Below are positions 1 to 64,000 of a DNA stretch of 64,000 nt, one piece after another. The DNA is from Duganella sp. SG902 (lineage in GTDB: Bacteria > Pseudomonadota > Gammaproteobacteria > Burkholderiales > Burkholderiaceae_D). The DNA lies in contig NZ_JABMJK010000013.1 of the NCBI RefSeq assembly GCF_013376005.1, positions 62,001 through 126,000 of the forward strand. Reading direction: 5' to 3'. Numbering within the stretch: position 1 is the first letter of the stretch; each line of letters opens with the position of its first letter. The translations under genes and the position numbers were made by a program. The notes beneath the pieces are model-generated. The model saw only the letters and a program-made list of their open reading frames with translations. It did no database searches and was not told where the DNA came from.

Positions 1-2
1 GC

Positions 3-764
3 CGCCCTCACCGTTCTCTCCCGAAGATTGTCGACCCGCTCAACGGTCGCAAGCGCCACATGACGCCAGACGAGGCGTGGCAACTGGCGGTGGACAAAGG
101 GTTCCAGGCTTCCGTGGTAACGGATGACGAGGCACGCCCGCTGTTCCGACCGCAGCAGCTGCGCACCGTTCGCCGCGCTGAAATCGAGTTGTTTGGCAAT
201 CGCTATTTCGCACGAAGCCTGGAAGAGTTCCACGGCGAACAACTGGCCATCGGCTATGACATACACGATGGATCTAAGGTGTGGGTGTACGACGCGGATG
301 GTCGCTTCATCTGCACCGCTGAGCATAACGCGAACGAACGGGCCTACATGCCGGCGTCGGCAGTCGACAAAGCACGCGACAAACGCGCGGCAGGCAGGGA
401 ACGGCGCCTGGAAACGAAGCTGGAGGAAGTGCAACTGGAGCGGCGCGGTGCGCCTGCGCTGGAGAACATGGAAAGCGTGCACATACCTGGCTTCATGAAC
501 ATCGACCGCGACCAACTGGCGCAACGCGCACGCGACCTTGTGTTTGCTTCACCAGCAGTGCATGCGGACGCAGAGATAGTCGAAGTAAGGGAAGTATCAG
601 TCGCTCCCGAGTGGGCAGCGCCAACCGAGCCGCAGCACCGTTATGCCGAATGGCTACGCATTTCAAAAATGGAGGAAGGAGAACTGAGCGAGCGTCAAAA
701 AAACTGGAGGCAGTCGTACACGGCCACCTCCGAGTTCCGAGTCTATAGCAAGAAAACAGCCTGA
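3..764 (+). CDS. Mu-type transposase (MuA-like), C-terminal part, cut by window edge
   Basis: The frame is open from the first bases, so the ATG at 60 is internal. The visible 253 residues begin with RPHRSLPK, the conserved stretch that follows the DDE catalytic core in Mu-type transposases. Next comes the Mu transposase C-terminal beta-barrel region (about residues 45-115), then a basic, charged tail of the kind that contacts MuB. MuA-type proteins bind the phage ends and catalyse integration and replicative transposition. The MuB-like gene follows after 48 bases, as in Mu. The DNA-binding and catalytic portions, the repressor region and the left phage end lie outside the window. Confidence 0.88.
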   Translation, partial: RPHRSLPKIVDPLNGRKRHMTPDEAWQLAVDKGFQASVVTDDEARPLFRPQQLRTVRRAEIELFGNRYFARSLEEFHGEQLAIGYDIHDGSKVWVYDADGRFICTAEHNANERAYMPASAVDKARDKRAAGRERRLETKLEEVQLERRGAPALENMESVHIPGFMNIDRDQLAQRARDLVFASPAVHADAEIVEVREVSVAPEWAAPTEPQHRYAEWLRISKMEEGELSERQKNWRQSYTATSEFRVYSKKTA

Positions 765-812
765 TAACCCGCGCTGCCGCCAGCAGCGCGAACACCAAGA
801 AAGCGTGAAATT

Positions 813-1553
813 ATGACAAACATCAATCCCATGGTCAATCGAGTAGCTCAAATCTCTAACTTGGACCTGATCGCCATCGCAGCCGACAAGCTGCTTAACC
901 GAGTAGACGGCCTGCCAGGCATGGGCGTGATTTACGGCGAGGCCGGCCGGGGTAAGACGTTCGCATGCTCCGCCCTGGCCAACCAGGCGCGCGGCTACTA
1001 CGTCCAGCTTAAGAGCGCCTGGAATCGTAAGGCGATGCTCGAAAAGATTCTGTTTGAGATGGGCATCAAGCCAATGTCGACCATCGCCGGCATGCTGGAT
1101 CAAATCTGCGAACAGTTGGCCGCCAGCCGGCGCCCCCTGATCATCGACGAGTTCGATTTTTGCCTGCGCTCCAACAGCATGGTCGAGTTGGTCCGCGACA
1201 TTTACGAAGGCAGTCAAGGAACGCTGATCCTGGTTGGCGAAGAAATGCTCCCCCACAACCTCAAGAAGTGGGAGCGTTTTCACAGTCGCGTGATGGCGTG
1301 GATTCCCGCAATGCCGGTCTCGGTCGATGATGCCGAGAAGCTGGCGCCGATCTACTGCCCTGGCATTGAAATCGCACCTGACTTGCTCACCCATATCGTC
1401 GCACAGGCGAATGGTTCGGTCCGCCGCGTCTGCGTGAATTTAACGCTGATTCATGAGCAAGCGAACCTCAACGCAGATACCAGCATGACGCTGAAAAGCT
1501 GGGGTGACCGGGAACTGTACACCGGCGAAGCGCCTAAACGCCGCGCTGCATAA
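813..1553 (+). CDS. MuB-like AAA ATPase, transposition target-selection protein
   Basis: This 246-residue protein has a Walker A motif GEAGRGKT at residues 42-49 and a Walker B motif LIIDEFDF at about 109-116, followed by a sensor-like LVGEE stretch. It lies directly after the MuA-like gene. MuB-type ATPases coat target DNA, deliver it to the transpososome and give target immunity. Mu MuB is about 312 residues, so this is the shorter form that lacks much of the extra N-terminal domain, as in many beta- and gammaproteobacterial Mu-like phages. Confidence 0.87.
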   Translation: MTNINPMVNRVAQISNLDLIAIAADKLLNRVDGLPGMGVIYGEAGRGKTFACSALANQARGYYVQLKSAWNRKAMLEKILFEMGIKPMSTIAGMLDQICEQLAASRRPLIIDEFDFCLRSNSMVELVRDIYEGSQGTLILVGEEMLPHNLKKWERFHSRVMAWIPAMPVSVDDAEKLAPIYCPGIEIAPDLLTHIVAQANGSVRRVCVNLTLIHEQANLNADTSMTLKSWGDRELYTGEAPKRRAA

Positions 1554-1567
1554 GGAACACGAAACAA

Positions 1568-2209
1568 ATGGCATCAACCTATAAAAAACGCGCACCGGCA
1601 CACGTAGAGATGACCGGTGGCAAAGGCTCCCGCCAACGAGCATGGGAGCAAGTCCGAAAATTTGGGATCAACAAAGGCTTCACCACAGAGCAGCTAAGCA
1701 TCAAAACGAACATCGAAGTCGGCACGCTGCACACTTACTTGCACGCCCTGCAGCTGGGTGGTTTTCTTGAGGCGAAAGATATTTCTACCGGCGCTGTCCC
1801 GCGCAAGTATGAATGGAAACTTGTACGTGATAACGGTGTTGAGGCACCACGCCTGACCAGGGACGGCAAGCCGCTGCAGCAAGGCATGGGGACCGAAGCC
1901 ATGTGGCGCTCCATGCGCATCATCGGTGAGTTTAACTATCGGGAGCTAGCCGCCCACGCCAGCGCTTCCGGGCAGGAGGTCAAGGACGGAACGGCCAAAG
2001 CTTACGTGATCATGCTGTACGCGGCGGGCTATCTCAGTCTGACGAAGCCTGCGAAGAACATGGTTAACGGTGCTGCCCGATATCGCCTTGCTCCAGGCAA
2101 GTACACCGGCCCGCGCCCGCCGATGATTCAGCGAACCAAGAGCGTCTACGACCCGAATCTCAACGAAGTGGTGTGGCAGCAGACGGAGAAGAACCATGAC
2201 GACCTCTGA
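1568..2209 (+). CDS. Early-region winged-helix-like protein, unknown role
   Basis: The protein has 213 residues and a good ribosome-binding site (AAGGAA, 1553-1558). The N-terminal half (about residues 20-70) reads like a winged helix: QLSIKTNIEVGTLHTYLHAL, then a beta-rich wing with GAVPRKYEW. A second similar unit (REL..HAS...VKDGTAKAYVIMLYAAGYL) follows at about 120-160. It overlaps the next gene by 14 bases. I do not recognise a named family. The position after MuB and the tandem helix-turn-helix shape suggest an early DNA-binding or regulatory protein. Confidence 0.6.
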   Translation: MASTYKKRAPAHVEMTGGKGSRQRAWEQVRKFGINKGFTTEQLSIKTNIEVGTLHTYLHALQLGGFLEAKDISTGAVPRKYEWKLVRDNGVEAPRLTRDGKPLQQGMGTEAMWRSMRIIGEFNYRELAAHASASGQEVKDGTAKAYVIMLYAAGYLSLTKPAKNMVNGAARYRLAPGKYTGPRPPMIQRTKSVYDPNLNEVVWQQTEKNHDDL

Positions 2210-2543
2210 TCCACGCTGGCTGAAACTGCTGCGCGACGAAGCGGACAAGACGAGCATTGGCCGCGCTGCGCTCCGCGTGGGCTACTCACGCACTGCCATC
2301 AGCCAGGCTCTCTCGGCAAAGTACCCCGGCGACATGGCTAAGTTAGAGCGAATGGTATTGAGCGCGCTCGAACTCCCGATGGCGGTCGCCTGCCCACATC
2401 TCAAGCTGAACTTGCCGACGACGATGTGTCATGACTTTTCGACGAAAGCGGCACCAACGCACAACCCACTGCACATGATGCACTGGCGCGCTTGCCAAAG
2501 CTGTCCGAACAAGAGCGAAGCCCGACCCACCAGCGAAGACTAA
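2196..2543 (+). CDS. HTH protein with C-terminal Cys/His cluster (paralogue 1)
   Basis: This small protein (115 residues) has a predicted helix-turn-helix (SIGRAALRVGYSRTAISQAL, residues 21-40). Its C-terminal half carries a CPHL...C...PTHNP...MHWRACQSC pattern, a plausible four-cysteine zinc site. The same pattern recurs in the next gene, so the two are tandem paralogues. The ATG overlaps the end of the preceding gene by 14 bases, suggesting coupled translation. The function is unknown; a small early regulator is the likeliest reading. Confidence 0.62.
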   Translation: MTTSDPRWLKLLRDEADKTSIGRAALRVGYSRTAISQALSAKYPGDMAKLERMVLSALELPMAVACPHLKLNLPTTMCHDFSTKAAPTHNPLHMMHWRACQSCPNKSEARPTSED

Positions 2544-2566
2544 GAGCAGCACGAAGGAAGCACCTG

Positions 2567-3166
2567 ATGAAGATTTGCGAGTACATGAAGGAAGCCTGGT
2601 TCGCTTCTCTGACCCGAGAAGTCCAGGCCAGCAACAAGACGCGCGTAGCAGAAAAGATGGGCGTCAGTCGCTCAACGCTGTCGGCAGTATTTAACGGCAT
2701 CGGGGAGTACGGGAAGGGAACCGCAGGAACAGAAAAATTTGCGCGCTTGTTCCTCGGCGCATTCGGTGGACTGCCTTGTCCGTATTTGGGCGAAGGAGTG
2801 TCGGCGCAATACTGTGAGGAGATATCCCAGGGCAAACCACCGACGCACAACCCGGCAGCGATGCGCCACTGGCAAGCGTGTCAACAGTGCGAGTACATGC
2901 CGAAGCAGTCAACGGAAAAACAGAGCAAGTCGAGCAAGCGCATGAAGACGGTGCAGGCGACTGTCGACACCGTAACCCTGGCACTGCCAGAAGTCGGCGC
3001 ACCGCAACCGACGCCCGCGCCAGTCTTATGTCCAGATAACGACGACGTTGACCCGCGCGATGGCACTGCTCTACAGATGCAGCTGGACGGTCTACCACCC
3101 GTCGACCTGACCTGCATTGCAGCTACCGAAAATGACGAACCAACTAACCAGGAGAAAAGATTATGA
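2567..3166 (+). CDS. HTH protein with Cys/His cluster and long tail (paralogue 2)
   Basis: I chose the ATG at 2567 because AAGGAAG (2554-2560) stands at the right distance before it; an upstream in-frame ATG overlaps the previous gene with no such site. The protein has about 199 residues. The HTH (TRVAEKMGVSRSTLSAVFNG) is at about residues 25-44. The motif CPYL...YC...PTHNP...RHWQACQQC matches the preceding paralogue. A C-terminal extension of about 80 residues, rich in polar residues and proline, is unique to this copy. The stop overlaps the next start (ATGA). Function unknown. Confidence 0.62.
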   Translation: MKICEYMKEAWFASLTREVQASNKTRVAEKMGVSRSTLSAVFNGIGEYGKGTAGTEKFARLFLGAFGGLPCPYLGEGVSAQYCEEISQGKPPTHNPAAMRHWQACQQCEYMPKQSTEKQSKSSKRMKTVQATVDTVTLALPEVGAPQPTPAPVLCPDNDDVDPRDGTALQMQLDGLPPVDLTCIAATENDEPTNQEKRL

Positions 3167-3381
3167 AGCGGTGGCTGTTGAAGCTGGAGGCGGCTTATCT
3201 CGCTTGGCAACTGCGACGGCTGGAGGTGGTGCGGCGCCGCACCTTGGCCGAGTTCATGGCGGCGGTCGACGAAGGCCGGCGTGGCGCCCAGGACTTGTTT
3301 TTTCAGCGTGGCGCCTACGTGGCGGAACGCAAAGCGACTTTAGAAGCACAACTACGAACCGTTAAAAAGGAAATTGCGTGA
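3163..3381 (+). CDS. Small helical protein, unknown
   Basis: The 72-residue product is highly charged and almost wholly helical by inspection, with many Arg and Glu and a coiled-coil-like spacing. The start ATG overlaps the previous stop and has a strong site (AGGAGAAA) before it. The stop overlaps the next GTG start. I do not recognise a family. Confidence 0.5.
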   Translation: MKRWLLKLEAAYLAWQLRRLEVVRRRTLAEFMAAVDEGRRGAQDLFFQRGAYVAERKATLEAQLRTVKKEIA

Positions 3382-4178
3382 ATAACTATCTTGAAAAAAT
3401 CTTTGACTTGCTCCGCAAGCGTCCTGGCCTGAGCGCCGTGCAGCTCAGCGACCTGCTGGACATTGATCTGGAAGTCGTTGAGAACACCTTGGTCATGGCG
3501 CTTCGTGATCAACGACTGAGCTTTGTGGAGACGCCAGGTGGTAACGGCCTTACGTTGAAGAAGTACAGCCTGCCGATCAAGACGCTTGGATGGGACGCAC
3601 CGCCCGCGAACACGCAAACGCAGATCGACGTGCCAGTTAAACGCCGCGAGGCCACAGGTGCCGCCATAGTTGCTAGCACCACTCCGGTCGACAGCCGCAG
3701 CAAGGTTCAGATGGCAATCGACCATCTGGAAAAGCATGGTCCATCGACGCGGGACACGCTGAAGGTCGCCATGGGCTTGACCCAGCGTTACGCGGTTCCA
3801 CAACTGCTCAAGTCGGCCATCAAAAGCGGGAAGATCGTATTTAACGACGATATCTACAGCATCGGCATCAAGGAGTCCGCGCCAACGGCACCACGCCGCC
3901 AGAGCGCGGCTGCAACGGCATCGAAGCCGGATAAGACACTCGTAGCCTCGCACACTGAAGCAACGCCCTCCGCTTCGGACGACGACGCTCTCACCATTGG
4001 CCTGCTGCGTGGCCGGCTTCGCCCCAACGAGTTCATCGGATATCTCAAAGGCCGTGCGTTGGAACTGCTTCTCGACGCCGACCGCAGCGGTCGCGCAGAT
4101 GACTATAAACGGGCAGGCCACTACACCGCGCTGATCGTCGCTGAGTGCGCCACCGCTCCAGCAAACAACAGTATTTAA
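3378..4178 (+). CDS. Protein with two winged-helix-like domains, unknown role
   Basis: Translation starts at GTG (3378), overlapping the previous stop; AAAGGAAA lies just before it. Residues 1-60 look like a winged helix (LLRKRPGLSAVQLSDLLDID). A second, similar unit lies at about residues 112-165 (MAIDHLEKHGPSTRDTLKVA). A low-complexity linker (Ala, Thr, Pro) and a helical C-terminus follow. It is probably a phage DNA-binding protein of the early operon. I cannot name its family. Confidence 0.6.
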   Translation: MNNYLEKIFDLLRKRPGLSAVQLSDLLDIDLEVVENTLVMALRDQRLSFVETPGGNGLTLKKYSLPIKTLGWDAPPANTQTQIDVPVKRREATGAAIVASTTPVDSRSKVQMAIDHLEKHGPSTRDTLKVAMGLTQRYAVPQLLKSAIKSGKIVFNDDIYSIGIKESAPTAPRRQSAAATASKPDKTLVASHTEATPSASDDDALTIGLLRGRLRPNEFIGYLKGRALELLLDADRSGRADDYKRAGHYTALIVAECATAPANNSI

Positions 4179-4206
4179 CGCTCTATTAACACCACGAAAG
4201 GCAACT

Positions 4207-4839
4207 ATGACCGCAGTAATCCAGAACAACGAAACCATCCCAGCGGGCTACAAGCGCGATGCGCAAGGCCGCCTGGTGCCGGAGTCGATGATCCGTCCGA
4301 TTGACCTGGCGCGCGACAACCTGGTGCAGGAAATCGTTACCACCGCAAATGACCTGGCAGCACAAATCGCAGCGGTCAAGGCGCGCTTCTTCCGCGATAT
4401 CGCAGCGTTCGTCCAGCTGAGCGTCGAGCAATACGAAGTCAAGGTCGGCGGCGAGAAAGGCAACGTCACCCTGGTGTCGTTTGATGGCCGCTACAAAGTA
4501 ATCCGCGCCATCCAGGAAACTCTGGTGTTCGACGAACGCCTGCAGGCGGCGAAAGCCTTGATCGACTCCTGCCTGCAACGCTGGAGCGAAGGCGCGCAGC
4601 CAGAAATCCAAGTTCTGATCAACGACGCCTTCCAGGTCGATAACGCCGGCAAGATTAACACCGGCCGCGTGCTGGGCCTGCGCCGCCTGGCCATCCAGGA
4701 CGACGAATGGCAGCGCGCGATGACCGCGATTGGCGAGGCGCTGCAAGTCGCTGGCAGCAAGTCTTACGTTCGCATCTACGAACGCGTCGGAGAGTCGGAC
4801 AAATACCGCCCGATCAGCCTCGATATGGCGGCGGTTTAA
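4207..4839 (+). CDS. DUF3164 family protein
   Basis: The 210-residue protein starts with PAGYKRDAQGRLVPESMI and continues with a long helical body containing VSFDGRYKVI. I recognise this as DUF3164, a family typical of the early region of Mu-like prophages and often misnamed a sulfate transporter. No transmembrane segment is visible, so a transporter role is unlikely. Its function in the phage is unknown. It lies between the winged-helix gene and another small early gene. Confidence 0.78.
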   Translation: MTAVIQNNETIPAGYKRDAQGRLVPESMIRPIDLARDNLVQEIVTTANDLAAQIAAVKARFFRDIAAFVQLSVEQYEVKVGGEKGNVTLVSFDGRYKVIRAIQETLVFDERLQAAKALIDSCLQRWSEGAQPEIQVLINDAFQVDNAGKINTGRVLGLRRLAIQDDEWQRAMTAIGEALQVAGSKSYVRIYERVGESDKYRPISLDMAAV

Positions 4840-4841
4840 TC

Positions 4842-5117
4842 ATGGCGACCCGCGCACGCAAACCATCTGCTCCACAGTGCGTCGTCCGCATCGACTACAA
4901 CGATTACCTGCTACCGCTGGCGAAAGGTATGCAACTAGTGGCGTTGATGCAGGAGGCCCGGAAGTGCGAGACCAGCTACACCGGGAACGGTCTGAATAAG
5001 TCCGTTTTGACCAGCTGCGAGCGTATTCACACGGAGATGGAAGTGGTGGACCCTCGCGAGGTAAGAGCTAGGCCGGAGCCAAAGCCAGACGACCTGGATG
5101 ATCACGAACAGTTCTAA
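4842..5117 (+). CDS. Small early protein, unknown
   Basis: The ATG at 4842 lies 2 bases after the DUF3164 stop, giving 91 residues. The longer frame starting inside the previous gene is unlikely. The body (VVRIDYNDYLLPLAKGMQLV) reads as a beta strand plus helix unit, followed by an acidic tail. No family recognised. The tight spacing supports cotranslation with DUF3164. Confidence 0.55.
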   Translation: MATRARKPSAPQCVVRIDYNDYLLPLAKGMQLVALMQEARKCETSYTGNGLNKSVLTSCERIHTEMEVVDPREVRARPEPKPDDLDDHEQF

Positions 5118-5130
5118 CTCCAATGCGAAA

Positions 5131-5168
5131 CCGGGCGATAGCCCGGTCTGCCAGGCGTGGTTGCCTGG
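5131..5168 (+). other. Two adjacent perfect hairpins
   Basis: CCGGGC-GATA-GCCCGG (5131-5146) and CCAGGC-GTGGTT-GCCTGG (5151-5168) stand one after the other in the gap after the gene ending at 5117. Neither is followed by a T tract, so they are not typical terminators. They could be RNA-processing or stability elements within the early transcript. Confidence 0.45.
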
Positions 5169-5192
5169 TACTGAAGAGCAGCCAAGGAAAAA

Positions 5193-5288
5193 ATGGACAA
5201 AGAAACAGCAATCAATAAAGTCCGCGCGTATGCGGCAACCGCCTGCGAAAGCGGGCCAAACAAGGCCGCCACCGGCGCGCTTGCCTGA
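5193..5288 (+). CDS. Possible 31-residue microprotein
   Basis: The ATG at 5193 follows a purine-rich AAGGAAAAA (5184-5192) and opens a 31-codon frame ending in TGA at 5286-5288, 9 bases before the next gene. The peptide begins MDKETAINKVRAYAATA, which looks like an amphipathic helix. It fills an otherwise unexplained gap. A competing frame (5098-5295) overlaps the previous gene and is compositionally poor. Confidence 0.33.
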   Translation: MDKETAINKVRAYAATACESGPNKAATGALA

Positions 5289-5297
5289 GAGGTAGCC

Positions 5298-5549
5298 ATG
5301 AGCGTACTTCAATACAAGCCTGCGGCACCCACAGCGGACAAATTTTCTGCTGGCCTCGCAACTGGCAAGTACCAAATACAGGATGGCGATTTGTACAAAC
5401 GCTGCAGCGGATGCCAGGACTACTGGCCGGCTGACACTGAGTTCTTCTTTGCGAAAAAGGACGGTGACGGCATCGATAACACCTGTAGGGCCTGCTACAT
5501 GGAGCGCCGATATCCAAACGGCCGTCAGGAGGCATCATGCAAAAAGTAA
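5298..5549 (+). CDS. Small zinc-ribbon-like protein
   Basis: The product has 83 residues. Two CxxC pairs (CSGC at about residues 36-39 and CRAC at about 63-66) flank a sequence with YWPADTEFFFAKK, a layout typical of small zinc-binding phage proteins. A good site (GAGAGGTAG) precedes the ATG. The end overlaps the gemA start by 13 bases, so it probably belongs to the same early operon. Function unknown. Confidence 0.6.
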   Translation: MSVLQYKPAAPTADKFSAGLATGKYQIQDGDLYKRCSGCQDYWPADTEFFFAKKDGDGIDNTCRACYMERRYPNGRQEASCKK

Positions 5550-5968
5550 ATACCGAGCTGACCCGGAAGTCCGAGCTGGCAATGATCCACGTCGCCAAGA
5601 AATTCCTCTCGCTTGAGGACGACGTCTACCGTAGCGTTTTGCTGAAAATTACCGGGAGGGACAGTTCAGCGCAGCTTGATGCGGCGGGCAGGAAAGCCCT
5701 GATAGCCCACTTTAAATCGCTAGGCTTCAAGGTTGTTGCAAAGCGGGCAGATCGCGGTCGCCCAGCTGGTGCAGGTAATCGGGCAGACTACATCGAAAAG
5801 ATCGAGGCGCAATTGGCGGAAGCCAAGCGGCCCTGGTCCTATGCTGATTCGATGGCGAAGCGGATATGCAAAATCGATCGAATAGAGTTCTGCGAGCCAG
5901 AACACTTGGCGAAGGTCATCGCTGCGCTGAGCTACGATGCAAAGCGTCATGGACGGAGGGAACGATGA
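5537..5968 (+). CDS. gemA: GemA-like regulatory protein (Mu gp16, DUF1018)
   Basis: The 143-residue protein contains IHVAKKFLSLEDDVYRSVL near its N-terminus and a GRP.. linker followed by a helical end, the pattern of the GemA/DUF1018 family. In Mu, GemA modulates host gene expression and DNA supercoiling. The gene lies immediately before mor, as in Mu, and the two overlap by an ATGA, indicating coupled translation. Confidence 0.83.
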   Translation: MQKVNTELTRKSELAMIHVAKKFLSLEDDVYRSVLLKITGRDSSAQLDAAGRKALIAHFKSLGFKVVAKRADRGRPAGAGNRADYIEKIEAQLAEAKRPWSYADSMAKRICKIDRIEFCEPEHLAKVIAALSYDAKRHGRRER

Positions 5969-6378
5969 CTTCGGTATTACACCCAGACCAGATCGCATTG
6001 ACGGATCTGCCTCACCAGGTGCGGCATATCGCTGCAATCGTGGGGCTATCGGCCGCGCTGAAATTGGTACAAAATTATGGCGGTGTGCGCTTGTATGTTC
6101 CGGTGACGATGAGACCGGATCACATCCTTGCCCGAATGATCGGATTCGATGAAGCATGTAAGCTTTCGGCAGAATTCGGCGGAATGGACCACTTTGATAT
6201 ACCGCGCGCTGCTGGCGCCATACGCTTGGTACGAAACAGAGAAATTGTTTATAAGTTCGTAAAGGGAAAGACGCTCCGTCAACTCGCACTGGAATATGTC
6301 CTGACGGAGCGTGCAATTCAGAAAATACTTTCTGAGGCCGGCGCATCAATCGATGATCGGCAGGTTTCACTTTTCTAA
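5965..6378 (+). CDS. mor: Mor/C-type transcription activator
   Basis: I start at the ATG overlapping the gemA stop, giving 137 residues; the longer open frame runs back into gemA. It has the N-terminal dimerisation region with GGVRLYVPV and the C-terminal HTH LRQLALEYVLTERAIQKIL (about residues 107-125) of the Mor family. Mor activates the Mu middle promoter, and its relative C activates late promoters. No second C-like gene is visible here, so this protein may drive late transcription alone. Confidence 0.85.
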   Translation: MTSVLHPDQIALTDLPHQVRHIAAIVGLSAALKLVQNYGGVRLYVPVTMRPDHILARMIGFDEACKLSAEFGGMDHFDIPRAAGAIRLVRNREIVYKFVKGKTLRQLALEYVLTERAIQKILSEAGASIDDRQVSLF

Positions 6379-6394
6379 GCTGATTGGCCGGGAG

Positions 6395-7210
6395 TCATTC
6401 CTGGCCGTCAGCGCCTACGGCCTTCAGATAGTTTACAAACGCGCTGCATGAAATCAAAAAGAACTTAGCTTCTACATATTCTAAGCTTGGGGTCTTTTTC
6501 ATGGAGTGGCGGATACCGTCTTCGCTATCGGAACTCCACCCGTAGATTTTTCTAAAACCGTCCAGCAGAGCGGGATTGTAAAGTGGGCGTTTTTTTAAGC
6601 CTTTTAATGCATCGTCCAAAGTTCCTTTTTCACTTCCATTCAGCGTCTTCCCCATCGCTTCAACTGCAGAAATCGATTCCTTAATCGAATTGCGGTAATC
6701 AGGATTTGCTCGGTCAGAAAGCAGTGTTAGCGCGTTCTTGATGTGTTGGCTAGATGAACTAAATCTGCCGCCAGTGTTGGCAGCAAGCTCGACTGCGGCA
6801 ATTTCAACGGCGTCAGTAATTTGTACTATCTGCCCTTGTACGGAGCGATAGGCCGCCTGCTCTTGCTCAAGTATCGCGTTGACGAGTTGTTCGGAGAGGA
6901 TATCTTCGCCTATTAACAGCTCTAAGTGGTCATACACGACGTACCACTCGCTAGTAAGAAAACGTTCGCGGATCTTTGCGACTGTGTATCGCCAATCGGT
7001 GCGAAAGTCCGAGACTATGACGCCTCTGGTATCCAAAGGCTCCTTGTAGAGATGAAACCAGAGGTGGAATGTTATCTTCTCTAATTTGTCCGGCGTCATG
7101 ACGCGATCAAATAGATTCCAAAGTTTATTGCGAAGCCCTTCTGGCATGGACTCCGGAACCATAGCGAGCGGTACCTTTTTGTAGCCATTTCTTTCGCTGA
7201 ATGTAGCCAT
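6395..7210 (-). CDS. AbiJ-NTD4-like abortive-infection protein (cargo gene)
   Basis: The gene runs opposite to the phage operons, between mor and the lysis genes. I chose the ATG at 7210 (MATFSERNGYK, 271 residues); the longer frame needs a TTG. The N-terminus (FSERNGYKKV...MPEGLRNKLWNLF) matches the AbiJ N-terminal domain 4 pattern. The C-terminal half is helical (NSIKESISAVEAMGKTLNGS ... DDALKGL), like HEPN-type C-terminal domains of abortive-infection proteins. Base composition is visibly AT-richer than its neighbours. The likely role is defence against other phages; this is inferred from the domain only. Confidence 0.66.
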   Translation of the reverse strand: MATFSERNGYKKVPLAMVPESMPEGLRNKLWNLFDRVMTPDKLEKITFHLWFHLYKEPLDTRGVIVSDFRTDWRYTVAKIRERFLTSEWYVVYDHLELLIGEDILSEQLVNAILEQEQAAYRSVQGQIVQITDAVEIAAVELAANTGGRFSSSSQHIKNALTLLSDRANPDYRNSIKESISAVEAMGKTLNGSEKGTLDDALKGLKKRPLYNPALLDGFRKIYGWSSDSEDGIRHSMKKTPSLEYVEAKFFLISCSAFVNYLKAVGADGQE

Positions 7211-7318
7211 CAAATATTCTTTCAAGAGTAATTGGGACTCCGCTACCGGAGACAATATGATGATTACTCACCACGTGTCCTCATTCTAGCCTCACTTCTT
7301 CCGCCGGAACCAACTCAA

Positions 7319-7354
7319 CCTTATTTCCCGCTTCGCGCGCGCGTAAGCTGCGAA
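7319..7354 (+). promoter_or_regulatory. Candidate late-promoter element, copy 1 (before lysis genes)
   Basis: The stretch CCTTAT then CGCGCGCGTAAGCTGCG, about 45 bases before the holin-like gene, is shared with copies near 17413 and 26301. The three stand before the lysis, head and late-tail blocks, comparable to where Mu has Plys, PI and PP. Assignment as a promoter or activator site is inference. Confidence 0.45.
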
Positions 7355-7399
7355 CGTGTTTTCCGTTACACGTTCCCTTTACTTAACGCTAGGAGCGCC

Positions 7400-7831
7400 A
7401 TGAAATTCCTCCCTTGGTTTTGCCTCTGCCTGACCGCCGGTCTGGCCTGGTATTTCCGCAACGCCATCGCCGCCGTGCCTGGCTTCATCACCGACCGTCT
7501 GCCGCGCATGTTTGAATGGCTGCTCGTGGCGGTTGTTACCTGCGCGCTGGCCTTCCTGCTGGCGCCACAGCAGTTGCCCGTCAGCGTCTACAAAATTAGC
7601 CTGATCGCCATCGCTGGCTGCATGGGCTACTGGCTCGACCGCAGCCTGTTCCCGTACGCCCGCCCTGACGCGTTCATCGGCAGCGAAGTCGAGCGCGAAT
7701 CCGGCGTCGATGAAGCGCTGTGTTTTGAGTTGGACTACCAACCGCCGAACGATCTGCTGTTCTGCGTCTCCATGATTCGCCGTGCTGTCATCGTCGCCGC
7801 TGCAATGATCGCAGTTGGCCTGGGCGCCTAA
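7400..7831 (+). CDS. Holin-like membrane protein
   Basis: The ATG at 7400 has AGGAG at 7391; the longer upstream frame is unlikely. The 143 residues contain about four hydrophobic segments (1-20, 40-56, 63-80, 125-143) with short loops. It lies 1 base before the endolysin gene and opens the lysis block. Holins permeabilise the inner membrane at a set time so that the muralytic enzyme can act. Family membership rests on position and topology more than on a sequence motif. Confidence 0.62.
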   Translation: MKFLPWFCLCLTAGLAWYFRNAIAAVPGFITDRLPRMFEWLLVAVVTCALAFLLAPQQLPVSVYKISLIAIAGCMGYWLDRSLFPYARPDAFIGSEVERESGVDEALCFELDYQPPNDLLFCVSMIRRAVIVAAAMIAVGLGA

Positions 7832-7832
7832 C

Positions 7833-8459
7833 ATGCTGCGCGCTCTTCGCCAACATGCTGCCATCGTCTTGGCGGCGGCAATGTGCCTGGCAATCGTGCC
7901 TGGTGCCGAGGCGTCGGTCGCTGTGCCGCGCAGCGCAAATGCCTATCGCGCCGAACTGACGCGCATCGCTCATAGCACCTGGGGCATGGATGCGCCCATC
8001 CCAGTGTTTGCGGCGCAGATCCACCAGGAGAGCGGCTGGAACCCTGCCGCTGTCTCCAGGGTAGGCGCACGCGGCATGAGCCAGTTCATGCCGGCAACCG
8101 CAACCTGGTGGTGCCACCTCGTCGGCCTTACCACAGCCGACTGCCAGCCGAACAATCCTACCTGGGCGATGCGGTCGTTGGTCGGCTATGACCGCTGGCT
8201 ATTCGACCGCGTGGTCGGCGCAACCCTGTACGACCGCCTGTGGGCAATGCTGCGATCCTACAACGGTGGCCTGGGCCATTGGCAGAAAGAGGCCAGCACT
8301 GCCACCAACTTAACGCACGGCGCTGTGGATGCGCAGTGCGGCCGGGCGAGTCGCGCAGCGCTGCATTGTGCTGAGAATCTGGGCTACCCGCAACGCATCC
8401 TGGTAACGCTGCAGTCGGCATACGCCGGCTGGGGCGCGGTCGTGACGGAGGGAATATGA
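7833..8459 (+). CDS. Lytic transglycosylase endolysin (SLT fold), exported
   Basis: The 208-residue protein starts with a signal-like segment (ALRQHAAIVLAAAMCLAIVP, cleavage probably after AEA). The SLT-type catalytic region follows: AAQIHQESGWNPAAVS carries the catalytic Glu, then GARGMSQFMPATA, and later LRSYNGG. It cleaves peptidoglycan glycan strands. The holin-like gene precedes it and Rz overlaps its stop (ATGA). A signal sequence suggests host secretion contributes to its export, so the holin may trigger rather than release it. Confidence 0.83.
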   Translation: MLRALRQHAAIVLAAAMCLAIVPGAEASVAVPRSANAYRAELTRIAHSTWGMDAPIPVFAAQIHQESGWNPAAVSRVGARGMSQFMPATATWWCHLVGLTTADCQPNNPTWAMRSLVGYDRWLFDRVVGATLYDRLWAMLRSYNGGLGHWQKEASTATNLTHGAVDAQCGRASRAALHCAENLGYPQRILVTLQSAYAGWGAVVTEGI

Positions 8460-9070
8460 GCGAAGCCCCAGTCGTCTCGCGCGGCATTCCCGGTCTCGTA
8501 GGGATCGCGGTAGCCGCCGCTTGGTTAGTCGGCTGCTTGGTCGGCTACGCCGCTCACACCTGGACCCATGAATCCGTGAAGGACCAGCTGGCCACGCATC
8601 AGGTCAATGATGCCCGCGCCGATGCCGCCACTGCCGAAGCCGGCCGCGTTCGCCTGAAAGAAGCCGTCACGCGTGCAAACAAGCTGGAGAAGGCTCTGGC
8701 CGAATCCGAAACCCAATATCGCAAACTCGCACAGGAACAACGTAATGCCCTTAAATCGCACACCACTGGCCGCGTTTGTTTGGATGCTGGCGCTGTCCGC
8801 GTGCTCAACGCCACGGCCACCACGCCAGGAGACGCATCTCATGGACTGCCCGATGCCGACGTCCACGCTGCTGCAACCAGTTCCGCCGCTGCCGCCGATC
8901 CCGACGTCGAAGAGTCGGGCGCCGAAGCCACCGACGACGACGTCGCCGGCTGGGCCGTCACCGTTAAAGAGCAATACGGCGTCTGTCGCAGCCGGCTCCA
9001 GCGGTTGATCGACTGGTTCGCGCCGGTCATTCCAGAACAATCACCAACGAACGCCACCACCCATGACTGA
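8456..9070 (+). CDS. Rz-like inner-membrane spanin
   Basis: The 204-residue protein has one N-terminal transmembrane segment (GLVGIAVAAAWLVGCLVGY, about residues 12-30), then a periplasmic coiled coil (about 45-100). This is the i-spanin layout. Its start overlaps the endolysin stop. An Rz1-like lipoprotein is encoded within it in another frame. Spanins fuse inner and outer membranes in the last step of lysis. The C-terminus (about 100-204) is longer than in lambda Rz, probably constrained by the overlapping gene. Confidence 0.72.
   Translation: MSEAPVVSRGIPGLVGIAVAAAWLVGCLVGYAAHTWTHESVKDQLATHQVNDARADAATAEAGRVRLKEAVTRANKLEKALAESETQYRKLAQEQRNALKSHTTGRVCLDAGAVRVLNATATTPGDASHGLPDADVHAAATSSAAAADPDVEESGAEATDDDVAGWAVTVKEQYGVCRSRLQRLIDWFAPVIPEQSPTNATTHD
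8745..9008 (+). CDS. Rz1-like outer-membrane lipoprotein embedded in Rz
   Basis: This frame lies wholly inside Rz in a different frame. The ATG at 8745 has AGGAA at 8733. The 87 residues begin with a signal sequence ending in the lipobox LSAC (cysteine at about residue 20), followed by a proline-rich stretch (LQPVPPLPPIPTSKS). Short size, lipobox, proline richness and embedded position are the hallmarks of Rz1 o-spanins. An upstream in-frame ATG exists but would bury the signal sequence. Confidence 0.75.
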   Translation: MPLNRTPLAAFVWMLALSACSTPRPPRQETHLMDCPMPTSTLLQPVPPLPPIPTSKSRAPKPPTTTSPAGPSPLKSNTASVAAGSSG

Positions 9071-9293
9071 TATTTCCGATACTGCCACCGCGCAGGAAGA
9101 ACACGCACGCGCGGTCGCCCTGGCCGCTCAGCAAGCCCGCGCGAAGTTGGCCGGCAAATCGGCGGCCGACAGTGCCACCGAATGTGAGGATTGCGACGAT
9201 GCGATCCCTCAAGCACGCCGCGAGGCCGTCCCCGGCTGCACCCTCTGTGTCGGTTGCCAGGCCCAACGCGAGAAGTCTTTCTATGAGCGTTGA
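9063..9293 (+). CDS. TraR/DksA-type zinc-finger protein
   Basis: The 76-residue protein ends in a four-cysteine zinc finger (CEDCDDAIPQARR ... CTLCVGCQ), the TraR/DksA C4 signature. Small phage members of this family bind in the RNA polymerase secondary channel and alter promoter choice. It overlaps the next start. Here it stands between the lysis and head genes, a common position for the family in Mu- and P2-like phages. Confidence 0.8.
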   Translation: MTDISDTATAQEEHARAVALAAQQARAKLAGKSAADSATECEDCDDAIPQARREAVPGCTLCVGCQAQREKSFYER

Positions 9294-9585
9294 CGTCAGC
9301 ATCAGCCAGATGCTAACCGGCTGCTTCGGACTCATCTTGCTCTGCTTGGGTTTCTTTGTTCGGCAGTGGATGAGCCGGCTGCAGGCCGACCTGGACAGCG
9401 CGAAGAAGGCGCACAGCGAGCTTGCTTCGCACTTCCATGAGTACCAGTTGCAGTGCGCCCGCGATTTCGCTGCGAAAGCTGACGTCGCAAACGGGCGCCA
9501 GGAGATGGTCGAAGCAATGCACGAAGTCAGCCGCAAGGTTGACCGCCTATTTGACAAACTTGATATGAAAGCTGACAAGCAATGA
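9283..9585 (+). CDS. Membrane-anchored coiled-coil protein (Mu gp25 / DUF2730-like)
   Basis: The ATG at 9283 overlaps the previous gene; 100 residues follow. One transmembrane segment (MLTGCFGLILLCLGFFV) is followed by a long coiled coil (about residues 30-100). Mu gp25 (DUF2730) has this layout and position before the terminase genes. Family assignment is by architecture, so moderate. Confidence 0.58.
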   Translation: MSVDVSISQMLTGCFGLILLCLGFFVRQWMSRLQADLDSAKKAHSELASHFHEYQLQCARDFAAKADVANGRQEMVEAMHEVSRKVDRLFDKLDMKADKQ

Positions 9586-9788
9586 GCGATACCAACATCA
9601 CCAAGCAGCCAGAGATCAGCGAAGAACTCCAGCTGCTGCGCACCATCGCCAAGAAGGTGGACGGCATCGACGCCAGCATGGACAACATGAAGAAGCAGGC
9701 CGCTGCTTACGGCGCCGCTGCCGGTGGCGTATCGGGCGCCATCGCTGCTGTGGGTGTGATGATCGCCAAGGCGAAGCTGGGTTTTTAA
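9582..9788 (+). CDS. Small protein with C-terminal hydrophobic helix
   Basis: The 68-residue product has an amphipathic N-terminal half (ISEELQLLRTIAKKVDGIDA) and a glycine/alanine-rich membrane-like helix (AAGGVSGAIAAVGVMIA). It overlaps the previous stop (ATGA). Position matches the small genes between lysis and terminase in Mu-like phages. Function unknown. Confidence 0.52.
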   Translation: MSDTNITKQPEISEELQLLRTIAKKVDGIDASMDNMKKQAAAYGAAAGGVSGAIAAVGVMIAKAKLGF

Positions 9789-9791
9789 CGC

Positions 9792-10292
9792 ATGGCGCAT
9801 CCACCTGAAACCCGCGACAAGGTACGCCGCGCATACGTCTTCGACCGGCTATCGCTGGAGGTGGCGGCGATGAAATGCGGCGTGTCCTACGGCACAGCAA
9901 GCCGCTGGAAGTCCAACGCAGCACAGAGCGGCGATGACTGGGATAAAGCGCAGGCCGCCCAACTGATGGCCGGCGGCAGCATCGAGGACATTGGCCGCCA
10001 GATGCTGGCCGGCCTCGTCACGCAGTATCAGTCGAGCATGGACGAGATCAGCCGCAATACCGAAATCAAGCCGGCCGATAAGGTCCACATGCTGTCCAGC
10101 CTGGCCGACGCTTTCAACAAGACCGTCTCCGCGTCCAAACGCATCTTGCCTGAAACATCGGAACTGGCGACCGCAATGGAGGTGGTGCAGAAGCTGGCGG
10201 CCTTCGTGCAGCAGCGCTACCCCAAACACGCCCAAGCATTTGCCGAACTGCTGGAACCGTTCGGAGATGAGCTGGCCCGCACGTACGGATAG
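9792..10292 (+). CDS. DUF1804 protein, probable small terminase
   Basis: The 166-residue protein opens with an HTH (LSLEVAAMKCGVSYGTASRW, about residues 20-39) followed by a helical body. I recognise this as DUF1804, found just before the large terminase in Mu-like phages. It probably recognises phage DNA for packaging; that role is inferred from position and the HTH. Confidence 0.75.
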   Translation: MAHPPETRDKVRRAYVFDRLSLEVAAMKCGVSYGTASRWKSNAAQSGDDWDKAQAAQLMAGGSIEDIGRQMLAGLVTQYQSSMDEISRNTEIKPADKVHMLSSLADAFNKTVSASKRILPETSELATAMEVVQKLAAFVQQRYPKHAQAFAELLEPFGDELARTYG

Positions 10293-10294
10293 AT

Positions 10295-10474
10295 ATGACT
10301 GAAGAGCAAACCGTTCTCCTGGCAATCAAAGGCAGCATCGCGGACATGCCCCCTCCCATGCAGGACCAGGTCTTTGGAGCGTTAACGGCGATTCGATCCG
10401 CCATTGCCGCCTATCCGGGCGGCGCCGGCCAAATCGCCATCGCCTTAGTCGCAGCAGAAATCGCTGCGCAATAG
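10295..10474 (+). CDS. 59-residue protein between terminase subunits
   Basis: The ATG at 10295 starts 2 bases after the DUF1804 stop and runs 59 codons to TAG at 10472-10474; the terminase start is 4 bases further. The sequence (MTEEQTVLLAIKGSIADMPP) is acidic then hydrophobic. Tight packing between two genes and a clean frame support it. No family recognised. Confidence 0.55.
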   Translation: MTEEQTVLLAIKGSIADMPPPMQDQVFGALTAIRSAIAAYPGGAGQIAIALVAAEIAAQ

Positions 10475-10478
10475 CCAC

Positions 10479-12113
10479 ATGATGAAATCAAAACAGAAGC
10501 TAACTAAGAAGGATTTCCTGGCCAGCGTCACAGAGCTGGCCAGCGGCCTGCGCATGGCCATCGAGGCCCAGTGCGATGGCTTCGATCCGACGCCCGCCGC
10601 GATGCAGGAGCGACGCTTGGGTGCGTTCGCGTCGTTCAGGAAGTTTGCTCAGACTTACTTCCCGCACTACATCAAGCACGATCCGGCCACTCTTCACGAC
10701 TATCTGTTCGACCGCTTCCAAGAGGTGGTCGATAACGAGATTGGCGATCACGAAGCCGTTGCGGCGCCGCGCGGCCACGCCAAGTCCACCATCATTACGC
10801 AGATCGGGACGCTCTGGTGCATTTGCACCGGCCGCAAGCGATACCCGCTGATCGTCATGGATGCGCTTGACCAGGCACTGCCTATGTTGGAGGCGATCAA
10901 GGCCGAGCTGGAGTTCAATCCACGGCTTCTGATGGACTTCCCGGAAGCCACTGGCCAGGGCCGTGTCTGGCAGGTCGGCGTTATCGTCACGAAGAACGAC
11001 GTCAAGGTCGAGGTGTTCGGTTCGGGTAAGAAAATCCGTGGCCGGCGCCATGGGCCATACCGTCCTGACTTGATCATTGGTGACGACCTGGAGAACGATG
11101 AGAACGTTCGCAGCCCTGAGCAACGCGACAAGCTTTTGTCTTGGGTGAACAAGAGTCTGCTGTCCCTGGGCGCGGCTGACGACAGCATGGACGTGTTCAT
11201 TATCGGCACGATCTTGCACTACGACTCGGTGCTCTCGCGGCTGATCGGCAACCGGCTATGGCGCGGCGTTAAGTTCAGGGCCGTCGAGCAGTGGCCGGAT
11301 CGCATGGACCTGTGGGACACATGGGCTGAACTGCTGCTCAACGCCGATCCGGGCGAGGCGGAAGCCTTCTATGCGGCGAACAAAGCGCCAATGGACCGAG
11401 GCGCCAGCATCTGCTGGCCAAGCGGCACGACCTTCTACAAGCTCATGGTCAAGCGCGCGCGCGATGGCAAAGCCGCATTCGACTCCGAGCAGCAGAATGA
11501 CCCGATCAGCGGCGAGGACGCCCCGTTCGCCAACTGCATCCAGTTCTGGGTGAACCGACTTAACGAATGGGTGTTCTACGGCGCCTGCGATCCGTCGCTA
11601 GGCAAAAAAGGTAAGTCGCGCGACCCATCGGCGCTGCTGATAGGCGGCGGCAATCGCGTCACTGGCGTGCTGGACGTCGTCGAGGCCAAGATCGCCAAGC
11701 GCGTCCCGGACAAGATCATCTCCGACATTATCACGCTGCAGCGCGAATACAACTGCGTTGCCTGGGCCTTTGAGGTCGTCCAGTTCCAGGAGTTCTTGCG
11801 CACCGAGCTGGTCAAGCGTAGTGCCGCACAAGGCATGCCTGTTCCTGCGATCCCTGTGACCCCGCACGAGGACAAGATTCTGCGGATCGAGGCGCTACAG
11901 CCCCACGTTGCGAATGGCTTGATCCGCCTTCACCCGTCGCAAAACACGCTGATGGATCAGCTGAAGCACTTCCCAATGGCGGATCACGACGACGGCCCAG
12001 ATGCGCTGCAGATGTTGTGGGCGATCTTCTTGGCCCGTATGGGCGGCACGCGCGGACGATCCAGCGGCCGGCGCCGATCCTCGTCGAACACTTCTGATTA
12101 CGTGAACGGCTGA
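10479..12113 (+). CDS. Terminase large subunit (Mu gp28-like)
   Basis: The 544-residue packaging motor has a Walker A variant APRGHAKST at residues 96-104 and a Walker B region LIIGDDLEND at about 198-207. The C-terminal RNase H-like nuclease half has an acidic residue in YGACDPSLG (about 365) and the closing DHDDGPDAL near residue 508. Mu-type terminase cuts host-flanking DNA for headful packaging. It is followed by the portal gene, the standard order. Confidence 0.9.
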   Translation: MMKSKQKLTKKDFLASVTELASGLRMAIEAQCDGFDPTPAAMQERRLGAFASFRKFAQTYFPHYIKHDPATLHDYLFDRFQEVVDNEIGDHEAVAAPRGHAKSTIITQIGTLWCICTGRKRYPLIVMDALDQALPMLEAIKAELEFNPRLLMDFPEATGQGRVWQVGVIVTKNDVKVEVFGSGKKIRGRRHGPYRPDLIIGDDLENDENVRSPEQRDKLLSWVNKSLLSLGAADDSMDVFIIGTILHYDSVLSRLIGNRLWRGVKFRAVEQWPDRMDLWDTWAELLLNADPGEAEAFYAANKAPMDRGASICWPSGTTFYKLMVKRARDGKAAFDSEQQNDPISGEDAPFANCIQFWVNRLNEWVFYGACDPSLGKKGKSRDPSALLIGGGNRVTGVLDVVEAKIAKRVPDKIISDIITLQREYNCVAWAFEVVQFQEFLRTELVKRSAAQGMPVPAIPVTPHEDKILRIEALQPHVANGLIRLHPSQNTLMDQLKHFPMADHDDGPDALQMLWAIFLARMGGTRGRSSGRRRSSSNTSDYVNG

Positions 12114-12151
12114 GCCGGCACGTGCACCGTTAAGAAATAACAGGACCGATC

Positions 12152-13648
12152 ATGACCCAACAAGACAAAGCCGCGTTGACCACCGTCATCGCTACCAGCC
12201 AGCGCGACATTACCATCCCTCAGTTTGCAGGTGTTTTGACACCTCAAGATGACACGCTGCTGCAGCGTGGCAACGGTAAGGGTCTGAAGATCTACGACGA
12301 TATTGAGCGCGACGCGAAGGTTTTCTCGTCGCTGCAGAAGCGTAAGCTGGCCGTGATCGGCCGGCCGTGGCAAGTGGACCCAGCATCGAAGAGCGCGCGC
12401 GACGTTGCTGCCGCCGAGATGGTCAAACGCAATCTGATGCGCATCAACTTCGATACAGTCACATTAAACAGCCTTGACGCCGTCCTCAAGGGCTTCTCGG
12501 TTGGTGAGATTGTGTGGGCCACCGAGGGCAGCGAGTACATCGTAAAGAGAATCCTGCCGCGCAATCAGCGCCGCTTTACCTTCGATATGGATTACAACCT
12601 GCGGATGCTCACTTGGGGCAACATGATGACTGGGGAGGCGCTGCCCGACCGGAAGTTCATCGTCCACACCTACGGAGGCAAAGACGGTAGCCCCTTCGGT
12701 TTAGGCCTCGGCACACGCCTGTTCTGGCCTGCCTTCTTTAAGCGTCAGGATATCGCCGCCTGGTTGGTGTTCCTGGACAAATTCGCGTCGCCCACGGCAG
12801 TGGGCCATCATGCCCAGGGCGCATCGAACAAGGAGATCGACGATCTGCTGTCCTCCTTAGACGCTATTGCCCAGGAAACGTCCATCGCTATTCCTGACAA
12901 CATGAAGGTGGAGTTTTTGGAGGCTGCACGATCTGGCGGCAGCGACGCCTATGAGCGCATGGCGCGCTATATGGATGAGCAGATCGAGGAGATCGTGCTG
13001 GGCGACAGCGGCGGCAAGAACGGCGGCGGCGCTCTGGCTGCTGCTGCAATCACCAAGAAGGAAGTCCGCATCGAGCTGGTCAAGGCCGATGCGGACCTGC
13101 TGTCCGACACTCTGAACGCGACCGTGGCGCAGTGGCTAGTCGACCTCAACATGCCAGGCGCGGGCGTGCCACGTATCTCGCGCATCGTCGAAGAGCCGGC
13201 GGATCTGAAGGAGCGCTCGGAGCGAGATCTCAATATCTCCAGGGTTGGGTACAGGCCCACGTTGAAGTCGATCCACGAGACCTATGGCGGCGAATGGGAA
13301 GTCGTTCCTGGCAAGGACGCGGCCCCGGCCGGCGCCGCCAGCGCAGCGCTCACCGAAACGGAGTTCTCCGAGAACGACCTCACGCGCCTGGCAGGCCAGA
13401 TCGCCCTGGAGAAAGCCCTGACCGATACGGTTGACGGACGTGCGCAGAAGCTGCAGCCGCTGGCCAGTGCGTTGCTGGCGCCGCTGGTTGAGGCGCTGCA
13501 GGGCGCGGCTTCGTTCGAGGAAGCGTTTAACGCAGTAGCGGAGGCATTCCCCATGATGGACAGCGACCGCCTGCAGCAGCTGCTGGGCCAGGCAGAGTTT
13601 GTTTCTCAGCTGGTCGGCCAGGCGGACGTGCCAGGCCAGGACGATTGA
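12152..13648 (+). CDS. Portal protein (Mu gp29-like, DUF935)
   Basis: The 498-residue protein has the DUF935 features: an N-terminal region with LLQRGNGKGLKIYDDIERDA, the KRKLAVIGRPW segment, the basic PRNQRRF region and a C-terminal helical part. It forms the ring through which DNA enters the head. Its stop overlaps the next start (TGATG). Length is normal for the family. Confidence 0.88.
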   Translation: MTQQDKAALTTVIATSQRDITIPQFAGVLTPQDDTLLQRGNGKGLKIYDDIERDAKVFSSLQKRKLAVIGRPWQVDPASKSARDVAAAEMVKRNLMRINFDTVTLNSLDAVLKGFSVGEIVWATEGSEYIVKRILPRNQRRFTFDMDYNLRMLTWGNMMTGEALPDRKFIVHTYGGKDGSPFGLGLGTRLFWPAFFKRQDIAAWLVFLDKFASPTAVGHHAQGASNKEIDDLLSSLDAIAQETSIAIPDNMKVEFLEAARSGGSDAYERMARYMDEQIEEIVLGDSGGKNGGGALAAAAITKKEVRIELVKADADLLSDTLNATVAQWLVDLNMPGAGVPRISRIVEEPADLKERSERDLNISRVGYRPTLKSIHETYGGEWEVVPGKDAAPAGAASAALTETEFSENDLTRLAGQIALEKALTDTVDGRAQKLQPLASALLAPLVEALQGAASFEEAFNAVAEAFPMMDSDRLQQLLGQAEFVSQLVGQADVPGQDD

Positions 13649-14874
13649 TGAAGGCAACCGATATCCGGGTGGCGTTTAATCTGCCGCCGGAGCGCGCCAT
13701 CGCGTTTTTGGGCGCCAAAGGACTGGTGACTAGCGGCGGGTGGCAGGAGGTGTGGCAGGAGGCGCACGCGCGCGCGTTCACGGTGGCAAACTGCGCAAAG
13801 CTGGACGTGCTGCAGGATATCCATGACGCCCTCATGGACGCACAGAAGAACGGGACCACGTTCGCCCAGTTCCAGGATCGTCTTACCCCGCTGCTGCAGA
13901 AGAAAGGCTGGTGGGGCAAGGCCATCGACCCGGCCACCGGCGAAGTGACAGCGACCTACCCAAACTCGCTGCGGCCGGTGCAATACGGTTCACCGCGCCG
14001 GCTCAAAACGATCTTCGACACGAATATTCGCACGTCTTACATGGCGGGCAAGTTTAACGCTTTCACCGAGTCTGCGGACACGCACCCGTTCTGGATGTAC
14101 ACCGCTGTCCTGGATAACCATACGCGCCCCAGGCACCGCGCGCTGCACGGCCGGGTATTCAGTGCCGATGATCCGATCTGGCGCTACATCTGGCCACCAA
14201 ACGGCTTTGGATGCCGCTGCACGGTCATCAACATGCGCAAGTCGACCATGGAGGCACAGGGCTACAAGCTGTCGGACTCGCGGGAATTCACCCACCAGGT
14301 CGAGGTGCCGATTTCCAAGCGCGACCCCAGCAAGGGGACTACCAAGGTGACGCGGATCAAGCTGCCTGGCATGGACAAGTCTTTCCAGACCGACCCTGGC
14401 TGGAATACCAATCAGGCGATGGCCGCGTACCAACCCAAGTTGGACAGCTATGACTACCAGGTGGCCAGGCAGTACATCCGAGGGACGATCAAAGGGCCTG
14501 ACTTCCAGCGCTTCTTCGCCGGCAAATCGCAGGAGGACTTCCCTGTGGCCGTGTTGAAGCCGAGTGACGTGGCCGCCATTGGTGCGCTAAGCCAGACCGT
14601 GTACCTGTCGCAAACTTCTTTGGCTGAACACCTGGCAAAGCACCCCGAGATTGGTCTGGAGGACTACCAGAAGATCCCGGATATCCTTGATCGTGGCGCT
14701 GTATATAAGCAGGGGGAAGATCGCTTGGTGGTGCTGCAGCTGGACGGCGTTCTGTACCGCGCCGGCCTGAAGCGCACCAAAAGTGGCTTGAAGAATTACT
14801 TTTTAACGCTGTATCGAACCAACGACAAGGCGGCGGAGCGGTCCGTGACTAGCAAGTTTGAGCGCTTGCGCTAG
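13648..14874 (+). CDS. Minor head protein (gpF-like, SPP1 gp7 fold) fused to a PBECR2-type nuclease domain
   Basis: Residues about 1-200 are the SPP1 gp7/Mu gpF head-morphogenesis domain, with the signature LDNHTRPRHRALHGRVF then PPNGFGCRCTV. After a linker, residues about 290-405 match the phage Barnase-EndoU-ColicinE5/D-RelE-like nuclease fold 2 (PBECR2): VYLSQTSLAEHLAKHPEI, DILDRGAVY and a C-terminal GLKNYFLTLYRT. Such domains fused to head proteins are thought to be injected effectors. A small head protein without this tail would be about 270 residues. Confidence 0.82.
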   Translation: MKATDIRVAFNLPPERAIAFLGAKGLVTSGGWQEVWQEAHARAFTVANCAKLDVLQDIHDALMDAQKNGTTFAQFQDRLTPLLQKKGWWGKAIDPATGEVTATYPNSLRPVQYGSPRRLKTIFDTNIRTSYMAGKFNAFTESADTHPFWMYTAVLDNHTRPRHRALHGRVFSADDPIWRYIWPPNGFGCRCTVINMRKSTMEAQGYKLSDSREFTHQVEVPISKRDPSKGTTKVTRIKLPGMDKSFQTDPGWNTNQAMAAYQPKLDSYDYQVARQYIRGTIKGPDFQRFFAGKSQEDFPVAVLKPSDVAAIGALSQTVYLSQTSLAEHLAKHPEIGLEDYQKIPDILDRGAVYKQGEDRLVVLQLDGVLYRAGLKRTKSGLKNYFLTLYRTNDKAAERSVTSKFERLR

Positions 14875-14994
14875 AGGGAATTAGGGCCAGTCGCGGGGGC
14901 GCAATCCCGCAAGGTCTCATCAACCACACGATCTACTGTGCGGAAGGACTCGGAAGCATTCCGAAGACTGGCACGCCCATTATAGGACAACTCG

Positions 14995-15507
14995 ATGACC
15001 TTTGAAATAAATGTGGATATCGGCGCTGCCGATACCCTGCTGCGGGACACGGCGGCCAAACTGGAGCGGCCCGCGCCGCTGATGCGTGCCATTGCCACCG
15101 AGCTGGTCAGCATCACCGCGATGAACTTCCTGGCGCAAGGTAGACCGCACTGGCTGGGCCTGAAGCACCCGTCAGCCAGGCGCGCGGGCGGCATGATCTT
15201 GCAGGACTCTGGCCGACTACGCGACTCCGTGACCTCGTTCCATACCGATGACACGGCCGGCGTGGGCAGCAACCTGGTGTATGCCGCCATTCACCACCTG
15301 GGAGGTCAGACTCGCCCGCACACGATCCTGCCGAAGAACAAGCGAGCCTTGGCATTTAACGGTCGAGTCGTGACAAAAGTAAACCATCCCGGCTCTGTGA
15401 TTCCGGCGCGCCCATTCCTACCTACAAGCGAGCAAGGCGAACTTCAACTCGACGCTGACACCGCTATTCGGTCAGCAATACAAGAGTATTTCGATAGTAT
15501 GAACTGA
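14995..15507 (+). CDS. Virion morphogenesis protein (Mu gpG-like)
   Basis: The 170-residue protein has the family pattern: N-terminal helix, then GMILQDSGRLRDSVTSF, the VGSNLVYAAIHHLGG segment and the closing IPARPFLPTS. The family includes P2 gpS and Mu gpG and acts in tail or head completion. It is separated from gpF by 120 bases with no recognised gene; that gap holds a small hairpin (CGGAAGCATTCCG). Confidence 0.85.
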   Translation: MTFEINVDIGAADTLLRDTAAKLERPAPLMRAIATELVSITAMNFLAQGRPHWLGLKHPSARRAGGMILQDSGRLRDSVTSFHTDDTAGVGSNLVYAAIHHLGGQTRPHTILPKNKRALAFNGRVVTKVNHPGSVIPARPFLPTSEQGELQLDADTAIRSAIQEYFDSMN

Positions 15508-15530
15508 ACGTTATGTTGGCTGCTTTGGTC

Positions 15531-16028
15531 TTAAACCCGCATAGGGTTAAATTTAAGAATGAACCAATCCGATATCTCTAAAGACACATCTTTCAACGTT
15601 AAGGCCTTGTCACGATTAATGCCCTCGCTTAACCCATGAGCTATATGGTTTCGACGATCCACAAGATATGCTAGTTCGCGTCTAAGGCGTTGGTCATCCA
15701 TCTCCAGCAATCCATCAAAGTCATTTTTTAAATTTAGATCGAATCGTCCAATCATACCTAGGAGACTATCGGGAGACGGATTTCTACTTTTGTCGAGCCA
15801 CGAGTGTCCGAAAGTCTTGACCAAGCCTCCCGATCGTTCAGCGATGTAGCCCCAAAATACTTCACGACAGGTTTGCTCTATATAGCCACTGCTACGAACC
15901 ACTAGCATGCGAGTGAGCCACGGCAGAATATCTACGTCGCTCGCTGCCTTTACGACTTCCCCCAGTTCTTCTAACGAGTCTCGCAGCCTATGGACTTGAT
16001 ACGGTGGCCATGATGTGACTTTAGCCAT
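15531..16028 (-). CDS. HEPN-domain protein, likely RNase effector
   Basis: The 165-residue all-helical protein contains DRRNHIAHG near residue 130, the R-x4-6-H motif that forms the active site of HEPN ribonucleases. The pattern around it (LAYLVDRRNHIAHGLSEG) fits the RiboL-PSP-HEPN type. Its ATG overlaps the DUF262 stop by one base (TAATG), so the two proteins are made in step. It is AT-rich and antisense to the head operon. The role as an anti-phage effector is inferred from family and pairing. Confidence 0.72.
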   Translation of the reverse strand: MAKVTSWPPYQVHRLRDSLEELGEVVKAASDVDILPWLTRMLVVRSSGYIEQTCREVFWGYIAERSGGLVKTFGHSWLDKSRNPSPDSLLGMIGRFDLNLKNDFDGLLEMDDQRLRRELAYLVDRRNHIAHGLSEGINRDKALTLKDVSLEISDWFILKFNPMRV

Positions 16029-17185
16029 TACAGCGCCCCGAATATCTTCGCTGCGAATGCCAGGCGATACTTAACGCTGTCGTCAACGGCCGTACCCTCA
16101 GTAATAGACTCAACAAATTTTTTGTCGTCCAGAAGTTTTATGAGTGCCTGGTTCACACTTTCAGGCGACGGGCTGGAGTCACCGACCTCCAAGCGCCGCA
16201 TGAGACCAACGATTACCGCTTCCGTCATCGCAACGTTGACTTGTTTGCTGAGGTGTCGGAGCGACGCGGGGCCAGCAGACTCATTAAGCAGAGAACATAC
16301 CCGGTCTAGAAGCCCCTTGATATGCGCCTTATCCAAATTCGCGCAGTCGCGATTAGTCCCAGAAAAATCATTCAAGAACTTCTTCATTGGCCGCTTGTAA
16401 GTCCCAGGAGAAACGAAGAATGCCAGGATACGCAGAATCAATTCTTGGTCCCGAAGGCGCGGTGACGGTTTTCCGTAGAGCGCTCTCCAGCTTGGCAGCT
16501 GATTTAGCCCAGCGATGAAATCGATTAAACGGCCCGCATAAAGCGCGACACGAATTTCATGGCCCGTTAACTGTGTACCACCAGAGTTCAAACGCTCAAA
16601 AACTTGATAGATAGACTCTAGCGAATTGGTTGAGCCGTCCGTCTTCACAATGATCGCCTGGATAAACGTGTTATCTAGAGATCTGCGCTGGGCGTCGCTA
16701 AGTGTAGAGTAAGTCAGATCTTGGTACTCTTCAGCGACGGTCTTGAGCGCAAAAAGCTGATTGCCTCGTCTCCCGTCATAGAAAGCTGCTAGGGTGCTCA
16801 GTCGCTGCTGACCGTCTAACACTAGATACCGCTTATCCGCTTGCTGGACTAGGACAATCCCAGGTACAGGAAATCCGAGTAGCAGAGATTCGATAAATTT
16901 GTCCATCTGCGCCGGGCGCCAAACGAAGGCGCGCTGAAAGCCCGCAACTTCCACATTCGGATCGCTGTGCCCGAACGTTGGAATTACGATATCTCCGCGA
17001 TTCAACCTGCGCACTAACCCTTCGACATCGAAATCAGTGCCCGAATAGGATATAGGCTGGACTTCTGGTGTTGCCTCATCTACCTCGGCGTAGTCGGATT
17101 CATCCAAAACGACCGCCTCATTTATGGCGTCCTGCTGATCAATCATTTGTAGCGGATTAGCTTGTCCCAAAATTTTCTCCAACAT
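16028..17185 (-). CDS. DUF262 protein (ParB/Srx-like NTPase-nuclease domain)
   Basis: The 385-residue protein carries the DUF262 core: VAGFQRAFVWRPAQMDKFIE (about residues 78-97), then LLLGFPVPGIVLVQ and YLVLDGQQRLSTLAAF with the DGQQR motif. DUF262 domains occur in modification-dependent restriction (GmrSD) and phosphorothioate-sensing systems, where they hydrolyse NTPs and steer DNA or RNA cleavage. It is the first gene of a two-gene unit with the HEPN gene. It is antisense to, and AT-richer than, the surrounding head genes. Confidence 0.8.
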   Translation of the reverse strand: MLEKILGQANPLQMIDQQDAINEAVVLDESDYAEVDEATPEVQPISYSGTDFDVEGLVRRLNRGDIVIPTFGHSDPNVEVAGFQRAFVWRPAQMDKFIESLLLGFPVPGIVLVQQADKRYLVLDGQQRLSTLAAFYDGRRGNQLFALKTVAEEYQDLTYSTLSDAQRRSLDNTFIQAIIVKTDGSTNSLESIYQVFERLNSGGTQLTGHEIRVALYAGRLIDFIAGLNQLPSWRALYGKPSPRLRDQELILRILAFFVSPGTYKRPMKKFLNDFSGTNRDCANLDKAHIKGLLDRVCSLLNESAGPASLRHLSKQVNVAMTEAVIVGLMRRLEVGDSSPSPESVNQALIKLLDDKKFVESITEGTAVDDSVKYRLAFAAKIFGAL

Positions 17186-17392
17186 ATCGACCCGACCTTA
17201 ACTATATTGTTGACTCGTTCTTCCCGCGTATGCCGCCAGGAATTGAGTACCCCTCATACACCTAGTGTTGTTACTATAGCACTCCGGCGTTGCCTTTCGT
17301 TCTTTGCTCAAGGTTCGCCTCCGAAAAAACGGCGTTGGGGCATAAAACAGCACCGAGCGGGGCGGAGGCATGGACTTTGATCGATGCGCTTT

Positions 17393-17442
17393 TTTAACGG
17401 GTGTTTAACGGGCTTGTATCTGGTCCGCGCGGGTAACTGCGC
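17393..17442 (+). promoter_or_regulatory. Candidate late-promoter element, copy 2, with tandem TTTAACGGG
   Basis: The gene-free stretch 17186-17572 separates the antisense DUF262 gene from the head protease gene. It holds two direct TTTAACGGG copies (17393, 17404), then TATCTGG and GCGCGGGTAACTGCG (17413-17442). The latter matches, with gaps, the elements before the lysis genes and before gpN. The DUF262 promoter must also lie here (about 17186-17300); I cannot place it firmly. Confidence 0.42.
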
Positions 17443-17572
17443 TGGCAAGGTGTAAATCATTTGATGTTGCCACCGATTGCATACTCATTTATCCTAAAAA
17501 AGCGAGCACTAGCACGCCCCCCCGAACGCCGTCAGCCTTAACCGGGTGACGCCGCCAACCCACAATGGCGGC

Positions 17573-18730
17573 ATGAACACTATCCAAATCTTCAAACCTG
17601 GCAAGCACGTCGCGGCAAGTGGCGGCTCCTTCAATTTCTCCGAATCCGATGTAACGGCTACGGTCGCGGCATACGATCCGTTGCTGCACGAAGCGCCAGT
17701 CGTCGTCGGCCACCCGCGCCACGACTTGCCGGCCTACGGCTGGATCAAGTCGCTGTCGTTCGCGGAAGGCGTCCTTAGCGCAGAGCCGCAGCAGATCGAT
17801 CCGGCATTTGCCGAGCTGGTCGATGCCGGTCGCTACAAGAAGATTTCGGCCAGCTTCTATCACCCAGACTCGCCAAGCAATCCAGTGCCGGGCGTGTACT
17901 ACCTGCGTCACGTCGGTTTCCTGGGCGCGCAGCCACCGGCCGTCAAAGGCCTGCGTAATCCTGAATTTAACGAAGCGGACGAGAACATCGTCTCGTTCGA
18001 GTTCAGCGAACAGGGCTACACCTGGTTGACCATCGCGGGCCTGTTCCGCTCGTTGCGCGAGTACGTGATCGGCAAGGACGGCACCGAGAAGGCCGATCAG
18101 ATGATCCCAAACTGGCAGATCGACCAAATCCAACGCACTGCCACCGACGTGCAGGAAGCGGAGGCCGGCACCGCAGGTACGGTCCCGGCATTTAACGAAC
18201 CCACCCCCAACCCCAATGAAGGAGAAGTAATGTCCCTGACTCCCCAGGAGATTGCAGCCCTGCAGGCTGAGAATCAGCGTTTGACCGCCCAGGCTGGCGC
18301 CTTTGCCGCGCGCGAAAAGGAGCTGGCCGACCAAGCTGCGGCACAGCGCAATCAGGCTAACGTCGCGTTTTGCGAGTCGTTGGTGCAGAGCGCACAAATG
18401 CACCCTGGCCAGAAAGATAACTACGTCGCCCTGCTCGGCGCCCTGGGAACGATGCAGGCCGGCGGCCCTTCCGACTACGCTCCTGTTGTGGAGTTTTCCG
18501 AAGCCGGCACTTCCAAGCAACTGGCTCCAGCAGATGCGCTGAAGGCGCTGCTGCAGGCGCAGCCGAAGATCGTGGAATTCAAGGAAGTCGGCAACGAGCG
18601 GGGCCGTGTACCCGTCGCAGAAGACCCGAACGCGATTGCCAACGCGGCCGTCGAGTTCCAGGAATCGGAGCGCAAAGCCGGCCGCATCATCACCGCCGCG
18701 CAGGCGGTCAACCACGTCCTGGGCAAGTAA
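17573..18730 (+). CDS. Head maturation protease / scaffold (Mu gpI-like)
   Basis: I start at ATG 17573, giving 385 residues. The N-terminal domain (VVVGHPRHDLPAYGWIKSL, KKISASFYHPDSP, and YLRHVGFLGAQPPAVKGL) is the Mu gpI protease. The C-terminal part after about residue 220 is coiled coil and acts as scaffold. A strong internal start within it probably yields the scaffold separately. The protease removes scaffold during head maturation. Confidence 0.85.
   Translation: MNTIQIFKPGKHVAASGGSFNFSESDVTATVAAYDPLLHEAPVVVGHPRHDLPAYGWIKSLSFAEGVLSAEPQQIDPAFAELVDAGRYKKISASFYHPDSPSNPVPGVYYLRHVGFLGAQPPAVKGLRNPEFNEADENIVSFEFSEQGYTWLTIAGLFRSLREYVIGKDGTEKADQMIPNWQIDQIQRTATDVQEAEAGTAGTVPAFNEPTPNPNEGEVMSLTPQEIAALQAENQRLTAQAGAFAAREKELADQAAAQRNQANVAFCESLVQSAQMHPGQKDNYVALLGALGTMQAGGPSDYAPVVEFSEAGTSKQLAPADALKALLQAQPKIVEFKEVGNERGRVPVAEDPNAIANAAVEFQESERKAGRIITAAQAVNHVLGK
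18230..18730 (+). CDS. Internal-start scaffold protein (Mu gpZ-like)
   Basis: An in-frame ATG at 18230 is preceded by AAGGAGAAG (18219-18227), stronger than the site of the full-length gene. The product (166 residues, MSLTPQEIAALQAENQRL onward) equals the coiled-coil C-terminal third of the protease gene. Mu makes its scaffold gpZ from an internal start in I in just this way. That it is used here is inferred from the site and the precedent. Confidence 0.66.
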   Translation: MSLTPQEIAALQAENQRLTAQAGAFAAREKELADQAAAQRNQANVAFCESLVQSAQMHPGQKDNYVALLGALGTMQAGGPSDYAPVVEFSEAGTSKQLAPADALKALLQAQPKIVEFKEVGNERGRVPVAEDPNAIANAAVEFQESERKAGRIITAAQAVNHVLGK

Positions 18731-18775
18731 AAGCGGCCTCGGCCGTTTTATCCCCTCATATATATAGGAGCAACG

Positions 18776-19150
18776 ATGAATCTCCAGTTGGCAAAAAGCT
18801 ACCAGGCGGAGGCCGCGATCCCGGCTTACCGTCTCGTCAAGTTCGGTTCGGCCGATGACCGCGTCGTGCCAGGCACGGCTTCGACCGACCTGTTGATCGG
18901 CGTTACCACCGACATCGGCGCCGCCATCGGTGAGCGCTGCGACGTCCAGTTCGCGGAAATCGCCATGGTGGAAGCCGGCGCCGCTATCACTCGCGGCACG
19001 ATGATCACCTCGGATGCGGTGGGCCGCGCCGTCGCTGCGGCGCCTGCCGCCGGCGTCAATAGCCGCGTCGTCGGCTTTGCGCTGGAAAGCGCCACCGCAG
19101 CCGGCGACGTCATCCGCTTCATGCAGTCCATCGGCCAGATCCAGGGCTAA
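18776..19150 (+). CDS. Head decoration-type protein
   Basis: The 124-residue protein is beta-rich with small residues (LIGVTTDIGAAIGERCDVQF, GAAITRGTMITSDAVGRAV). It has the look of DUF2190-like capsid decoration proteins and stands between scaffold and major capsid genes, as expected. A good site (ATAGGAGCAACG) precedes the ATG. Assignment relies on position plus fold-like pattern. Confidence 0.66.
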   Translation: MNLQLAKSYQAEAAIPAYRLVKFGSADDRVVPGTASTDLLIGVTTDIGAAIGERCDVQFAEIAMVEAGAAITRGTMITSDAVGRAVAAAPAAGVNSRVVGFALESATAAGDVIRFMQSIGQIQG

Positions 19151-19208
19151 TCACGCTGCTGGCGCGCGGGCGCCAGCTTAACTCCACTTCTATATAACAG
19201 GAGCATCA

Positions 19209-20165
19209 ATGAGCACTACTGCATTTCCGATTAACCCGGAGTTGACCGCGATTGCAATCGCCTGGCGCAACTCGGCCGATTCCCTGATCGCTGACCGCGT
19301 GCTGCCGCGCGTGCCAACTGCGATGCGCTTCAAGTACACCAAATACGACATCGCGCAGGCGTTCACGCTGCCAGGCACGAAGGTCGGCCGTAAGTCGGAG
19401 CCGAATATGGTCGACTTCGGCGGCACCGACGTAACCGACGAGTGCGTCGACTACGGCCTGGACGATATGATCCCGCACCAAGAACTGGTGGCGTGGGAGC
19501 AGATGGAAAAGCCAGCGTCGGGCGGCCCAATCGACCCGCGCCAAATCAGCACCATGTTCCTGACCAACCTGGTGCTGCTGGACCGCGAAGTGCGCGCGGC
19601 CAATCTGATCTTCAATCCAGCCAACTACAACGCCGCGCTGCAGCAGACCCTGTCGGGCACGTCGCAGTGGAGCGACTACGCCAATAGCAATCCGATCAAC
19701 GCCATCCTGTACGCGCTGGACCAGCCTATCGTTCGTCCTAACAAAATGACCATCGGCCGCGCCGGCTTCACGGCGTTGCGTCAACATCCGAAGGTGGTCC
19801 AGTCGGTCTATAAGTCCGCGCAGAATGCCGGCACGGTGTCCATTGACCAGCTGAAGGAAGTGCTGGAGCTGGACGAAATTTGCGTCGGCGGTGCATTCGT
19901 CAATACGGCTCGCAAAGGCCAGGCGCCGCAAATGCAGCGCACCTGGGGCAAGCACTGCTCCTTCACTTACACCGACATTCAGGCGGCGCAGACCGGCCAG
20001 CCAACCTTCGGCTTTACCGCGCAGTTCGGCGGCCGTGTCGCAGGCAACATCGCAGCACCGACCGTGGGCCTGCGCGGCTCGGAGCGCATCCGTGCCGGTG
20101 AGTCCGTCAAAGAAGTGATCTGCGCGCCAGAAGCTGGCTACTTCTTCGGCAACATCATCGCCTAA
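19209..20165 (+). CDS. Major capsid protein
   Basis: The 318-residue protein begins with FPINPELTAIAIAWRNS and contains DRVLPRVPTAMRFKY and TKVGRKSEPN, features of the major head subunit of BcepMu-type phages rather than of Mu gpT itself. It has a strong ribosome-binding site (ACAGGAGCATCA) and follows the decoration gene, where high expression is expected. Confidence 0.84.
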   Translation: MSTTAFPINPELTAIAIAWRNSADSLIADRVLPRVPTAMRFKYTKYDIAQAFTLPGTKVGRKSEPNMVDFGGTDVTDECVDYGLDDMIPHQELVAWEQMEKPASGGPIDPRQISTMFLTNLVLLDREVRAANLIFNPANYNAALQQTLSGTSQWSDYANSNPINAILYALDQPIVRPNKMTIGRAGFTALRQHPKVVQSVYKSAQNAGTVSIDQLKEVLELDEICVGGAFVNTARKGQAPQMQRTWGKHCSFTYTDIQAAQTGQPTFGFTAQFGGRVAGNIAAPTVGLRGSERIRAGESVKEVICAPEAGYFFGNIIA

Positions 20166-20233
20166 CCATCGCAGCGCGGGTGGCCAGCCGCCACCCGTGC
20201 GCCATCGACAACCACAGAAAGGACTTGCTACTC

Positions 20234-20407
20234 ATGGCAAAAGCAAAGGTCGGCACCGCAACCTACACCGTTAAATTCATCGTCACCCACGACGATAAAA
20301 CCTACCCGCCAGGCGAACCGATCACGCTGACGGAAGAACAGGCCGAGCCACTGGTCAAGCTGGGTTCCATCGAAGCCGCCGCCCCAGCGGTCGACGCCGA
20401 GCAGTAA
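20234..20407 (+). CDS. Small protein after capsid gene
   Basis: I start at ATG 20234 after AGAAAGGAC (20216-20224), giving 57 residues. The sequence reads YTVKFIVTHDDKTYPPGEPI then LTEEQAEPLVKLGSI, a pattern common to small head-region phage proteins with a short beta unit. Function unknown; it may be a head-tail joining or structural accessory. Confidence 0.6.
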   Translation: MAKAKVGTATYTVKFIVTHDDKTYPPGEPITLTEEQAEPLVKLGSIEAAAPAVDAEQ

Positions 20408-20413
20408 TCGACC

Positions 20414-20848
20414 ATGTTCGCCACCCAAGACGATATGGTGCGCCGGTTTGGCATGCGGGAGGTGATCCAGATCACCGACCGCGAGATGACCGGCGCAATT
20501 GATCCGCAGGTGCTGCAGGGCGGGCTGGCCGACGCAGACGCGGAAATCTCCGGCTACCTGGCCAGCCGATACACGCTCCCGCTGGCGGCCACGCCGCTGC
20601 TCCTGGTCGGCTACGCATGCGACATCGCCCGGTATCGCCTGACTGGCACAGATGCTGTGTGCACGCCAGATATTGAGTCGCGCTATAACCAGGCGATCAA
20701 GTATCTGGGCCAGGTAGCAAGCGGCAGCATATCCCTGGGAACGGATGCCAATGGCGTCCCGGTCGATGCTGGCGAGACGACCAATGCGACGATCAAGGCC
20801 CGCGCCGGCCGGCGCCGGTTTGACGGCCGTTCATTGGAGGGCTACTGA
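20414..20848 (+). CDS. Mu gp36-like protein (DUF1320)
   Basis: The 144-residue protein shows MFATQDDMVRRFG at its start and ADAEISGYLASRYTLPL (about residues 41-57), the DUF1320 signature. The family serves in head-tail connection, where it probably forms part of the neck. It overlaps the gp37-like gene by one base (TGATG), as expected for this pair. Confidence 0.84.
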   Translation: MFATQDDMVRRFGMREVIQITDREMTGAIDPQVLQGGLADADAEISGYLASRYTLPLAATPLLLVGYACDIARYRLTGTDAVCTPDIESRYNQAIKYLGQVASGSISLGTDANGVPVDAGETTNATIKARAGRRRFDGRSLEGY

Positions 20849-21399
20849 TGATCGGCCAGATCGAGGACGCCATGATCGCGCGACTCAAGACGTTGCAGGT
20901 CGCCCGCTCGGTAGAGAGCTATGGCGGCCAGTTCGATGATGAAACGTTCGACGTAGCGCGCGTCTTGCCAGCCATTTGGGTGACCTTCGCCGGCGCAGGC
21001 AAACCGGAGCAGCGGGCAAGCGGGAAGTTTTTAACGCCTCTGACCTTCGCCATTATGTGCGCCGCCCGCAGTGTCCGCAGCGAGCGCGCCGGTCGTCATG
21101 GTGGCCCAGCTGGGGAAATCGGCGCGTACCAGATGCTCGAGGGTCTGATGCCGCTGTTTACGATGGAAGACCTCGGCCTGCCTATCGATCACTTCCGGCC
21201 TGGCGCAATCCGCACGCTCTACAACACCCGTCTGCGTGCCAGCGGCTTGGCAGTGTTCGCCCAGGAATGGCACACCAAATACGAGCACGTCAAACAACCT
21301 GGCGATGACACCGAGTTCTTGAGGATCAGCCTGGAGTATCGCTTGAAGCCAGGCGACGACAAGACCGACGCATCAGACCTGGTGGAGCTGCCGCGTTAA
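20848..21399 (+). CDS. Mu gp37-like protein (DUF1834)
   Basis: The 183-residue protein starts with MIGQIEDAMIARLK and contains RVLPAIWVTFAG and the downstream EIGAYQMLEGLMPLF, consistent with DUF1834. The family acts as a tail terminator or neck protein. It follows DUF1320 and precedes DUF2635 and the sheath, the Mu order. Confidence 0.82.
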   Translation: MIGQIEDAMIARLKTLQVARSVESYGGQFDDETFDVARVLPAIWVTFAGAGKPEQRASGKFLTPLTFAIMCAARSVRSERAGRHGGPAGEIGAYQMLEGLMPLFTMEDLGLPIDHFRPGAIRTLYNTRLRASGLAVFAQEWHTKYEHVKQPGDDTEFLRISLEYRLKPGDDKTDASDLVELPR

Positions 21400-21428
21400 A
21401 CCAATCAACCTACCTCACCGGAGAAACT

Positions 21429-21638
21429 ATGAGCACCATTGAAGTCATCGCCACGGCGGGCGTTAAAGTCCCGATGGAGGACAAGCCCAACAACTACATC
21501 ACCGACGAAGGTGCGGTGACGGTCGAAGATTCGACCTACTACCAGCGCCGCATCAGCGATGGCGACCTGAAGCCCTACAACGCAATCAGCAAGAAGGCCG
21601 CCGCGCGCGCTGCGGCCGATAACGCCAACGGAGGCTAA
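21429..21638 (+). CDS. DUF2635 protein (Mu gp38-like)
   Basis: The 69-residue protein contains VKVPMEDKPNNYITDEGAV and YYQRRISDGDL, the DUF2635 pattern. It always precedes the sheath gene in Mu-like phages; its function is not established. The stop is 2 bases before the sheath start. Confidence 0.8.
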   Translation: MSTIEVIATAGVKVPMEDKPNNYITDEGAVTVEDSTYYQRRISDGDLKPYNAISKKAAARAAADNANGG

Positions 21639-21640
21639 GC

Positions 21641-23065
21641 ATGGCAAGTCCCAATATCTCGTTTAGCGCCATCCCTGCGAGCATTCGCAAGCCTGGCAAG
21701 TATTTTGAATTTAACACCGCGCTGGCGGTTCGCACGCTGGCAGCGAATAGCCAAAAGGTGCTGTTGCTGGGCCAGCGCGTCGCCGCCGGCCAGGTCAATG
21801 CCGGTGTGCTGGTGGATATCTTCACCGACGTCGAGGCCGCCAAATACTTCGGCTACGGTTCCCAACTGCACCTGATGGCCTCGGCGGCTATCAGCACCAA
21901 TCCGAACATGGCGCTGCAGGCGGTCGCGGTCGACGATGCGGCCGGCGCCACGGCGGCGAGCGGCACCATCACCATCGCCGGCGCCGCGACTGCGGCAGGC
22001 AGCGTGACGCTGAACGTGGCCAACGATGTACTGACCGTGGCGGTGGCCTCGGCCGACACTCCGACGGTCATTGCCGCGTCCATCGTCGCTGGTGTCGCGG
22101 CACGGCCGGACCTGCCGGTGTCGGCGGCTGCGGCGGCAGGCGTCGTCACGCTGACGGCAAAAAACAAGGGTTCGCTGGGCAACCAGATCAAGATTGCAAC
22201 CGTGCTGACCGGCGTTACCGGCATCACTTCCACCGTTGTGGCCATGGCCGGCGGTGCGACCGACCCGACAACCGCTTCGACGCTGGCCAGCGTGGCCGGC
22301 GCCGGTCATACCATCATCGCCACGGCATTTAACGATGCCACCAATCTGGCGGCGCTGCGCAGCCACCTGGACAGCGTTTCGTCGCCGATGGAGCAGCGCG
22401 GTGCGGTTGGCGCCGCCGGCCACACTGGAACGCTGGCGCAGGCCACCACACTGGGGACTGGCGTCAACGCCGGCCGCATTTCGCTCGGTCTGGTGCCGGG
22501 TACGCTGTCGCTCCCGTACGAAGTGGCCGCAGCCTACGCCGGCCTCATCGCCTCGGAAGAAGACCCAGCGCGTCCGCTGAACGGCCTGGCGCTCGCCGGT
22601 ATCGGCGTTATCCCTCTGACCAGCCGCTTGCTGCGCCAGGAGCAGGAAACCGCCCTGGCCAATGGCGTAACGCCGTTTGAAGTCGGCCCTGGCGGTTTGG
22701 TCCAGGTTGTCCGCGCGGTGTCGACCTACGTCCTGGATGCGAACGGCGTGCCGGATGTCTCCTTGCTGGATATCACCACCATCCGCACGCTGGATTACGT
22801 CCGCAAGACCATGCGCGAGCGCATCGCGCTGCGCTTCCCGCGCGACAAGCTGTCGATGCGCACGCCTGCCCGTGTTCGCTCCGAGCTGCTGGACGTAATG
22901 GTCAAACTGGAGGAGCTGGAGATTATCGAAAACGTCGATCTGTACAAGGCCGGATTGATCGTCGAGCGTGATATCCAAGACCCGAACCGCCTGGACGCGA
23001 AGATTCCGACCGATGTGGTCAACGGCCTGCATGTGTTCGGTGGCCGCATCGACCTGTACCTGTAA
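21641..23065 (+). CDS. Contractile tail sheath protein (Mu gpL-like)
   Basis: The 474-residue protein has the sheath N-terminal strand (ISFSAIPASIRKPGKYFEF). A glycine/alanine-rich variable region occupies about residues 100-230. The conserved C-terminal sheath domain contains GIGVIPLTSRLLRQEQE and PNRLDAKIPTDVVNGLHVF. Sheath subunits surround the tube and contract on adsorption. The tube gene follows, as expected. Confidence 0.92.
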   Translation: MASPNISFSAIPASIRKPGKYFEFNTALAVRTLAANSQKVLLLGQRVAAGQVNAGVLVDIFTDVEAAKYFGYGSQLHLMASAAISTNPNMALQAVAVDDAAGATAASGTITIAGAATAAGSVTLNVANDVLTVAVASADTPTVIAASIVAGVAARPDLPVSAAAAAGVVTLTAKNKGSLGNQIKIATVLTGVTGITSTVVAMAGGATDPTTASTLASVAGAGHTIIATAFNDATNLAALRSHLDSVSSPMEQRGAVGAAGHTGTLAQATTLGTGVNAGRISLGLVPGTLSLPYEVAAAYAGLIASEEDPARPLNGLALAGIGVIPLTSRLLRQEQETALANGVTPFEVGPGGLVQVVRAVSTYVLDANGVPDVSLLDITTIRTLDYVRKTMRERIALRFPRDKLSMRTPARVRSELLDVMVKLEELEIIENVDLYKAGLIVERDIQDPNRLDAKIPTDVVNGLHVFGGRIDLYL

Positions 23066-23122
23066 TCCGCTGGCGCGGCGGTGGCCTGCCGCCGCGCCGG
23101 CTAACCTCATTCTGGAGTAAAT

Positions 23123-23497
23123 ATGGCATTGACCGAATACGAGGGCGCAATCGTCCTGGAAGTCGACGGCGTCGAAATCGAGTGCGACTCCTTCGAGCCG
23201 ACCATCAAGACCGGCCGCAAGCCCGTTAAAACCATGAACAGCACCGGCCGCTCCAAGGGCTTCTCGCGCGGCATCGAAGAAATCTCGCTGAAGGTTTCGG
23301 TACTGATCCCGCTGACTGGCGACATCAACTGGGAAGAAATCGAAGGCGCGAAACTGACCCGCTATCCGCAAGGCGGCGGCGGCAAGCGCATCAGCTATCT
23401 GGACTGCTATACCGTCGAGGTGGGCGAAAAGTACAAAGTCGACAACGAAGCGATGCGCGATCTGACCATGAACGCGACCCGCAAGATCGAAGAATAA
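23123..23497 (+). CDS. Tail tube protein (Mu gpM-like)
   Basis: The 124-residue protein contains GAIVLEVDGVEIECDSF at the start and PVKTMNSTGRSKGFSRG then EISLKVSVLIP, the Mu-type tube pattern. It polymerises into the tail tube inside the sheath. Length and position after the sheath are normal. Confidence 0.88.
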   Translation: MALTEYEGAIVLEVDGVEIECDSFEPTIKTGRKPVKTMNSTGRSKGFSRGIEEISLKVSVLIPLTGDINWEEIEGAKLTRYPQGGGGKRISYLDCYTVEVGEKYKVDNEAMRDLTMNATRKIEE

Positions 23498-23521
23498 CCT
23501 ACACCTCGGAACCTATTAAAA

Positions 23522-23827
23522 ATGGATTTCTCCTCCACCAAAACGCTGCCGATTGGCTTCACGCACAACGGCCAGAAGATTACGCAGGTCACCGCGCGTC
23601 CGGTCATGGTACGGCACAGTATCGAAGCGATTGAAGAGCTGGGCGCCAATGTCTCCCAGGCGCGGCTGCAAGTCGGCATCGAAGCGCGCCAGGTGCGCTT
23701 TGAAGGCGTTCCTGAAGATGAACACAAGATCGACATGCTGCTCAATCTCGCGGATGCGGACTACTCCGTTGTCGTGGCTGCCATCGACGAGGCCGAAAAA
23801 AAGCAGAAGGCGCCGAAACCCGCTTAA
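23522..23827 (+). CDS. Tail assembly chaperone (Mu gp41-like)
   Basis: The 101-residue protein contains LPIGFTHNGQKITQVTARP at the start and matches the Mu gp41-type tail assembly chaperone. The gene ends with a slippery heptamer A-AAA-AAG at 23797-23803, so a fraction of ribosomes should shift into the downstream frame. Tail chaperones of this kind bind the tape measure protein during tube assembly. Confidence 0.85.
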   Translation: MDFSSTKTLPIGFTHNGQKITQVTARPVMVRHSIEAIEELGANVSQARLQVGIEARQVRFEGVPEDEHKIDMLLNLADADYSVVVAAIDEAEKKQKAPKPA

Positions 23828-24024
23828 AGTGGTTGCGCCAGGTGCAAATCGTACTCGGTCGAGTGGGGTTTGATCCTGGCGCCGTCCTGGCAATGACGCA
23901 CGCCGAGCTAGTCTCCCACCTCTCTAATCTGGCGCCGAAGGCCCAAGGCCAGGCGCCCGATGGCAGCGGCAAGGTCGTCAACCAGGCGCGTCGGCGCCGC
24001 CAACAACGACAGCAGGCCGGCTAA
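23797..24024 (+). CDS. -1 frameshift extension of the tail assembly chaperone
   Basis: After a -1 shift at A-AAA-AAG (23797-23803) the new frame reads through without a stop to TAA at 24022-24024, passing into a region with no usable ATG (first candidate TTG at 23833). The added part contains LRQVQIVLGRVGFDPGAVLA and ends in a basic tail (RRRRQQRQQ). Arrangement and place before the tape measure gene match the G/GT-type frameshift known in long-tailed phages. Use of the shift here is inferred. Confidence 0.74.
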   Translation, partial: KKAEGAETRLKWLRQVQIVLGRVGFDPGAVLAMTHAELVSHLSNLAPKAQGQAPDGSGKVVNQARRRRQQRQQAG

Positions 24025-24053
24025 GCCGGTCCTCCAAACTTCTATCCTGCACG

Positions 24054-26258
24054 ATGGCCACGAATTTAGAACTTGCAATGATTCTGCGCTGGCGCGCAGG
24101 CGAGGTGCGCACCGGGATCACCGGTCTGCGCACCGACGTCAACCGCCTGGGCGACAGCGGGCGCGCGGTTACAGACCGTCTAATCGACGGAACGCGCCGG
24201 CTCACCACTTCAACCAGCGTACTCGGCCGCACGCACAGCCAGGTGGCGGGTGCATCGATCACCGCAAACGGCCGGCTGCTGACCTGGACTCAGCGGCTGG
24301 AAACAGCAAACCGGGCTCTGCAGCGCCAGGCCGCGCAGACGGGCCAGGTTGGCACTGCAGCAGCTGATCGCATCACCGACCACAACAGGACCGCTGAGCG
24401 GGCCACATCGCTCCTGGGGCGCGCGTATGACGCCGTCATGCGCCGGATTTGGGAGCTGGGGCGCCAGCGGCCTGGCGATCAGCTTGCGGCCAGCATGCGC
24501 GGCGCTCGTACCGAGGCGGAGCGAACCGCCGGAGTGCTGGGCCGGCTGCAGCGCGCTGGCCAGGCCGGAGGGAGCATGCTGGCCGGCGCGGCGGCGGCGA
24601 AGTTCATCCTGGCCAAACCCGTCAATGCCACCATGGACTACGGCATGCGCCTGGCAGGCATGGCCAACACCGCGTATAGCGACCGAGACGTCGCCGGCCG
24701 CATTGCGGGAAAGACCGAACTTAACACCGCCATCGAAAAGGCGGTGCGGTTGGGCGGAGGCACGCGAGAAAGTGCAGCCACTACGCTGGACACCCTGATT
24801 GCCGCCGGCACGTTGAGCGTGGACGATTCCAAGGCTGTTCTGCCAACGCTGACAAAAGCGTCCACGGCGTCTGGCGCCGATCCCACCGAGCTGGCAAACA
24901 TCGCTCTGCGCTCCATGGCCACCTTCAAGATCAAGGCCAGCGAGATTCCCAAAGTCATGGATATGGCGATCACTGCCGGCCAGGCTGGTGGCTTTGAGCT
25001 GAAAGATATGGCCAAGTGGTTGCCGCAGCAGATGGCTGCTGCGCGGCTGTCTGGTATGTCGGGCATGGGCGGCCTGGCCAAGCTGCTGGCCGCCAACCAG
25101 GCATCGGTCATCACCGCCGGTTCCAAGGACGAAGCCGGCAACAACCTGGTCAACTTCCTGGCGAAGATCAACAGCCAGGACACGGCGCAGGATGCTAAGA
25201 AGCTGGGCATCGACCTCTCCGGCACGCTGTCGGCCGCACGCGCCAAAGGGATTGACTCCCTGCAGGCGTTCACCTTGCTCACCGAGAGAACTGTTTCCCA
25301 GGACAAGCGCTACACCACGCTCAAGGATAAAGCCGCCAAGACCAAGGATGGCGACGAGAAGAAGGCGACCTATGAGGCGCAGGCGGATATCATCGAAGGT
25401 TCGGCCATCGGCAAGCTGATCCAAGACCGCCAAGCGCTGATGTATCTGGTTGCTGCACTCAACAACAAGGACTACCTCAAGGACGTTGAGGCGAAGGTCA
25501 ACGCGGCGAAAGACACCACGGAAACGAACTACGCCGTTATCGCCAATGAAGCCGGCTTCAAAAAGGAGCAGGCAGTTCAGGAAGGCGACATTGCCACCTA
25601 CAAGGGCATGACCCAGCTGGACGGACCGCTGAAGAAGACCCTTGACCTGATGACTGAGACAGCGCGGGAGTACCCGAATTTAACGGCTGGCGCCAAGCTG
25701 TCCGCGTCGGCACTCTCCGCACTTGCGGCAGCGGCGGGCGCATCGGGCCTGATGAAGCTGTTGACCGGTGCCGGCGGCGCGGCGGCCGGCGCAGCAGCGG
25801 CCGGTGCTGTCGGTACAGCAGCCGGATCGGCGGCCACTGGAGTCGGTGCAGCCGCCGCTGGCGCCGCAGCCCCGAGTTTGCTGGCCCGGCTGAGTGGTGC
25901 AGTCGGCAGTGGCGCACGCGGCCTGCTGACGACCGGCGCTTTCGCAGCTACGATGCCGGCCGCCAGTTTCGCGGCGGCTGCGCCAGCGGCCACGGCCGGC
26001 ACGGTGGTTGCTGCCGGCGCTGCGGGATATGGCATCGGAAGCGTCATCAATAAGGCAACTGAGGGGACGGCGTTTGACCGGTTCCTGACCCGCGCCGTCA
26101 ACGCGGTATATGATGCGGTCACAGGGCAGAAACAGCACGAAGCCGTGAAACTCGTGCCACGCGAACCAGTAGAGGTAAATGTGAAAATCACCACCGATAG
26201 CCACCTCATCACCGCTGAGGTAAGCCGCGAGCAGCAGCGTCAAGCGACCCGCAAGTAG
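24054..26258 (+). CDS. Tail tape measure protein
   Basis: The 734-residue protein is helical with a tape-measure core at about residues 210-420 (GGTRESAATTLDTLIAAGTL, MDMAITAGQAGGFELKDMA, AARLSGMSGMGGLAKLLAA). Hydrophobic glycine/alanine-rich segments lie at about 540-680. It sets tail length and probably inserts in the membrane during injection. It follows the frameshift gene as expected and is of medium length, predicting a tail of about 110 nm by the usual 1.5 angstrom per residue rule. Confidence 0.87.
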   Translation: MATNLELAMILRWRAGEVRTGITGLRTDVNRLGDSGRAVTDRLIDGTRRLTTSTSVLGRTHSQVAGASITANGRLLTWTQRLETANRALQRQAAQTGQVGTAAADRITDHNRTAERATSLLGRAYDAVMRRIWELGRQRPGDQLAASMRGARTEAERTAGVLGRLQRAGQAGGSMLAGAAAAKFILAKPVNATMDYGMRLAGMANTAYSDRDVAGRIAGKTELNTAIEKAVRLGGGTRESAATTLDTLIAAGTLSVDDSKAVLPTLTKASTASGADPTELANIALRSMATFKIKASEIPKVMDMAITAGQAGGFELKDMAKWLPQQMAAARLSGMSGMGGLAKLLAANQASVITAGSKDEAGNNLVNFLAKINSQDTAQDAKKLGIDLSGTLSAARAKGIDSLQAFTLLTERTVSQDKRYTTLKDKAAKTKDGDEKKATYEAQADIIEGSAIGKLIQDRQALMYLVAALNNKDYLKDVEAKVNAAKDTTETNYAVIANEAGFKKEQAVQEGDIATYKGMTQLDGPLKKTLDLMTETAREYPNLTAGAKLSASALSALAAAAGASGLMKLLTGAGGAAAGAAAAGAVGTAAGSAATGVGAAAAGAAAPSLLARLSGAVGSGARGLLTTGAFAATMPAASFAAAAPAATAGTVVAAGAAGYGIGSVINKATEGTAFDRFLTRAVNAVYDAVTGQKQHEAVKLVPREPVEVNVKITTDSHLITAEVSREQQRQATRK

Positions 26259-26300
26259 CGTTTTCGTATCGGTTCGGGGCTTCCCCCCGAACCCCATCCG

Positions 26301-26337
26301 CCTTATCTGGCCTCTTGCGCGCGCGTAAGCTGCGGGC
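26301..26337 (+). promoter_or_regulatory. Candidate late-promoter element, copy 3 (before gpN)
   Basis: CCTTATCTGG then GCGCGCGCGTAAGCTGCG ends just before the gpN start. It shares an 18-base core, and CCTTAT at similar spacing, with the copy before the lysis genes. If a promoter, transcription from it would begin inside or beyond the gpN start, so it could also be an operator or a distant site. A C-rich hairpin (GGTTCGGGG/CCCCGAACC, 26274-26296) stands just upstream. Confidence 0.42.
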
Positions 26338-27777
26338 ATGTCTTGGGCCGAAAAACTCCTACCTGCTAGCTTCCGCGATATCGAATTCGACGTGCAGTCG
26401 TTGAGCGATGAGACGCCACGTTCACTCGCGCGGCATTCTTATCCGTACACCGATGGCACGGATATCGAGGATATGGGCCGCGACGAGCGCAAGTTCTCGG
26501 TAAAGGCCGTTCTCTGGGGCGATGACTACGAAGAGCGCCTGCAGGCGCTCATAGCGGCACTGGATACGCGCGGCGCCGGCCGCCTGATCCATCCTATCTA
26601 CGGTGTGATTGAGAGCGCCCAGGTCAGAACCCATCGCGTCCACCACGATGCAGATAACGTCGACTACTGCACCGTCGATATCGAATTTGAAGAGTCCGTC
26701 ACTGGCGCGCCATTCTTCACCCGTCAGCTGAGTAGCCAAGCGGCCGACGCCATGGACGACGCGGCCGATGACGCGGAAACCGCGAGTGGCGGCGTCTTGG
26801 TCGACGAGTGCGACAAGCTGGCCGGCCAGGCCGACGGCGACCTCAGTGTCATGAGCCGAATTAGCGCCATGCGTCAGAACGCCGTCACGTTCCTGGTGGC
26901 CGTGAACAATGAGGCTCATGAGATTCTGACCTCCATTACCGACCCTATCCGCAACGCCATGGGCTTCGTCCAGGACGTGACGGCGCTGGCGCAGGCGCTC
27001 ATCAGCCAAGTCCCGAACCAACTGGATGCCCTGCAGCGCCAGGCCGACATTACCCGCAATTCGGTCAACCGCCTCTTGCCGGCTGGATCGTCTACGGCCG
27101 TCGCACCGCAGCTAGTCGCTGCTGGCAGCGACAGCGCCGCAGTGGCCGGCGAAGCATTTGCGCAAATTGACCGGCTGTTCTCGTCCGCCGCCGTACTGCC
27201 CACGCCAGTCAGCCAGGATTACGCACCTGGTAGTTATGACGCGTGGGTGGCCGCAGTAGCAGCTAGCGCTCAGACCGCCGCCGCCGGTGTCGTCCCTGCG
27301 TCCTCCCTCTATCCGGTCGCCCAGTCTCAGCTGGATGCTGACACGCAGGTGCTGCTGGTGCATATCGCCACGGTTCGCGCCACCACCAAGGCGCGCGTGG
27401 CCGCCGACGTCATGGCCGCAGAGAGCATCACGCCGCTGTCCGCCCCCAGCCAGATCGAGCAGGTGGTGACGGCCGTCCGCGACTCCATCGAGGAAGCGAT
27501 TGTCCAGGTGCGCGCGCGCTACGGCATCGAGCAGGCTCGCGCCATTACCGAACCGTTAAAGTCCCTCGCAATGTCCGTCCAAGAGGCAGGCCGCGCCGTG
27601 ATCAACGCTCGCCCGGCCCTGGTTTCTCGCACGGTGGCGTCGCCGGCACCGCTGCGTCTCCTGGCGCACCGCTGGTATGGCGATCACTCCCGCGCGGTGG
27701 AGCTGCAGCGCCTGAACAATCTTCGACTGCCAAACGCCACAAACACTGGAGACAAGCTCAATGCCTATGCAAAATGA
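26338..27777 (+). CDS. DNA circularisation / tail-baseplate protein N (Mu gpN-like)
   Basis: The 479-residue protein begins SWAEKLLPASFRDIEFDV and contains HSYPYTDGTDIEDMGRDERK, the DNA_circ_N signature. The central region is helical and the C-terminus is LysM-like (HRWYGDHSRAVELQRLNNLR). In Mu, gpN sits in the baseplate, and the DNA-circularisation activity was attributed to it early on. It overlaps the gpP start by 17 bases. Confidence 0.86.
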   Translation: MSWAEKLLPASFRDIEFDVQSLSDETPRSLARHSYPYTDGTDIEDMGRDERKFSVKAVLWGDDYEERLQALIAALDTRGAGRLIHPIYGVIESAQVRTHRVHHDADNVDYCTVDIEFEESVTGAPFFTRQLSSQAADAMDDAADDAETASGGVLVDECDKLAGQADGDLSVMSRISAMRQNAVTFLVAVNNEAHEILTSITDPIRNAMGFVQDVTALAQALISQVPNQLDALQRQADITRNSVNRLLPAGSSTAVAPQLVAAGSDSAAVAGEAFAQIDRLFSSAAVLPTPVSQDYAPGSYDAWVAAVAASAQTAAAGVVPASSLYPVAQSQLDADTQVLLVHIATVRATTKARVAADVMAAESITPLSAPSQIEQVVTAVRDSIEEAIVQVRARYGIEQARAITEPLKSLAMSVQEAGRAVINARPALVSRTVASPAPLRLLAHRWYGDHSRAVELQRLNNLRLPNATNTGDKLNAYAK

Positions 27778-28900
27778 TTTCTCCGCACAGGACAACGAAG
27801 CGCTGTTCCTCCTGGTAGCCGGCCAGGCGCATGCGGCCTGGGAGGCATACACGATTGACTCGGACTTGCTGACGCCGGCCGACGCCTGGCAGTTTGCGGT
27901 TTCCGGTCAAGGCAGGACGCTGCCGGCCTATGTGAAATCGGGCGCTGAGATGCAGGTCCGCGTGGGCAATGACCTGGTACTGACCGGTCGAATCGACCGA
28001 GTGCGCCGAGTGCTCAAGAAAGGTGTGCGCACCTATCAGATTTCCGGCCGCGACAGTGCCGCACAACTGGTGGACTGCTCCGCGCCTGTCTTCGTCCGCA
28101 AGATGAGCACGCTGAAAGAAATCGTGACCAACATCGTACGACCACTCGGCATCGCCAAGGTGCGCATGCAGACGTCCACCGAGACCACGCAGCGCGAGAA
28201 GATCAACGTTGAGCCAGGTGATACCGCTTGGGAGGTGTTGCGCAATGCTGCCGAGGCGGAAGGGTTATGGCCGTGGTTCGACCCGGACGGCACGCTCGTG
28301 ATCGGCGGCCCGGACTACACGACGCCGCCGGTCGCCGTGCTGTCGGCCAATCCAGATGACTGCAACATCGAGAGCTTGGAGATCGATGACGATATCGTAG
28401 ACCGTTTCTCGGAAATTACCGTGCTGGGCCAGACCCACGCGACCAAGGCTCAGGGCGGCAAACACAACCTCAAGGGCGTGGCGAAGGATACCGGCATCAC
28501 CTGGTCGCGTCCGAAGATCGTGGTCGACCACGAAACCGACACCGCCGAACTGTGCAAGGACCGCGCCGCCAAGCTGATGGGCGACTCGCGCCTGCGCGCC
28601 TTCGAGATGCAGATCACCGTCAAAGGGCATCGGATCAACGCGCCTGGCCAGCCGGGCGACGGCATGCTGTGGCAGCCTGGCCAGCGCGTACGCGTCGTGT
28701 CCGATGCTGATGGCATTGACGCCATCTACTTCCTCATGGCCCGCAAGTTTCAACGCAGCCGGGGTTACGGAACCACCACCGATTTAACGCTGAAGGAGGA
28801 CGGCGTGTGGGTAGTTGAGGCTCACCCGCACAAGGGCAAGCACCGCAAAGGCAAGAACGCTTTGACGGGCGAAGTGATCATTCTGGACGACTTGAAATGA
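27761..28900 (+). CDS. Baseplate hub protein (Mu gpP/gp44-like)
   Basis: The 379-residue protein contains VRVGNDLVLTGRIDRVRR and TYQISGRDSAAQLVDCSAP, then the hub core ending in a lysine-rich tail. This is the gpP/gp27-like hub fold shared with VgrG-type proteins. ATG at 27761 and 27767 are both possible starts. The hub joins tube and spike at the baseplate centre. It overlaps the spike gene by ATGA. Confidence 0.84.
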   Translation: MPMQNDFSAQDNEALFLLVAGQAHAAWEAYTIDSDLLTPADAWQFAVSGQGRTLPAYVKSGAEMQVRVGNDLVLTGRIDRVRRVLKKGVRTYQISGRDSAAQLVDCSAPVFVRKMSTLKEIVTNIVRPLGIAKVRMQTSTETTQREKINVEPGDTAWEVLRNAAEAEGLWPWFDPDGTLVIGGPDYTTPPVAVLSANPDDCNIESLEIDDDIVDRFSEITVLGQTHATKAQGGKHNLKGVAKDTGITWSRPKIVVDHETDTAELCKDRAAKLMGDSRLRAFEMQITVKGHRINAPGQPGDGMLWQPGQRVRVVSDADGIDAIYFLMARKFQRSRGYGTTTDLTLKEDGVWVVEAHPHKGKHRKGKNALTGEVIILDDLK

Positions 28901-29517
28901 GCGTCGATACTGTGATGCGCGCGGTCAACCGCGCCCTGGGCAAGATTCGCCAGGCATTCCGCGCTGTGCTGACCACGGTCGACAGCAGCACCCCAATCCA
29001 GCTGATCCAGGGCGAGGCGCTGGCCGGCGAGCAGTTGCAGGACAACGAGCTGATGCAGCATTACGGCTTCACCTCCGTCCCACTGCCTGGCACGCAGTTG
29101 GCGGTGCTGCCCATTGGCGGCAAGACCGCGCACGGCATCGTCATCGCCTGCGAGCATACCCAGTACCGCCTAAAGGGCTTGCAGGGCGGCGAGGTGGCGA
29201 TCTATGACGACCTCGGCCAGTTCGTGCATCTGACCCGCGACGGCATCGTGGTCAACGGCGGCGGCTTGAAAGTCACCGTCACCAACACGCCGGAAATCGA
29301 ACTAGACGCGCCGCTTGTCACCGCAACGAAAGACCTGAAGGTGGCGAGGAACATCAGCGCTGGCGGCAACGTCAACGCGACCGGCGCCGTGGGCGCTGGC
29401 GGCAGCATCAGTGCAGGCGGCGACATCAAGGATAAGGTCGGCTCGATGGCCGGCATGCGTGACACCTACAACGGCCACAAACACGGCAATACGCCGACGC
29501 CAGACAAGAGCATGTAA
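28897..29517 (+). CDS. Baseplate spike protein (Mu gp45-like, gpV family)
   Basis: The 206-residue protein has the N-terminal OB-like region (ELMQHYGFTSVPLPGTQLAV), then strands of a triangular beta helix (about 110-185). Near the end is a YNGHKHG motif whose two histidines are the iron ligands of membrane-piercing spike tips. It caps the hub. Its stop overlaps the gp46 start (TAATG). Confidence 0.88.
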   Translation: MSVDTVMRAVNRALGKIRQAFRAVLTTVDSSTPIQLIQGEALAGEQLQDNELMQHYGFTSVPLPGTQLAVLPIGGKTAHGIVIACEHTQYRLKGLQGGEVAIYDDLGQFVHLTRDGIVVNGGGLKVTVTNTPEIELDAPLVTATKDLKVARNISAGGNVNATGAVGAGGSISAGGDIKDKVGSMAGMRDTYNGHKHGNTPTPDKSM

Positions 29518-29900
29518 TGGATATTTTCGTCAACCCTACAACCAGCGACTACCAGCTCGTCGACGGCGCGCCCTCGCGCGATCCGATGGCCGGCCTGGCA
29601 AACGCGGCGTACTTCCGCCTGATGACACCGCTGGGCAGCTACTGGGCCGACCCTACGCTGGGCAGCCGGCTACACGAGCTGGAGCGCCAGAAGGACTTGG
29701 GGCGCTACTCCGTCCTGGCCAAGCAATATGCGCAGGCCGCGTTAAAGCCACTGATGGATGACGGTCGCGCATCGAGCATTGATGTCAGCGTCGCGCATGA
29801 GAAGGATGGGACCGGCGGCGGCCGCATCTACTTGGGCATTGTCCTGACTGCGGTGTCCGGCGAGCAAACCACATTCCGTCTCCCGTTAAAAGTCATCTAA
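29517..29900 (+). CDS. Baseplate wedge protein (Mu gp46-like)
   Basis: The 127-residue protein contains YFRLMTPLGSYWADPTLGS and a following LHELERQKDL, the GP46 family pattern, related to T4 gp25/P2 gpW. It anchors the wedge on the sheath. Order spike, gp46, gp47, gp48 is the Mu order. Confidence 0.87.
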   Translation: MDIFVNPTTSDYQLVDGAPSRDPMAGLANAAYFRLMTPLGSYWADPTLGSRLHELERQKDLGRYSVLAKQYAQAALKPLMDDGRASSIDVSVAHEKDGTGGGRIYLGIVLTAVSGEQTTFRLPLKVI

Positions 29901-29913
29901 GGGACTACAAGAA

Positions 29914-30975
29914 ATGACATTTCCAACACTGTCTTTTGAGCAGATCCGCGACGGGATGCTCCGCGACATTCTCAATCAGAATCCGCAGGCTGCGGTCGGC
30001 GCCGACTCCGATTTCCGATTACGCGCAAACTCGACTGCCGGCGCAATTGAGGGGCTGTACCAGGCGCTCGGATGGACCGCGCGCCAAATCTTTCCCGACA
30101 CGGCAGATGAAGACCAGATGCTGCAGCATGCCGCGAAGTATGGCATCTACAAGAAGGCTGCCACCGCAGCCACCGGCGCTCTGAAATTCAGCGGCGTGCC
30201 TGGTAGCACGATCAATGCCGGCGTTGAAGGGAAGGCGCTGGATGGAAACTCGTATGTAACCACGGCGGCCGGCGTCATTGGCACCGACGGCATGCTGCTC
30301 CTGGACGCAACCGCAGCCACGCCAGGCTTCGCCGGCAATCAGGCGAGCGGAACCAGTTTAACGCTGACGCAAACGCCGGCCGGTGTTTCGTCCACAGCGA
30401 CAATCGTTGCGATGGCTTCCGGCACTGATATCGAGTCCAGCAGCGCGATCCTGGCGCGACTACTTGACCGCCTGCGCCATCCGCCTGCAGGCGGCAACAA
30501 ATACGACTACCGGCGCTGGGCGCTGGAAGTGCCAGGCGTGACTTCCGCCTGGTGCTACCCGCTGCGTCGGGGCATGGGCAAGGTCGACGTGGCCATCCTT
30601 TCTAACGGCCTGCCTGCGACGCGCGTGCTGCAGAACACCGTGCAGGCTTATCTGGAAACGGTCAACCCGGCCGGCGGCGATTGCCAGGTGTCGACGCCGG
30701 CTCTGGTGGTCGTCGACGTCGTGGCGCAGGTGACGCTCGCGGCCGGCGTGAGCCTGGCCGCCGTGATCGAAGCGGTACGCAGCGTCGTCAGCGCCTATAT
30801 CGCTGGGCTCGCGCCAGGCGCTACGGTATTGCGTGGGCGCATCCTCGCCGCGATCACCGATGTTCCAGGTGTAACGGACGTCACTCTGGTATCGCCAACC
30901 GCCAGCGTCGTGACGCGGGTGGACGCGGCGAACATCGAAATGGCAGCGCTCGGTTTGGTGAATCTGTATGTATAA
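29914..30975 (+). CDS. Baseplate J-like protein (Mu gp47-like)
   Basis: The 353-residue protein starts FPTLSFEQIRDGMLRDI and has the J family features: LGWTARQIFPDTADEDQMLQ, a DRLRHPPAGGNKYDYRRWAL segment (about residues 190-210) and the VPGVTDVTL end. It forms the wedge ring with gp46 and gp48. It overlaps the gp48 start by 8 bases. Confidence 0.9.
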   Translation: MTFPTLSFEQIRDGMLRDILNQNPQAAVGADSDFRLRANSTAGAIEGLYQALGWTARQIFPDTADEDQMLQHAAKYGIYKKAATAATGALKFSGVPGSTINAGVEGKALDGNSYVTTAAGVIGTDGMLLLDATAATPGFAGNQASGTSLTLTQTPAGVSSTATIVAMASGTDIESSSAILARLLDRLRHPPAGGNKYDYRRWALEVPGVTSAWCYPLRRGMGKVDVAILSNGLPATRVLQNTVQAYLETVNPAGGDCQVSTPALVVVDVVAQVTLAAGVSLAAVIEAVRSVVSAYIAGLAPGATVLRGRILAAITDVPGVTDVTLVSPTASVVTRVDAANIEMAALGLVNLYV

Positions 30976-31501
30976 GCATGCCGACTATCTGAAACTGCTT
31001 CTGCCTGCGGTTTCCTACGATCCAGCTGCGCCGCAATTGTCGGCTGAGCTGGCCGCCGAGGGCCGCCAACTGGATGCCGTGCAGGCCAGCGCTGCCGTGC
31101 TGCTGCAGGAGATGGACCCGCGTACCACGGTGGCGCTGCTGGACGACTGGGAGCGCGTCTATGGCCTTCCAGACGAAGGTTTGATGGCTGCGACGACGGT
31201 CGAGGAGCGCCAGGCCCGCCTGGTCACGAAGGTGAATCAGACCGGTGGCCTGTCCAAAGCGTACATCCAGTCGCTGCTGGAGCAAGCCGGCTACACCGTC
31301 ATCATCGACGAGCCACGCGGCTTCTTCGCTGGCGAGAACGCCTGCGGCGACCGGCTGTATGACCCTGACAAGGTGGTTTGGTACTGGCGCGTTCGTTTGC
31401 GGCGCAACGGTCAGATCATCTCGGACGCCGACCGTAGCCAGGTGTTGATCTGGCTTGACAGCGTTAAACCGGCTTATTCATTTGTAGATTTGGAAGACTA
31501 G
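30968..31501 (+). CDS. Baseplate-fibre connector (Mu gp48-like, DUF2313/YmfQ)
   Basis: The 177-residue protein contains YLKLLLPAVSYDP, DPRTTVALLDDWERVYGLP and RQARLVTKVNQTGGLS, the DUF2313 signature. Family members link the wedge to tail fibres (T4 gp53/P2 gpI-like role). The C-terminal HLDSVKPAHT-like end reads LDSVKPAYSF here. Confidence 0.86.
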   Translation: MYKHADYLKLLLPAVSYDPAAPQLSAELAAEGRQLDAVQASAAVLLQEMDPRTTVALLDDWERVYGLPDEGLMAATTVEERQARLVTKVNQTGGLSKAYIQSLLEQAGYTVIIDEPRGFFAGENACGDRLYDPDKVVWYWRVRLRRNGQIISDADRSQVLIWLDSVKPAYSFVDLED

Positions 31502-31502
31502 A

Positions 31503-32639
31503 ATGCAGACTATCAACACACCCGACCAGTTGTTTCATGACGGCGACCCGTTTAACGGCGTTAAGGGTACGGTCGTCACGGCTGCATGGCTCAATGCGGT
31601 TCAGCAGGAAATCGTCGGCGTGATTAGCGACGCCGGCATTGCCTTGGACAGCAGTCGCACTGACCAACTTCTCAATGCCATCAAGGCCGCAGCGTCGAAG
31701 GTCGCAAATTCCGCTGTCACCGTCCAAGTGTCAGCAGGCGTCACAATTCTGACGCAAGCCCAGTACAGCGCGCCATTCATCGTCATCACTGGCGCTTTGA
31801 CGGCGAATGTGAGTCTGATCTTCCCGCGCAACATCGGCAAGTGGGACGTCATCAACGCGACCACCGGCAACTACACCGTTAGCTGCTTCGCCACGAATGG
31901 CGGCGGCGTCGTCATTTCGCCGGGTGTGGTGGACGGCATTGTCTGTGACGGGTCCGACATCAAGTATGAAGCGGGCGACGCTGCCACGCGCGCCGCCGTG
32001 CAGAAGAACAGCCTGGTGTATGCGACCGGCGGTGGCACCGCAAATGCGCAGACCGCCAGCTTCCTCCCGGCAGTGGCCGATCTGACAGATGGCATGACGC
32101 TCTACTACCAGGCCAGCGTCGCCAACAACGCCGCAACCACCTTTGCCCCGAACGGCTTGTCGCCGGCACCCATCCTCGGGGGATTCCATCTGCCGCTACA
32201 GGGCGGAGAGATTGTCGCGGGCGGCAAAGTGGCACTGATGTGGCATGCCGGCTTGGCTTCTTGGATTTTGACCAGCAGCACGGGCGGCGGAGTCCAGGTC
32301 GGCACTGCGTCGCGGGCCTATCACGCGGTCAACCTGGGGACTGTGCAGAACCTTATTGCAGGGGCCGGGCCAACATACTGCAATGGCGCACGCACCTTGG
32401 TTGCTGGCCAAGTGTACTTGGTTGATTCGACCGGCGGTACTTTTACGCTGACGCTGCCCACTCCGACAAAGGGAACGATTGTCACCTTCATCGACGTGAC
32501 AAACAACTGGGGGACGACGAACTGGACGCTCGGCCGCAATGGCAAAACGATCATGGGTTTTTCCGCAGACCTGACGATCGACCTCAGCGACAGGCAATTT
32601 TCTATTTGGTTTAACGGTAATGATTGGAGGCTCGTGTAA
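31503..32639 (+). CDS. Tail fibre protein
   Basis: The 378-residue protein starts with a baseplate-attachment domain (QLFHDGDPFNGVKGTVVTAA, WLNAVQQEIVGVI). Low-complexity, beta-rich repeats with many Ala, Gly and Thr follow, and a compact C-terminal domain (SADLTIDLSDRQFSIWFNGN). This is typical of fibre or receptor-binding proteins. It overlaps the next fibre-region gene by TAATG. Host specificity cannot be read from sequence. Confidence 0.76.
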   Translation: MQTINTPDQLFHDGDPFNGVKGTVVTAAWLNAVQQEIVGVISDAGIALDSSRTDQLLNAIKAAASKVANSAVTVQVSAGVTILTQAQYSAPFIVITGALTANVSLIFPRNIGKWDVINATTGNYTVSCFATNGGGVVISPGVVDGIVCDGSDIKYEAGDAATRAAVQKNSLVYATGGGTANAQTASFLPAVADLTDGMTLYYQASVANNAATTFAPNGLSPAPILGGFHLPLQGGEIVAGGKVALMWHAGLASWILTSSTGGGVQVGTASRAYHAVNLGTVQNLIAGAGPTYCNGARTLVAGQVYLVDSTGGTFTLTLPTPTKGTIVTFIDVTNNWGTTNWTLGRNGKTIMGFSADLTIDLSDRQFSIWFNGNDWRLV

Positions 32640-34267
32640 TGCCTAAGCTTAGTGATTTTGTAGCTGGGACTGGAAATGGTGTTGGGGGTTCAGCATCGGG
32701 AAACAACACGCTGGTGGCTAAAGCCAGCCGCTTTGCTATCGCAGTCAATGATCTGCTGTATATGACGAGCAAAGGGGACTTGTATCCAGCACAAACTGCG
32801 TCGTGGGCCGCGCCTGCTAGCAGCGTCGGAAGCAACAACGGTGGCGCGGCGTTGATCGCAGAGACCACCGTAGTTACTAATACCAACGCGACTAATAATG
32901 ATGTCAAACAGGCGTGCTGGGTGAGTCCGCTGGATCAGTGCATTTTCATTCTTGCGATGGGATCGGGCTCGCAGGTCATGCTGACTAAGTATTCGCCAGC
33001 TGGGGTAGCCCTACTGTCGCTGAAATTGGATGACGTTGGGGCGACTAACTACGGCGCGTTTAACCTCATTCAGCTATCGAACGGTAATCTTGCGCAGACT
33101 TGGTCTACTGGGGGGAATGCTCAGTTCTTCAGTATTTGCGATACCGACCTGAACCCATTGGTTGCTAAGACCGCTATAACTGGGCCGGCCGCGACGACAA
33201 ACGGCAATGGTCTTTATGCGGTTGCGCTGTCGGGCGGCGGTTTCGCAGTCACCATCGCGGCACCAGGCACGTCCACTGCGACAGCGGTTTATCTGGCGAT
33301 CTACAGCAACAGCGGCGCCGTCGTTCGCGCCAGCGCGGCTATCGCAAACACGACCTTATTAGGGAATTACGCTCGCTGTGCGCAGCTGTCCGATGGCACC
33401 ATCGTGGTTGCCATTAGCTCGACAACGGTAAATCAGGCTCTGGGCGTGGCCTCCTTCACCGCCGCTGGCGTCGCAGCATTGGCATACACCGTGCTGGAAA
33501 ACTCGCAAGGTTCCGCCGGTATGCCAGAGCTGGCAGTAGTCCCTGGCTATTTCGCCGTGGCCTCACAACTTACAACCGGAGGCACGGCGACGGCCAAAGC
33601 CTTCGTTCTGAGCAATGCTGGTGTGCTGCAGGGAGCGGCATTGCCGTTCTCGATGACGTCGAACGGCATCAGCCCCATGTTCCGTATGCGGGCTGACGGG
33701 ACATATTTCTGGATCATGTGTCAGGCGCCGAGCAGTGCCGGCGTGTGGATCTGCAGGCTGTCTACGACTGGCGGGGCCAGCGCAGTGGTAAGCACTTTCC
33801 CGCTGGTCATTATGACCGGCACTATCGACTTCTTCATCGAGCGTGACTTCATCGTCCATTGCATCCAAAATGCAGTCTATGCGCTGTCGATCCGTAGCGA
33901 CGGTACGGTAGTGCAGTACGCGGTCAGCACCACGCCCTGGACGTTGACCGGCGCGGCCAACCCGCACACGTTTAAGCCAGCGGGGGATTTTACCGTGCTG
34001 GCATATAGCCCCTCGGAGGGCAGCAACTCGAGCAAGTTTCGGGTGGCGCGTTACCTGGATGCGTCGATCATCGGAGTGGCGCAGAACGGCGTCGCGGCAG
34101 GCGCTGCAGGAACGCTCGTCTCAATGTCGGTGGGACCGGTGGCACTGCCGATCAATCCGTTGCCTGGGCCTGCGCAGCGTGCATTCGACCACCAGTCCAG
34201 TACCCCTAACGTAGTCGGCAACAAAGGCTACATTCTGCAAAACTCCGTCGTTCTGAAAGGATACTGA
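32639..34267 (+). CDS. Second tail-fibre-region protein, beta-propeller-like
   Basis: The ATG at 32639 overlaps the previous stop. The 542 residues contain repeated units with a similar core (LSNGNLAQTW, LSGGGFAVTIA, LSDGTIVVAIS, VPGYFAVASQL), spaced about 50 apart. They suggest a six- or seven-bladed propeller. Composition is richer in A and T than in neighbouring structural genes, as often in receptor-binding genes exchanged between phages. It is probably the distal receptor-binding or adhesin component; that is inference. Confidence 0.66.
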   Translation: MPKLSDFVAGTGNGVGGSASGNNTLVAKASRFAIAVNDLLYMTSKGDLYPAQTASWAAPASSVGSNNGGAALIAETTVVTNTNATNNDVKQACWVSPLDQCIFILAMGSGSQVMLTKYSPAGVALLSLKLDDVGATNYGAFNLIQLSNGNLAQTWSTGGNAQFFSICDTDLNPLVAKTAITGPAATTNGNGLYAVALSGGGFAVTIAAPGTSTATAVYLAIYSNSGAVVRASAAIANTTLLGNYARCAQLSDGTIVVAISSTTVNQALGVASFTAAGVAALAYTVLENSQGSAGMPELAVVPGYFAVASQLTTGGTATAKAFVLSNAGVLQGAALPFSMTSNGISPMFRMRADGTYFWIMCQAPSSAGVWICRLSTTGGASAVVSTFPLVIMTGTIDFFIERDFIVHCIQNAVYALSIRSDGTVVQYAVSTTPWTLTGAANPHTFKPAGDFTVLAYSPSEGSNSSKFRVARYLDASIIGVAQNGVAAGAAGTLVSMSVGPVALPINPLPGPAQRAFDHQSSTPNVVGNKGYILQNSVVLKGY

Positions 34268-34671
34268 TGCCTCAACTAACTCATATCGCAACCGCCACCA
34301 AAATCGAGGTGGCTGCTGTTCCACAGTGGATTTCCGGTACGTGGGAATGCGGCGACCAGCGCTTTACGGACATCGACAAGGACCAGTACAGCTACACCCC
34401 GGCACCGCCGACTGTAGGGCCGAACGAGTTCTATTTCCGCTGGACGATGCAAGAGCAGATCGCTATCGAAGCGCTGCGCAGCACGGACGACGTCGTGAAG
34501 CTGTTCATGCGGCGCCTGGACGATCCACGGACAACCGAGGTTGTGCTGGCAGATCCTGCTGTGCAGGGCGCGGTCCAGCACACCGTCATGGCATTGGTGG
34601 CGGCCAACGTCATCCCGGCAGATCAGGCGGACCAGCGCATTGCCGCGATCATCGGTGGCGGTGCGCAATGA
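34267..34671 (+). CDS. Tail-region protein, unknown
   Basis: The 134-residue protein has a strand-rich start, then an aromatic FYFRWTMQEQIAIEALRST segment and a helical end with AANVIPADQADQRIAAI. It overlaps both neighbours by a few bases (TGATG and ATGA-like), so it belongs to the fibre operon. Similar small genes after fibres serve as fibre chaperones or caps, but I do not recognise a family. Confidence 0.52.
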   Translation: MPQLTHIATATKIEVAAVPQWISGTWECGDQRFTDIDKDQYSYTPAPPTVGPNEFYFRWTMQEQIAIEALRSTDDVVKLFMRRLDDPRTTEVVLADPAVQGAVQHTVMALVAANVIPADQADQRIAAIIGGGAQ

Positions 34672-34979
34672 TTGGCCGACTGTTTCGCGCGGCTGCTCAG
34701 CGCCTGGGCCTGCTGTTGATTGTGTTGGTGTGCCAATTCGCACACATGGTCGCGTCGCTGTGGTTGTTGGTCGCGGCCGTCACCGGGAGCGACCGCTTCT
34801 GGCGCATTGCTAAAGGGTATGACCGCGTCGGCAATGCTGCGACCGGCGGCTTGGATACTGAGACTGTCAGCAGTCGCGCAAGTCGCGCGCGCAGCGAGGG
34901 CCGGCGCTGGGGCTGTGTTCTTTGCCGCGTCCTGGATTGGATCGAGAAGGACCACTGCAAAAATTCAGAAGGCGTTTAA
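34668..34979 (+). CDS. Small membrane protein conserved in prophages, unknown function
   Basis: I start at ATG 34668, overlapping the previous stop; the longer frame runs through a neighbour. The 103 residues have one transmembrane segment (GLLLIVLVCQFAHMVASLWLL) followed by AKGYDRVGNAATGGLDTETV, SSRASRAR and GRRWGCVLCRVLDWIEKDHC. This ISSR..GWGCVLCRxLDW..KDHC pattern is widespread in prophages of Pseudomonas and Burkholderia. The role is unknown. Two CxxC-like cysteines and a cytosolic basic tail are notable. Confidence 0.64.
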   Translation: MIGRLFRAAAQRLGLLLIVLVCQFAHMVASLWLLVAAVTGSDRFWRIAKGYDRVGNAATGGLDTETVSSRASRARSEGRRWGCVLCRVLDWIEKDHCKNSEGV

Positions 34980-35102
34980 ATGAACGAAGCGGCCGGCCAG
35001 GTGCGGGAACACCAGGCCGACCATTCGATTGCAGCTTGACCTGCGCACGAACCAAGGCTCCGCCACTCTGCAGAGGGGCGGCATCTTAGCACAGGGCGTT
35101 AA

Positions 35103-35264
35103 ATGAAAGAAATTCGATGTGGCAACTGCCACCGAAAACTCGCCGAAGGTGAATACACCAGGCTCAACATCAAGTGTCCGCGCTGCGGCACCATGAATCA
35201 ACTGAGGACCGAGAGTCCCGAACCAGAGCGCCGTCGAGCGTCACAAGTTCAAAGTAGTGACTAG
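35103..35264 (+). CDS. com: Com-like zinc-finger translational activator
   Basis: The 53-residue protein has two CxxC pairs (CGNC at residues 6-9, CPRC at 25-28) with a short basic linker, the Mu Com pattern. In Mu, Com binds the mom mRNA leader and frees its start codon. Here the 3' end overlaps the GTG start of a methyltransferase by 8 bases, the same relation as com to mom. The start lies next to a TTTAACG-family site (35097-35103). Confidence 0.8.
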   Translation: MKEIRCGNCHRKLAEGEYTRLNIKCPRCGTMNQLRTESPEPERRRASQVQSSD

Positions 35265-36048
35265 TCCAATTATTCCATGGCTCGGCGGCAAGCGCCGCTT
35301 GGCCGACAAGCTTATCCCGCTGTTTCCAAAACATGAATGCTACGTCGAGGTGTTCTGCGGCGGCGCGGCGCTGTACTTCCTGCGGCCGTTCCCGGCCGCC
35401 ACCGAGGTTATCAACGATATCAACGGCGACTTGGTCAACCTGTACCGCGTTGTTCAGCACCACCTGGAGGAGTTCGTTCGCCAGTTTAAATGGGCGCTCA
35501 GTAGCCGCCAGGTGTTCAAGTGGCAGCAGATGACGGACGTGCGCACGCTCACGGATATCCAGCGCGCTGCACGTTTCTACTATCTCCAGCAGCACGCCTT
35601 CGGCGGCAAGGTGAGCGGCCAGAACTTCGGCACGGCCACTACCGGCGCACCGATCAACCTGTGCCGCATCGAGGAGAATTTAAGCGCGGCTCATCTGCGC
35701 CTGTCCGGAACTTATGTGGAGAACCTGGTGTGGCAAGACTGCATGCGCAAATATGACCGCGCACATACGTTCTTCTACTGCGATCCGCCATACTGGGAAA
35801 CGGAGGGCTACGGCGTCGATTTCCCGTTCTCCAATTACGTCGAGCTGGCCGAGTTTATGCGGACCTGTAAGGGGAAGGTCATGGTGTCGATCAACGACCA
35901 TCCGGCCATCCGCGAGGCGTTTAACGGTCTACACATCCTCGGTCTGGATATCAAGTACAGCGTGGCCAACACGGAGGGGTCACAGCAAACCAGCAAGGAG
36001 TTGGTCATCACGAACTGGGATACTACCGCGATGGGCGGTCTGTTTTAG
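35257..36048 (+). CDS. DNA adenine methyltransferase (D12 class) in the mom position
   Basis: The 263-residue protein has PWLGGKRRL at residues 6-14 (AdoMet-binding motif I of the Dam/D12 class), then VEVFCGGAALYF, and the catalytic DPPY (YCDPPYWET, about residue 170). It should methylate adenine N6; the target site is unknown. It starts with GTG overlapping com, with no visible ribosome-binding site, consistent with Com-dependent translation. In Mu this place holds mom. The likely role is to protect phage DNA from restriction. Confidence 0.86.
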   Translation: MTSPIIPWLGGKRRLADKLIPLFPKHECYVEVFCGGAALYFLRPFPAATEVINDINGDLVNLYRVVQHHLEEFVRQFKWALSSRQVFKWQQMTDVRTLTDIQRAARFYYLQQHAFGGKVSGQNFGTATTGAPINLCRIEENLSAAHLRLSGTYVENLVWQDCMRKYDRAHTFFYCDPPYWETEGYGVDFPFSNYVELAEFMRTCKGKVMVSINDHPAIREAFNGLHILGLDIKYSVANTEGSQQTSKELVITNWDTTAMGGLF

Positions 36049-36058
36049 CTAGTGAAAA

Positions 36059-36076
36059 GGCCGGCAAACGCCGGCC
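36059..36076 (-). terminator. Hairpin terminator between convergent genes
   Basis: GGCCGGC-AAAC-GCCGGCC forms a perfect 7-bp stem. On the minus strand it is followed by TTTT, so it best fits the end of the gene at 36092-36322. It could also weakly stop the methyltransferase transcript. Confidence 0.62.
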
Positions 36077-36091
36077 AATTTACGGTTGTAA

Positions 36092-36322
36092 TCAGGCGGC
36101 GGGGTTGATGATGGAGACTGATTCGATTGAATCCCGCTCAATATACGTCAGCACGCCTCGTTCGCCGGTGAGGCAAATCAAATTAGGAGTCGAAACTGCA
36201 TTCCATTGCCTCAGCGTACCCTGATGCTCCGCTCCGCTCTTAGTGCGAATCAGAAGGCCATCAAAATAATCTGCTTCTGGACTGGCGCAGTTCTGGAGGA
36301 CGCTAAATATTGTATTTGCCAT
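36092..36322 (-). CDS. Small protein at prophage right end, unknown
   Basis: The 76-residue protein reads as strand-helix-strand (YFDGLLIRTKSGAEHQG, LICLTGERGVLTYIERDSI). It has no recognised motif. It lies opposite to the methyltransferase and diverges from the next gene, sharing an 85-base regulatory gap. AT-richer than the phage core, it looks like accessory cargo. A terminator hairpin follows it. Confidence 0.5.
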   Translation of the reverse strand: MANTIFSVLQNCASPEADYFDGLLIRTKSGAEHQGTLRQWNAVSTPNLICLTGERGVLTYIERDSIESVSIINPAA

Positions 36323-36407
36323 ATCAAACCCTTGGTAAAATGTTGGCGTTAAATTCTAGCATGTTGTTTTACGGAATTATCCAGCTGCATCCAACTACAA
36401 GCCGATA

Positions 36408-37037
36408 ATGCAAACTTTTCGTGTGCACCTAGCCGATGGAATTCATGAGTTCTCGGAGGAAATGCTGGGGAAATACGCCCGTATCGTTGGATTAGATCGT
36501 GTGGCGCCGAGCCGCTACAGCTGGGCATTCGTCCTTAAGATGCATATCTTTGAGCGACTCTATGGTATCAACCCATTCATGATCGTTGAGGAAATAAAGA
36601 AACTTGAAGGGTTGGACAGCAAGTCGTCAACCAAGCGGGCAACGCCGTTCACGAAACCACCCCTGAGTGGGCTATGGCACCAGCATTTTTTCTCTGGTCG
36701 ATTTGTGGCCGCAAACGTCTACAGTCAACTGGGTAATGGAAAACGCACTGCTGAACTCGGTGCTCAATACCTAGACCCTCAACCAGACGGTACTATAGGA
36801 GAAAAGGCGGATTGGGAGGGCTTTCTTCATGCCGTCACGGTCCAGCAGTTTGAGGAGCGTCACGAGCAGGGACGCCTGACTGGTGAGTGGATTGTTTTTG
36901 GCAAACATGAAGGGCGCAACTACTACCTGTTACTGTCTCCGCATACAACAGGCGTGGGCGATCAGAAGCTGTTCGACGAGATCAAACTGACCTGCCAGCC
37001 GCAGTTTCCTTTTTTGCCAATTTTCAAACAAGATTGA
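36408..37037 (+). CDS. Uncharacterised protein at prophage right end
   Basis: The 209-residue protein begins MQTFRVHLADGIHEFSEEML and has a central PPLSGLWHQHFFSGRFVAAN, followed by LGKHEGRNYYLLL-like strands near the end (VFGKHEGRNYYLLLSPHT). I recognise no family. The histidine-rich central motif and strand-rich C-terminus suggest an enzyme-like fold, but no catalytic set is certain. AT-rich, lacks the prophage heptamer and lies between the methyltransferase and the end repeats, the classic cargo position. Confidence 0.5.
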   Translation: MQTFRVHLADGIHEFSEEMLGKYARIVGLDRVAPSRYSWAFVLKMHIFERLYGINPFMIVEEIKKLEGLDSKSSTKRATPFTKPPLSGLWHQHFFSGRFVAANVYSQLGNGKRTAELGAQYLDPQPDGTIGEKADWEGFLHAVTVQQFEERHEQGRLTGEWIVFGKHEGRNYYLLLSPHTTGVGDQKLFDEIKLTCQPQFPFLPIFKQD

Positions 37038-37083
37038 CATCGCGCCCAGCGGTAAACAGACCGGTGAAATGTTGCCACCTCAC

Positions 37084-37152
37084 AGTATCAAAAATTCTGC
37101 AAACGGACACTTTCCGGCCGGCGTGAGAAGTATCAAAAATCCCGCAAATCGG
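37084..37152 (+). repeat. Two direct repeats near the prophage right end, candidate transposase sites
   Basis: AGTATCAAAAAT followed by TC/CC, GCAAA and CGG occurs at 37084-37106 and 37129-37152, 45 bases apart in the same orientation. Mu-like phages carry clustered MuA-binding sites of about 22 bases at each end, so these are candidate R1/R2 sites. The actual junction is probably within 37153-37200, for instance at GTTACA (37171-37176). The left end and the 5-base target duplication are outside the window, so this cannot be confirmed here. Confidence 0.5.
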
Positions 37153-37244
37153 TTCCAAAACGCGCGCCGCGTTACAGCAAGGCTGAACAGCCAGCGCTTT
37201 CGTTTCGTTGATTCTTCCCGGGGTGACCAGAGAGCGACCCGAAA

Positions 37245-37277
37245 CAAAAAAGCCCACGAACCGAAATTCGTGGGCTT
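37245..37277 (-). terminator. Rho-independent terminator of the tRNA-Lys pair
   Basis: AAGCCCACGAA (37250-37260) pairs perfectly with TTCGTGGGCTT (37267-37277), loop of 6. On the minus strand the stem is followed by TTTTTT. It closes the tRNA-Lys transcript and shows that host sequence has begun by here. Confidence 0.85.
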
Positions 37278-37290
37278 CCTTGATAATTCT

Positions 37291-37366
37291 TGGTAGGCCG
37301 TGCGGGATTCGAACCTGCGACCAACGGATTAAAAGTCCGCTGCTCTACCAGCTGAGCTAACGACCC
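37291..37366 (-). tRNA. tRNA-Lys (anticodon TTT), copy 1
   Basis: The 76-base minus-strand gene begins GGGTCGTTAGCTCAG and ends GGCCTACCA with encoded CCA. The anticodon loop reads CTTTTAA (anticodon TTT), and the T-loop GTTCGAATCCC is intact. It is identical to the neighbouring copy. Confidence 0.97.
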
Positions 37367-37395
37367 TTAGGTGTGAAACCTAGGCACTTTCGGAA

Positions 37396-37471
37396 TGGTA
37401 GGCCGTGCGGGATTCGAACCTGCGACCAACGGATTAAAAGTCCGCTGCTCTACCAGCTGAGCTAACGACCC
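37396..37471 (-). tRNA. tRNA-Lys (anticodon TTT), copy 2
   Basis: This 76-base gene is identical to the copy 29 bases downstream on the same strand. The two probably come from one transcript, read from the cpoB side and ended by the terminator at 37250. Confidence 0.97.
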
Positions 37472-37528
37472 CCGAAAGAAGCGAGATTATAGGGGACCCC
37501 AGCCCAGCTGTCAAATACCCTCCGGTAA

Positions 37529-38284
37529 TTATTTGCCGCCCAGGCGCTCCTTGGCGGTGGCCGCCGCCGGCGAGTCCGGGTACTGCTTGATCAGGTCTTG
37601 CAGTGTCTTTTTGGCAGCCTTGTCTTTCAGCTCAGTTTGGCAGCTGGCGATGTTCAGCATGGCGTCCGGCGCCTTCGGGCTGTCGGCGTAGTTCTTCAGC
37701 ACCACCAGCTGGGCCGCGATGGCGGCCTTGCAGTCGCGCTGCGCGTAGTAGGCGTTGCCCAGCCAGTATTGGGCGTTGGCGGCGTAGCTCGAACCCGGAT
37801 AGCGCTGCACGAATTCCTGCAGCGCGCTGCCGGCCGCCTTGTAGTCGCCGGCCTTGAACAGCTGCATCGCCGCGTCGTAGCCGCGTTGCTCGCCCGGATC
37901 GACTTGCGCGGTCTTGCCGTCGATGTTCACTTCGCGCGGCTCCAGCTTGCGCAGGCGCGCGTCGAGGTCGACGTAGAAGTCCTTCTGGCGTTTTTGCGTG
38001 TTGGAGATGTCGTTGGCCAGCACTTCGATCTGGCCGCGCAGCTTGGCGATTTCCTGCAGCAGGTTTTCATTCTGGGTCACCAGGTCCAGCGTGCTCGATT
38101 TGTCGGACTTGGTGTCGATGCGCGCTTGCAGGTCGACGCGCATGGCTTCCACCTTGGCGCGCAGGTCGAGCAGGGCTTTGCGGGCCTCGTCGTCGTCGAA
38201 CAGGCCGGCATGGGCTTGCAGCGGCAGCCAGATCGACGCGGCCAGCAGGGCGGCGCTCAGGCCGGATTTGGAGAATTTCATCAT
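37529..38284 (-). CDS. cpoB: Tol-Pal coordinator CpoB (YbgF)
   Basis: The 251-residue periplasmic protein has a signal peptide (LSAALLAASIWLPLQAHA), a trimerising coiled coil (about 30-115) and C-terminal TPR repeats (AMQLFKAGDYKAAGSALQEF, YPGSSYAANAQYWLGNAYY). CpoB links Tol-driven outer-membrane constriction to septal peptidoglycan synthesis. It is last in the tol-pal operon, 111 bases after pal, as in most proteobacteria. Confidence 0.95.
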   Translation of the reverse strand: MMKFSKSGLSAALLAASIWLPLQAHAGLFDDDEARKALLDLRAKVEAMRVDLQARIDTKSDKSSTLDLVTQNENLLQEIAKLRGQIEVLANDISNTQKRQKDFYVDLDARLRKLEPREVNIDGKTAQVDPGEQRGYDAAMQLFKAGDYKAAGSALQEFVQRYPGSSYAANAQYWLGNAYYAQRDCKAAIAAQLVVLKNYADSPKAPDAMLNIASCQTELKDKAAKKTLQDLIKQYPDSPAAATAKERLGGK

Positions 38285-38395
38285 GTCGGGCGCTTTCTAC
38301 ACAAATCTATAAAAGAAACGGGGCAGGGCGCGGACTTAAATCCGCGCGCCGCCCCGTATTATGCCTGTGACCCGGCAAAAAGGTAGTGCTTTTGA

Positions 38396-38926
38396 TTACT
38401 TGTAGACGATGTCAGCACGACGGTTTTGCGCCCATGCCTCTTCGTTCGAACCGGTGGCTTTTGGTTTTTCCTTGCCCAGCGAAACGGCTTCGATTTGCGA
38501 TTCCGGCACGCCCAGGGTGGTCATGGCCTTGCGCACGGCTTCGGCGCGCTTCTGGCCCAGCGCCAGGTTGTACTCGGCGCCGCCGCGTTCGTCGGTGTTG
38601 CCTTGTACCAGGATCGAACGGTTTTTGTTCTTCACCAGGTAGGCCGAGTGGTTTTCCACCACTGGCTTGCCGTCGGCGCGCACCACGTAGCTGTCGAAGT
38701 CGAAGTAGACGCTGCGGTTGGCCAGCACGCCTTTCGGATCGTCCAGCGGATCCAGCGATTTGGTCTCGACCGGCGCCACGGTGCGGGTGTCGGCTTGCGG
38801 GGTCACGGCTTTTTCTACTGGACGCTCAACCACGGGTGCCGGCTCCGACACTTTGACCGGGGTCGAGCAAGCCGACAGGATGGCGGCGGTGGTGATGGCG
38901 AATGCCAGGCTGCTGAGTTTACGCAT
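38396..38926 (-). CDS. pal: Peptidoglycan-associated lipoprotein Pal
   Basis: The 176-residue protein has a lipobox (ILSAC, cysteine about residue 20), a proline-rich linker, and an OmpA-like peptidoglycan-binding domain (about 68-176) with VQGNTDERGGAEYNLALGQK. It anchors the outer membrane to peptidoglycan and partners TolB. It lies 26 bases after tolB. Confidence 0.97.
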   Translation of the reverse strand: MRKLSSLAFAITTAAILSACSTPVKVSEPAPVVERPVEKAVTPQADTRTVAPVETKSLDPLDDPKGVLANRSVYFDFDSYVVRADGKPVVENHSAYLVKNKNRSILVQGNTDERGGAEYNLALGQKRAEAVRKAMTTLGVPESQIEAVSLGKEKPKATGSNEEAWAQNRRADIVYK

Positions 38927-38952
38927 AAGTTTCTCCTAGTAGTGAAATGTAA

Positions 38953-40218
38953 TTACTGCATGAACGGACCCCAGGTGGGCTCCTTGATGTTGCCCGCCTG
39001 AGTGGTCAGGCGTTGTTTCACACGGCCGTCCACCGAGACCACGGCCAGCGACTTGCGGCCGCCCGCGCGGGTGGCGTACATGATGTATTTGCCGTTGGGG
39101 GCGAAGCTTGGCGATTCGTCGTCGGTGGTGTCGGACAGGCGCTGCTCCTGGCCGCTGGTCAGGTCCAGCACGAACAGCTGGAAGTTGCCGTCGCGGCGAG
39201 AGATGTAGGCCAGGGTCTTGCCGTCCGACGAGATGCGCGGGCTGATGTTGTAGCTGCCGCCGAAGGTCACGCGCTTGACGTCGCTGCCGTCCGGGTTCAT
39301 GCGGTAGATTTGCGGGCCGCCGCTGCGGTCGCTGGTGAAGTAGATGCTGCTGCCGTCGGCCGACCATTGCGGCTCGGTGTCGATGCCGCTGCTGTTGGTG
39401 GCGCGCTGCAGGTTGCTGCCGTCGGCGTTGACGGTGTAGATCTGGGTGTTGCCGCTCTTGGACAGGGCCACCGCCAGCTTGTTGCCGCTCGGCGCCCACG
39501 ACGGCGCCGAGTTGCTGCCTTTTTCATTGGCCACCACGGTGCGCGCGCGGGTGATCAGGTTCTGCACGTAGACCACCGGCTTTTTCTGTTCGAACGAGAC
39601 ATAGGCCACCTTGGTGCCGTCCGGCGACCACGATGGCGAGATGATCGGTTCGTTCGAGCGCAGCGCCAGCTGTTCGTTCTCGCCGTCGGCGTCGGCCACC
39701 ATCAGCTGGTAGTTGCGGCCTTCCTGCTTGACGTAGGAGATGCGGGTGGAGAAGGCGCCGCGGATGCCGGTCAGCTTGAAGAACACGTCGTCGGCGATCA
39801 GGTGGGCCGACAGGCGGGTGAACTGGGCGGTGACGGCCTTGTCCAGGTTGGAGATCTTGGTTTGCTTGACGGTGTCCAGCAGCTTGTAGCGCACGTCGTA
39901 GCGGCCGTCGGCCAGGGCGTCGACGGTGCCGACCACCAGCGCGTCGGCGCCCTTGGCTTTCCAGCCGCTGTAGTCGATGTTGTTGACGTCGTTGATGACG
40001 CCGGCGTCGATGATCTTGAAGGCGCCGCTGCGTTCCAGGTCGGCCTTGATGATTTCGGTGATTTTTTGTGGCGCCACGTTTTCGTTGGCGAAGCCGGCGA
40101 TCGCCACCGGAATCTGATTGCTGCCGACGCCGGAAATTTCAATCCGCATCTGGGCATGCGCGCTGCTCATGGTGGCGGCGATGACCAGACCGGTGTAGAG
40201 CATGTTCAGTTTTTTCAT
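38953..40218 (-). CDS. tolB: Tol-Pal protein TolB
   Basis: The 421-residue periplasmic protein has a signal peptide (LNMLYTGLVIAATMSSAHA), an N-terminal alpha/beta domain (to about 165) and a six-bladed propeller with repeated SWSPDGTKVAYVS-type blades. It shuttles between TolA and Pal. It begins 1 base after the tolA stop. A long plus-strand frame overlies it and is a composition artefact. Confidence 0.97.
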   Translation of the reverse strand: MKKLNMLYTGLVIAATMSSAHAQMRIEISGVGSNQIPVAIAGFANENVAPQKITEIIKADLERSGAFKIIDAGVINDVNNIDYSGWKAKGADALVVGTVDALADGRYDVRYKLLDTVKQTKISNLDKAVTAQFTRLSAHLIADDVFFKLTGIRGAFSTRISYVKQEGRNYQLMVADADGENEQLALRSNEPIISPSWSPDGTKVAYVSFEQKKPVVYVQNLITRARTVVANEKGSNSAPSWAPSGNKLAVALSKSGNTQIYTVNADGSNLQRATNSSGIDTEPQWSADGSSIYFTSDRSGGPQIYRMNPDGSDVKRVTFGGSYNISPRISSDGKTLAYISRRDGNFQLFVLDLTSGQEQRLSDTTDDESPSFAPNGKYIMYATRAGGRKSLAVVSVDGRVKQRLTTQAGNIKEPTWGPFMQ

Positions 40219-40219
40219 A

Positions 40220-41152
40220 TCAGTGCATTTCCTTCAGTTTGAAGACGAGTTCCAGGTCACGCTCAACCGTACCATCTTTTTTCTTGGGTAGTGGGGACGA
40301 TTTGGTAATCGCGTTTTCGATCGCGTTATCGTAGGCGATCGAGCCACTGCTTTTCACTTTGCGCACGCCGATCACTTCGCCCGACGGCAGCTGGGTGATC
40401 ACATAGGTCGCGCTCAGGCTGTCGTCCTGCTCGCCGTAGACCAGATTGCTCTTGATCTTGGCGCGGATGGCCGCCGCGTAGCCGCCGTCGGCACGGCCGC
40501 CGGTCGACTGGGCCGCGGTGCCGGTGCTGCCCTTGGCGGCGTTGCCGGTGATGCGGCTCATCTCGGCGGCGAAGGCTTTTTCGCGCGCGGCTTTGTCGGC
40601 CTTTTCCTTGGCCAGTTTTTCGGCGGCGGCTTTTTTCTTCTCTTTTTCAGCGGCCAGGGCTTTTTCCTTCTCTTCCTGCTCGGCCTTTTCCTTGTCTTCC
40701 TTGGCTTTTTGATCGGCCTTTTTCTTGGCTTCCAGCTTGGCCAGTTTCTCGTCGGCCTCTTTCTTCAGGCGCGCCTGTTCCAGCTTCTCGGCTTTTTCTT
40801 CCTCCAGCTTTTTCTTCTTCAGACGCTGCAGGGCGATTTCGGGATCTTCCTTCGGCTCGGGCGGCGCTTCAACCTTCGGCGCCGGCGGCGGCGTCTTCAC
40901 CACTTCCGGTTCCGGCTCGGGTTGCGGGGCGGGTTCCGGCGTGGGGGCGGGCGGGGCGGCGTCCTGCACCTTCATGTCCCAGATCTCGGCCTGCACTTCG
41001 GTCGGTTCATTGTTCTGCCAGCTCACGCCCACCCACAGGAACAGCAACAACACGGCGTGCATCGCCACCGCCAGCGTGATCGAACGCCAGTTGTCGTGTT
41101 GTCGCGGAACCTTGTACGGACCGCCTGCGGTTGCGGGTTTCATCGTTTGCAT
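40220..41152 (-). CDS. tolA: Tol-Pal protein TolA
   Basis: The 310-residue protein has one N-terminal transmembrane helix (SITLAVAMHAVLLLFLWVGV, about 24-44), a proline-rich stretch (65-100), a long Lys/Ala/Glu helix (about 105-205) and a globular domain III. Domain III contacts TolB and phage or colicin proteins. It spans the periplasm in the energised Tol complex. The promoter is probably before ybgC; no terminator lies between tolR and tolA. Confidence 0.95.
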   Translation of the reverse strand: MQTMKPATAGGPYKVPRQHDNWRSITLAVAMHAVLLLFLWVGVSWQNNEPTEVQAEIWDMKVQDAAPPAPTPEPAPQPEPEPEVVKTPPPAPKVEAPPEPKEDPEIALQRLKKKKLEEEKAEKLEQARLKKEADEKLAKLEAKKKADQKAKEDKEKAEQEEKEKALAAEKEKKKAAAEKLAKEKADKAAREKAFAAEMSRITGNAAKGSTGTAAQSTGGRADGGYAAAIRAKIKSNLVYGEQDDSLSATYVITQLPSGEVIGVRKVKSSGSIAYDNAIENAITKSSPLPKKKDGTVERDLELVFKLKEMH

Positions 41153-41590
41153 TTACTTGGTCGACAGGCCCACGCGGGTGATGCCCAGTTTCTTCGCTTC
41201 CGAGATCAGTTGGATGACGTCGTCGTACTTGCTGTCCTTGTCGCCGGCGATCAGCACCGGGTAGTCCGGATGGTCGGCGTGGATGGCGCGCAGCTTGCGC
41301 ACCAGGGCGTCGCGGTTGGGCGCGGTTTCCGGCGCGTCCTCACCCTTGCCCTTGACGCCGATCGACAGCGCGCCGTTCGGCTTGAGCACGATCTGCACGT
41401 AGTCGCTCGGCGGCTTGGTGGATTTCTCCGCGCGCGGCAGGTCGACCACGCTCGGATCGTTGGCCGACGGCATCACCATGAAGATAATCAACAGCACCAG
41501 CATCACGTCGATGTAGGGCACGACGTTGATCTCGGACTTGAGCTTGCGGCCACGGCCGCCACGCATGCTGCTGGAGAAAGAAGAGGCCAT
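41153..41590 (-). CDS. tolR: Tol-Pal protein TolR
   Basis: The 145-residue protein has one transmembrane helix with the proton-path aspartate (INVVPYIDVMLVLLIIFMVM) and a periplasmic ExbD-like domain. With TolQ it forms the ion-driven motor. It follows tolQ by 5 bases and is directly adjacent to tolA. Slight oddity: it is at the short end of the family. Confidence 0.96.
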   Translation of the reverse strand: MASSFSSSMRGGRGRKLKSEINVVPYIDVMLVLLIIFMVMPSANDPSVVDLPRAEKSTKPPSDYVQIVLKPNGALSIGVKGKGEDAPETAPNRDALVRKLRAIHADHPDYPVLIAGDKDSKYDDVIQLISEAKKLGITRVGLSTK

Positions 41591-41595
41591 AGTGA

Positions 41596-42285
41596 TTAAC
41601 GCGATTGACGCTGCAAGATGTTGGAGAACTCTTCCACAAAGCTCTCAAAACGGATCGCCAGGCGGTCCACGTCGTACGAGAAGCGGTTGTAGGCGACGAA
41701 GGCCGGGATCGCCGCGAACAGGCCGATGGCGGTGGCGATCAGCGCCTCCGCAATGCCGGGCGCGACGGCGGCCAGCGTGGCTTGCTGGACGTTGGCCAGG
41801 CCGCGGAAGGCGTTCATGATGCCCCACACCGTGCCAAGCAGGCCGATGTACGGCGACACCGAACCGACCGAGGCCAGGAAGGCCAGGTGCGATTCCAGCG
41901 CGTCCATCTCGCGCTGGAAGGCGGCGCGCATGGCGCGGCGGGCGCTGTCGAGCACGGCGCCGGTGTCCATGTTCTGGCTCGAGGCGTAGGCCGCCTTGGA
42001 CTTGATGAACTCGCCCATGCCGGCCTCGAAGATGCGGGCCAGCGGGCCGCTGTTGGCGCGGTCCTTGCCGGCGTTCTGGTACAGCGCGTGCAGGTTGCCG
42101 CCGGCCCAGAAGGTCTTTTCGAACTCCACCGTCAGGCGGCGCGCCGACTTGATCGCGAACAGTTTGCTGAAGATGTAGGTCCAGCTGGTCAGCGAGATGA
42201 CGAACAGCAGCGCCATGATCAGCTGCACGATCAGGTGCGCGTTGGTGATGAGGGACAGGAAAGAAAGGTCTTGGGTGACGTTCAT
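41596..42285 (-). CDS. tolQ: Tol-Pal protein TolQ
   Basis: The 229-residue protein has three transmembrane helices, as in ExbB/MotA relatives (about residues 15-40, 130-155, 170-195), including GLLGTVWGIMNAFRGL and ALIATAIGLFAAIPAFVAYN. It forms the pentameric stator with TolR. It lies 6 bases after ybgC. Confidence 0.96.
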   Translation of the reverse strand: MNVTQDLSFLSLITNAHLIVQLIMALLFVISLTSWTYIFSKLFAIKSARRLTVEFEKTFWAGGNLHALYQNAGKDRANSGPLARIFEAGMGEFIKSKAAYASSQNMDTGAVLDSARRAMRAAFQREMDALESHLAFLASVGSVSPYIGLLGTVWGIMNAFRGLANVQQATLAAVAPGIAEALIATAIGLFAAIPAFVAYNRFSYDVDRLAIRFESFVEEFSNILQRQSR

Positions 42286-42291
42286 TGTTTA

Positions 42292-42705
42292 TCAGTCTGT
42301 TTTGGTGGTGTGACGCATTTTGTCGGCGACGATCGCGGGAACGGCGCGCGGACGCAGGGCGGAATCGACGCAACCTACCTTGACCCGCGCCGTGTTCAGC
42401 AAAGTTTCGCCGCGCCACGCTTCTTGTTGGAAGACGATGGAGGCGCGGCCGATTTTCTCGATACTAACCGTTAATTTTAGTTCATCATCGAGCTTTGCGG
42501 GCGCATGATATTCCGCGCTCACGCTTTTGACGACGAACATGGTGTCGTGTTCGGCCAGCAGGGTGTGCTGGTTGACGTGCAAGGCGCGCAGCCACTCGGT
42601 GCGCGCGCGCTCGAAGAACTTCAGATAGTTTGCGTAATAGACGATACCGCCGGCGTCCGTGTCTTCGTAGTAAACCCGGACGTTCCAGATGAAATCTGCA
42701 GACAT
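42292..42705 (-). CDS. ybgC: Acyl-CoA thioesterase YbgC
   Basis: I use ATG 42705 (MSADFIWNV), giving 137 residues; the longer frame needs TTG. The hot-dog fold signature YYEDTDAGGIVYYANYLKFF (about residues 11-30) holds the catalytic aspartate. YbgC hydrolyses acyl-CoA or acyl-ACP and is first in the tol-pal operon. The tol promoter should lie in 42706-42850. Confidence 0.92.
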   Translation of the reverse strand: MSADFIWNVRVYYEDTDAGGIVYYANYLKFFERARTEWLRALHVNQHTLLAEHDTMFVVKSVSAEYHAPAKLDDELKLTVSIEKIGRASIVFQQEAWRGETLLNTARVKVGCVDSALRPRAVPAIVADKMRHTTKTD

Positions 42706-42856
42706 GTTATTTTGACTACTAGTGTAATTGAGCAAGATTCTACGCGATATTGTTGTTTTGGTTGAACTTTATCAACTGGCGCGCAAAAGTGCCCCCGGCA
42801 AGAGTAAAGCGGTTTCCTGCTCACTTGCCAAGGATTGTAACAATGGCTTACACCTG

Positions 42857-42884
42857 CGTCATTCCGGCTTGCGCCGGAATGACG
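42857..42884. repeat. REP-like palindrome after the SDR gene
   Basis: CGTCATTCCGGC-TTGC-GCCGGAATGACG is a perfect 12-bp stem with a 4-base loop. This class of short palindrome is scattered in many proteobacterial genomes between convergent genes. It follows the SDR stop by 6 bases on that gene's strand, so it may also end that transcript. Confidence 0.7.
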
Positions 42885-42890
42885 GCGGGA

Positions 42891-43637
42891 TCAGGTGCTG
42901 CGTTTGACGTTGAGCGCGCCGTAGCCCTGGCAGGTCGGCATCATGTCGATGCGGTTGATGTTGACATGCGGAGGGAGGGTGGCGATCCAGTACGCGGTGT
43001 TGGCGATATCCTCGGCGGTCAGCGGGGTGGTGCCCTCGTAGACCTTGGCCGCCGCCGCGTCGTCCTTCAGGCGCACGTTGGAGAATTCGGTGCCGCCGCA
43101 CAGGCCGGGGGCCAGGTTGGTGCAGCGCACGCCGGTGCCCGCCAGGTCTGCGCGCAGGTTCTGGGTGAACTGGTTGACGAAGGCCTTGGTGGCGCCGTAC
43201 ACATTGCCGCCCGGGTAGGGCGTGGAGCCGGCGATCGAGCCGATGTTGATCACGGTGCCGCTGTTGCGCTCGACCATGCCCGGCAGGATGGCGCGCGTCA
43301 TGGCCACCAGGCCGCTGACGTTGGTGGCGATCATGGTGTCCCAGTCGTCCAGCGACGAGGTGTGGGCCGGCGTGACGCCCAGCGCCAGGCCGGCGTTGTT
43401 GATCAGGACGTCGATATCACGCCATTCGGCCGGCAGGCCGTCCAGCGCGGCCTTGATCGAATCGCGGTCGGTCACGTCCAGCACGATCGGGCGCACGGCC
43501 TCGCCCAATTCGGCCGACAGCGTTTGCAGGCGGTCTTCGCGGCGGCCGCTGATCAGCACTTTGTGGCCGTTTTGGGCGAAGATGCGGGCCATGGCGGCGC
43601 CGAAGCCGGCGGTGGCGCCGGTGATGAAGACGATCAT
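42891..43637 (-). CDS. SDR oxidoreductase, YdfG-like
   Basis: I start at ATG 43637 (MIVFITGATAGFGAAMARIF); 248 residues follow. The TGATAGFG cofactor site, the NNAG motif (LINNAGLAL), the catalytic Ser (NIGSIAGS) and Tyr-x3-Lys (VYGATKAF) are all present. It fits YdfG, an NADP-dependent 3-hydroxy acid/serine dehydrogenase. The substrate is an inference from overall similarity. It is transcribed away from glyA. Confidence 0.86.
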   Translation of the reverse strand: MIVFITGATAGFGAAMARIFAQNGHKVLISGRREDRLQTLSAELGEAVRPIVLDVTDRDSIKAALDGLPAEWRDIDVLINNAGLALGVTPAHTSSLDDWDTMIATNVSGLVAMTRAILPGMVERNSGTVINIGSIAGSTPYPGGNVYGATKAFVNQFTQNLRADLAGTGVRCTNLAPGLCGGTEFSNVRLKDDAAAAKVYEGTTPLTAEDIANTAYWIATLPPHVNINRIDMMPTCQGYGALNVKRST

Positions 43638-43765
43638 GATCTGTCCTTGGGATGAGTGGAAATGTGGACAAAATTGTAGCCGCAAACGCCGTTGGTGGTT
43701 GTCTTGCCTTAACTGCAACTCATTTTCTTGCTCAAATCTGGCGCATCAAATACAATTTGGCTTCC

Positions 43766-43928
43766 ATTACGTCTCACGTAACTGGCGAAAAGCTGGAGTG
43801 ATCCGCAAAAATGCCCCACAATGGTGCGTTTTGGTCAGTCCGCGAAAGGTGGGCATCCACCGGGAAACGTGAGATTTCAACAGCCGTTCGCCTGGGCAGC
43901 CCTCGATGGAAAGCACGAAGAGGCTGCC
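43766..43928 (+). promoter_or_regulatory. ZTP (pfl) riboswitch before glyA
   Basis: The leader contains ACTGGCGAAA (43781-43790) and CCGTTCGCCTGGGCA (43884-43898), the two conserved blocks of the ZTP/pfl aptamer. An 8-bp P1 stem joins TCTCACGT (43772-43779) to ACGTGAGA (43867-43874). GGCAGCC (43895-43901), within the aptamer 3' block, can instead pair with GGCTGCC (43922-43928), a likely expression switch. ZTP or ZMP binding signals 10-formyl-THF shortage. glyA, a one-carbon gene, follows at 43999. Confidence 0.8.
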
Positions 43929-43998
43929 GGTCCGCTATGGCTTCTCTCTTTCGATCCAACTGCCAGAAACAAGTTACTCATTCGATTGGAGTTTTTTC

Positions 43999-45246
43999 AT
44001 GTTCGCAAAAGATCACACCCTCGCCAGCGTTGACCCGGAACTGTTCGGCGCCATCCAGAACGAAAACACCCGCCAGCACGATCACATCGAGCTGATCGCG
44101 TCGGAAAACTACACCTCGCCAGCCGTGATGGAAGCGCAAGGTTCGCAACTGACCAACAAATACGCCGAAGGCTACCCAGGCAAACGCTACTACGGCGGCT
44201 GCGAGTACGTGGACGTGGTCGAGCAACTGGCCATCGACCGCGTGAAGAAGCTGTTCGGCGCGGAAGCGGCCAACGTGCAGCCTAACTCGGGCTCGCAAGC
44301 CAACCAGGGCGTGTTCTTCGCCGTGCTGAAGCCGGGCGACACCATCATGGGCATGTCGCTGGCCGAAGGCGGCCACCTGACCCACGGCATGCCGCTGAAC
44401 ATGTCCGGCAAGTGGTTCAACGTCGTTTCGTACGGCTTGACCGCCGAAGAGGACATCGACTACGCCGCCATGGAAGCGCTGGCCAAGGAACACAAGCCTA
44501 AGCTGATCATCGCCGGCGCCTCGGCGTTCTCGAAAAAGATCGACTTCGAACGTTTCGCCGCCGTCGCCAAATCGGTGGGCGCGTACTTCATGGTCGACAT
44601 GGCCCACTACGCCGGCCTGATCGCCGCCGGCCTGTATCCTAACCCGGTGCCGCACGCCGACTTCGTCACCTCGACCACCCACAAATCGCTGCGCGGCCCA
44701 CGCGGCGGCATCATCCTGATGAAGGCCGAGCACGAGAAAGCCATCAACTCGGCGATCTTCCCTGGCATCCAGGGCGGCCCGCTGATGCATGTGATCGCCG
44801 GCAAGGCCGTGGCTTTCCAGGAAGCGCTGCAGCCTGCGTTCAAGGAATACCAGCAGCAAGTGGTGAAGAACGCCGACGTGCTGGCCAAGACCCTGATCAA
44901 GCGCGGCCTGCGCATTGTGTCGGGCGGCACCGAGTCGCACGTGATGCTGGTGGACCTGCGTCCGAAGAACCTGACCGGCAAGGAAGCGGAAGCGATCCTG
45001 GGTTCGGCCCACATCACCTGCAACAAGAACGGTATTCCTAACGATCCGCAGAAGCCGTTTGTGACTTCGGGCATTCGTCTGGGTTCGCCGGCGATGACCA
45101 CCCGCGGCTTCAAGGAAGCGGAAGCGGAACAAGTCGGCAACCTGATCGCTGACGTGCTGGACAACCCGCACGACGCCGCCACCATCGAGCGCGTGAAAGC
45201 GGCGGTGAAGGTTCTGGCGGATAACTTCCCTGTGTACGCCAAGTAA
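43999..45246 (+). CDS. glyA: Serine hydroxymethyltransferase
   Basis: I start at ATG 43999 ([12 protein letters not shown]), with GGAG at 43988, giving 415 residues; the longer frame runs back through the riboswitch. It has all family marks: [29 protein letters not shown], and the PLP lysine in [12 protein letters not shown]. It interconverts serine and glycine with THF, feeding the one-carbon pool. Regulation by the leader riboswitch is likely. Confidence 0.97.
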
Positions 45247-45253
45247 TACCCAT

Positions 45254-45355
45254 CGTCGTCCCCGCGTAGGCGGGGTGGTCCGCCACTGCGGCCCATACTG
45301 AGCATGCGCTCTATGGGCCGCAGTGGCGGACCATCCCGCCTACGCGGGAACGACG
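45254..45355. repeat. 44-bp inverted repeat between glyA and nrdR
   Basis: Arms 45254-45297 and 45312-45355 match at 42 of 44 positions, with a 14-base centre. Each arm includes GTAGGCGGG and GGTCCGCCACTGCGGCCCAT. No open frame is present. It resembles a palindromic REP/MITE-type insertion; in RNA it would form one long hairpin that could end the glyA transcript. Confidence 0.85.
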
Positions 45356-45376
45356 GCAACGAAAGTTAGCGCCTCT

Positions 45377-45850
45377 ATGAAATGTCCGTTCTGCCAGCAC
45401 GAAGATACCCAGGTCCTCGATACGCGCGTATCCGAGGAGGGGGATGCTATCCGCCGGCGCCGGCGCTGCGGCAAATGTGATAAACGATTTACCACGTATG
45501 AGCGCATCGAGCTGATGATGCCGTATGTGGTCAAGAAGAATGGCAGCCGCACCGAGTACACCTCGGCCAAGCTGCGCGGCAGCCTCGAGCTGGCCCTGCG
45601 CAAGCGCCCCGTCGCCGCACCGGCGGTGGACGCCGCCATCGCCTCCATCGAAGAAAAACTGCTGACCAGCGGCAAGCGCGAAGTCGAAACCGGCTACATC
45701 GGCGAGCTGGTGATGCAGGAACTCAAGCGCCTCGACAACGTCGCCTACATCCGCTTCGCCTCGGTCTACAAGAACTTCGAGGACCTGGTGGAATTCCAGA
45801 ACGCGATCGCCGAAGTGGGCCAGGAGCGCAAATCCCCGCGCAAGAGCTAG
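45377..45850 (+). CDS. nrdR: Ribonucleotide reductase regulator NrdR
   Basis: I start at ATG 45377 ([17 protein letters not shown]), giving 157 residues; the longer frame enters the inverted repeat. The N-terminal zinc ribbon (CPFC, then CGKC) and an ATP-cone (about 49-139) define NrdR. It represses nrd operons when dATP is bound. glyA-nrdR adjacency is common in proteobacteria. Confidence 0.96.
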
Positions 45851-45943
45851 CGCACTGCTGGCGCACTTTTGATACAGCTCATACTCTCTGCCGTAGCCAC
45901 TGCTAACTTCTGACGAGTCTCCCCCGACTTGCGGAGGTGTGCC

Positions 45944-46480
45944 ATGCGCGCACGCGGCTATACCCTGCTGGAAATTCTGATCGCCCTGGTGCTGCTGGCG
46001 CTGGGCATCATGGGTGGCGTGGCGCTGCAAATGGCGGCGCTGCGGGCGCGGCACCAGGCGGTATTGTTGTCGCAAGCCACGCAACTGGCCACGGCGCTGG
46101 CCGAGCGCATGCGCGCCAACCCGGCGCAGACCGATCTCTACCTCACACTCAACTACGACGCCCACGCTGAGCCGTCGCCAGCGGCGCCTGTCGCCCTGTG
46201 CCATGGCGATGCCTGCGCGGCGGCGCAACTGGCGCTGTCCGATATGTACGAAGCCAAGCTGCAAGTGCGGCAAGCCATGCCGGCCGGCCGCGTGCTGATC
46301 TGCCGCGACGCCGGTCTGTGGAGCGGCGGCAGCTTGCGCTGGGCGTGCGCGGGCGGGGCGGCCGCGCCACTGGTGGTCAAGGTCGGTTGGCGCGGCAAGA
46401 ATCCGGACGGCACGCCGTTGGTGGATGGCGCCGGTGAAAGCGTGCCAGGTGTGGCGCTGGCGGTGGGAGCAGCGCCATGA
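45944..46480 (+). CDS. pilV: Type IV pilus minor pilin PilV
   Basis: I start at ATG 45944 with GCGGAGG before it; 178 residues. A prepilin site (RARG then YTLLE, glutamate at +5) leads into a hydrophobic helix (ILIALVLLALGIMGGVALQM). The LATALAERMRANP segment is typical of PilV. Minor pilins prime assembly and carry PilY1. The stop overlaps pilW (ATGA). The gene heads the operon. Confidence 0.87.
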   Translation: MRARGYTLLEILIALVLLALGIMGGVALQMAALRARHQAVLLSQATQLATALAERMRANPAQTDLYLTLNYDAHAEPSPAAPVALCHGDACAAAQLALSDMYEAKLQVRQAMPAGRVLICRDAGLWSGGSLRWACAGGAAAPLVVKVGWRGKNPDGTPLVDGAGESVPGVALAVGAAP

Positions 46481-47340
46481 ACGCCGTCACCCGCAATGGC
46501 TGGGGCATGGTGGAATTCCTGGTTGCCGTCGCGCTCGGGTTGCTGGTGACCTTGCTTGGCAGCGGCCTGCTGATCGCGTCCGGCAGCAATTTCCGCAATC
46601 ACAGCGATAACGCGTGGCTGGGCGACAGCGGCCGCTACGCCTTGCAGGTGATGGCGCAAGCAATACGGCAGGGCGCCTACAGCAATTGGGATAGCGAGTT
46701 GGCGCCGCCGGTGTCGACGGCGTCGGTGGATGGGTTGGATGCCGCCAGCATAAGCCGGAGCAGCGACGGCATCGGCAAGCCGCTGCCGGCCGTGGCCAAC
46801 GGCAGCGATGTGCTGGCCCTGCGCTTCTTCGGTTCCGGCACGGGCGCCAATGGCGACGGTTCGGTGGTCAACTGCGCCGGCTTCGGCGTCGCCGGCGACA
46901 CGCGCGGCTGGAGCATTTTTTATGTGGCGGCCGATGCGGGCGGCGAGCCTGAGTTGCGCTGCAAGTATCGCGGCGCATCGGGCTGGGGCGCGGACGCGAT
47001 CGTGCGTGGCGTGGATTCTTTTCAGGTGCTGTACGGCGTCGATACCGATACGCCTGCGGACGGCGTGCCGAACACCTATCTGAACGCGACGGCGGTGCGT
47101 GCGCTCGATGGCTGGGCGCGGGTGTGCAGCATCAAGCTGGCCTTGCTGCTGCATGGCGAACGGAACAACCGGTCGGACACGGTGGACACGCGCTTTGACC
47201 TGTTCGGGCCGGCGTATTCGGAAGCGCACGGCGGTGATCTGGGCGTGCGCGTGGTGGAGGGCAGTTTGCCGCCGACGCAGCGCTTGCGTGCGCGGCGCAT
47301 GTTCAGCATGACGGTGGCACTGCGCAATCGGGACGGCTGA
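46477..47340 (+). CDS. pilW: Type IV pilus minor pilin PilW
   Basis: The 287-residue prepilin has processing after NG (WGMVE with glutamate at +5) and the helix FLVAVALGLLVTLLGSGLLI. A large beta-rich globular domain follows, with RYALQVMAQAIRQGAY. It works with PilV, PilX and PilE in the priming complex. Gene order V-W-X-Y1-E is standard. Confidence 0.87.
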   Translation: MNAVTRNGWGMVEFLVAVALGLLVTLLGSGLLIASGSNFRNHSDNAWLGDSGRYALQVMAQAIRQGAYSNWDSELAPPVSTASVDGLDAASISRSSDGIGKPLPAVANGSDVLALRFFGSGTGANGDGSVVNCAGFGVAGDTRGWSIFYVAADAGGEPELRCKYRGASGWGADAIVRGVDSFQVLYGVDTDTPADGVPNTYLNATAVRALDGWARVCSIKLALLLHGERNNRSDTVDTRFDLFGPAYSEAHGGDLGVRVVEGSLPPTQRLRARRMFSMTVALRNRDG

Positions 47341-47343
47341 ATC

Positions 47344-47874
47344 ATGCGCAGGCAACGGGGGATTGTGCTGTTGGTCAGCCTGATGCTGCTCATCATGGTG
47401 ATGCTGCTGGGCGTGTCGGCGGCGCAGTTGGCGTTGCAGAGCGAGAAAGCGGCGCGCGGCGAGCGCGATCGGGACGTGGCGTTTCTGGCGGCGGAGGATG
47501 CCTTGAAGGATGCGGAGCGGGACGTGCTGGCGAGCGGGGCCGCGTTTGCGCCGGACTGCGCCACCGCGCGCCACGAGCGTGCGGCACCCGGCAAGGCGCC
47601 GGTGTGGCAGGCGGTGGACCTGGCGGGCGCAGCATGCACGTTGCCGTATGGCGCGCGTACCGCCGCGTCCATGCCGACCGGCGAGGGTTTTTTGCCGTTC
47701 AAGAAGCCGCAGTACATCGTTGAGCGGATGGAATGCCACCGGGCCGGCGACGATGCTTCGGCCGGGGCCGCGCCAAGTTATTGCTATCGCGTCACCGCGA
47801 TCGGTTTCGGCGCCAGGCCGGAGACGGAGGTGGTGTTGCAAAGTGTGTTCAGCAAACCGGAGGGGGCGCCATGA
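47344..47874 (+). CDS. pilX: Type IV pilus assembly protein PilX
   Basis: The 176-residue protein has the PilX N-terminal pattern RQRGIVLLVSLMLLIMVMLL, lacking the usual glutamate at +5, then LALQSEKAARGERDRDVAFL, a conserved segment in the family. It caps the priming complex. Its stop overlaps the pilY1 start (ATGA). Confidence 0.85.
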   Translation: MRRQRGIVLLVSLMLLIMVMLLGVSAAQLALQSEKAARGERDRDVAFLAAEDALKDAERDVLASGAAFAPDCATARHERAAPGKAPVWQAVDLAGAACTLPYGARTAASMPTGEGFLPFKKPQYIVERMECHRAGDDASAGAAPSYCYRVTAIGFGARPETEVVLQSVFSKPEGAP

Positions 47875-49796
47875 GAGCGGATCGGTTGACATTGCTAGTG
47901 GTGCTGGCCCTGTGCGCCGGCGCAGCCTCGCGCGCCGACGTGCCGGCGCTGGAGATCGACAGCTGGCCGGTTGCCGCCAACTGTACGTTTACGGCACCCG
48001 CCGCGCCGGCTGGCACCGCCCGTGGCGCGATGCTGGTGCGCGCGGGGCCGCTCTCGGCCGCCAGTGGCGGCGAGCTATACCAGGCCACGACCGATCTGGC
48101 CGGCTGGGGCGGGCACTTCTCGCGCTACCTGCTGGCGGCATCGGCTGGCGGCCCGTCCACGCTCGCGTGGGACGCGGGCGCGATCCTGACCGGCGCCGCT
48201 GGCGCGCCGCCCACGCCGGCGCCAGAGCGGCGCCAGATCCACACCTCCATCGTGCAGCCGGACGGGGCGCTGACGGTGATTCCATTCAGGTGGTCGGCGC
48301 TGTCGGCGGAGCAGCAAGCGTTGCTTGATCTGGATGACCACGCGGGAGAGCAGCGCCTGGCCTATCTGCGTGGCGACCGTACGCTGGAAACAACGCGGTT
48401 CCGCCGTCGCCGTAGCGTGCTGGGCGACACCGTTCACAGCACCCCGGTCTACTATCGCGACATGGTCTACCTCGGCGCCAACGACGGCATGCTGCACGCC
48501 TTCGACGCCGCCACCGGCATTGAGCGCTTTGCCTACGTGCCGGATGCCCTGATCGCGCACCTGCATCACCTCACCGATCCGGCGTATGTGCACCGCGCGT
48601 ATGTGGATGGTCCGGCCAGCGCGGGCGAGGCGGGCGGCAAGTCGGTGCTGGTCTCCGCCATGGGCGGCGGCGCCAAGGGCGTGTTTGCGCTGGACATCTC
48701 CGATCCCGACAATTTCGCCGGCGCGCTTTGGGAGTTCACCGACCGCGACGATCCCATGATGGGCAACCTCACCACCGTGCCGCAGATTGCCAAGGTGCGC
48801 GTGCGGCGTGGCGTTGATCGTTATTTCGCTGTCGTTGCCAGCGGTGTCAACAACGGCGGCGATGGCGACGGCGCGCTGTTTCTGTTGGCGCTCGATAAGC
48901 CGCGCACGGAGGGCTGGCGGCGCAACAGCAACTACTATCGCATCGTCACGCCGGTTGCTGAAGCCTCCCTCATCAATGCCCTCAGCGCGCCGGTGCTGCT
49001 GAACGACACCGAGGGCGCGCTACGCTACGCCTACGCGGGCGACTTGCAGGGCAACCTGTGGCGCTTTGATTTCAGCGGCAGCGCGCCGTGGCCGAAGGCT
49101 GTCGGCAAGCCCTTGTTCGTGGCGCGCGACAAGGAGGGCCATCGTCAGCCGATCACGCAGCCGCCCCTGCTGGCCTTTGCCGACGTGCGCGGCTACATGG
49201 TCATGTTCGGCACCGGCCGGTTGATCGAGAAGGCTGACCGATCTGACCTCGCCACGCAGTCCTACTATGCCATCCTCGACAGCCTGCGGTCGCCGCCGGA
49301 GGTGGTCACCGGCCGCCGCCAGCTGACCCAGCGTTTTCTCGATGGCACGGACATGCGCATGGAGCCTGGCAGCAAGGGCTGGTACGTCGATTTCACGCAG
49401 CCGGGCGAGCGCAGTCTTGATACTGGCCTGCTGGCGGACGGCGCGGTGCTGTTCAACACCGTGCTGCCGGGCGCGGATGCTTGCGCTACCACCCGCAGCC
49501 GCAGCTATGTGCTGAACGTCGTCAGCGGATTGCCGGACGAGGGCGGCGTGGTCGCCAGCGTGCCGAAGACACTGCCGGATTATCTGCCCACGCCGTCGCT
49601 GTTGCCGCAGGCGGTCACGCATGGCGTGGCGGATGCCGCCGGGGGCATCCGGCAAGAGAAGGCCTACGCCGTGGTGCAGGTCGTCGGCGCGGGCGAGGTC
49701 GGCGTGAGCGGCGGCATGACGTCGACGCGTCGCGTTGGCCGCCTGGCCTGGCGCGAGATCGTCAACTGGCGCGAACTGCACGAGGCTGCAAAATGA
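47871..49796 (+). CDS. pilY1: PilY1-like adhesin, short form without visible VWA domain
   Basis: I start at ATG 47871, overlapping the pilX stop, giving 641 residues. A signal peptide (LLVVLALCAGAASRA) leads in. The Neisseria PilC-type beta-propeller follows from about residue 175: LGDTVHSTPVYYRDMVYLGA, NDGMLHAFDAATGIERFAYV, KGVFALDISDP and VASGVNNGGDGDGALFLLAL (candidate calcium site). Usual PilY1 has about 1000 or more residues with an N-terminal VWA domain, which is not seen here. It probably sits at the pilus tip and affects retraction or adhesion. Confidence 0.85.
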   Translation: MRADRLTLLVVLALCAGAASRADVPALEIDSWPVAANCTFTAPAAPAGTARGAMLVRAGPLSAASGGELYQATTDLAGWGGHFSRYLLAASAGGPSTLAWDAGAILTGAAGAPPTPAPERRQIHTSIVQPDGALTVIPFRWSALSAEQQALLDLDDHAGEQRLAYLRGDRTLETTRFRRRRSVLGDTVHSTPVYYRDMVYLGANDGMLHAFDAATGIERFAYVPDALIAHLHHLTDPAYVHRAYVDGPASAGEAGGKSVLVSAMGGGAKGVFALDISDPDNFAGALWEFTDRDDPMMGNLTTVPQIAKVRVRRGVDRYFAVVASGVNNGGDGDGALFLLALDKPRTEGWRRNSNYYRIVTPVAEASLINALSAPVLLNDTEGALRYAYAGDLQGNLWRFDFSGSAPWPKAVGKPLFVARDKEGHRQPITQPPLLAFADVRGYMVMFGTGRLIEKADRSDLATQSYYAILDSLRSPPEVVTGRRQLTQRFLDGTDMRMEPGSKGWYVDFTQPGERSLDTGLLADGAVLFNTVLPGADACATTRSRSYVLNVVSGLPDEGGVVASVPKTLPDYLPTPSLLPQAVTHGVADAAGGIRQEKAYAVVQVVGAGEVGVSGGMTSTRRVGRLAWREIVNWRELHEAAK

Positions 49797-50239
49797 AACC
49801 GGCCGGGTTCAGCCTGATGGAGTTGCTGGTGGCGCTGGTGATCGCGGCGATCCTGGCGGCGTATGTGATGCCGGTCTACCAGCAGCACATCGTGCGCACG
49901 CGGCGCGGCGAGGCGCAGTCGGCGTTGTTGAAGCTGATGATGCAGCAGGAACGCTTTCATTCCCAGCACAACAGTTATATCGCCTTCTCCGCCGGCTCGA
50001 CGGACGCGGAGGCGCGGCATTTTCAATGGTGGAGCGGCGCCAGCGCGCCGACCAGCGCGTACGAGATCGAGGGCAAGGCCTGCGATGGCGAACTGATCTC
50101 GCAATGCGTGCAACTGGTGGCGCGGCCCGGCACGGCCCTGGTCGATAGTCGTTTTCACGACGACGATTGCCGCATGCTGACACTCACCAGCACCGGCCAA
50201 CGCATCGCCACCGGCCCCGCCGCGGGATGCTGGCCATGA
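49793..50239 (+). CDS. pilE: Type IV minor pilin PilE-type
   Basis: I start at ATG 49793, overlapping the pilY1 stop; 148 residues. The prepilin site (KPAG then FSLME) and helix LLVALVIAAILAAYVMPVYQ are clear. The C-terminal domain has paired cysteines. The TLTSTGQRIA end is typical of PilE pilins in this operon. It overlaps fimT by ATGA. Confidence 0.86.
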   Translation: MKPAGFSLMELLVALVIAAILAAYVMPVYQQHIVRTRRGEAQSALLKLMMQQERFHSQHNSYIAFSAGSTDAEARHFQWWSGASAPTSAYEIEGKACDGELISQCVQLVARPGTALVDSRFHDDDCRMLTLTSTGQRIATGPAAGCWP

Positions 50240-50787
50240 ACCGCAAGGCCGCCGGTCTGACGTTGATCGAGCTGCTGGTGGTGCTGGCGCTGGTCCTCGT
50301 GCTGCTTGGAGCGGCCGCGCCGGCCTTTCAGCAAACGCTGCAGCGCCTGCGCCTGCAGGCCGCCACCAACGACCTGCTGGCCGCCATCGACCTGACCCGC
50401 TCGCAAGCCATGGCGCGCGGCGGCAAGGTGCTGATGGCGCCGCTGGAGCCTTCCGGCGCCAACTGGCAGAGTGGCTGGGTCATCTTCCAGGACCGCAATG
50501 GCAACCGGCGTCCGGACCCGGACGAGCCGCCGCTTTACCGCCATGATCCACTGCGGTCCGACATCACCATCACCTCACGCTTCACCTCGGGCGGCACGCC
50601 CACCTACATCGCCTACAACGCCGCCGGCCGCACCTGCCGCGCCGACAACGCCCTGACCGCGCGCTGGGGCACGCTCACCCTCACGCAGGGCAAGCTGACC
50701 CGCAACGTCATCATCAACATGCTGGGCCGCGTGCGCGCCTGCGATCCCGAGGTGGATCCGGCGAACTGCGGCGGCGCGGCGCCTTGA
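50236..50787 (+). CDS. fimT: GspH/FimT-type minor pilin
   Basis: Start at ATG 50236 (50227 is possible), giving 183 residues. Prepilin cleavage after MNRKAAG, then LTLIELLVVLALVLVLLGAA. The conserved RSQAMARGGKV and QSGWVIFQDRNGN segments place it in the GspH/FimT family, which includes pilins that bind DNA in competent bacteria. It closes the pilin operon. Confidence 0.85.
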   Translation: MNRKAAGLTLIELLVVLALVLVLLGAAAPAFQQTLQRLRLQAATNDLLAAIDLTRSQAMARGGKVLMAPLEPSGANWQSGWVIFQDRNGNRRPDPDEPPLYRHDPLRSDITITSRFTSGGTPTYIAYNAAGRTCRADNALTARWGTLTLTQGKLTRNVIINMLGRVRACDPEVDPANCGGAAP

Positions 50788-50796
50788 ACTAGCCTA

Positions 50797-50802
50797 TATA
50801 AT
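50797..50802 (+). promoter_or_regulatory. Candidate -10 box before ribD
   Basis: TATAAT at 50797-50802, in the 44-base gap between fimT and ribD, is a perfect -10. No matching -35 stands at the usual distance, so the promoter, if real, is weak or activator-dependent. Confidence 0.35.
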
Positions 50803-50831
50803 GGCGCGATATCAGACTCGGCAGGAACAAC

Positions 50832-51926
50832 GTGAACATCAGCAATGATCTGGAAGGCATGGCACTGGCGCTGGACTGGGCGGCCAAAGGCTTGTACACC
50901 ACCGCGCCCAATCCGCATATCGGCTGCGTGATCGTGCGCGACGGCGTGGTGATCGGCGCCGGCGTCACGCAGAAGGCCGGCAGCGACCATGCCGAAATCC
51001 AGGCGCTCAAGGATGCGCAGGCGCGCGGCCACGACGTGCGCGGCGCCACCGCCTATGTCACGCTGGAACCGTGCAACCACCACGGCCGCACGCCGCCGTG
51101 CTCGGACGCGCTGGTGCGCGCCGGCCTCGGCCGCGTGGTGGCGGCGATGGAGGATCCCAATCCGCTGGTGGCCGGGCAGGGCATGGCCAAGCTGGCCGCC
51201 CATGGCATCGACACCAGCGTCGGCCTGCTGGCCGATCAGGCTTACGAATTGAATATCGGTTTCTTCTCGCGCATGACGCGCGGGCTGCCGTGGGTGCGCA
51301 TGAAAACCGCCGCCAGCCTGGACGGCATGACGGCCCTGCACAACGGCGTCAGCCAGTGGATCACCGGGCCGGAGGCGCGCGCCGATGGCCATCACTGGCG
51401 CGCGCGCGCCTGCGCCATCCTGACCGGCATCGGCACCGTCAAGGCCGATGATCCGCAGCTGAACGTGCGCGCGGTCGATACGCCGCGCCAGCCGCGCCGC
51501 ATCGTGGTCGACAGCAAGCTTGATATTGACCTGTCCGCCAAGATATTGGAGGGGGGCGGGACCTGGATCGCCGCCGCGGTGGGCCATCCGGAGAAGGAGG
51601 CGGCGCTGGCCGCCGCCGGCCACGAGGTCATCATGCTGCCCAACGCCGCCGGCAAGGTCGATCTGCCGGAGCTGATGCGCGAGCTGGGGCGCCGCCAGAT
51701 CAACGAGTTGCACGTGGAGGCCGGCGGCAAGCTGAATGGTTCGCTGATCCGCGAAGCGTGCGTGGACGAGCTGCTGGTGTACTTGGCGCCCACGTTGATC
51801 GGTGATGCGCAGGGCATGTTCGCCCTGCCGGCGCTGACCGACCTATCCCGCAGGCAGAACCTGAAATTTCACGAGGTTAAGCAGATCGGCCAAGATTTGC
51901 GTATCCTTGCACGATTCACTCATTAG
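50832..51926 (+). CDS. ribD: Riboflavin biosynthesis deaminase/reductase RibD
   Basis: The 364-residue protein has an N-terminal deaminase with the zinc motifs HAEIQAL (about 55) and PCNHHGRTPPC (about 80-90). A C-terminal reductase domain (about 150-364) has TAASLDGMTAL. It catalyses steps two and three of the riboflavin path. It is followed by ribE after 15 bases. Confidence 0.96.
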   Translation: MNISNDLEGMALALDWAAKGLYTTAPNPHIGCVIVRDGVVIGAGVTQKAGSDHAEIQALKDAQARGHDVRGATAYVTLEPCNHHGRTPPCSDALVRAGLGRVVAAMEDPNPLVAGQGMAKLAAHGIDTSVGLLADQAYELNIGFFSRMTRGLPWVRMKTAASLDGMTALHNGVSQWITGPEARADGHHWRARACAILTGIGTVKADDPQLNVRAVDTPRQPRRIVVDSKLDIDLSAKILEGGGTWIAAAVGHPEKEAALAAAGHEVIMLPNAAGKVDLPELMRELGRRQINELHVEAGGKLNGSLIREACVDELLVYLAPTLIGDAQGMFALPALTDLSRRQNLKFHEVKQIGQDLRILARFTH

Positions 51927-51941
51927 GCATTAGGAAGCATT

Positions 51942-52583
51942 ATGTTCACTGGTATCGTCGCCGCTGTCGGCAAAATTGAATCGGTCAAGCCGCTGGAAGG
52001 CGGCTCCTTCGCGGGCGTGCGCCTGGACATCAACGCCGGCGGCCTGCCGCTGGCCGACGTCGCCCTGGGCGACTCGATCGCCATCAACGGCGCCTGCATG
52101 ACGGTGGTGGAGAAGGACGCCACCAACTTCCGCGTCGACGTCTCGCGCGAAAGCCTGAACAAGACGGTCGGCCTCGACACGCTGACCGAGGTGAACCTGG
52201 AAAAGGCGCTGACGCTGAACGAGCGCCTGGGCGGCCACCTGGTGTCCGGCCACGTCGACGGCCTGGGCGTGGTGCGCAAGTTCGAGCCGGTGGGCGAATC
52301 GTGGGAGCTGGTGGTGGAGGCCCCGCACGATCTGGCCAAGTTCCTGGCTTATAAAGGCTCTATCGTGGTCAATGGCGTATCGCTGACCGTCAACCGCGTG
52401 ACCGATATCGGCACCGGCGCCGATCTGGTGTGCCAGTTCTCGATCAACCTGATCCCGCACACCATTGCCGTCACCACCCTCAAGCATCTGACCGTGGGCG
52501 CCAAGGTCAACCTCGAAATCGATCTGATCGCCCGCTATGTCGAGCGCATGGTGTCGGTGACGGGCCTGACTGCGGTGAAGTAA
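51942..52583 (+). CDS. ribE: Riboflavin synthase, alpha type
   Basis: The 213-residue protein opens with MFTGIVAAVG and has two lumazine-binding repeats (about 1-95 and 96-195), the first with SIAINGACMTVV and the second starting near GGHLVSGHVDG. It joins two 6,7-dimethyl-8-ribityllumazine molecules into riboflavin. It is cotranscribed with ribD. Confidence 0.96.
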   Translation: MFTGIVAAVGKIESVKPLEGGSFAGVRLDINAGGLPLADVALGDSIAINGACMTVVEKDATNFRVDVSRESLNKTVGLDTLTEVNLEKALTLNERLGGHLVSGHVDGLGVVRKFEPVGESWELVVEAPHDLAKFLAYKGSIVVNGVSLTVNRVTDIGTGADLVCQFSINLIPHTIAVTTLKHLTVGAKVNLEIDLIARYVERMVSVTGLTAVK

Positions 52584-52592
52584 AAACCAATT

Positions 52593-53192
52593 TCATTGGT
52601 GGGTGAGCCCTTCCGCGCCGAGCGCTTGGGCGACGGAAGGCAACCGCTTCATGCGCGCCAGGTATGCGCCTAGGCGCGCCGGCAGCGTGACACCCATCAT
52701 GTCTGCCCACGACACCATGACGAACAGATAGCAGTCGGCGATCGTTATTTGCTCGCCCACCAAAAAATCCTTGTCGCCCAGCTGGTCGCTGATTGTGCCG
52801 AAGCGCATCGACAGCGCCTGTTCCGCCTTCTCCTTTTCCTGCCCGGTCCCGCCGCGGAAGAAAGGAATGAAGTGGCGGTGGATTTCGGTGGTCATGAATA
52901 CCGTCGCTTCGAGCGCCTGCCAGCGTTCCAGGCCGTCGACGGCCAGCAGTTTGCGCGAGCGTTCAGCGATGTAGAGCAGGATGGCCAGGTTTTCCGTCAG
53001 TATCGTGCCGTCGCCTAGATCGAGCGCCGGCGTATAGCCCTTGGTGTTGATCAGCGTGAAGTCGCCGCCGTCCGGGGTGAGCCTGTCGCGCCCCACCTTA
53101 ACCAGCCGGTGGGGGATGCCTGCTTCGATGAGGGCGATGTGTGAGGCCTGACTGCAGGCGCCGGGCGCATAGTAGAGAATCATGGAGGTCAT
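52593..53192 (-). CDS. Glutathione S-transferase-like protein
   Basis: ATG 53192 or 53183 (MILYYAPGACSQASHIALIE) begins a thioredoxin-fold N-terminal domain (to about 80) with the TENLAILLYIAER motif. A helical C-terminal domain follows with FLVGEQITIADCYLFVMVSW. Substrate unknown. It lies opposite to ribE and diverges from the HxlR regulator 86 bases away, which probably controls it. Confidence 0.86.
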   Translation of the reverse strand: MTSMILYYAPGACSQASHIALIEAGIPHRLVKVGRDRLTPDGGDFTLINTKGYTPALDLGDGTILTENLAILLYIAERSRKLLAVDGLERWQALEATVFMTTEIHRHFIPFFRGGTGQEKEKAEQALSMRFGTISDQLGDKDFLVGEQITIADCYLFVMVSWADMMGVTLPARLGAYLARMKRLPSVAQALGAEGLTHQ

Positions 53193-53278
53193 TTGGTGTC
53201 GATCCGAATTGTTGGCCGGAACGCAGTATGCGACCATATGGACTTCGGCAAAAACGCATTTTTTTGAGGCTAAGTCAT

Positions 53279-53686
53279 ATGGATGTGACCGTACCGCCGG
53301 CCACGCTTCAGTGCCGTCAGGTCAGCGAAGTGTTCAACCGGGTTGGCGACAAGTGGAGCATGCAGGTCATCGTCGCGTTGCGCGCCCAGCCCCACCGCTT
53401 CAATGACCTGCGGCGTCAGGTCCACGGCATATCGCAGCAGATGCTGACGCGCACGCTCAAGATGCTGGAGCGCGACGGGCTGGTTGAGCGCTCGGTGCGC
53501 GCCACCTCGCCGCCGCAAGTCGATTATGCGCTGACGCCGCTGGGCCATTCCTTGGCCGCGCCGGTGCGCGAACTCGCCAAATGGGCGCGCGCCAACCTGG
53601 ATGCGCTGCACGCGAATCAGCAGCGTTATGACGCCGGCATCGAAATGGGCACGGAGCCGCGCGTCAACGCCTCGGTGGGCGGTTAG
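53279..53686 (+). CDS. HxlR-family transcription regulator
   Basis: I start at ATG 53279, giving 135 residues; longer frames cross the divergent promoter. The HxlR winged helix is plain: VGDKWSMQVIVALRAQPHRF, then QRMLTRTL-like ISQQMLTRTLKMLERDGLVE. HxlR regulators often answer to electrophiles or oxidants. CATATGG occurs twice in the shared promoter region (53235, 53277), a possible operator. The partner gene is the divergent GST. Confidence 0.87.
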   Translation: MDVTVPPATLQCRQVSEVFNRVGDKWSMQVIVALRAQPHRFNDLRRQVHGISQQMLTRTLKMLERDGLVERSVRATSPPQVDYALTPLGHSLAAPVRELAKWARANLDALHANQQRYDAGIEMGTEPRVNASVGG

Positions 53687-53807
53687 GTCAATGTTGGCAG
53701 GAATGCCATGCGGCGGGGCGAAAAAGCGGGTTTTACGGTAGGGAAGGCTTAAATCCTTTAAAATAGCGGGTTATTGAAATACTCTCGCTCAGCCTGAAGG
53801 ATTAAAA

Positions 53808-54920
53808 ATGTCAATTTCCAGCACCGAAGAAATCGTCGCCGAATTGCGCGCTGGCCGCATGGTGATCCTGGTCGATGAAGAAGACCGGGAAAACGAAGGT
53901 GACCTGGTGCTCGCGGCGGACTTCGTCACGCCGGAAGCCATCAATTTCATGGTCAAGTACGCGCGTGGCCTGGTGTGCCTGACGCTGACCGAGGAACGCT
54001 GCAACCAGCTCGAGCTGTCGATGATGTCGTCCAAGAACGGCACCGCCTTCGGCACCAACTTCACGGTCTCGATCGAGGCGGCCGAGGGCGTGACCACCGG
54101 CATCTCGGCGGCCGACCGCGCCAAGACCATCCAGGTGGCGGTGGCCAAGGACGCGCAGCCGTCGGACATCGTCCAGCCCGGCCACATCTTCCCGCTGAAG
54201 GCGCAAAAGGGCGGCGTGCTGATGCGCGCGGGCCATACCGAAGCCGGCTGCGACCTGACCGCCATGGCCGGCCTGACCCCGGCCTCGGTGATCTGCGAGA
54301 TCATGAAGGACGACGGCACCATGGCGCGCCTGCCGGACCTGCTGGAATTCGCCAGGGAGCACAACCTGAAGATCGGCACCATCGCCGACCTGATCCACTA
54401 TCGCAGCCGCAACGAGTCGCTGGTGGAAAAAGCCGGCGAGCGCACGCTGAAGACCGCCCATGGCGACTTCCGCATGATCGCCTACCGCGACAAGCCAAGC
54501 GGCTCGGCCCACCTGGCGCTGGTGCACGGCGAGATCGTCAAGGGCAAGGAAACCCTGGTGCGCGTGCACCAGCCGGTGTCCATCCTCGACATCCTGGAAT
54601 CGGAAGCGACCACCCACTCGTGGAACCTGTCGTCGTCGATGGCGGCGATCAAGGCCGCCGACAGCGGCGTGATCGTGCTGCTGAACTGCGAGGAGACCGC
54701 CGAGCAGTTCTTCAACCAGTTCGAGGCGCTGTGCAAGCCGGAAGACACCAAACCGAAAGGCCGCGCGGCCAGCATGGACCTGCGCAGCTACGGCATCGGC
54801 GCGCAGATCCTGCGCGAGGTCGGCGTCTGCAAGATGCAGCTGCTGGCCAGCCCGCGCAAGATGCCGTCGATGACCGGCTTCAACCTGGAAGTGACCGGTT
54901 ACGTCGCCAAACCCAACTAA
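53808..54920 (+). CDS. ribB: DHBP synthase fused to a degenerate GTP cyclohydrolase II domain (RibBX)
   Basis: The 370-residue protein has a full RibB domain (1-205; [20 protein letters not shown], then [11 protein letters not shown]), which makes the four-carbon riboflavin precursor. The C-terminal RibA-like domain lacks the three zinc-binding cysteines: at that place it reads [20 protein letters not shown]. It also keeps only part of the GTP site. Such fusions (called RibBX) are not expected to have cyclohydrolase II activity, so a separate ribA should exist elsewhere. ribH follows 25 bases on. Confidence 0.9.
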
Positions 54921-54945
54921 TTCAACCAACATACAAGAGGCCATC

Positions 54946-55434
54946 ATGACCGTAGGAAGCTACGAAACCAACCTGAACGGCGAAGACCTGCGCATCGGCG
55001 TGGTGCAAGCGCGTTTCAACGAAGACATCTGCCACGGCCTGCTGTCGGCCTGCCTGGCCGAGCTCAAGCGCCTGGGCGTGGCCGACGAGGACATCCTGCA
55101 CGTGACCGTGCCGGGCGCGCTGGAAGTGCCGCTGGTGCTGCAGAAGATGGCCGAGTCGCAGCAGTTCGACGCGCTGATCGCGCTGGGCGCGGTGATCCGC
55201 GGCGAAACCTACCACTTCGAGCTGGTGTCGAACGAATCGGGCGCCGGCATCACCCGTATCGGCCTCGATTATGGTATTCCTATCGCCAACGCCATCCTGA
55301 CCACCGAGACCGACGAGCAAGCCGAGGTGCGCATGGCCGTCAAGGGCGCCGACGCCGCCCGCGTGGCCGTGGAAATGGCCAACCTGACCATCGCCCTGGA
55401 AGAGCTGAGCCAGGATCAGGGCGACGACGAGTAA
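54946..55434 (+). CDS. ribH: 6,7-dimethyl-8-ribityllumazine synthase
   Basis: The 162-residue protein carries [27 protein letters not shown] and [16 protein letters not shown], the substrate-binding signatures. It joins the four-carbon unit to the pyrimidine. It lies between the RibB fusion and nusB, the normal order in proteobacteria. Confidence 0.97.
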
Positions 55435-55458
55435 TCAAAGAATAAAGGTAGAACCACA

Positions 55459-55929
55459 ATGACTGAGAAGACTTTGCACGCCAACCCCAGCAAGAACCGC
55501 ACGCCGCGTCACCGCGCGCGCGAGTTCGCGCTGCAAGGGTTGTACCAGTGGCTGCTGAATAACGAATCCGCCTCCACGGTGGTCAACCACATTCGCGGCG
55601 CGCACGGCTTCGACAAGGCCGATGCCGAGCACTTCACCGTGCTGCTGAACGGCGCCATCGCCTCCTCGGTGGAGCTGCGCGCGATGTTCGCGCCGCTGGT
55701 CGACCGTGGCATCGCCGAGCTGTCGCCGATCGAGCACGCGGTGCTGCTGATCGGCACCTACGAGCTGAAGAACAATCTGGAAATCCCTTACCGCGTGGTC
55801 ATCAACGAGGCGGTGGAGCTGACCAAGTCGTTCGGCGGCATCGACGGCCACAAGTACGTCAACGGCGTGCTGGACAAGCTGGCGGCCCAGCTGCGTCCGG
55901 AAGAGGTCGCGGCGGACAAGAAGCGCTAA
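55459..55929 (+). CDS. nusB: Transcription antitermination factor NusB
   Basis: The 156-residue helical protein contains RARFALQ-type [15 protein letters not shown] near the start and [20 protein letters not shown] and [12 protein letters not shown] later. It binds boxA RNA with NusE. Cotranscription with ribH is common. A terminator follows at 55951. Confidence 0.96.
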
Positions 55930-55950
55930 GCGCGTCCGGTATCGCCACAG

Positions 55951-55984
55951 GCCACCCACGGTAGCGTGCGGTGGCTTTTTTTAT
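55951..55984 (+). terminator. Terminator after nusB
   Basis: GCCACC-CACG pairs with CGTG-C-GGTGGC (one bulge), followed by seven T in the plus direction. It ends the rib-nusB transcript. Confidence 0.82.
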
Positions 55985-56731
55985 TTGGGCGTTGACCGGC
56001 CGGGGCGCGGCTGGCCAGAATTGCCTTTTGGCCAATTCTGGAGCGGCATCATCGAATCACGGACACCAAGCTGGCGCCGGCGCGGCTGGCTGGCGCTGAT
56101 CGCCGGCGCGCATCTGCTGGCCTTCATGGCCTGGCAAACGCCGCAGAGGCCGCATGTGGCCCCCGTCGCGACCCATGCGCCGCTTACCTACATCCTCACC
56201 CCGTTCAAGCCGCCTGAGCAGCGTTCCCGGCCGCAGCCGCCGACGGCCGCCGCGCCGCCCGCCGCGCGCCGTGCCCGGAGCGCTCAAGCCGTCACGGCGG
56301 CGCCGGCGCGCGCCGAACCACAGGCGATCACCGCGCCGGCCGCGCCCGAGCCGGTGGTGGAGGCGGCGCCCGAAGCGGCTGTGCCGGCGGACCCGTTCGC
56401 CGTGCCGGTCAAGCCGCAGGAGGACCTCAGGCAGCGCGCTCTCAAGGGGGCGCTGGCGGCCGACCAGCAGGCGCGCAAGGAGGCCTGGACCCAGCGCGAC
56501 CGCAAGTACGTCAACGACGAGACCGCGCTGGCGGCGGCCATCGGCAAAGCCTACAAGGGTGGCGGAAGCGGAGCGATAGGGGAGTTCACGGCGCCGGACG
56601 GCAGCCGCGTGACCAAATGGCGTTTGCCAGGAGGCGCGGTGGTTTGCTATTACAAGGAATCGAACAGTTTCAGTGGCGGGCGCGATCCGTTCAAGGATTC
56701 CGGCCGCGTGAGCGTGCGCTCCTGCCCATGA
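55985..56731 (+). CDS. Membrane-anchored Pro/Ala-rich protein, unknown
   Basis: The open frame begins with TTG at 55985 just after the terminator; the true start is uncertain because no ATG precedes the hydrophobic segment. One transmembrane helix (WLALIAGAHLLAFMAW) is followed by a Pro/Ala-rich linker (to about residue 135) and a small domain with GEFTAPDGSRVTKWRLPGGA and two C-terminal cysteines. The layout recalls TonB-like anchors, but no family is recognised. A hairpin (CCAGAATTG/CAATTCTGG, 56014-56040) lies at the start. Confidence 0.55.
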   Translation: MGVDRPGRGWPELPFGQFWSGIIESRTPSWRRRGWLALIAGAHLLAFMAWQTPQRPHVAPVATHAPLTYILTPFKPPEQRSRPQPPTAAAPPAARRARSAQAVTAAPARAEPQAITAPAAPEPVVEAAPEAAVPADPFAVPVKPQEDLRQRALKGALAADQQARKEAWTQRDRKYVNDETALAAAIGKAYKGGGSGAIGEFTAPDGSRVTKWRLPGGAVVCYYKESNSFSGGRDPFKDSGRVSVRSCP

Positions 56732-56734
56732 TGA

Positions 56735-56760
56735 AAAAAGCCACCGCGAGGTGGCTTTTG
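56735..56760. terminator. Bidirectional terminator
   Basis: AAAAGCCACC-GCGA-GGTGGCTTTT lies between two convergent genes, with A and T tracts on both sides so that it can serve either strand. Confidence 0.83.
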
Positions 56761-56763
56761 AAT

Positions 56764-57663
56764 TTACAGACCAGCGATCTGTGTGCCGCTGACCGATTTC
56801 TCAGCGGCCGCGACCGGCGGCGTCGCCTGCTTGGCCGGCGCGGCGGCGATTTGCGTTGGCGTAGTGGTTGGCACTTTCTTGCCAGCCGAGACTTGCTTCA
56901 GGCGGTTGTACTCGGCCAGCACGCGCGAACCATAGCCATCGTCGGTTTCAAACGCGGCGGCGCCGACGTAGCTCTTCAGGCCGGCCTCGACCGAACCGCC
57001 ACGGGTCACGTAATCCTTCAGGATCAGCGAGCCGACACGGATGTTGGCCACCGGGTTCAGCGCGGCCTGCAGACCGCCCATGTCCTGGAACTTCTCGTGG
57101 TGCACCTTCGACATCACCTGCATCAGGCCCTGCGCGCCCATCGGGCTTTCCGCGAATGGATTGAGGCCGGATTCGATCGACATCACCGCCAGGATCAGCA
57201 GCGGGTCGAGCTTGATCTCGCGGGCCGTCAGGTAGGCGGTGGAGACCAGCATGTTGGCGGCGTCGCCGGCCACGCGGTAACGCTTGGACAGCCAGGTGGT
57301 AACCCATTTCTGCTGCTTCTCAGTGCCCAGCAGGGCTTTTTCCTCGGCCGTCAGCGGTTCGCTGGCCGCGGTGGGGGCGGCGGCGGCTGGCGCCTCCATC
57401 AGGGCGTCCAGCGGTGGCGCGGTGACGGCCACGGCTTCGACTTGTTGCGTGCGGTTCAGGCTGTCGCTGAGGGCCTTGGCCAGGTCAGGACGGACAAACA
57501 ATACTGCCATTACTACTAAAGCGGTGACACCGACGATGGTCAAGGTGTGCTGGGCGGTGGTCAACACACCCTTTGCCGAAATGCCTGACGTGGAGAACCA
57601 CGCGGCTGGCTGGCGAGCCATGGTGCGGGCAAACGTCGTTGCACCGGTGATGCGATTAATCAT
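56764..57663 (-). CDS. Membrane-bound lytic transglycosylase (SLT domain)
   Basis: I use ATG 57663 (MINRITG), with AGGGGAA before it; 299 residues. A membrane helix lies at about 43-60 (LTIVGVTALVVMAVLFV). The SLT domain runs about 140-255 with the catalytic Glu in AVMSIESGLNPFAES and the GAQGLMQVMSKVH motif. A proline-rich tail ends it. It turns over peptidoglycan; it is distinct from the phage endolysin. Confidence 0.86.
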   Translation of the reverse strand: MINRITGATTFARTMARQPAAWFSTSGISAKGVLTTAQHTLTIVGVTALVVMAVLFVRPDLAKALSDSLNRTQQVEAVAVTAPPLDALMEAPAAAAPTAASEPLTAEEKALLGTEKQQKWVTTWLSKRYRVAGDAANMLVSTAYLTAREIKLDPLLILAVMSIESGLNPFAESPMGAQGLMQVMSKVHHEKFQDMGGLQAALNPVANIRVGSLILKDYVTRGGSVEAGLKSYVGAAAFETDDGYGSRVLAEYNRLKQVSAGKKVPTTTPTQIAAAPAKQATPPVAAAEKSVSGTQIAGL

Positions 57664-58127
57664 AGAGTTCCCCTGAAATGTCCGTAAAAGCGATCCCCCG
57701 CCAGCGTCATACGCAGCTAAACAGGTGCTAATGCCGTGCATCAGAAATATTTCGTTCGTCGCCGCTGCGGAAGCGCGCGATCAAACGCCATCATTGCTTG
57801 CTTGTTGCTGATCTCTCCCGCAGGAGTCAACCAGATGCAATACAACTACTACCGGGGGGTAAGGCAGACGCCTTGTGAAAACACTCCTTAAAATGTCATG
57901 TGGAGCCCCGACTCCGTGAATGTATGAGTCACCGCTAAAGGGTGGTACTCATCAAGTAGGGTGGATTGTAGAAGCCGTTTTATATCAAGTCAATACTAAC
58001 GCGAACCGTCTTTATAACTTTTAAATCTAGAATTTTGCCTTGCATCCGGCGGAAAACCAATAAAATCAATCACTTGACCTGTATTTTTAAACAGTGCGCT
58101 TTAATGTAAGAAAATATTAAAAAACCG
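57664..58127. other. 464-base gap between divergent genes
   Basis: No gene is visible. It must hold the promoters of the transglycosylase (minus) and ubiD (plus). The ubiD-proximal part (about 57990-58127) is AT-rich. The minus-strand leader of the transglycosylase is long (about 250 or more bases) and can form several short hairpins, but I do not recognise a riboswitch class in it. Confidence 0.5.
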
Positions 58128-59612
58128 ATGAAATATTCCGATCTGCGAGATTTTATTTCTCAACTGCAACGGATGGGCGAACTTAAGCCCATTTTAACCC
58201 CCGTTTCGCCGCATTTAGAGATGACCGAGGTCTGCGACCGCACGCTGCGCGCCGGCGGGCCGGCCCTGCTGTTCCAAAATCCGGCCGGGCACAGCATGCC
58301 GGTGCTGGGCAATCTGTTCGGCACACAGCGCCGCGTGGCGCTCGGCATGGGCGCCGACAGTGTCAGCGAGCTGCGCAAGATCGGCCATGTGCTGTCGCGC
58401 TTGAAGGAGCCGGAGCCGCCCAAGGACTTCAAGGACCTGATGGGCCTGGGCTCGCTGGTGAAGGCGGTGTGGGACATGGCGCCGAAGGAGTTGCGCGGCG
58501 CCCCATGCCAGGAGATCGTGTGGGAGGGCGCCGATGTCGATTTGTCGAAATTGCCGATCCAGCACTGCTGGCCGGGCGACGTGGCGCCTTTGATCACCTG
58601 GGGGCTGGTGATTACCAAGGGCCCTAATAAGAAGCGCCAGAACCTCGGCATTTATCGCCAGCAGGTGCTGGGTCCGAACAAGGTCATCATGCGCTGGCTG
58701 GCGCATCGCGGCGGCGCGCTGGACTTCCGCGAGCACGCCATCCAGAGCAAAGGGAAGCCTTATCCCGTCTGCGTCGCTTTGGGCGCCGACCCCGCTACTA
58801 TATTAGGTGCGGTGACGCCGGTGCCTGATGCGCTGTCCGAATACCAGTTCGCCGGCCTGCTGCGCGGCAGCCGCACCGAGCTGGTCAAGGCCATCGGCAG
58901 CGAGCTGCGCGTGCCGGCCTCGGCCGAGATTGTGCTGGAAGGGCATATCTATCCGGACGAGAACCACCCGTCCGGCTACGAGCATGCGCTGGAAGGCCCG
59001 TACGGCGATCACACCGGTTATTACAATGAGCAGGACTGGTTCCCGGTGTTCACCATCGACCGCATCACCATGCGCCGCGATCCGATTTATCACTCGACCT
59101 ACACCGGCAAGCCGCCCGACGAGCCGGCCGTGCTGGGCCTGGCGCTGAACGAGGTGTTCGTGCCGCTGCTGCAGAAGCAGTTCAGCGAGATCACCGATTT
59201 CCACCTGCCGTCCGAAGGTTGCAGCTACCGCATGGCGGTGGTGCAGATCAAGAAGCAGTACGCCGGCCACGCCAAGCGTGTGATGTTCGGCGTGTGGAGC
59301 TTCCTGCGCCAGTTCATGTACACCAAGTTCATCGTGGTGGTCGACGAGGATGTGAATATCCGCGACTGGAACGAGGTGATCTGGGCCATCACCACGCGCG
59401 TCGATCCGACCCGCGACACCACGCTGGTCGACAACACGCCGATCGATTATCTGGACTTCGCCTCGCCGGTCAGCGGCCTGGGCAGCAAGATGGGCATCGA
59501 CGCCACCAACAAGTGGCCGGGCGAGACCACGCGCGAGTGGGGCACGGTGATCACCATGTCGCCCGAGGTGAAGACACGGGTGGACCAGATTTGGCAGGAA
59601 CTCGGGCTGTAA
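58128..59612 (+). CDS. ubiD: 4-hydroxy-3-polyprenylbenzoate decarboxylase UbiD
   Basis: The 494-residue protein contains [18 protein letters not shown] at the start, [19 protein letters not shown], and [20 protein letters not shown] with the catalytic acid region. UbiD removes the carboxyl group in ubiquinone synthesis using prenylated FMN made by UbiX. Length is normal. The SRP RNA promoter overlaps its 3' end. Confidence 0.96.
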
Positions 59613-59620
59613 GGTATAAT
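59591..59620 (+). promoter_or_regulatory. Promoter of the SRP RNA gene
   Basis: TTGGCA (59591-59596) and TATAAT (59615-59620) are spaced 18 bases, a near-consensus sigma-70 promoter. The -35 lies within the last codons of ubiD. Transcription should begin near 59626. Confidence 0.75.
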
Positions 59621-59624
59621 GATG

Positions 59625-59727
59625 TCTGGCGGGCCCCTGCGCATTGTGGCATGGTCAACCTGGTCAGGTCGGGAACGAAGCAGCCACAGCCGTTCACCAT
59701 AAGTGCCGCAGATCAGGCTCGCCTCCT
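59625..59727 (+). ncRNA. ffs: Signal recognition particle RNA (4.5S, small type)
   Basis: The conserved apical domain is clear: GGTCAGGTCGGGAACGAAGC (59672-59691) with the Ffh-binding internal loop and the GGAA-type tetraloop, then the AGCAGCC side. Flanking strands GGCGGGCC and GGCTCGCC close the rod. The bacterial small SRP RNA is about 100 bases. It pairs with Ffh to target membrane proteins. A strong promoter precedes and a terminator follows. Confidence 0.95.
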
Positions 59728-59732
59728 TATTC

Positions 59733-59760
59733 TAAAAAGCTCCCCTCGGGGAGCTTTTTT
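59733..59760. terminator. Terminator after ffs, also usable on the minus strand
   Basis: AAAAAGCTCCCC-TCG-GGGGAGCTTTTTT is a strong hairpin with T tracts both ways. It ends ffs and, in reverse, the convergent gene at 59759-60421, whose stop codon region overlaps it. Confidence 0.88.
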
Positions 59761-60421
59761 ATTCGCTGTCGAGTTCCGCCTCGTAGGGCCGTTCCGAAGC
59801 GATCATCAGCGGATTCTCCTTCAGCAGCGCGTTGTCCGGCTTGAGCTTGACGCGGTTCTGGGCGTCGGTGTTGTAAACCGTGCCGCCCACTTTCAGCTGG
59901 GCGCGGTGGTTGAACTTGAACGTCACCGTCTTGGTGCTGGGGGCGAACATGCTCAGCGCGCCGGCCATTTTCTTGATGGCCTGGTTCATCTGGCCGACAC
60001 TGCCCATCACCGCGTTGTAGTTCCATTGCAGGCCATCCGGCAGCGGCACGGTGGCGTCCCAGCCAGCGGCGGACTTTTCCTCTTTCGGCAGGCTGGTCAG
60101 GATCTTGGTGTCGTCGGTCATCCATTTCGGATTGGGCACCAGCGCCAGGCGGTACTCGGGCGACAGCGCCGGCAGCGGATGGCGCTCGCCGCCCTGGACC
60201 ACGGTCAGCACCACCTCGGACGGCTTGATGTTCTTGTTGGTCGGCTTGACCGTCAGATAGAGGTTGATCTTGTCGCGCTCGATGGCGGGCAGGGCGTAGA
60301 ACTTGTCGAGGCGCAGGTCTTCCACCAGTTTTTTATACGGATGCCATTCACGTTCATCGGCGTGGGCGGCGAGTGACAGCAACAGCAAGGGAAGCAGGGC
60401 AAGTTTTTTCATTTTTGGCAT
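59759..60421 (-). CDS. Secreted protein, unknown (DUF2987-like)
   Basis: The 220-residue protein has a signal peptide (KKLALLPLLLLSLAAHA). A mature part contains YKKLVEDLRLDKFYALPAIE and NLYLTVKPTNKNIKPSEVVL, and a strand-rich end. It may belong to DUF2987, a family of exported proteins of unknown role; this is tentative. It converges on ffs and shares its terminator. It is divergent from dnaX. Confidence 0.66.
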   Translation of the reverse strand: MPKMKKLALLPLLLLSLAAHADEREWHPYKKLVEDLRLDKFYALPAIERDKINLYLTVKPTNKNIKPSEVVLTVVQGGERHPLPALSPEYRLALVPNPKWMTDDTKILTSLPKEEKSAAGWDATVPLPDGLQWNYNAVMGSVGQMNQAIKKMAGALSMFAPSTKTVTFKFNHRAQLKVGGTVYNTDAQNRVKLKPDNALLKENPLMIASERPYEAELDSE

Positions 60422-60526
60422 GTTAAAAGAAAAACAAATTGTAGTGCGGAATGGCAGACTTACCTAATCCAGTCGCGACTTGTTACAATTGCCGCTTTGG
60501 CACCCGCGATACGGTAAAATCCCAGC

Positions 60527-63142
60527 ATGTCCTATCAAGTCCTCGCCCGTAAATACCGCCCTCGAAACTTCGAAACGCTCGTCGGCCAGGAGCACGTGGT
60601 TCGCGCACTGACGCATGCTTTGCATAGCGGACGGCTGCACCACGCCTATTTGTTCACCGGCACGCGCGGCGTGGGCAAAACCACTTTGTCGCGGATTCTG
60701 GCCAAGTCGCTCAACTGTGTGGGGCCGGATGGCACGGGCGGCATCACGGCCACGCCGTGCGGCGTGTGCGAGGTGTGCGCGGCGATCGACGCCGGCCGCT
60801 TTGTCGATTACATCGAGATGGACGCGGCCTCCAATCGAGGCGTCGACGAGATGGCGCAGTTGCTGGAGCAGGCGGTGTACGCCCCGACCAATGCGCGCTT
60901 CAAGGTCTATATGATCGACGAGGTGCACATGCTGACCAACCACGCCTTCAACGCCATGCTGAAGACGCTGGAGGAGCCGCCGGAACACGTCAAGTTCATT
61001 CTGGCCACCACCGATCCGCAGAAGATTCCGGTGACGGTGCTGTCGCGCTGCCTGCAGTTCAATCTGAAGCAGATGCCGCCGGGCCACATCATCGGCCACC
61101 TGGAGAATATCCTGGGGCAGGAGGGCATCACCTTCGAGCAGCCGGCCTTGCGCCTGCTGGCGACCGGTGCGCATGGTTCGATGCGCGACGCCTTGTCGCT
61201 CACCGACCAGGCGATCGCCTACGCCGCCGGCGCGGTGACGCTGGATGCGGTGCAGGGCATGCTGGGCGCGCTCGACCAGTCCTACCTGATCCGCTTGCTC
61301 GACGCGCTGGCGGCGCAGGATGGCGCCGATCTGCTGGCCGTGGCCGACGAGATGGCCACGCGCAGCCTGTCGTATAACGGCGCCTTGCAGGATCTGGGGA
61401 CCTTGCTGCACCGGATCGCGCTGGCGCAGACCGTGCCGGCCGCCTTGCCGGAAGATTTGCCGGAGTACGCCGATATCGTGCGCCTGGCCGGTTTGTTTGA
61501 TGCGGAAGAGGTGCAGCTGTATTACCAGATCGCTGTGCATGGCCGCAATGAGCTGGGTCTGGCGCCGGATGAATATGCCGGTTTCTCGATGACCTTGCTG
61601 CGGATGCTGGCCTTTCGCCCCGGCGTAGGCGGAGCGGAAGGTCAACCAGCGGCAGCACCGGCGGTATCGCGCCAGGCGGCGATGGCTTCGGCCCGCGCCG
61701 CGGCCGGTGCGACGCCGGCGCGCGCCGCCGCCAACTTGCAGGCGAGCCATGCCAGCGTGGTGCCGCCGTCGGTGGTCGCCGGCGCCGCCGCCATGGCGCG
61801 CGAAGCATCCCCGCCGGTAGTCTCAGGCGCGCCGCAGGCGGCCGCACCAAACATATCGGCGGCGGTTGCACCAAGCGCGCCGGCCGCCGCAGCGAGCGTA
61901 TCGCCTGCGGTTGCCACTGGCGCCCAGCCGGCCGCCACGCCGGGCTTACCGCCTGCGGCGCAACCTGCCGCAGCAGCGCCAAGCGCACCGCAGCCAAGCG
62001 CCGCCGCACCAAGCGCGCCGCAGAGCGCCGCACCGGCCGCCGCCGCGCCGGCCGCGCCGATCAGCACCGCGCGCGCGGCCATCAACGCCGCGCTTGAAGC
62101 GGCACGCGCGGCATCCCGTCCAGGAGGCGCGCGTCCATCCGCTTCCAGCGCCGCGCCGGCCGTGTCGCCATCGGCATCGCGGGGCGTGGCCGCCGCGCCA
62201 GCCGCACCTGCGCCCGCCGCCGCGCCGCAAGGAGGCTACACGGCTGCGGCACCGCAAGCCGCCGCGCCGCAAGCGTCCGCCGCGAGCTACACGCCACCGG
62301 CTGCGTCACAAGCGCCTGCCGCCTCGTACACGCCCCCCGCCGCGCCCAGCGCGCAGATAGCGGCGGCGCCATCGCGTCCGGCACCGTGGGAAGACATGCC
62401 GCCAGCCGCCGACGGTGGCGCCGCCGTTATGGAAGCCCCCGCCCGCGTCGCGCCGCCCGCGGCCGCGCCGCAGTACGTCGCACCGGCACCGCAAGCCAAG
62501 GCCAAGCCACCCGCGGCCGACGAGGACGACCTGCCGCCATGGGTCACCGAATTCTCCGACGACTCGGCCATGCCGGCCCAAGGCGCGGCGCATCCCTACG
62601 CGCCGGCCGCGCAGTCCGCGCCTCAAGCGCACGGCCAGCCGGACGATCCGCACGCCATCGCCATGCCGGCACGCGCGGCGCCGGCGCCCGCCAAGGCGCC
62701 ATATGAATACGTCATCACGCCGGTCCCGGAACTGAACTGGGACGGCAACTGGCCGGCCGTGGCGGCCGCGCTGCCGCTGCGCGGCACCGCCCAACAACTG
62801 GCGATGCAGGCTGAAATGGTGCGCTGCTACTTCGAAGGCAACGCCGCCGTGTTCACCCTGCGCGTGCCGATCGAAACCTGGCGCACGCCCGGCAACGTGG
62901 AAAAACTCACCACCGCCCTGACCGAGCGCTTCGGCCGCACCGTGCGCGTGGATACCGAGCTGGGCGCCGTCTGGTACACCGCCAGCGCCGAGGCGCAAGC
63001 CTACCGCGAGGCCTGCCAGCGCGCCGCCGAGGAAACCGTCGCCAACGATCCTTTTGTGAACAGCATGATCCGCGAACTGGACGCCTGGGTCGTGCCCGGC
63101 TCCATCGTGCCGCCGCAAAGCAGCGCGGCAGCGGCTGCCTGA
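60527..63142 (+). CDS. dnaX: DNA polymerase III subunits gamma and tau
   Basis: The 871-residue clamp-loader subunit has Walker A GTRGVGKTT (about 45-53), a four-cysteine zinc module (NCVGPDG ... PCGVCEVC), Walker B MIDEVHML, and the SRC motif in PVTVLSRCLQF. Domains I-III end at about residue 365. An Ala/Pro-rich linker (about 370-730) is unusually long, and a conserved tau C-terminal domain follows. No A-AAA-AAG frameshift site is visible, so a separate gamma form, if made, arises otherwise. ybaB and recR follow. Confidence 0.95.
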   Translation: MSYQVLARKYRPRNFETLVGQEHVVRALTHALHSGRLHHAYLFTGTRGVGKTTLSRILAKSLNCVGPDGTGGITATPCGVCEVCAAIDAGRFVDYIEMDAASNRGVDEMAQLLEQAVYAPTNARFKVYMIDEVHMLTNHAFNAMLKTLEEPPEHVKFILATTDPQKIPVTVLSRCLQFNLKQMPPGHIIGHLENILGQEGITFEQPALRLLATGAHGSMRDALSLTDQAIAYAAGAVTLDAVQGMLGALDQSYLIRLLDALAAQDGADLLAVADEMATRSLSYNGALQDLGTLLHRIALAQTVPAALPEDLPEYADIVRLAGLFDAEEVQLYYQIAVHGRNELGLAPDEYAGFSMTLLRMLAFRPGVGGAEGQPAAAPAVSRQAAMASARAAAGATPARAAANLQASHASVVPPSVVAGAAAMAREASPPVVSGAPQAAAPNISAAVAPSAPAAAASVSPAVATGAQPAATPGLPPAAQPAAAAPSAPQPSAAAPSAPQSAAPAAAAPAAPISTARAAINAALEAARAASRPGGARPSASSAAPAVSPSASRGVAAAPAAPAPAAAPQGGYTAAAPQAAAPQASAASYTPPAASQAPAASYTPPAAPSAQIAAAPSRPAPWEDMPPAADGGAAVMEAPARVAPPAAAPQYVAPAPQAKAKPPAADEDDLPPWVTEFSDDSAMPAQGAAHPYAPAAQSAPQAHGQPDDPHAIAMPARAAPAPAKAPYEYVITPVPELNWDGNWPAVAAALPLRGTAQQLAMQAEMVRCYFEGNAAVFTLRVPIETWRTPGNVEKLTTALTERFGRTVRVDTELGAVWYTASAEAQAYREACQRAAEETVANDPFVNSMIRELDAWVVPGSIVPPQSSAAAAA

Positions 63143-63184
63143 TCGCTTCCTTAAACAACTTACCGCAACACGGAGAACTCCACC

Positions 63185-63511
63185 ATGATGAAGAATCAAC
63201 TGGCCGGCCTGATGAAACAAGCCCAGGCGATGCAGGACAATATGAAAAAGGCCCAGGAATCGCTGGCCCTGATCGAGGTCGAAGGCCAATCGGGCGCCGG
63301 CCTGGTCAAGGTCGTGATGACCTGCAAGAACGACGTCAAGCGCGTGTCGATCGACCCGTCGCTGCTGGCCGACGACAAGGACATGCTGGAAGACCTGGTG
63401 GCCGCCGCCTTCAACGACGCCGTGCGCAAGGCCGAAGCCACCGCCGCCGAGAAAATGGGCAGCCTGACCGCCGGCATGAACCTGCCGGCCGGCTTCAAGA
63501 TGCCTTTCTAA
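63185..63511 (+). CDS. ybaB: Nucleoid-associated protein YbaB/EbfC
   Basis: The 108-residue protein has [20 protein letters not shown] at the start, then [20 protein letters not shown], family signatures. It binds DNA as a dimer with tweezer-like helices. It lies between dnaX and recR, the standard context. Confidence 0.95.
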
Positions 63512-63517
63512 GGAACC

Positions 63518-64000
63518 ATGTCCAAGTCGCTGGAATTCCTGACCGAAGCCCTGCGCCGCCTGCCCGGCGTGGGGCCGAAGTCGGCGCAGCGCATGGCGTT
63601 CCACCTGCTGCAGCATGACCGCGAAGGCGCGGACATGCTGTCGCGCGCATTGCACCAGGCGGTCAATGCCGTGCACCACTGCGCGCTCTGCAATACCTTC
63701 ACCGAAGAAGACGTCTGCGACACCTGCAACGACGAGTCGCGCGACCGCCGCCTGCTGTGCGTGGTCGAGACGCCCGCCGATCAGCTGATGATCGAGCAGA
63801 CCCTGACCTACAAGGGCCTGTACTTCGTGCTGATGGGCCGGCTGTCGCCGCTGGACGGCATCGGCCCGAAAGACATCCACCTCGAAAAACTGGTGGCGCG
63901 CGCCGCCGACGGCCTGGTCACCGAGGTGGTGCTGGCCACCAATTTCACCAACGAAGGCGAAGCCACCGCGCACTACATCTCCGAGATGCTGAAGGCGCGC
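63518..64000 (+). CDS. recR: Recombination mediator RecR, 5' part
   Basis: The gene starts at ATG 63518 (AGGAACC before it) and runs off the window. The 161 visible residues include the helix-hairpin-helix [20 protein letters not shown], the zinc finger CALCNTF ... VCDTC and the start of the Toprim domain ([17 protein letters not shown]). RecR loads RecA at gaps with RecO. About 40 residues are missing at the end. Confidence 0.95.

Follow-up and report, generated by a model that had tools for sequence, protein, structure and literature searches.

The com gene in the 64,000-nt stretch of Duganella sp. SG902 DNA analysed here (the window) carries at its 3′ end two successive Com-type hairpins, H1 and H2, which, on comparative sequence grounds, are a real and conserved RNA element tied to Com. 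Com and this hairpin pair most likely form a post-transcriptional control module. In our main reading, to which we give a probability of roughly 77%, Com would bind H1 and H2 and relieve start-codon occlusion as it does for Mu mom, acting as a portable and partly trans-acting module. The element is peculiar neither to the phage of the window nor to methyltransferases, and what is new here is the RNA element with its trans copies, not the com/methyltransferase gene pair. The relevant features are:

35103-35264, + strand: com, 53-aa Zn-ribbon protein, presumed RNA-binding translational regulator
35206-35218, + strand: H1, first Com-type hairpin, GGAC[CGAGA]GUCC (hairpin scan, match to covariance model R1, pair covariation)
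35228-35241, + strand: H2, second Com-type hairpin, GCGC[CGUCGA]GCGU (hairpin scan, R1 match, covariation)
35240-35244, + strand: 5′ strand of a candidate translation-inhibitory stem, GUCAC (minimum-energy folds of single sequences)
35257-35261, + strand: 3′ strand of the candidate inhibitory stem, GUGAC, with the GUG start (unpaired probability)
35257-36048, + strand: payload, D12-class N6-adenine DNA methyltransferase (PF02086, PHROG 56, PDB sequence search)
35280-35289, + strand: methyltransferase codons with 35230-35239 as their predicted pairing partner, which would lock H2 in free RNA (single-sequence minimum-energy fold)

A sequence-only reading of this DNA had proposed a com gene overlapping a GTG-started D12 methyltransferase gene by 8 nt, and both genes and the overlap (35257-35264, com's TAG included) were recovered as described with Pfam and PHROGs. 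The com product matched Zn_ribbon_Com (PF10122, E 2.2e-19; 69.1 bits against a curated cut-off of 22.9) and the PHROG 6417 translational regulator (E 7.6e-21). All four zinc-binding cysteines of Com are invariant in protein alignment A1, as expected of a PF10122 member, and the window Com is presumed from its sequence to bind RNA specifically. The methyltransferase ORF (263 aa) matched MethyltransfD12 (PF02086, E 2.9e-26) and PHROG 56 (E 2.5e-99) and has an intact DPPY motif (codons at 35782-35793), as expected of a D12-class N6-adenine DNA methyltransferase; its payload class is therefore D12 and not Mom (PF25680), the payload of Mu. DpnM (2dpm) and Dam were its closest solved structures in a PDB sequence search, and such relatives suggest GATC as a candidate target. 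No Shine-Dalgarno string of at least 3 nt was found in the 12 nt before the window GTG. The proposed absence of a ribosome-binding site thus holds for the window but not for most of its relatives: of the 82 D12 loci to which a start was assigned, the window being one, 76 show a Shine-Dalgarno sequence and 65 an ATG, both shares being biased upwards since start choice favoured these two features.

The host element is a Mu-like transposable prophage. A MuA-type transposase gene with Mu-transpos_C and HTH_Tnp_Mu domains (L348:3639-5765) starts to the left of the window and ends within it, and further genes encode transposition protein B (PHROG 296), terminase, portal, head and baseplate proteins. 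The position of the methyltransferase behind tail fibre genes fits the suggestion that it stands where Mu has mom. Scanning of 34600-37400 revealed no promoter exceeding shuffles and six terminator-like sites, compared with 3.6 ± 2.0 in shuffles, none of them at H1 or H2. Between the methyltransferase gene and two identical tandem tRNA-Lys genes on the minus strand (37291-37366 and 37396-37471), which lie beside the right side of the prophage, ORF 36092-36322 has no match in Pfam or PHROGs and ORF 36408-37037 matches a PHROG of unknown function. GATC occurs 197 times in positions 1-37200 of the window, compared with 134 expected by base composition; the phage encodes a Dam-like enzyme.

Both window hairpins are located within the coding sequence of the com 3′ end. 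According to PMC6483171, the Com motif is CC(N)2-3GAG, located in a C-G-closed hairpin loop; H2 fits this motif, including the C-G closure, and ends 15 nt before the GUG. To follow these hairpins across relatives, we used a set of 271 com sequences composed of the window, 59 + 50 viral sequences obtained with window-type queries, 80 viral sequences found with a Mu-type query, the best 80 of 146 genome loci, and Mu. These reduced to 218 distinct sequences, and to 215 once the truncated L126, L131 and L265 were set aside. At least one strict hairpin (Com-type with a stem of at least 4 bp) was observed in 182 of the 215 distinct loci, and at least two in 80. Successive hairpins were spaced by 22 nt in 68 of 82 pairs and by 23 nt in 7. 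At six control offsets the hairpin rate was 3/207, 4/212, 3/214, 3/212, 6/209 and 19/191, the last (+700 offset) being likely explained by a recurrent coding motif behind com. With a plain H2 pattern, 29 extra matches on the plus strand and 6 on the minus strand were obtained in 1.53 Mb of com loci; about half of the 29 correspond to one recurrent coding motif found about 570-670 nt, or else 1462 nt, downstream of com. The remaining extras look like chance, and a second element in full form was found by eye in L092 alone.

Among the 33 loci devoid of a strict hairpin, 21 have a Mu-type com (CPRCK). Nine of these 21 were inspected and have a shorter hairpin with CCCCAC after it and GTGGGG at some further distance; no significant R1 match was obtained on 15 Mu-type com loci. 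The window element itself scored 58.4 bits with R1, of which it is one of the training rows. No convincing second copy occurred within the 64-kb window (next best E 0.11, proper stems absent), and the com site alone was matched in the window's own genome, where 150 of 3465 first-look candidates were scored. In Rfam, a search of 34900-35500 with E up to 5 returned a sole match, on the opposite strand (E 0.32; 19.4 bits against a gathering threshold of 50). No published conserved Com RNA element was found among the literature matches listed, which came mostly from non-subscription literature.

The hairpins fall in a fairly conserved region of Com and one could therefore expect them to merely reflect conserved residues, that is, coding constraint and no RNA element. 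Near-identical sequences were dropped before the alignment, arm-pairing, start-occlusion and payload-swap tests. Among 133 non-redundant com ends, at least one hairpin was present in 116 and at least two in 68, whereas 200 synonymous resamplings of the same ends retained only 7.9 ± 2.5 (maximum 15) and 0.1 ± 0.3, respectively. In the alignment of these ends (A3), 95.7% of the 1034 pair cells were paired, with 130 double-sided, compensatory changes compared with 11.2 ± 4.8 in shuffled alignments. The covariation score was 0.412, as against 0.174 for shuffled alignments and at most 0.119 for versions in which the structure was slid; the slid versions reached at most 67% pairing and 32 double-sided changes. 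RNAalifold, unaided, proposed the identical 8 pairs. Copies of the element also exist without com, as described below. In our view, the synonymous null, the covariation and the com-less copies together refute an origin of the hairpins in coding constraint alone, to which we give practically no credence.

Model R1 matched 34 of 34 Pseudomonas com loci, which are mostly best-scoring Com loci and not a random draw; 29 lie outside the training rows, 28 of them less than 90% identical to any training row. Three loci (L358, L376 and L387) missed by regex parsing of the Pseudomonas loci all had an R1 match. In the bacterial family of the window, nine of nine loci were matched, but five of them duplicate training rows and the remaining four are 73-92% identical, which makes this a weak held-out test. 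PF10122 was detected in 22 of 245 genomes of this family and R1 in 21 of 240. A protein-blind DNA pattern found 54 places in a viral scan, several of them on contigs already in the com set. A standard Com zinc ribbon was located upstream of 47 and a variant second cysteine pair, as judged by eye, upstream of six; one place was cut by a contig end, and no com-less copy occurred among the 54. In the six variants (L296, L303, L310, L311, L332 and L339) the second cysteine pair reads, by eye, CRRC, CARC or CGRC and not CPRC.

Folding was examined for the relation between H2 and the methyltransferase start. In the predicted minimum-energy fold of 35196-35300 (-28.5 kcal/mol), 35240-35244 pairs with 35257-35261, and 35230-35239 with 35280-35289. 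The GUG has a predicted unpaired probability of at most 0.01 in free RNA spanning either 35196-35300 or 35220-35300. Forcing H2 in 35196-35300 (-23.0 kcal/mol) raised this value to a predicted 0.35-0.46. The fold evidence for the window is, however, sensitive to how long an RNA is folded: in RNA ending at 35275, the GUG is predicted to be 0.26-0.68 unpaired and forcing H2 changes little, and for the window stretch from -12 to +3, forcing H2 lowered access from 0.71 to 0.53. Since H2 and the candidate stem both use 35240-35241, they are mutually exclusive, which in these models suggests a strand exchange upon Com binding.

The same question was addressed across those D12 loci that have an assigned start no more than 45 nt away. 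The distance from the end of H2 to the start is 15-22 nt in 63 of 82 D12 loci, with a start choice biased to ATG and Shine-Dalgarno. For 58 loci the start codon was unpaired at 0.31, compared with 0.51 with a shuffled tail (p 1.6e-5), and a repeat with 59 loci gave 0.30 and 0.47 (p 1e-4). In contrast, com's own starts were not occluded (0.43 against 0.44, n=57, p 0.87). The 3′ arm of H2 and the following bases pair better with their own start region (-7.34 kcal/mol) than with swapped regions (-6.22 kcal/mol; n=105, 0 of 10000 permutations). This held for D12 (p 0.003), N4/N6 (p 0.03) and C5 payloads (p 0.0006); the signal was absent in ABC-GNAT (n=5, p 0.92) and not significant in 'other' payloads (n=11, p 0.14), the four Mom payloads being outside this test. 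Pairing in the best tenth was reached by 18% of loci. The window is not among them, and its own value (-7.7) is unexceptional, 23% of swapped start regions doing better. Over the D12 set, forced H2 opened starts no more than in shuffled tails (p 0.32), so that Com would have to do more than keep H2 formed, unless the exchange is confined to some loci. The earlier interpretation is borne out in part: the Com-dependent translational control that it put forward finds support at the RNA level, in the covarying Com-type hairpin pair and in D12 starts more buried than in shuffles.

A candidate ORF is present behind com in 213 of the 215 loci, L058 and L082 being without one. BLAST-linked payload clusters have 89, 46, 37, 15 and 8 members, and Pfam assigned their representatives to D12, N4/N6, Mom, C5 and an ABC ATPase with a GNAT-like part (ABC ATPase above the Pfam cut-off, GNAT-like part below it). 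Rarer payloads include ParB-methyltransferase-like proteins, a GDSL hydrolase and unknown proteins. Among Pseudomonas com loci the payload types include lectins, lysins and levansucrase, and the same twin hairpin is present at such loci. When the 14 closest pairs of loci with payloads of unlike class are compared, identity is 83-89% over the 116 nt that run through H2 and 27-31% over the 100 nt beyond, which places the point of payload exchange just behind H2.

Several payload families recur. In L063, L016, L085, L102, L124 and L264, com is followed by the ABC ATPase with its weak GNAT-like part; L063 is outside the BLAST cluster and was assigned by eye. A formyltransferase-like gene adjoins the ABC-GNAT gene in L063, and a similar ORF was seen by eye in L085; from sequence, these genes look like a base-modification pathway. 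A protein of 100-120 aa, by eye seemingly one family, recurs behind Com elements in L087, L096 and Pseudomonas L420, L422-L424, L429, L433, L435 and L437, and gave no Pfam match in the four scanned (L087, L420, L433 and L435). A 320-aa protein recurs behind the Pseudomonas element in L419, L431, L436, L365, L366, L374, L381 and L388, with weak DUF6242 similarity in the two scanned (L365 and L419).

Copies of the element without com were also found. L092 and L291 both have, downstream of com and a C5 methyltransferase gene, a second element that lacks com and stands directly before an N4/N6-type methyltransferase gene. A second model, R2, was run over 298 Pseudomonas genomes with stricter filters and at most 18 candidates scored per genome. 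Of its 122 matches, spread over 83 genomes, 94 coincide with a PF10122 match and the other 28, in 15 genomes, are com-less; conversely, 8 of 102 PF10122 matches in Pseudomonas were without an R2 element. All 15 genomes with a com-less copy carry com elsewhere, compared with 88 of 298 overall (hypergeometric 4.6e-9, uncorrected for genome kinship). Where a com-less copy shares its contig with com, the nearest com is between 474 nt and 2.56 Mb away; six copies, including one judged to be false, are on contigs without com. Two of the 28 were in the R2 training set. The match G350:C5 (31.2 bits) has no H2 and was judged false; it is counted in the 28 and excluded from alignment A5.

The com-less alignment comprises 29 elements, all distinct (27 from Pseudomonas, with L092 and L291). 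Pairing reached 97.8%, with 24 double-sided changes compared with 6.3 in shuffled alignments; nearly all variation is in H1, three of the four H2 pairs being invariant. No zinc ribbon was found upstream of any of the 29, and a same-strand ORF of at least 60 aa spans 12 of them and none spans the other 17. Genes behind com-less copies encode B_lectin proteins, GH19 lysins, a recurring family of 110-120 aa and others. In Pseudomonas L127, L138 and L141, com adjoins baseplate genes with no methyltransferase. The genomes of L127 and L138 have, 11-12 kb away, a GH19 lysin gene with a com-less element in front of it; in the L141 genome the GH19 lysin gene is preceded by a second com instead. It is possible that lysin-linked elements explain orphan com genes in tailocin-like clusters.

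Com might bind H1 and H2 yet act on mRNA stability or on transcription elongation (antitermination) instead of access to the start. The ATG lies 49-55 nt beyond H2 at most Pseudomonas com-less cargo genes and 37-38 nt beyond it for most lysins, as against the usual 15-22 nt for D12, so that direct exposure of the start is less obvious there; the failure of forced H2 to open starts in general points the same way. The occlusion of D12 payload starts but not of com starts, and the pairing of the H2 arm with the start region, argue against such an action, as do the lack of a terminator site at H1 or H2 and the Mu precedent, which is described as translational (PMC6483171). We consider it unlikely.

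Com could also be irrelevant, the overlap alone coupling translation by termination-reinitiation and the hairpins regulating com itself or something else. The 8-nt overlap and the absence of a Shine-Dalgarno sequence in the window would suit this explanation. So would a report from P. syringae in which levan formation was the same after a plasmid-borne com located before levansucrase had been cut short by a stop codon (given there as data not shown; PMC3899960); other com copies could, as a guess, have acted in trans in this mutant. However, com-less elements precede genes that cannot couple to com, the 15 Pseudomonas genomes with such elements all carry com, and most D12 relatives have a Shine-Dalgarno sequence and an ATG, even if these shares are biased upwards. 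Reinitiation alone appears very improbable, though not as improbable as coding constraint.

Release of an occluded start by Com binding, our preferred reading, is modelled on Mu, and the earlier analogy with Mu com-mom is right in kind. Both systems combine a Com zinc-ribbon protein, overlapping genes and a location at the right genome end. The H2-type hairpin of Mu (L061) has CC(N)3GAG together with a hexaloop, and 16 nt separate its end from a GUG that is predicted to be paired. Unlike Mu, where a single hairpin precedes Mom, the window type has twin hairpins at fixed spacing (R1 misses Mu), its payload is a methyltransferase, and its candidate inhibitory stem shares two nucleotides with H2.

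FluMu, Pnm1 and Hia5-type N6-adenine methyltransferases replace mom in Mu-like prophages and belong to a different family from the D12 enzyme of the window. The com-methyltransferase layout, seen earlier as a com-mom arrangement with a different enzyme, is present in the window but is not new, since it is already annotated in phages B3, AP3 and KS5. In Pseudomonas phage B3 (ORF47-ORF48), com overlaps a DNA adenine methylase-like gene and carries H1 GGGC[CGAGA]GCCT and H2 GCGC[CATCGA]GCGC; in contrast to the window, the pair sits among tail genes and an ATG start lies 15 nt behind H2. In the Burkholderia phages KS5 (gp21/20) and AP3 (gp28/29), com likewise overlaps a methylase gene and has H1- and H2-type hairpins, but the enzyme is an N4/N6 methylase and the phages are P2-like; com and the methylase are annotated in the KS5 description (PMC3091744). 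Chuche is a further named phage in which com overlaps a methyltransferase gene. A PF10122 gene also precedes lectin-like bacteriocins, tailocin lysins and the P. syringae levansucrase, in passages of PMC6240691 and PMC3899960 that describe the protein gene and not an RNA element. Pseudomonas loci of such kinds carry the twin hairpin, but their payload is not a DNA-modifying enzyme.

Taken together, these results suggest the following scheme. The com and methyltransferase genes would share one mRNA. As long as the RNA is free, the GUG region is predicted to pair with the 3′ arm of H2 and the nucleotides behind it, leading to poor translation of the methyltransferase. H1 and H2 would constitute the operator of Com; motif and covariation are observed, binding by the window Com being the inferred part. 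Accumulated Com, by analogy with Mu com-mom, would bind the H1 and H2 loops, stabilise H2 and free or remodel the start, so that the methyltransferase is made; activation as the sign of action is carried over from Mu. Methylated DNA would presumably be shielded from restriction. The module appears portable, the stretch up to H2 being kept and the downstream gene exchanged, and the distribution of com-less copies suggests that they let one Com control further genes in trans.

We lean, with less assurance than for the main reading, towards a more general view in which the twin hairpin and Com form a portable RNA-operator system: one small phage-derived protein would serve a scattered regulon through RNA copies of about 40 nt, governing phage DNA modification as well as bacteriocin-like cargo and lysis genes in Pseudomonas; the distance between com and its targets would at times reach hundreds of kb or more. 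A covarying RNA element makes control by Com directly testable by compensatory mutations and gives a means to seek Com targets where com stands alone, and such a compact protein-RNA pair might serve as a translational control part. If true, what has been a model from a single phage, Mu com-mom, would become a widespread switch.
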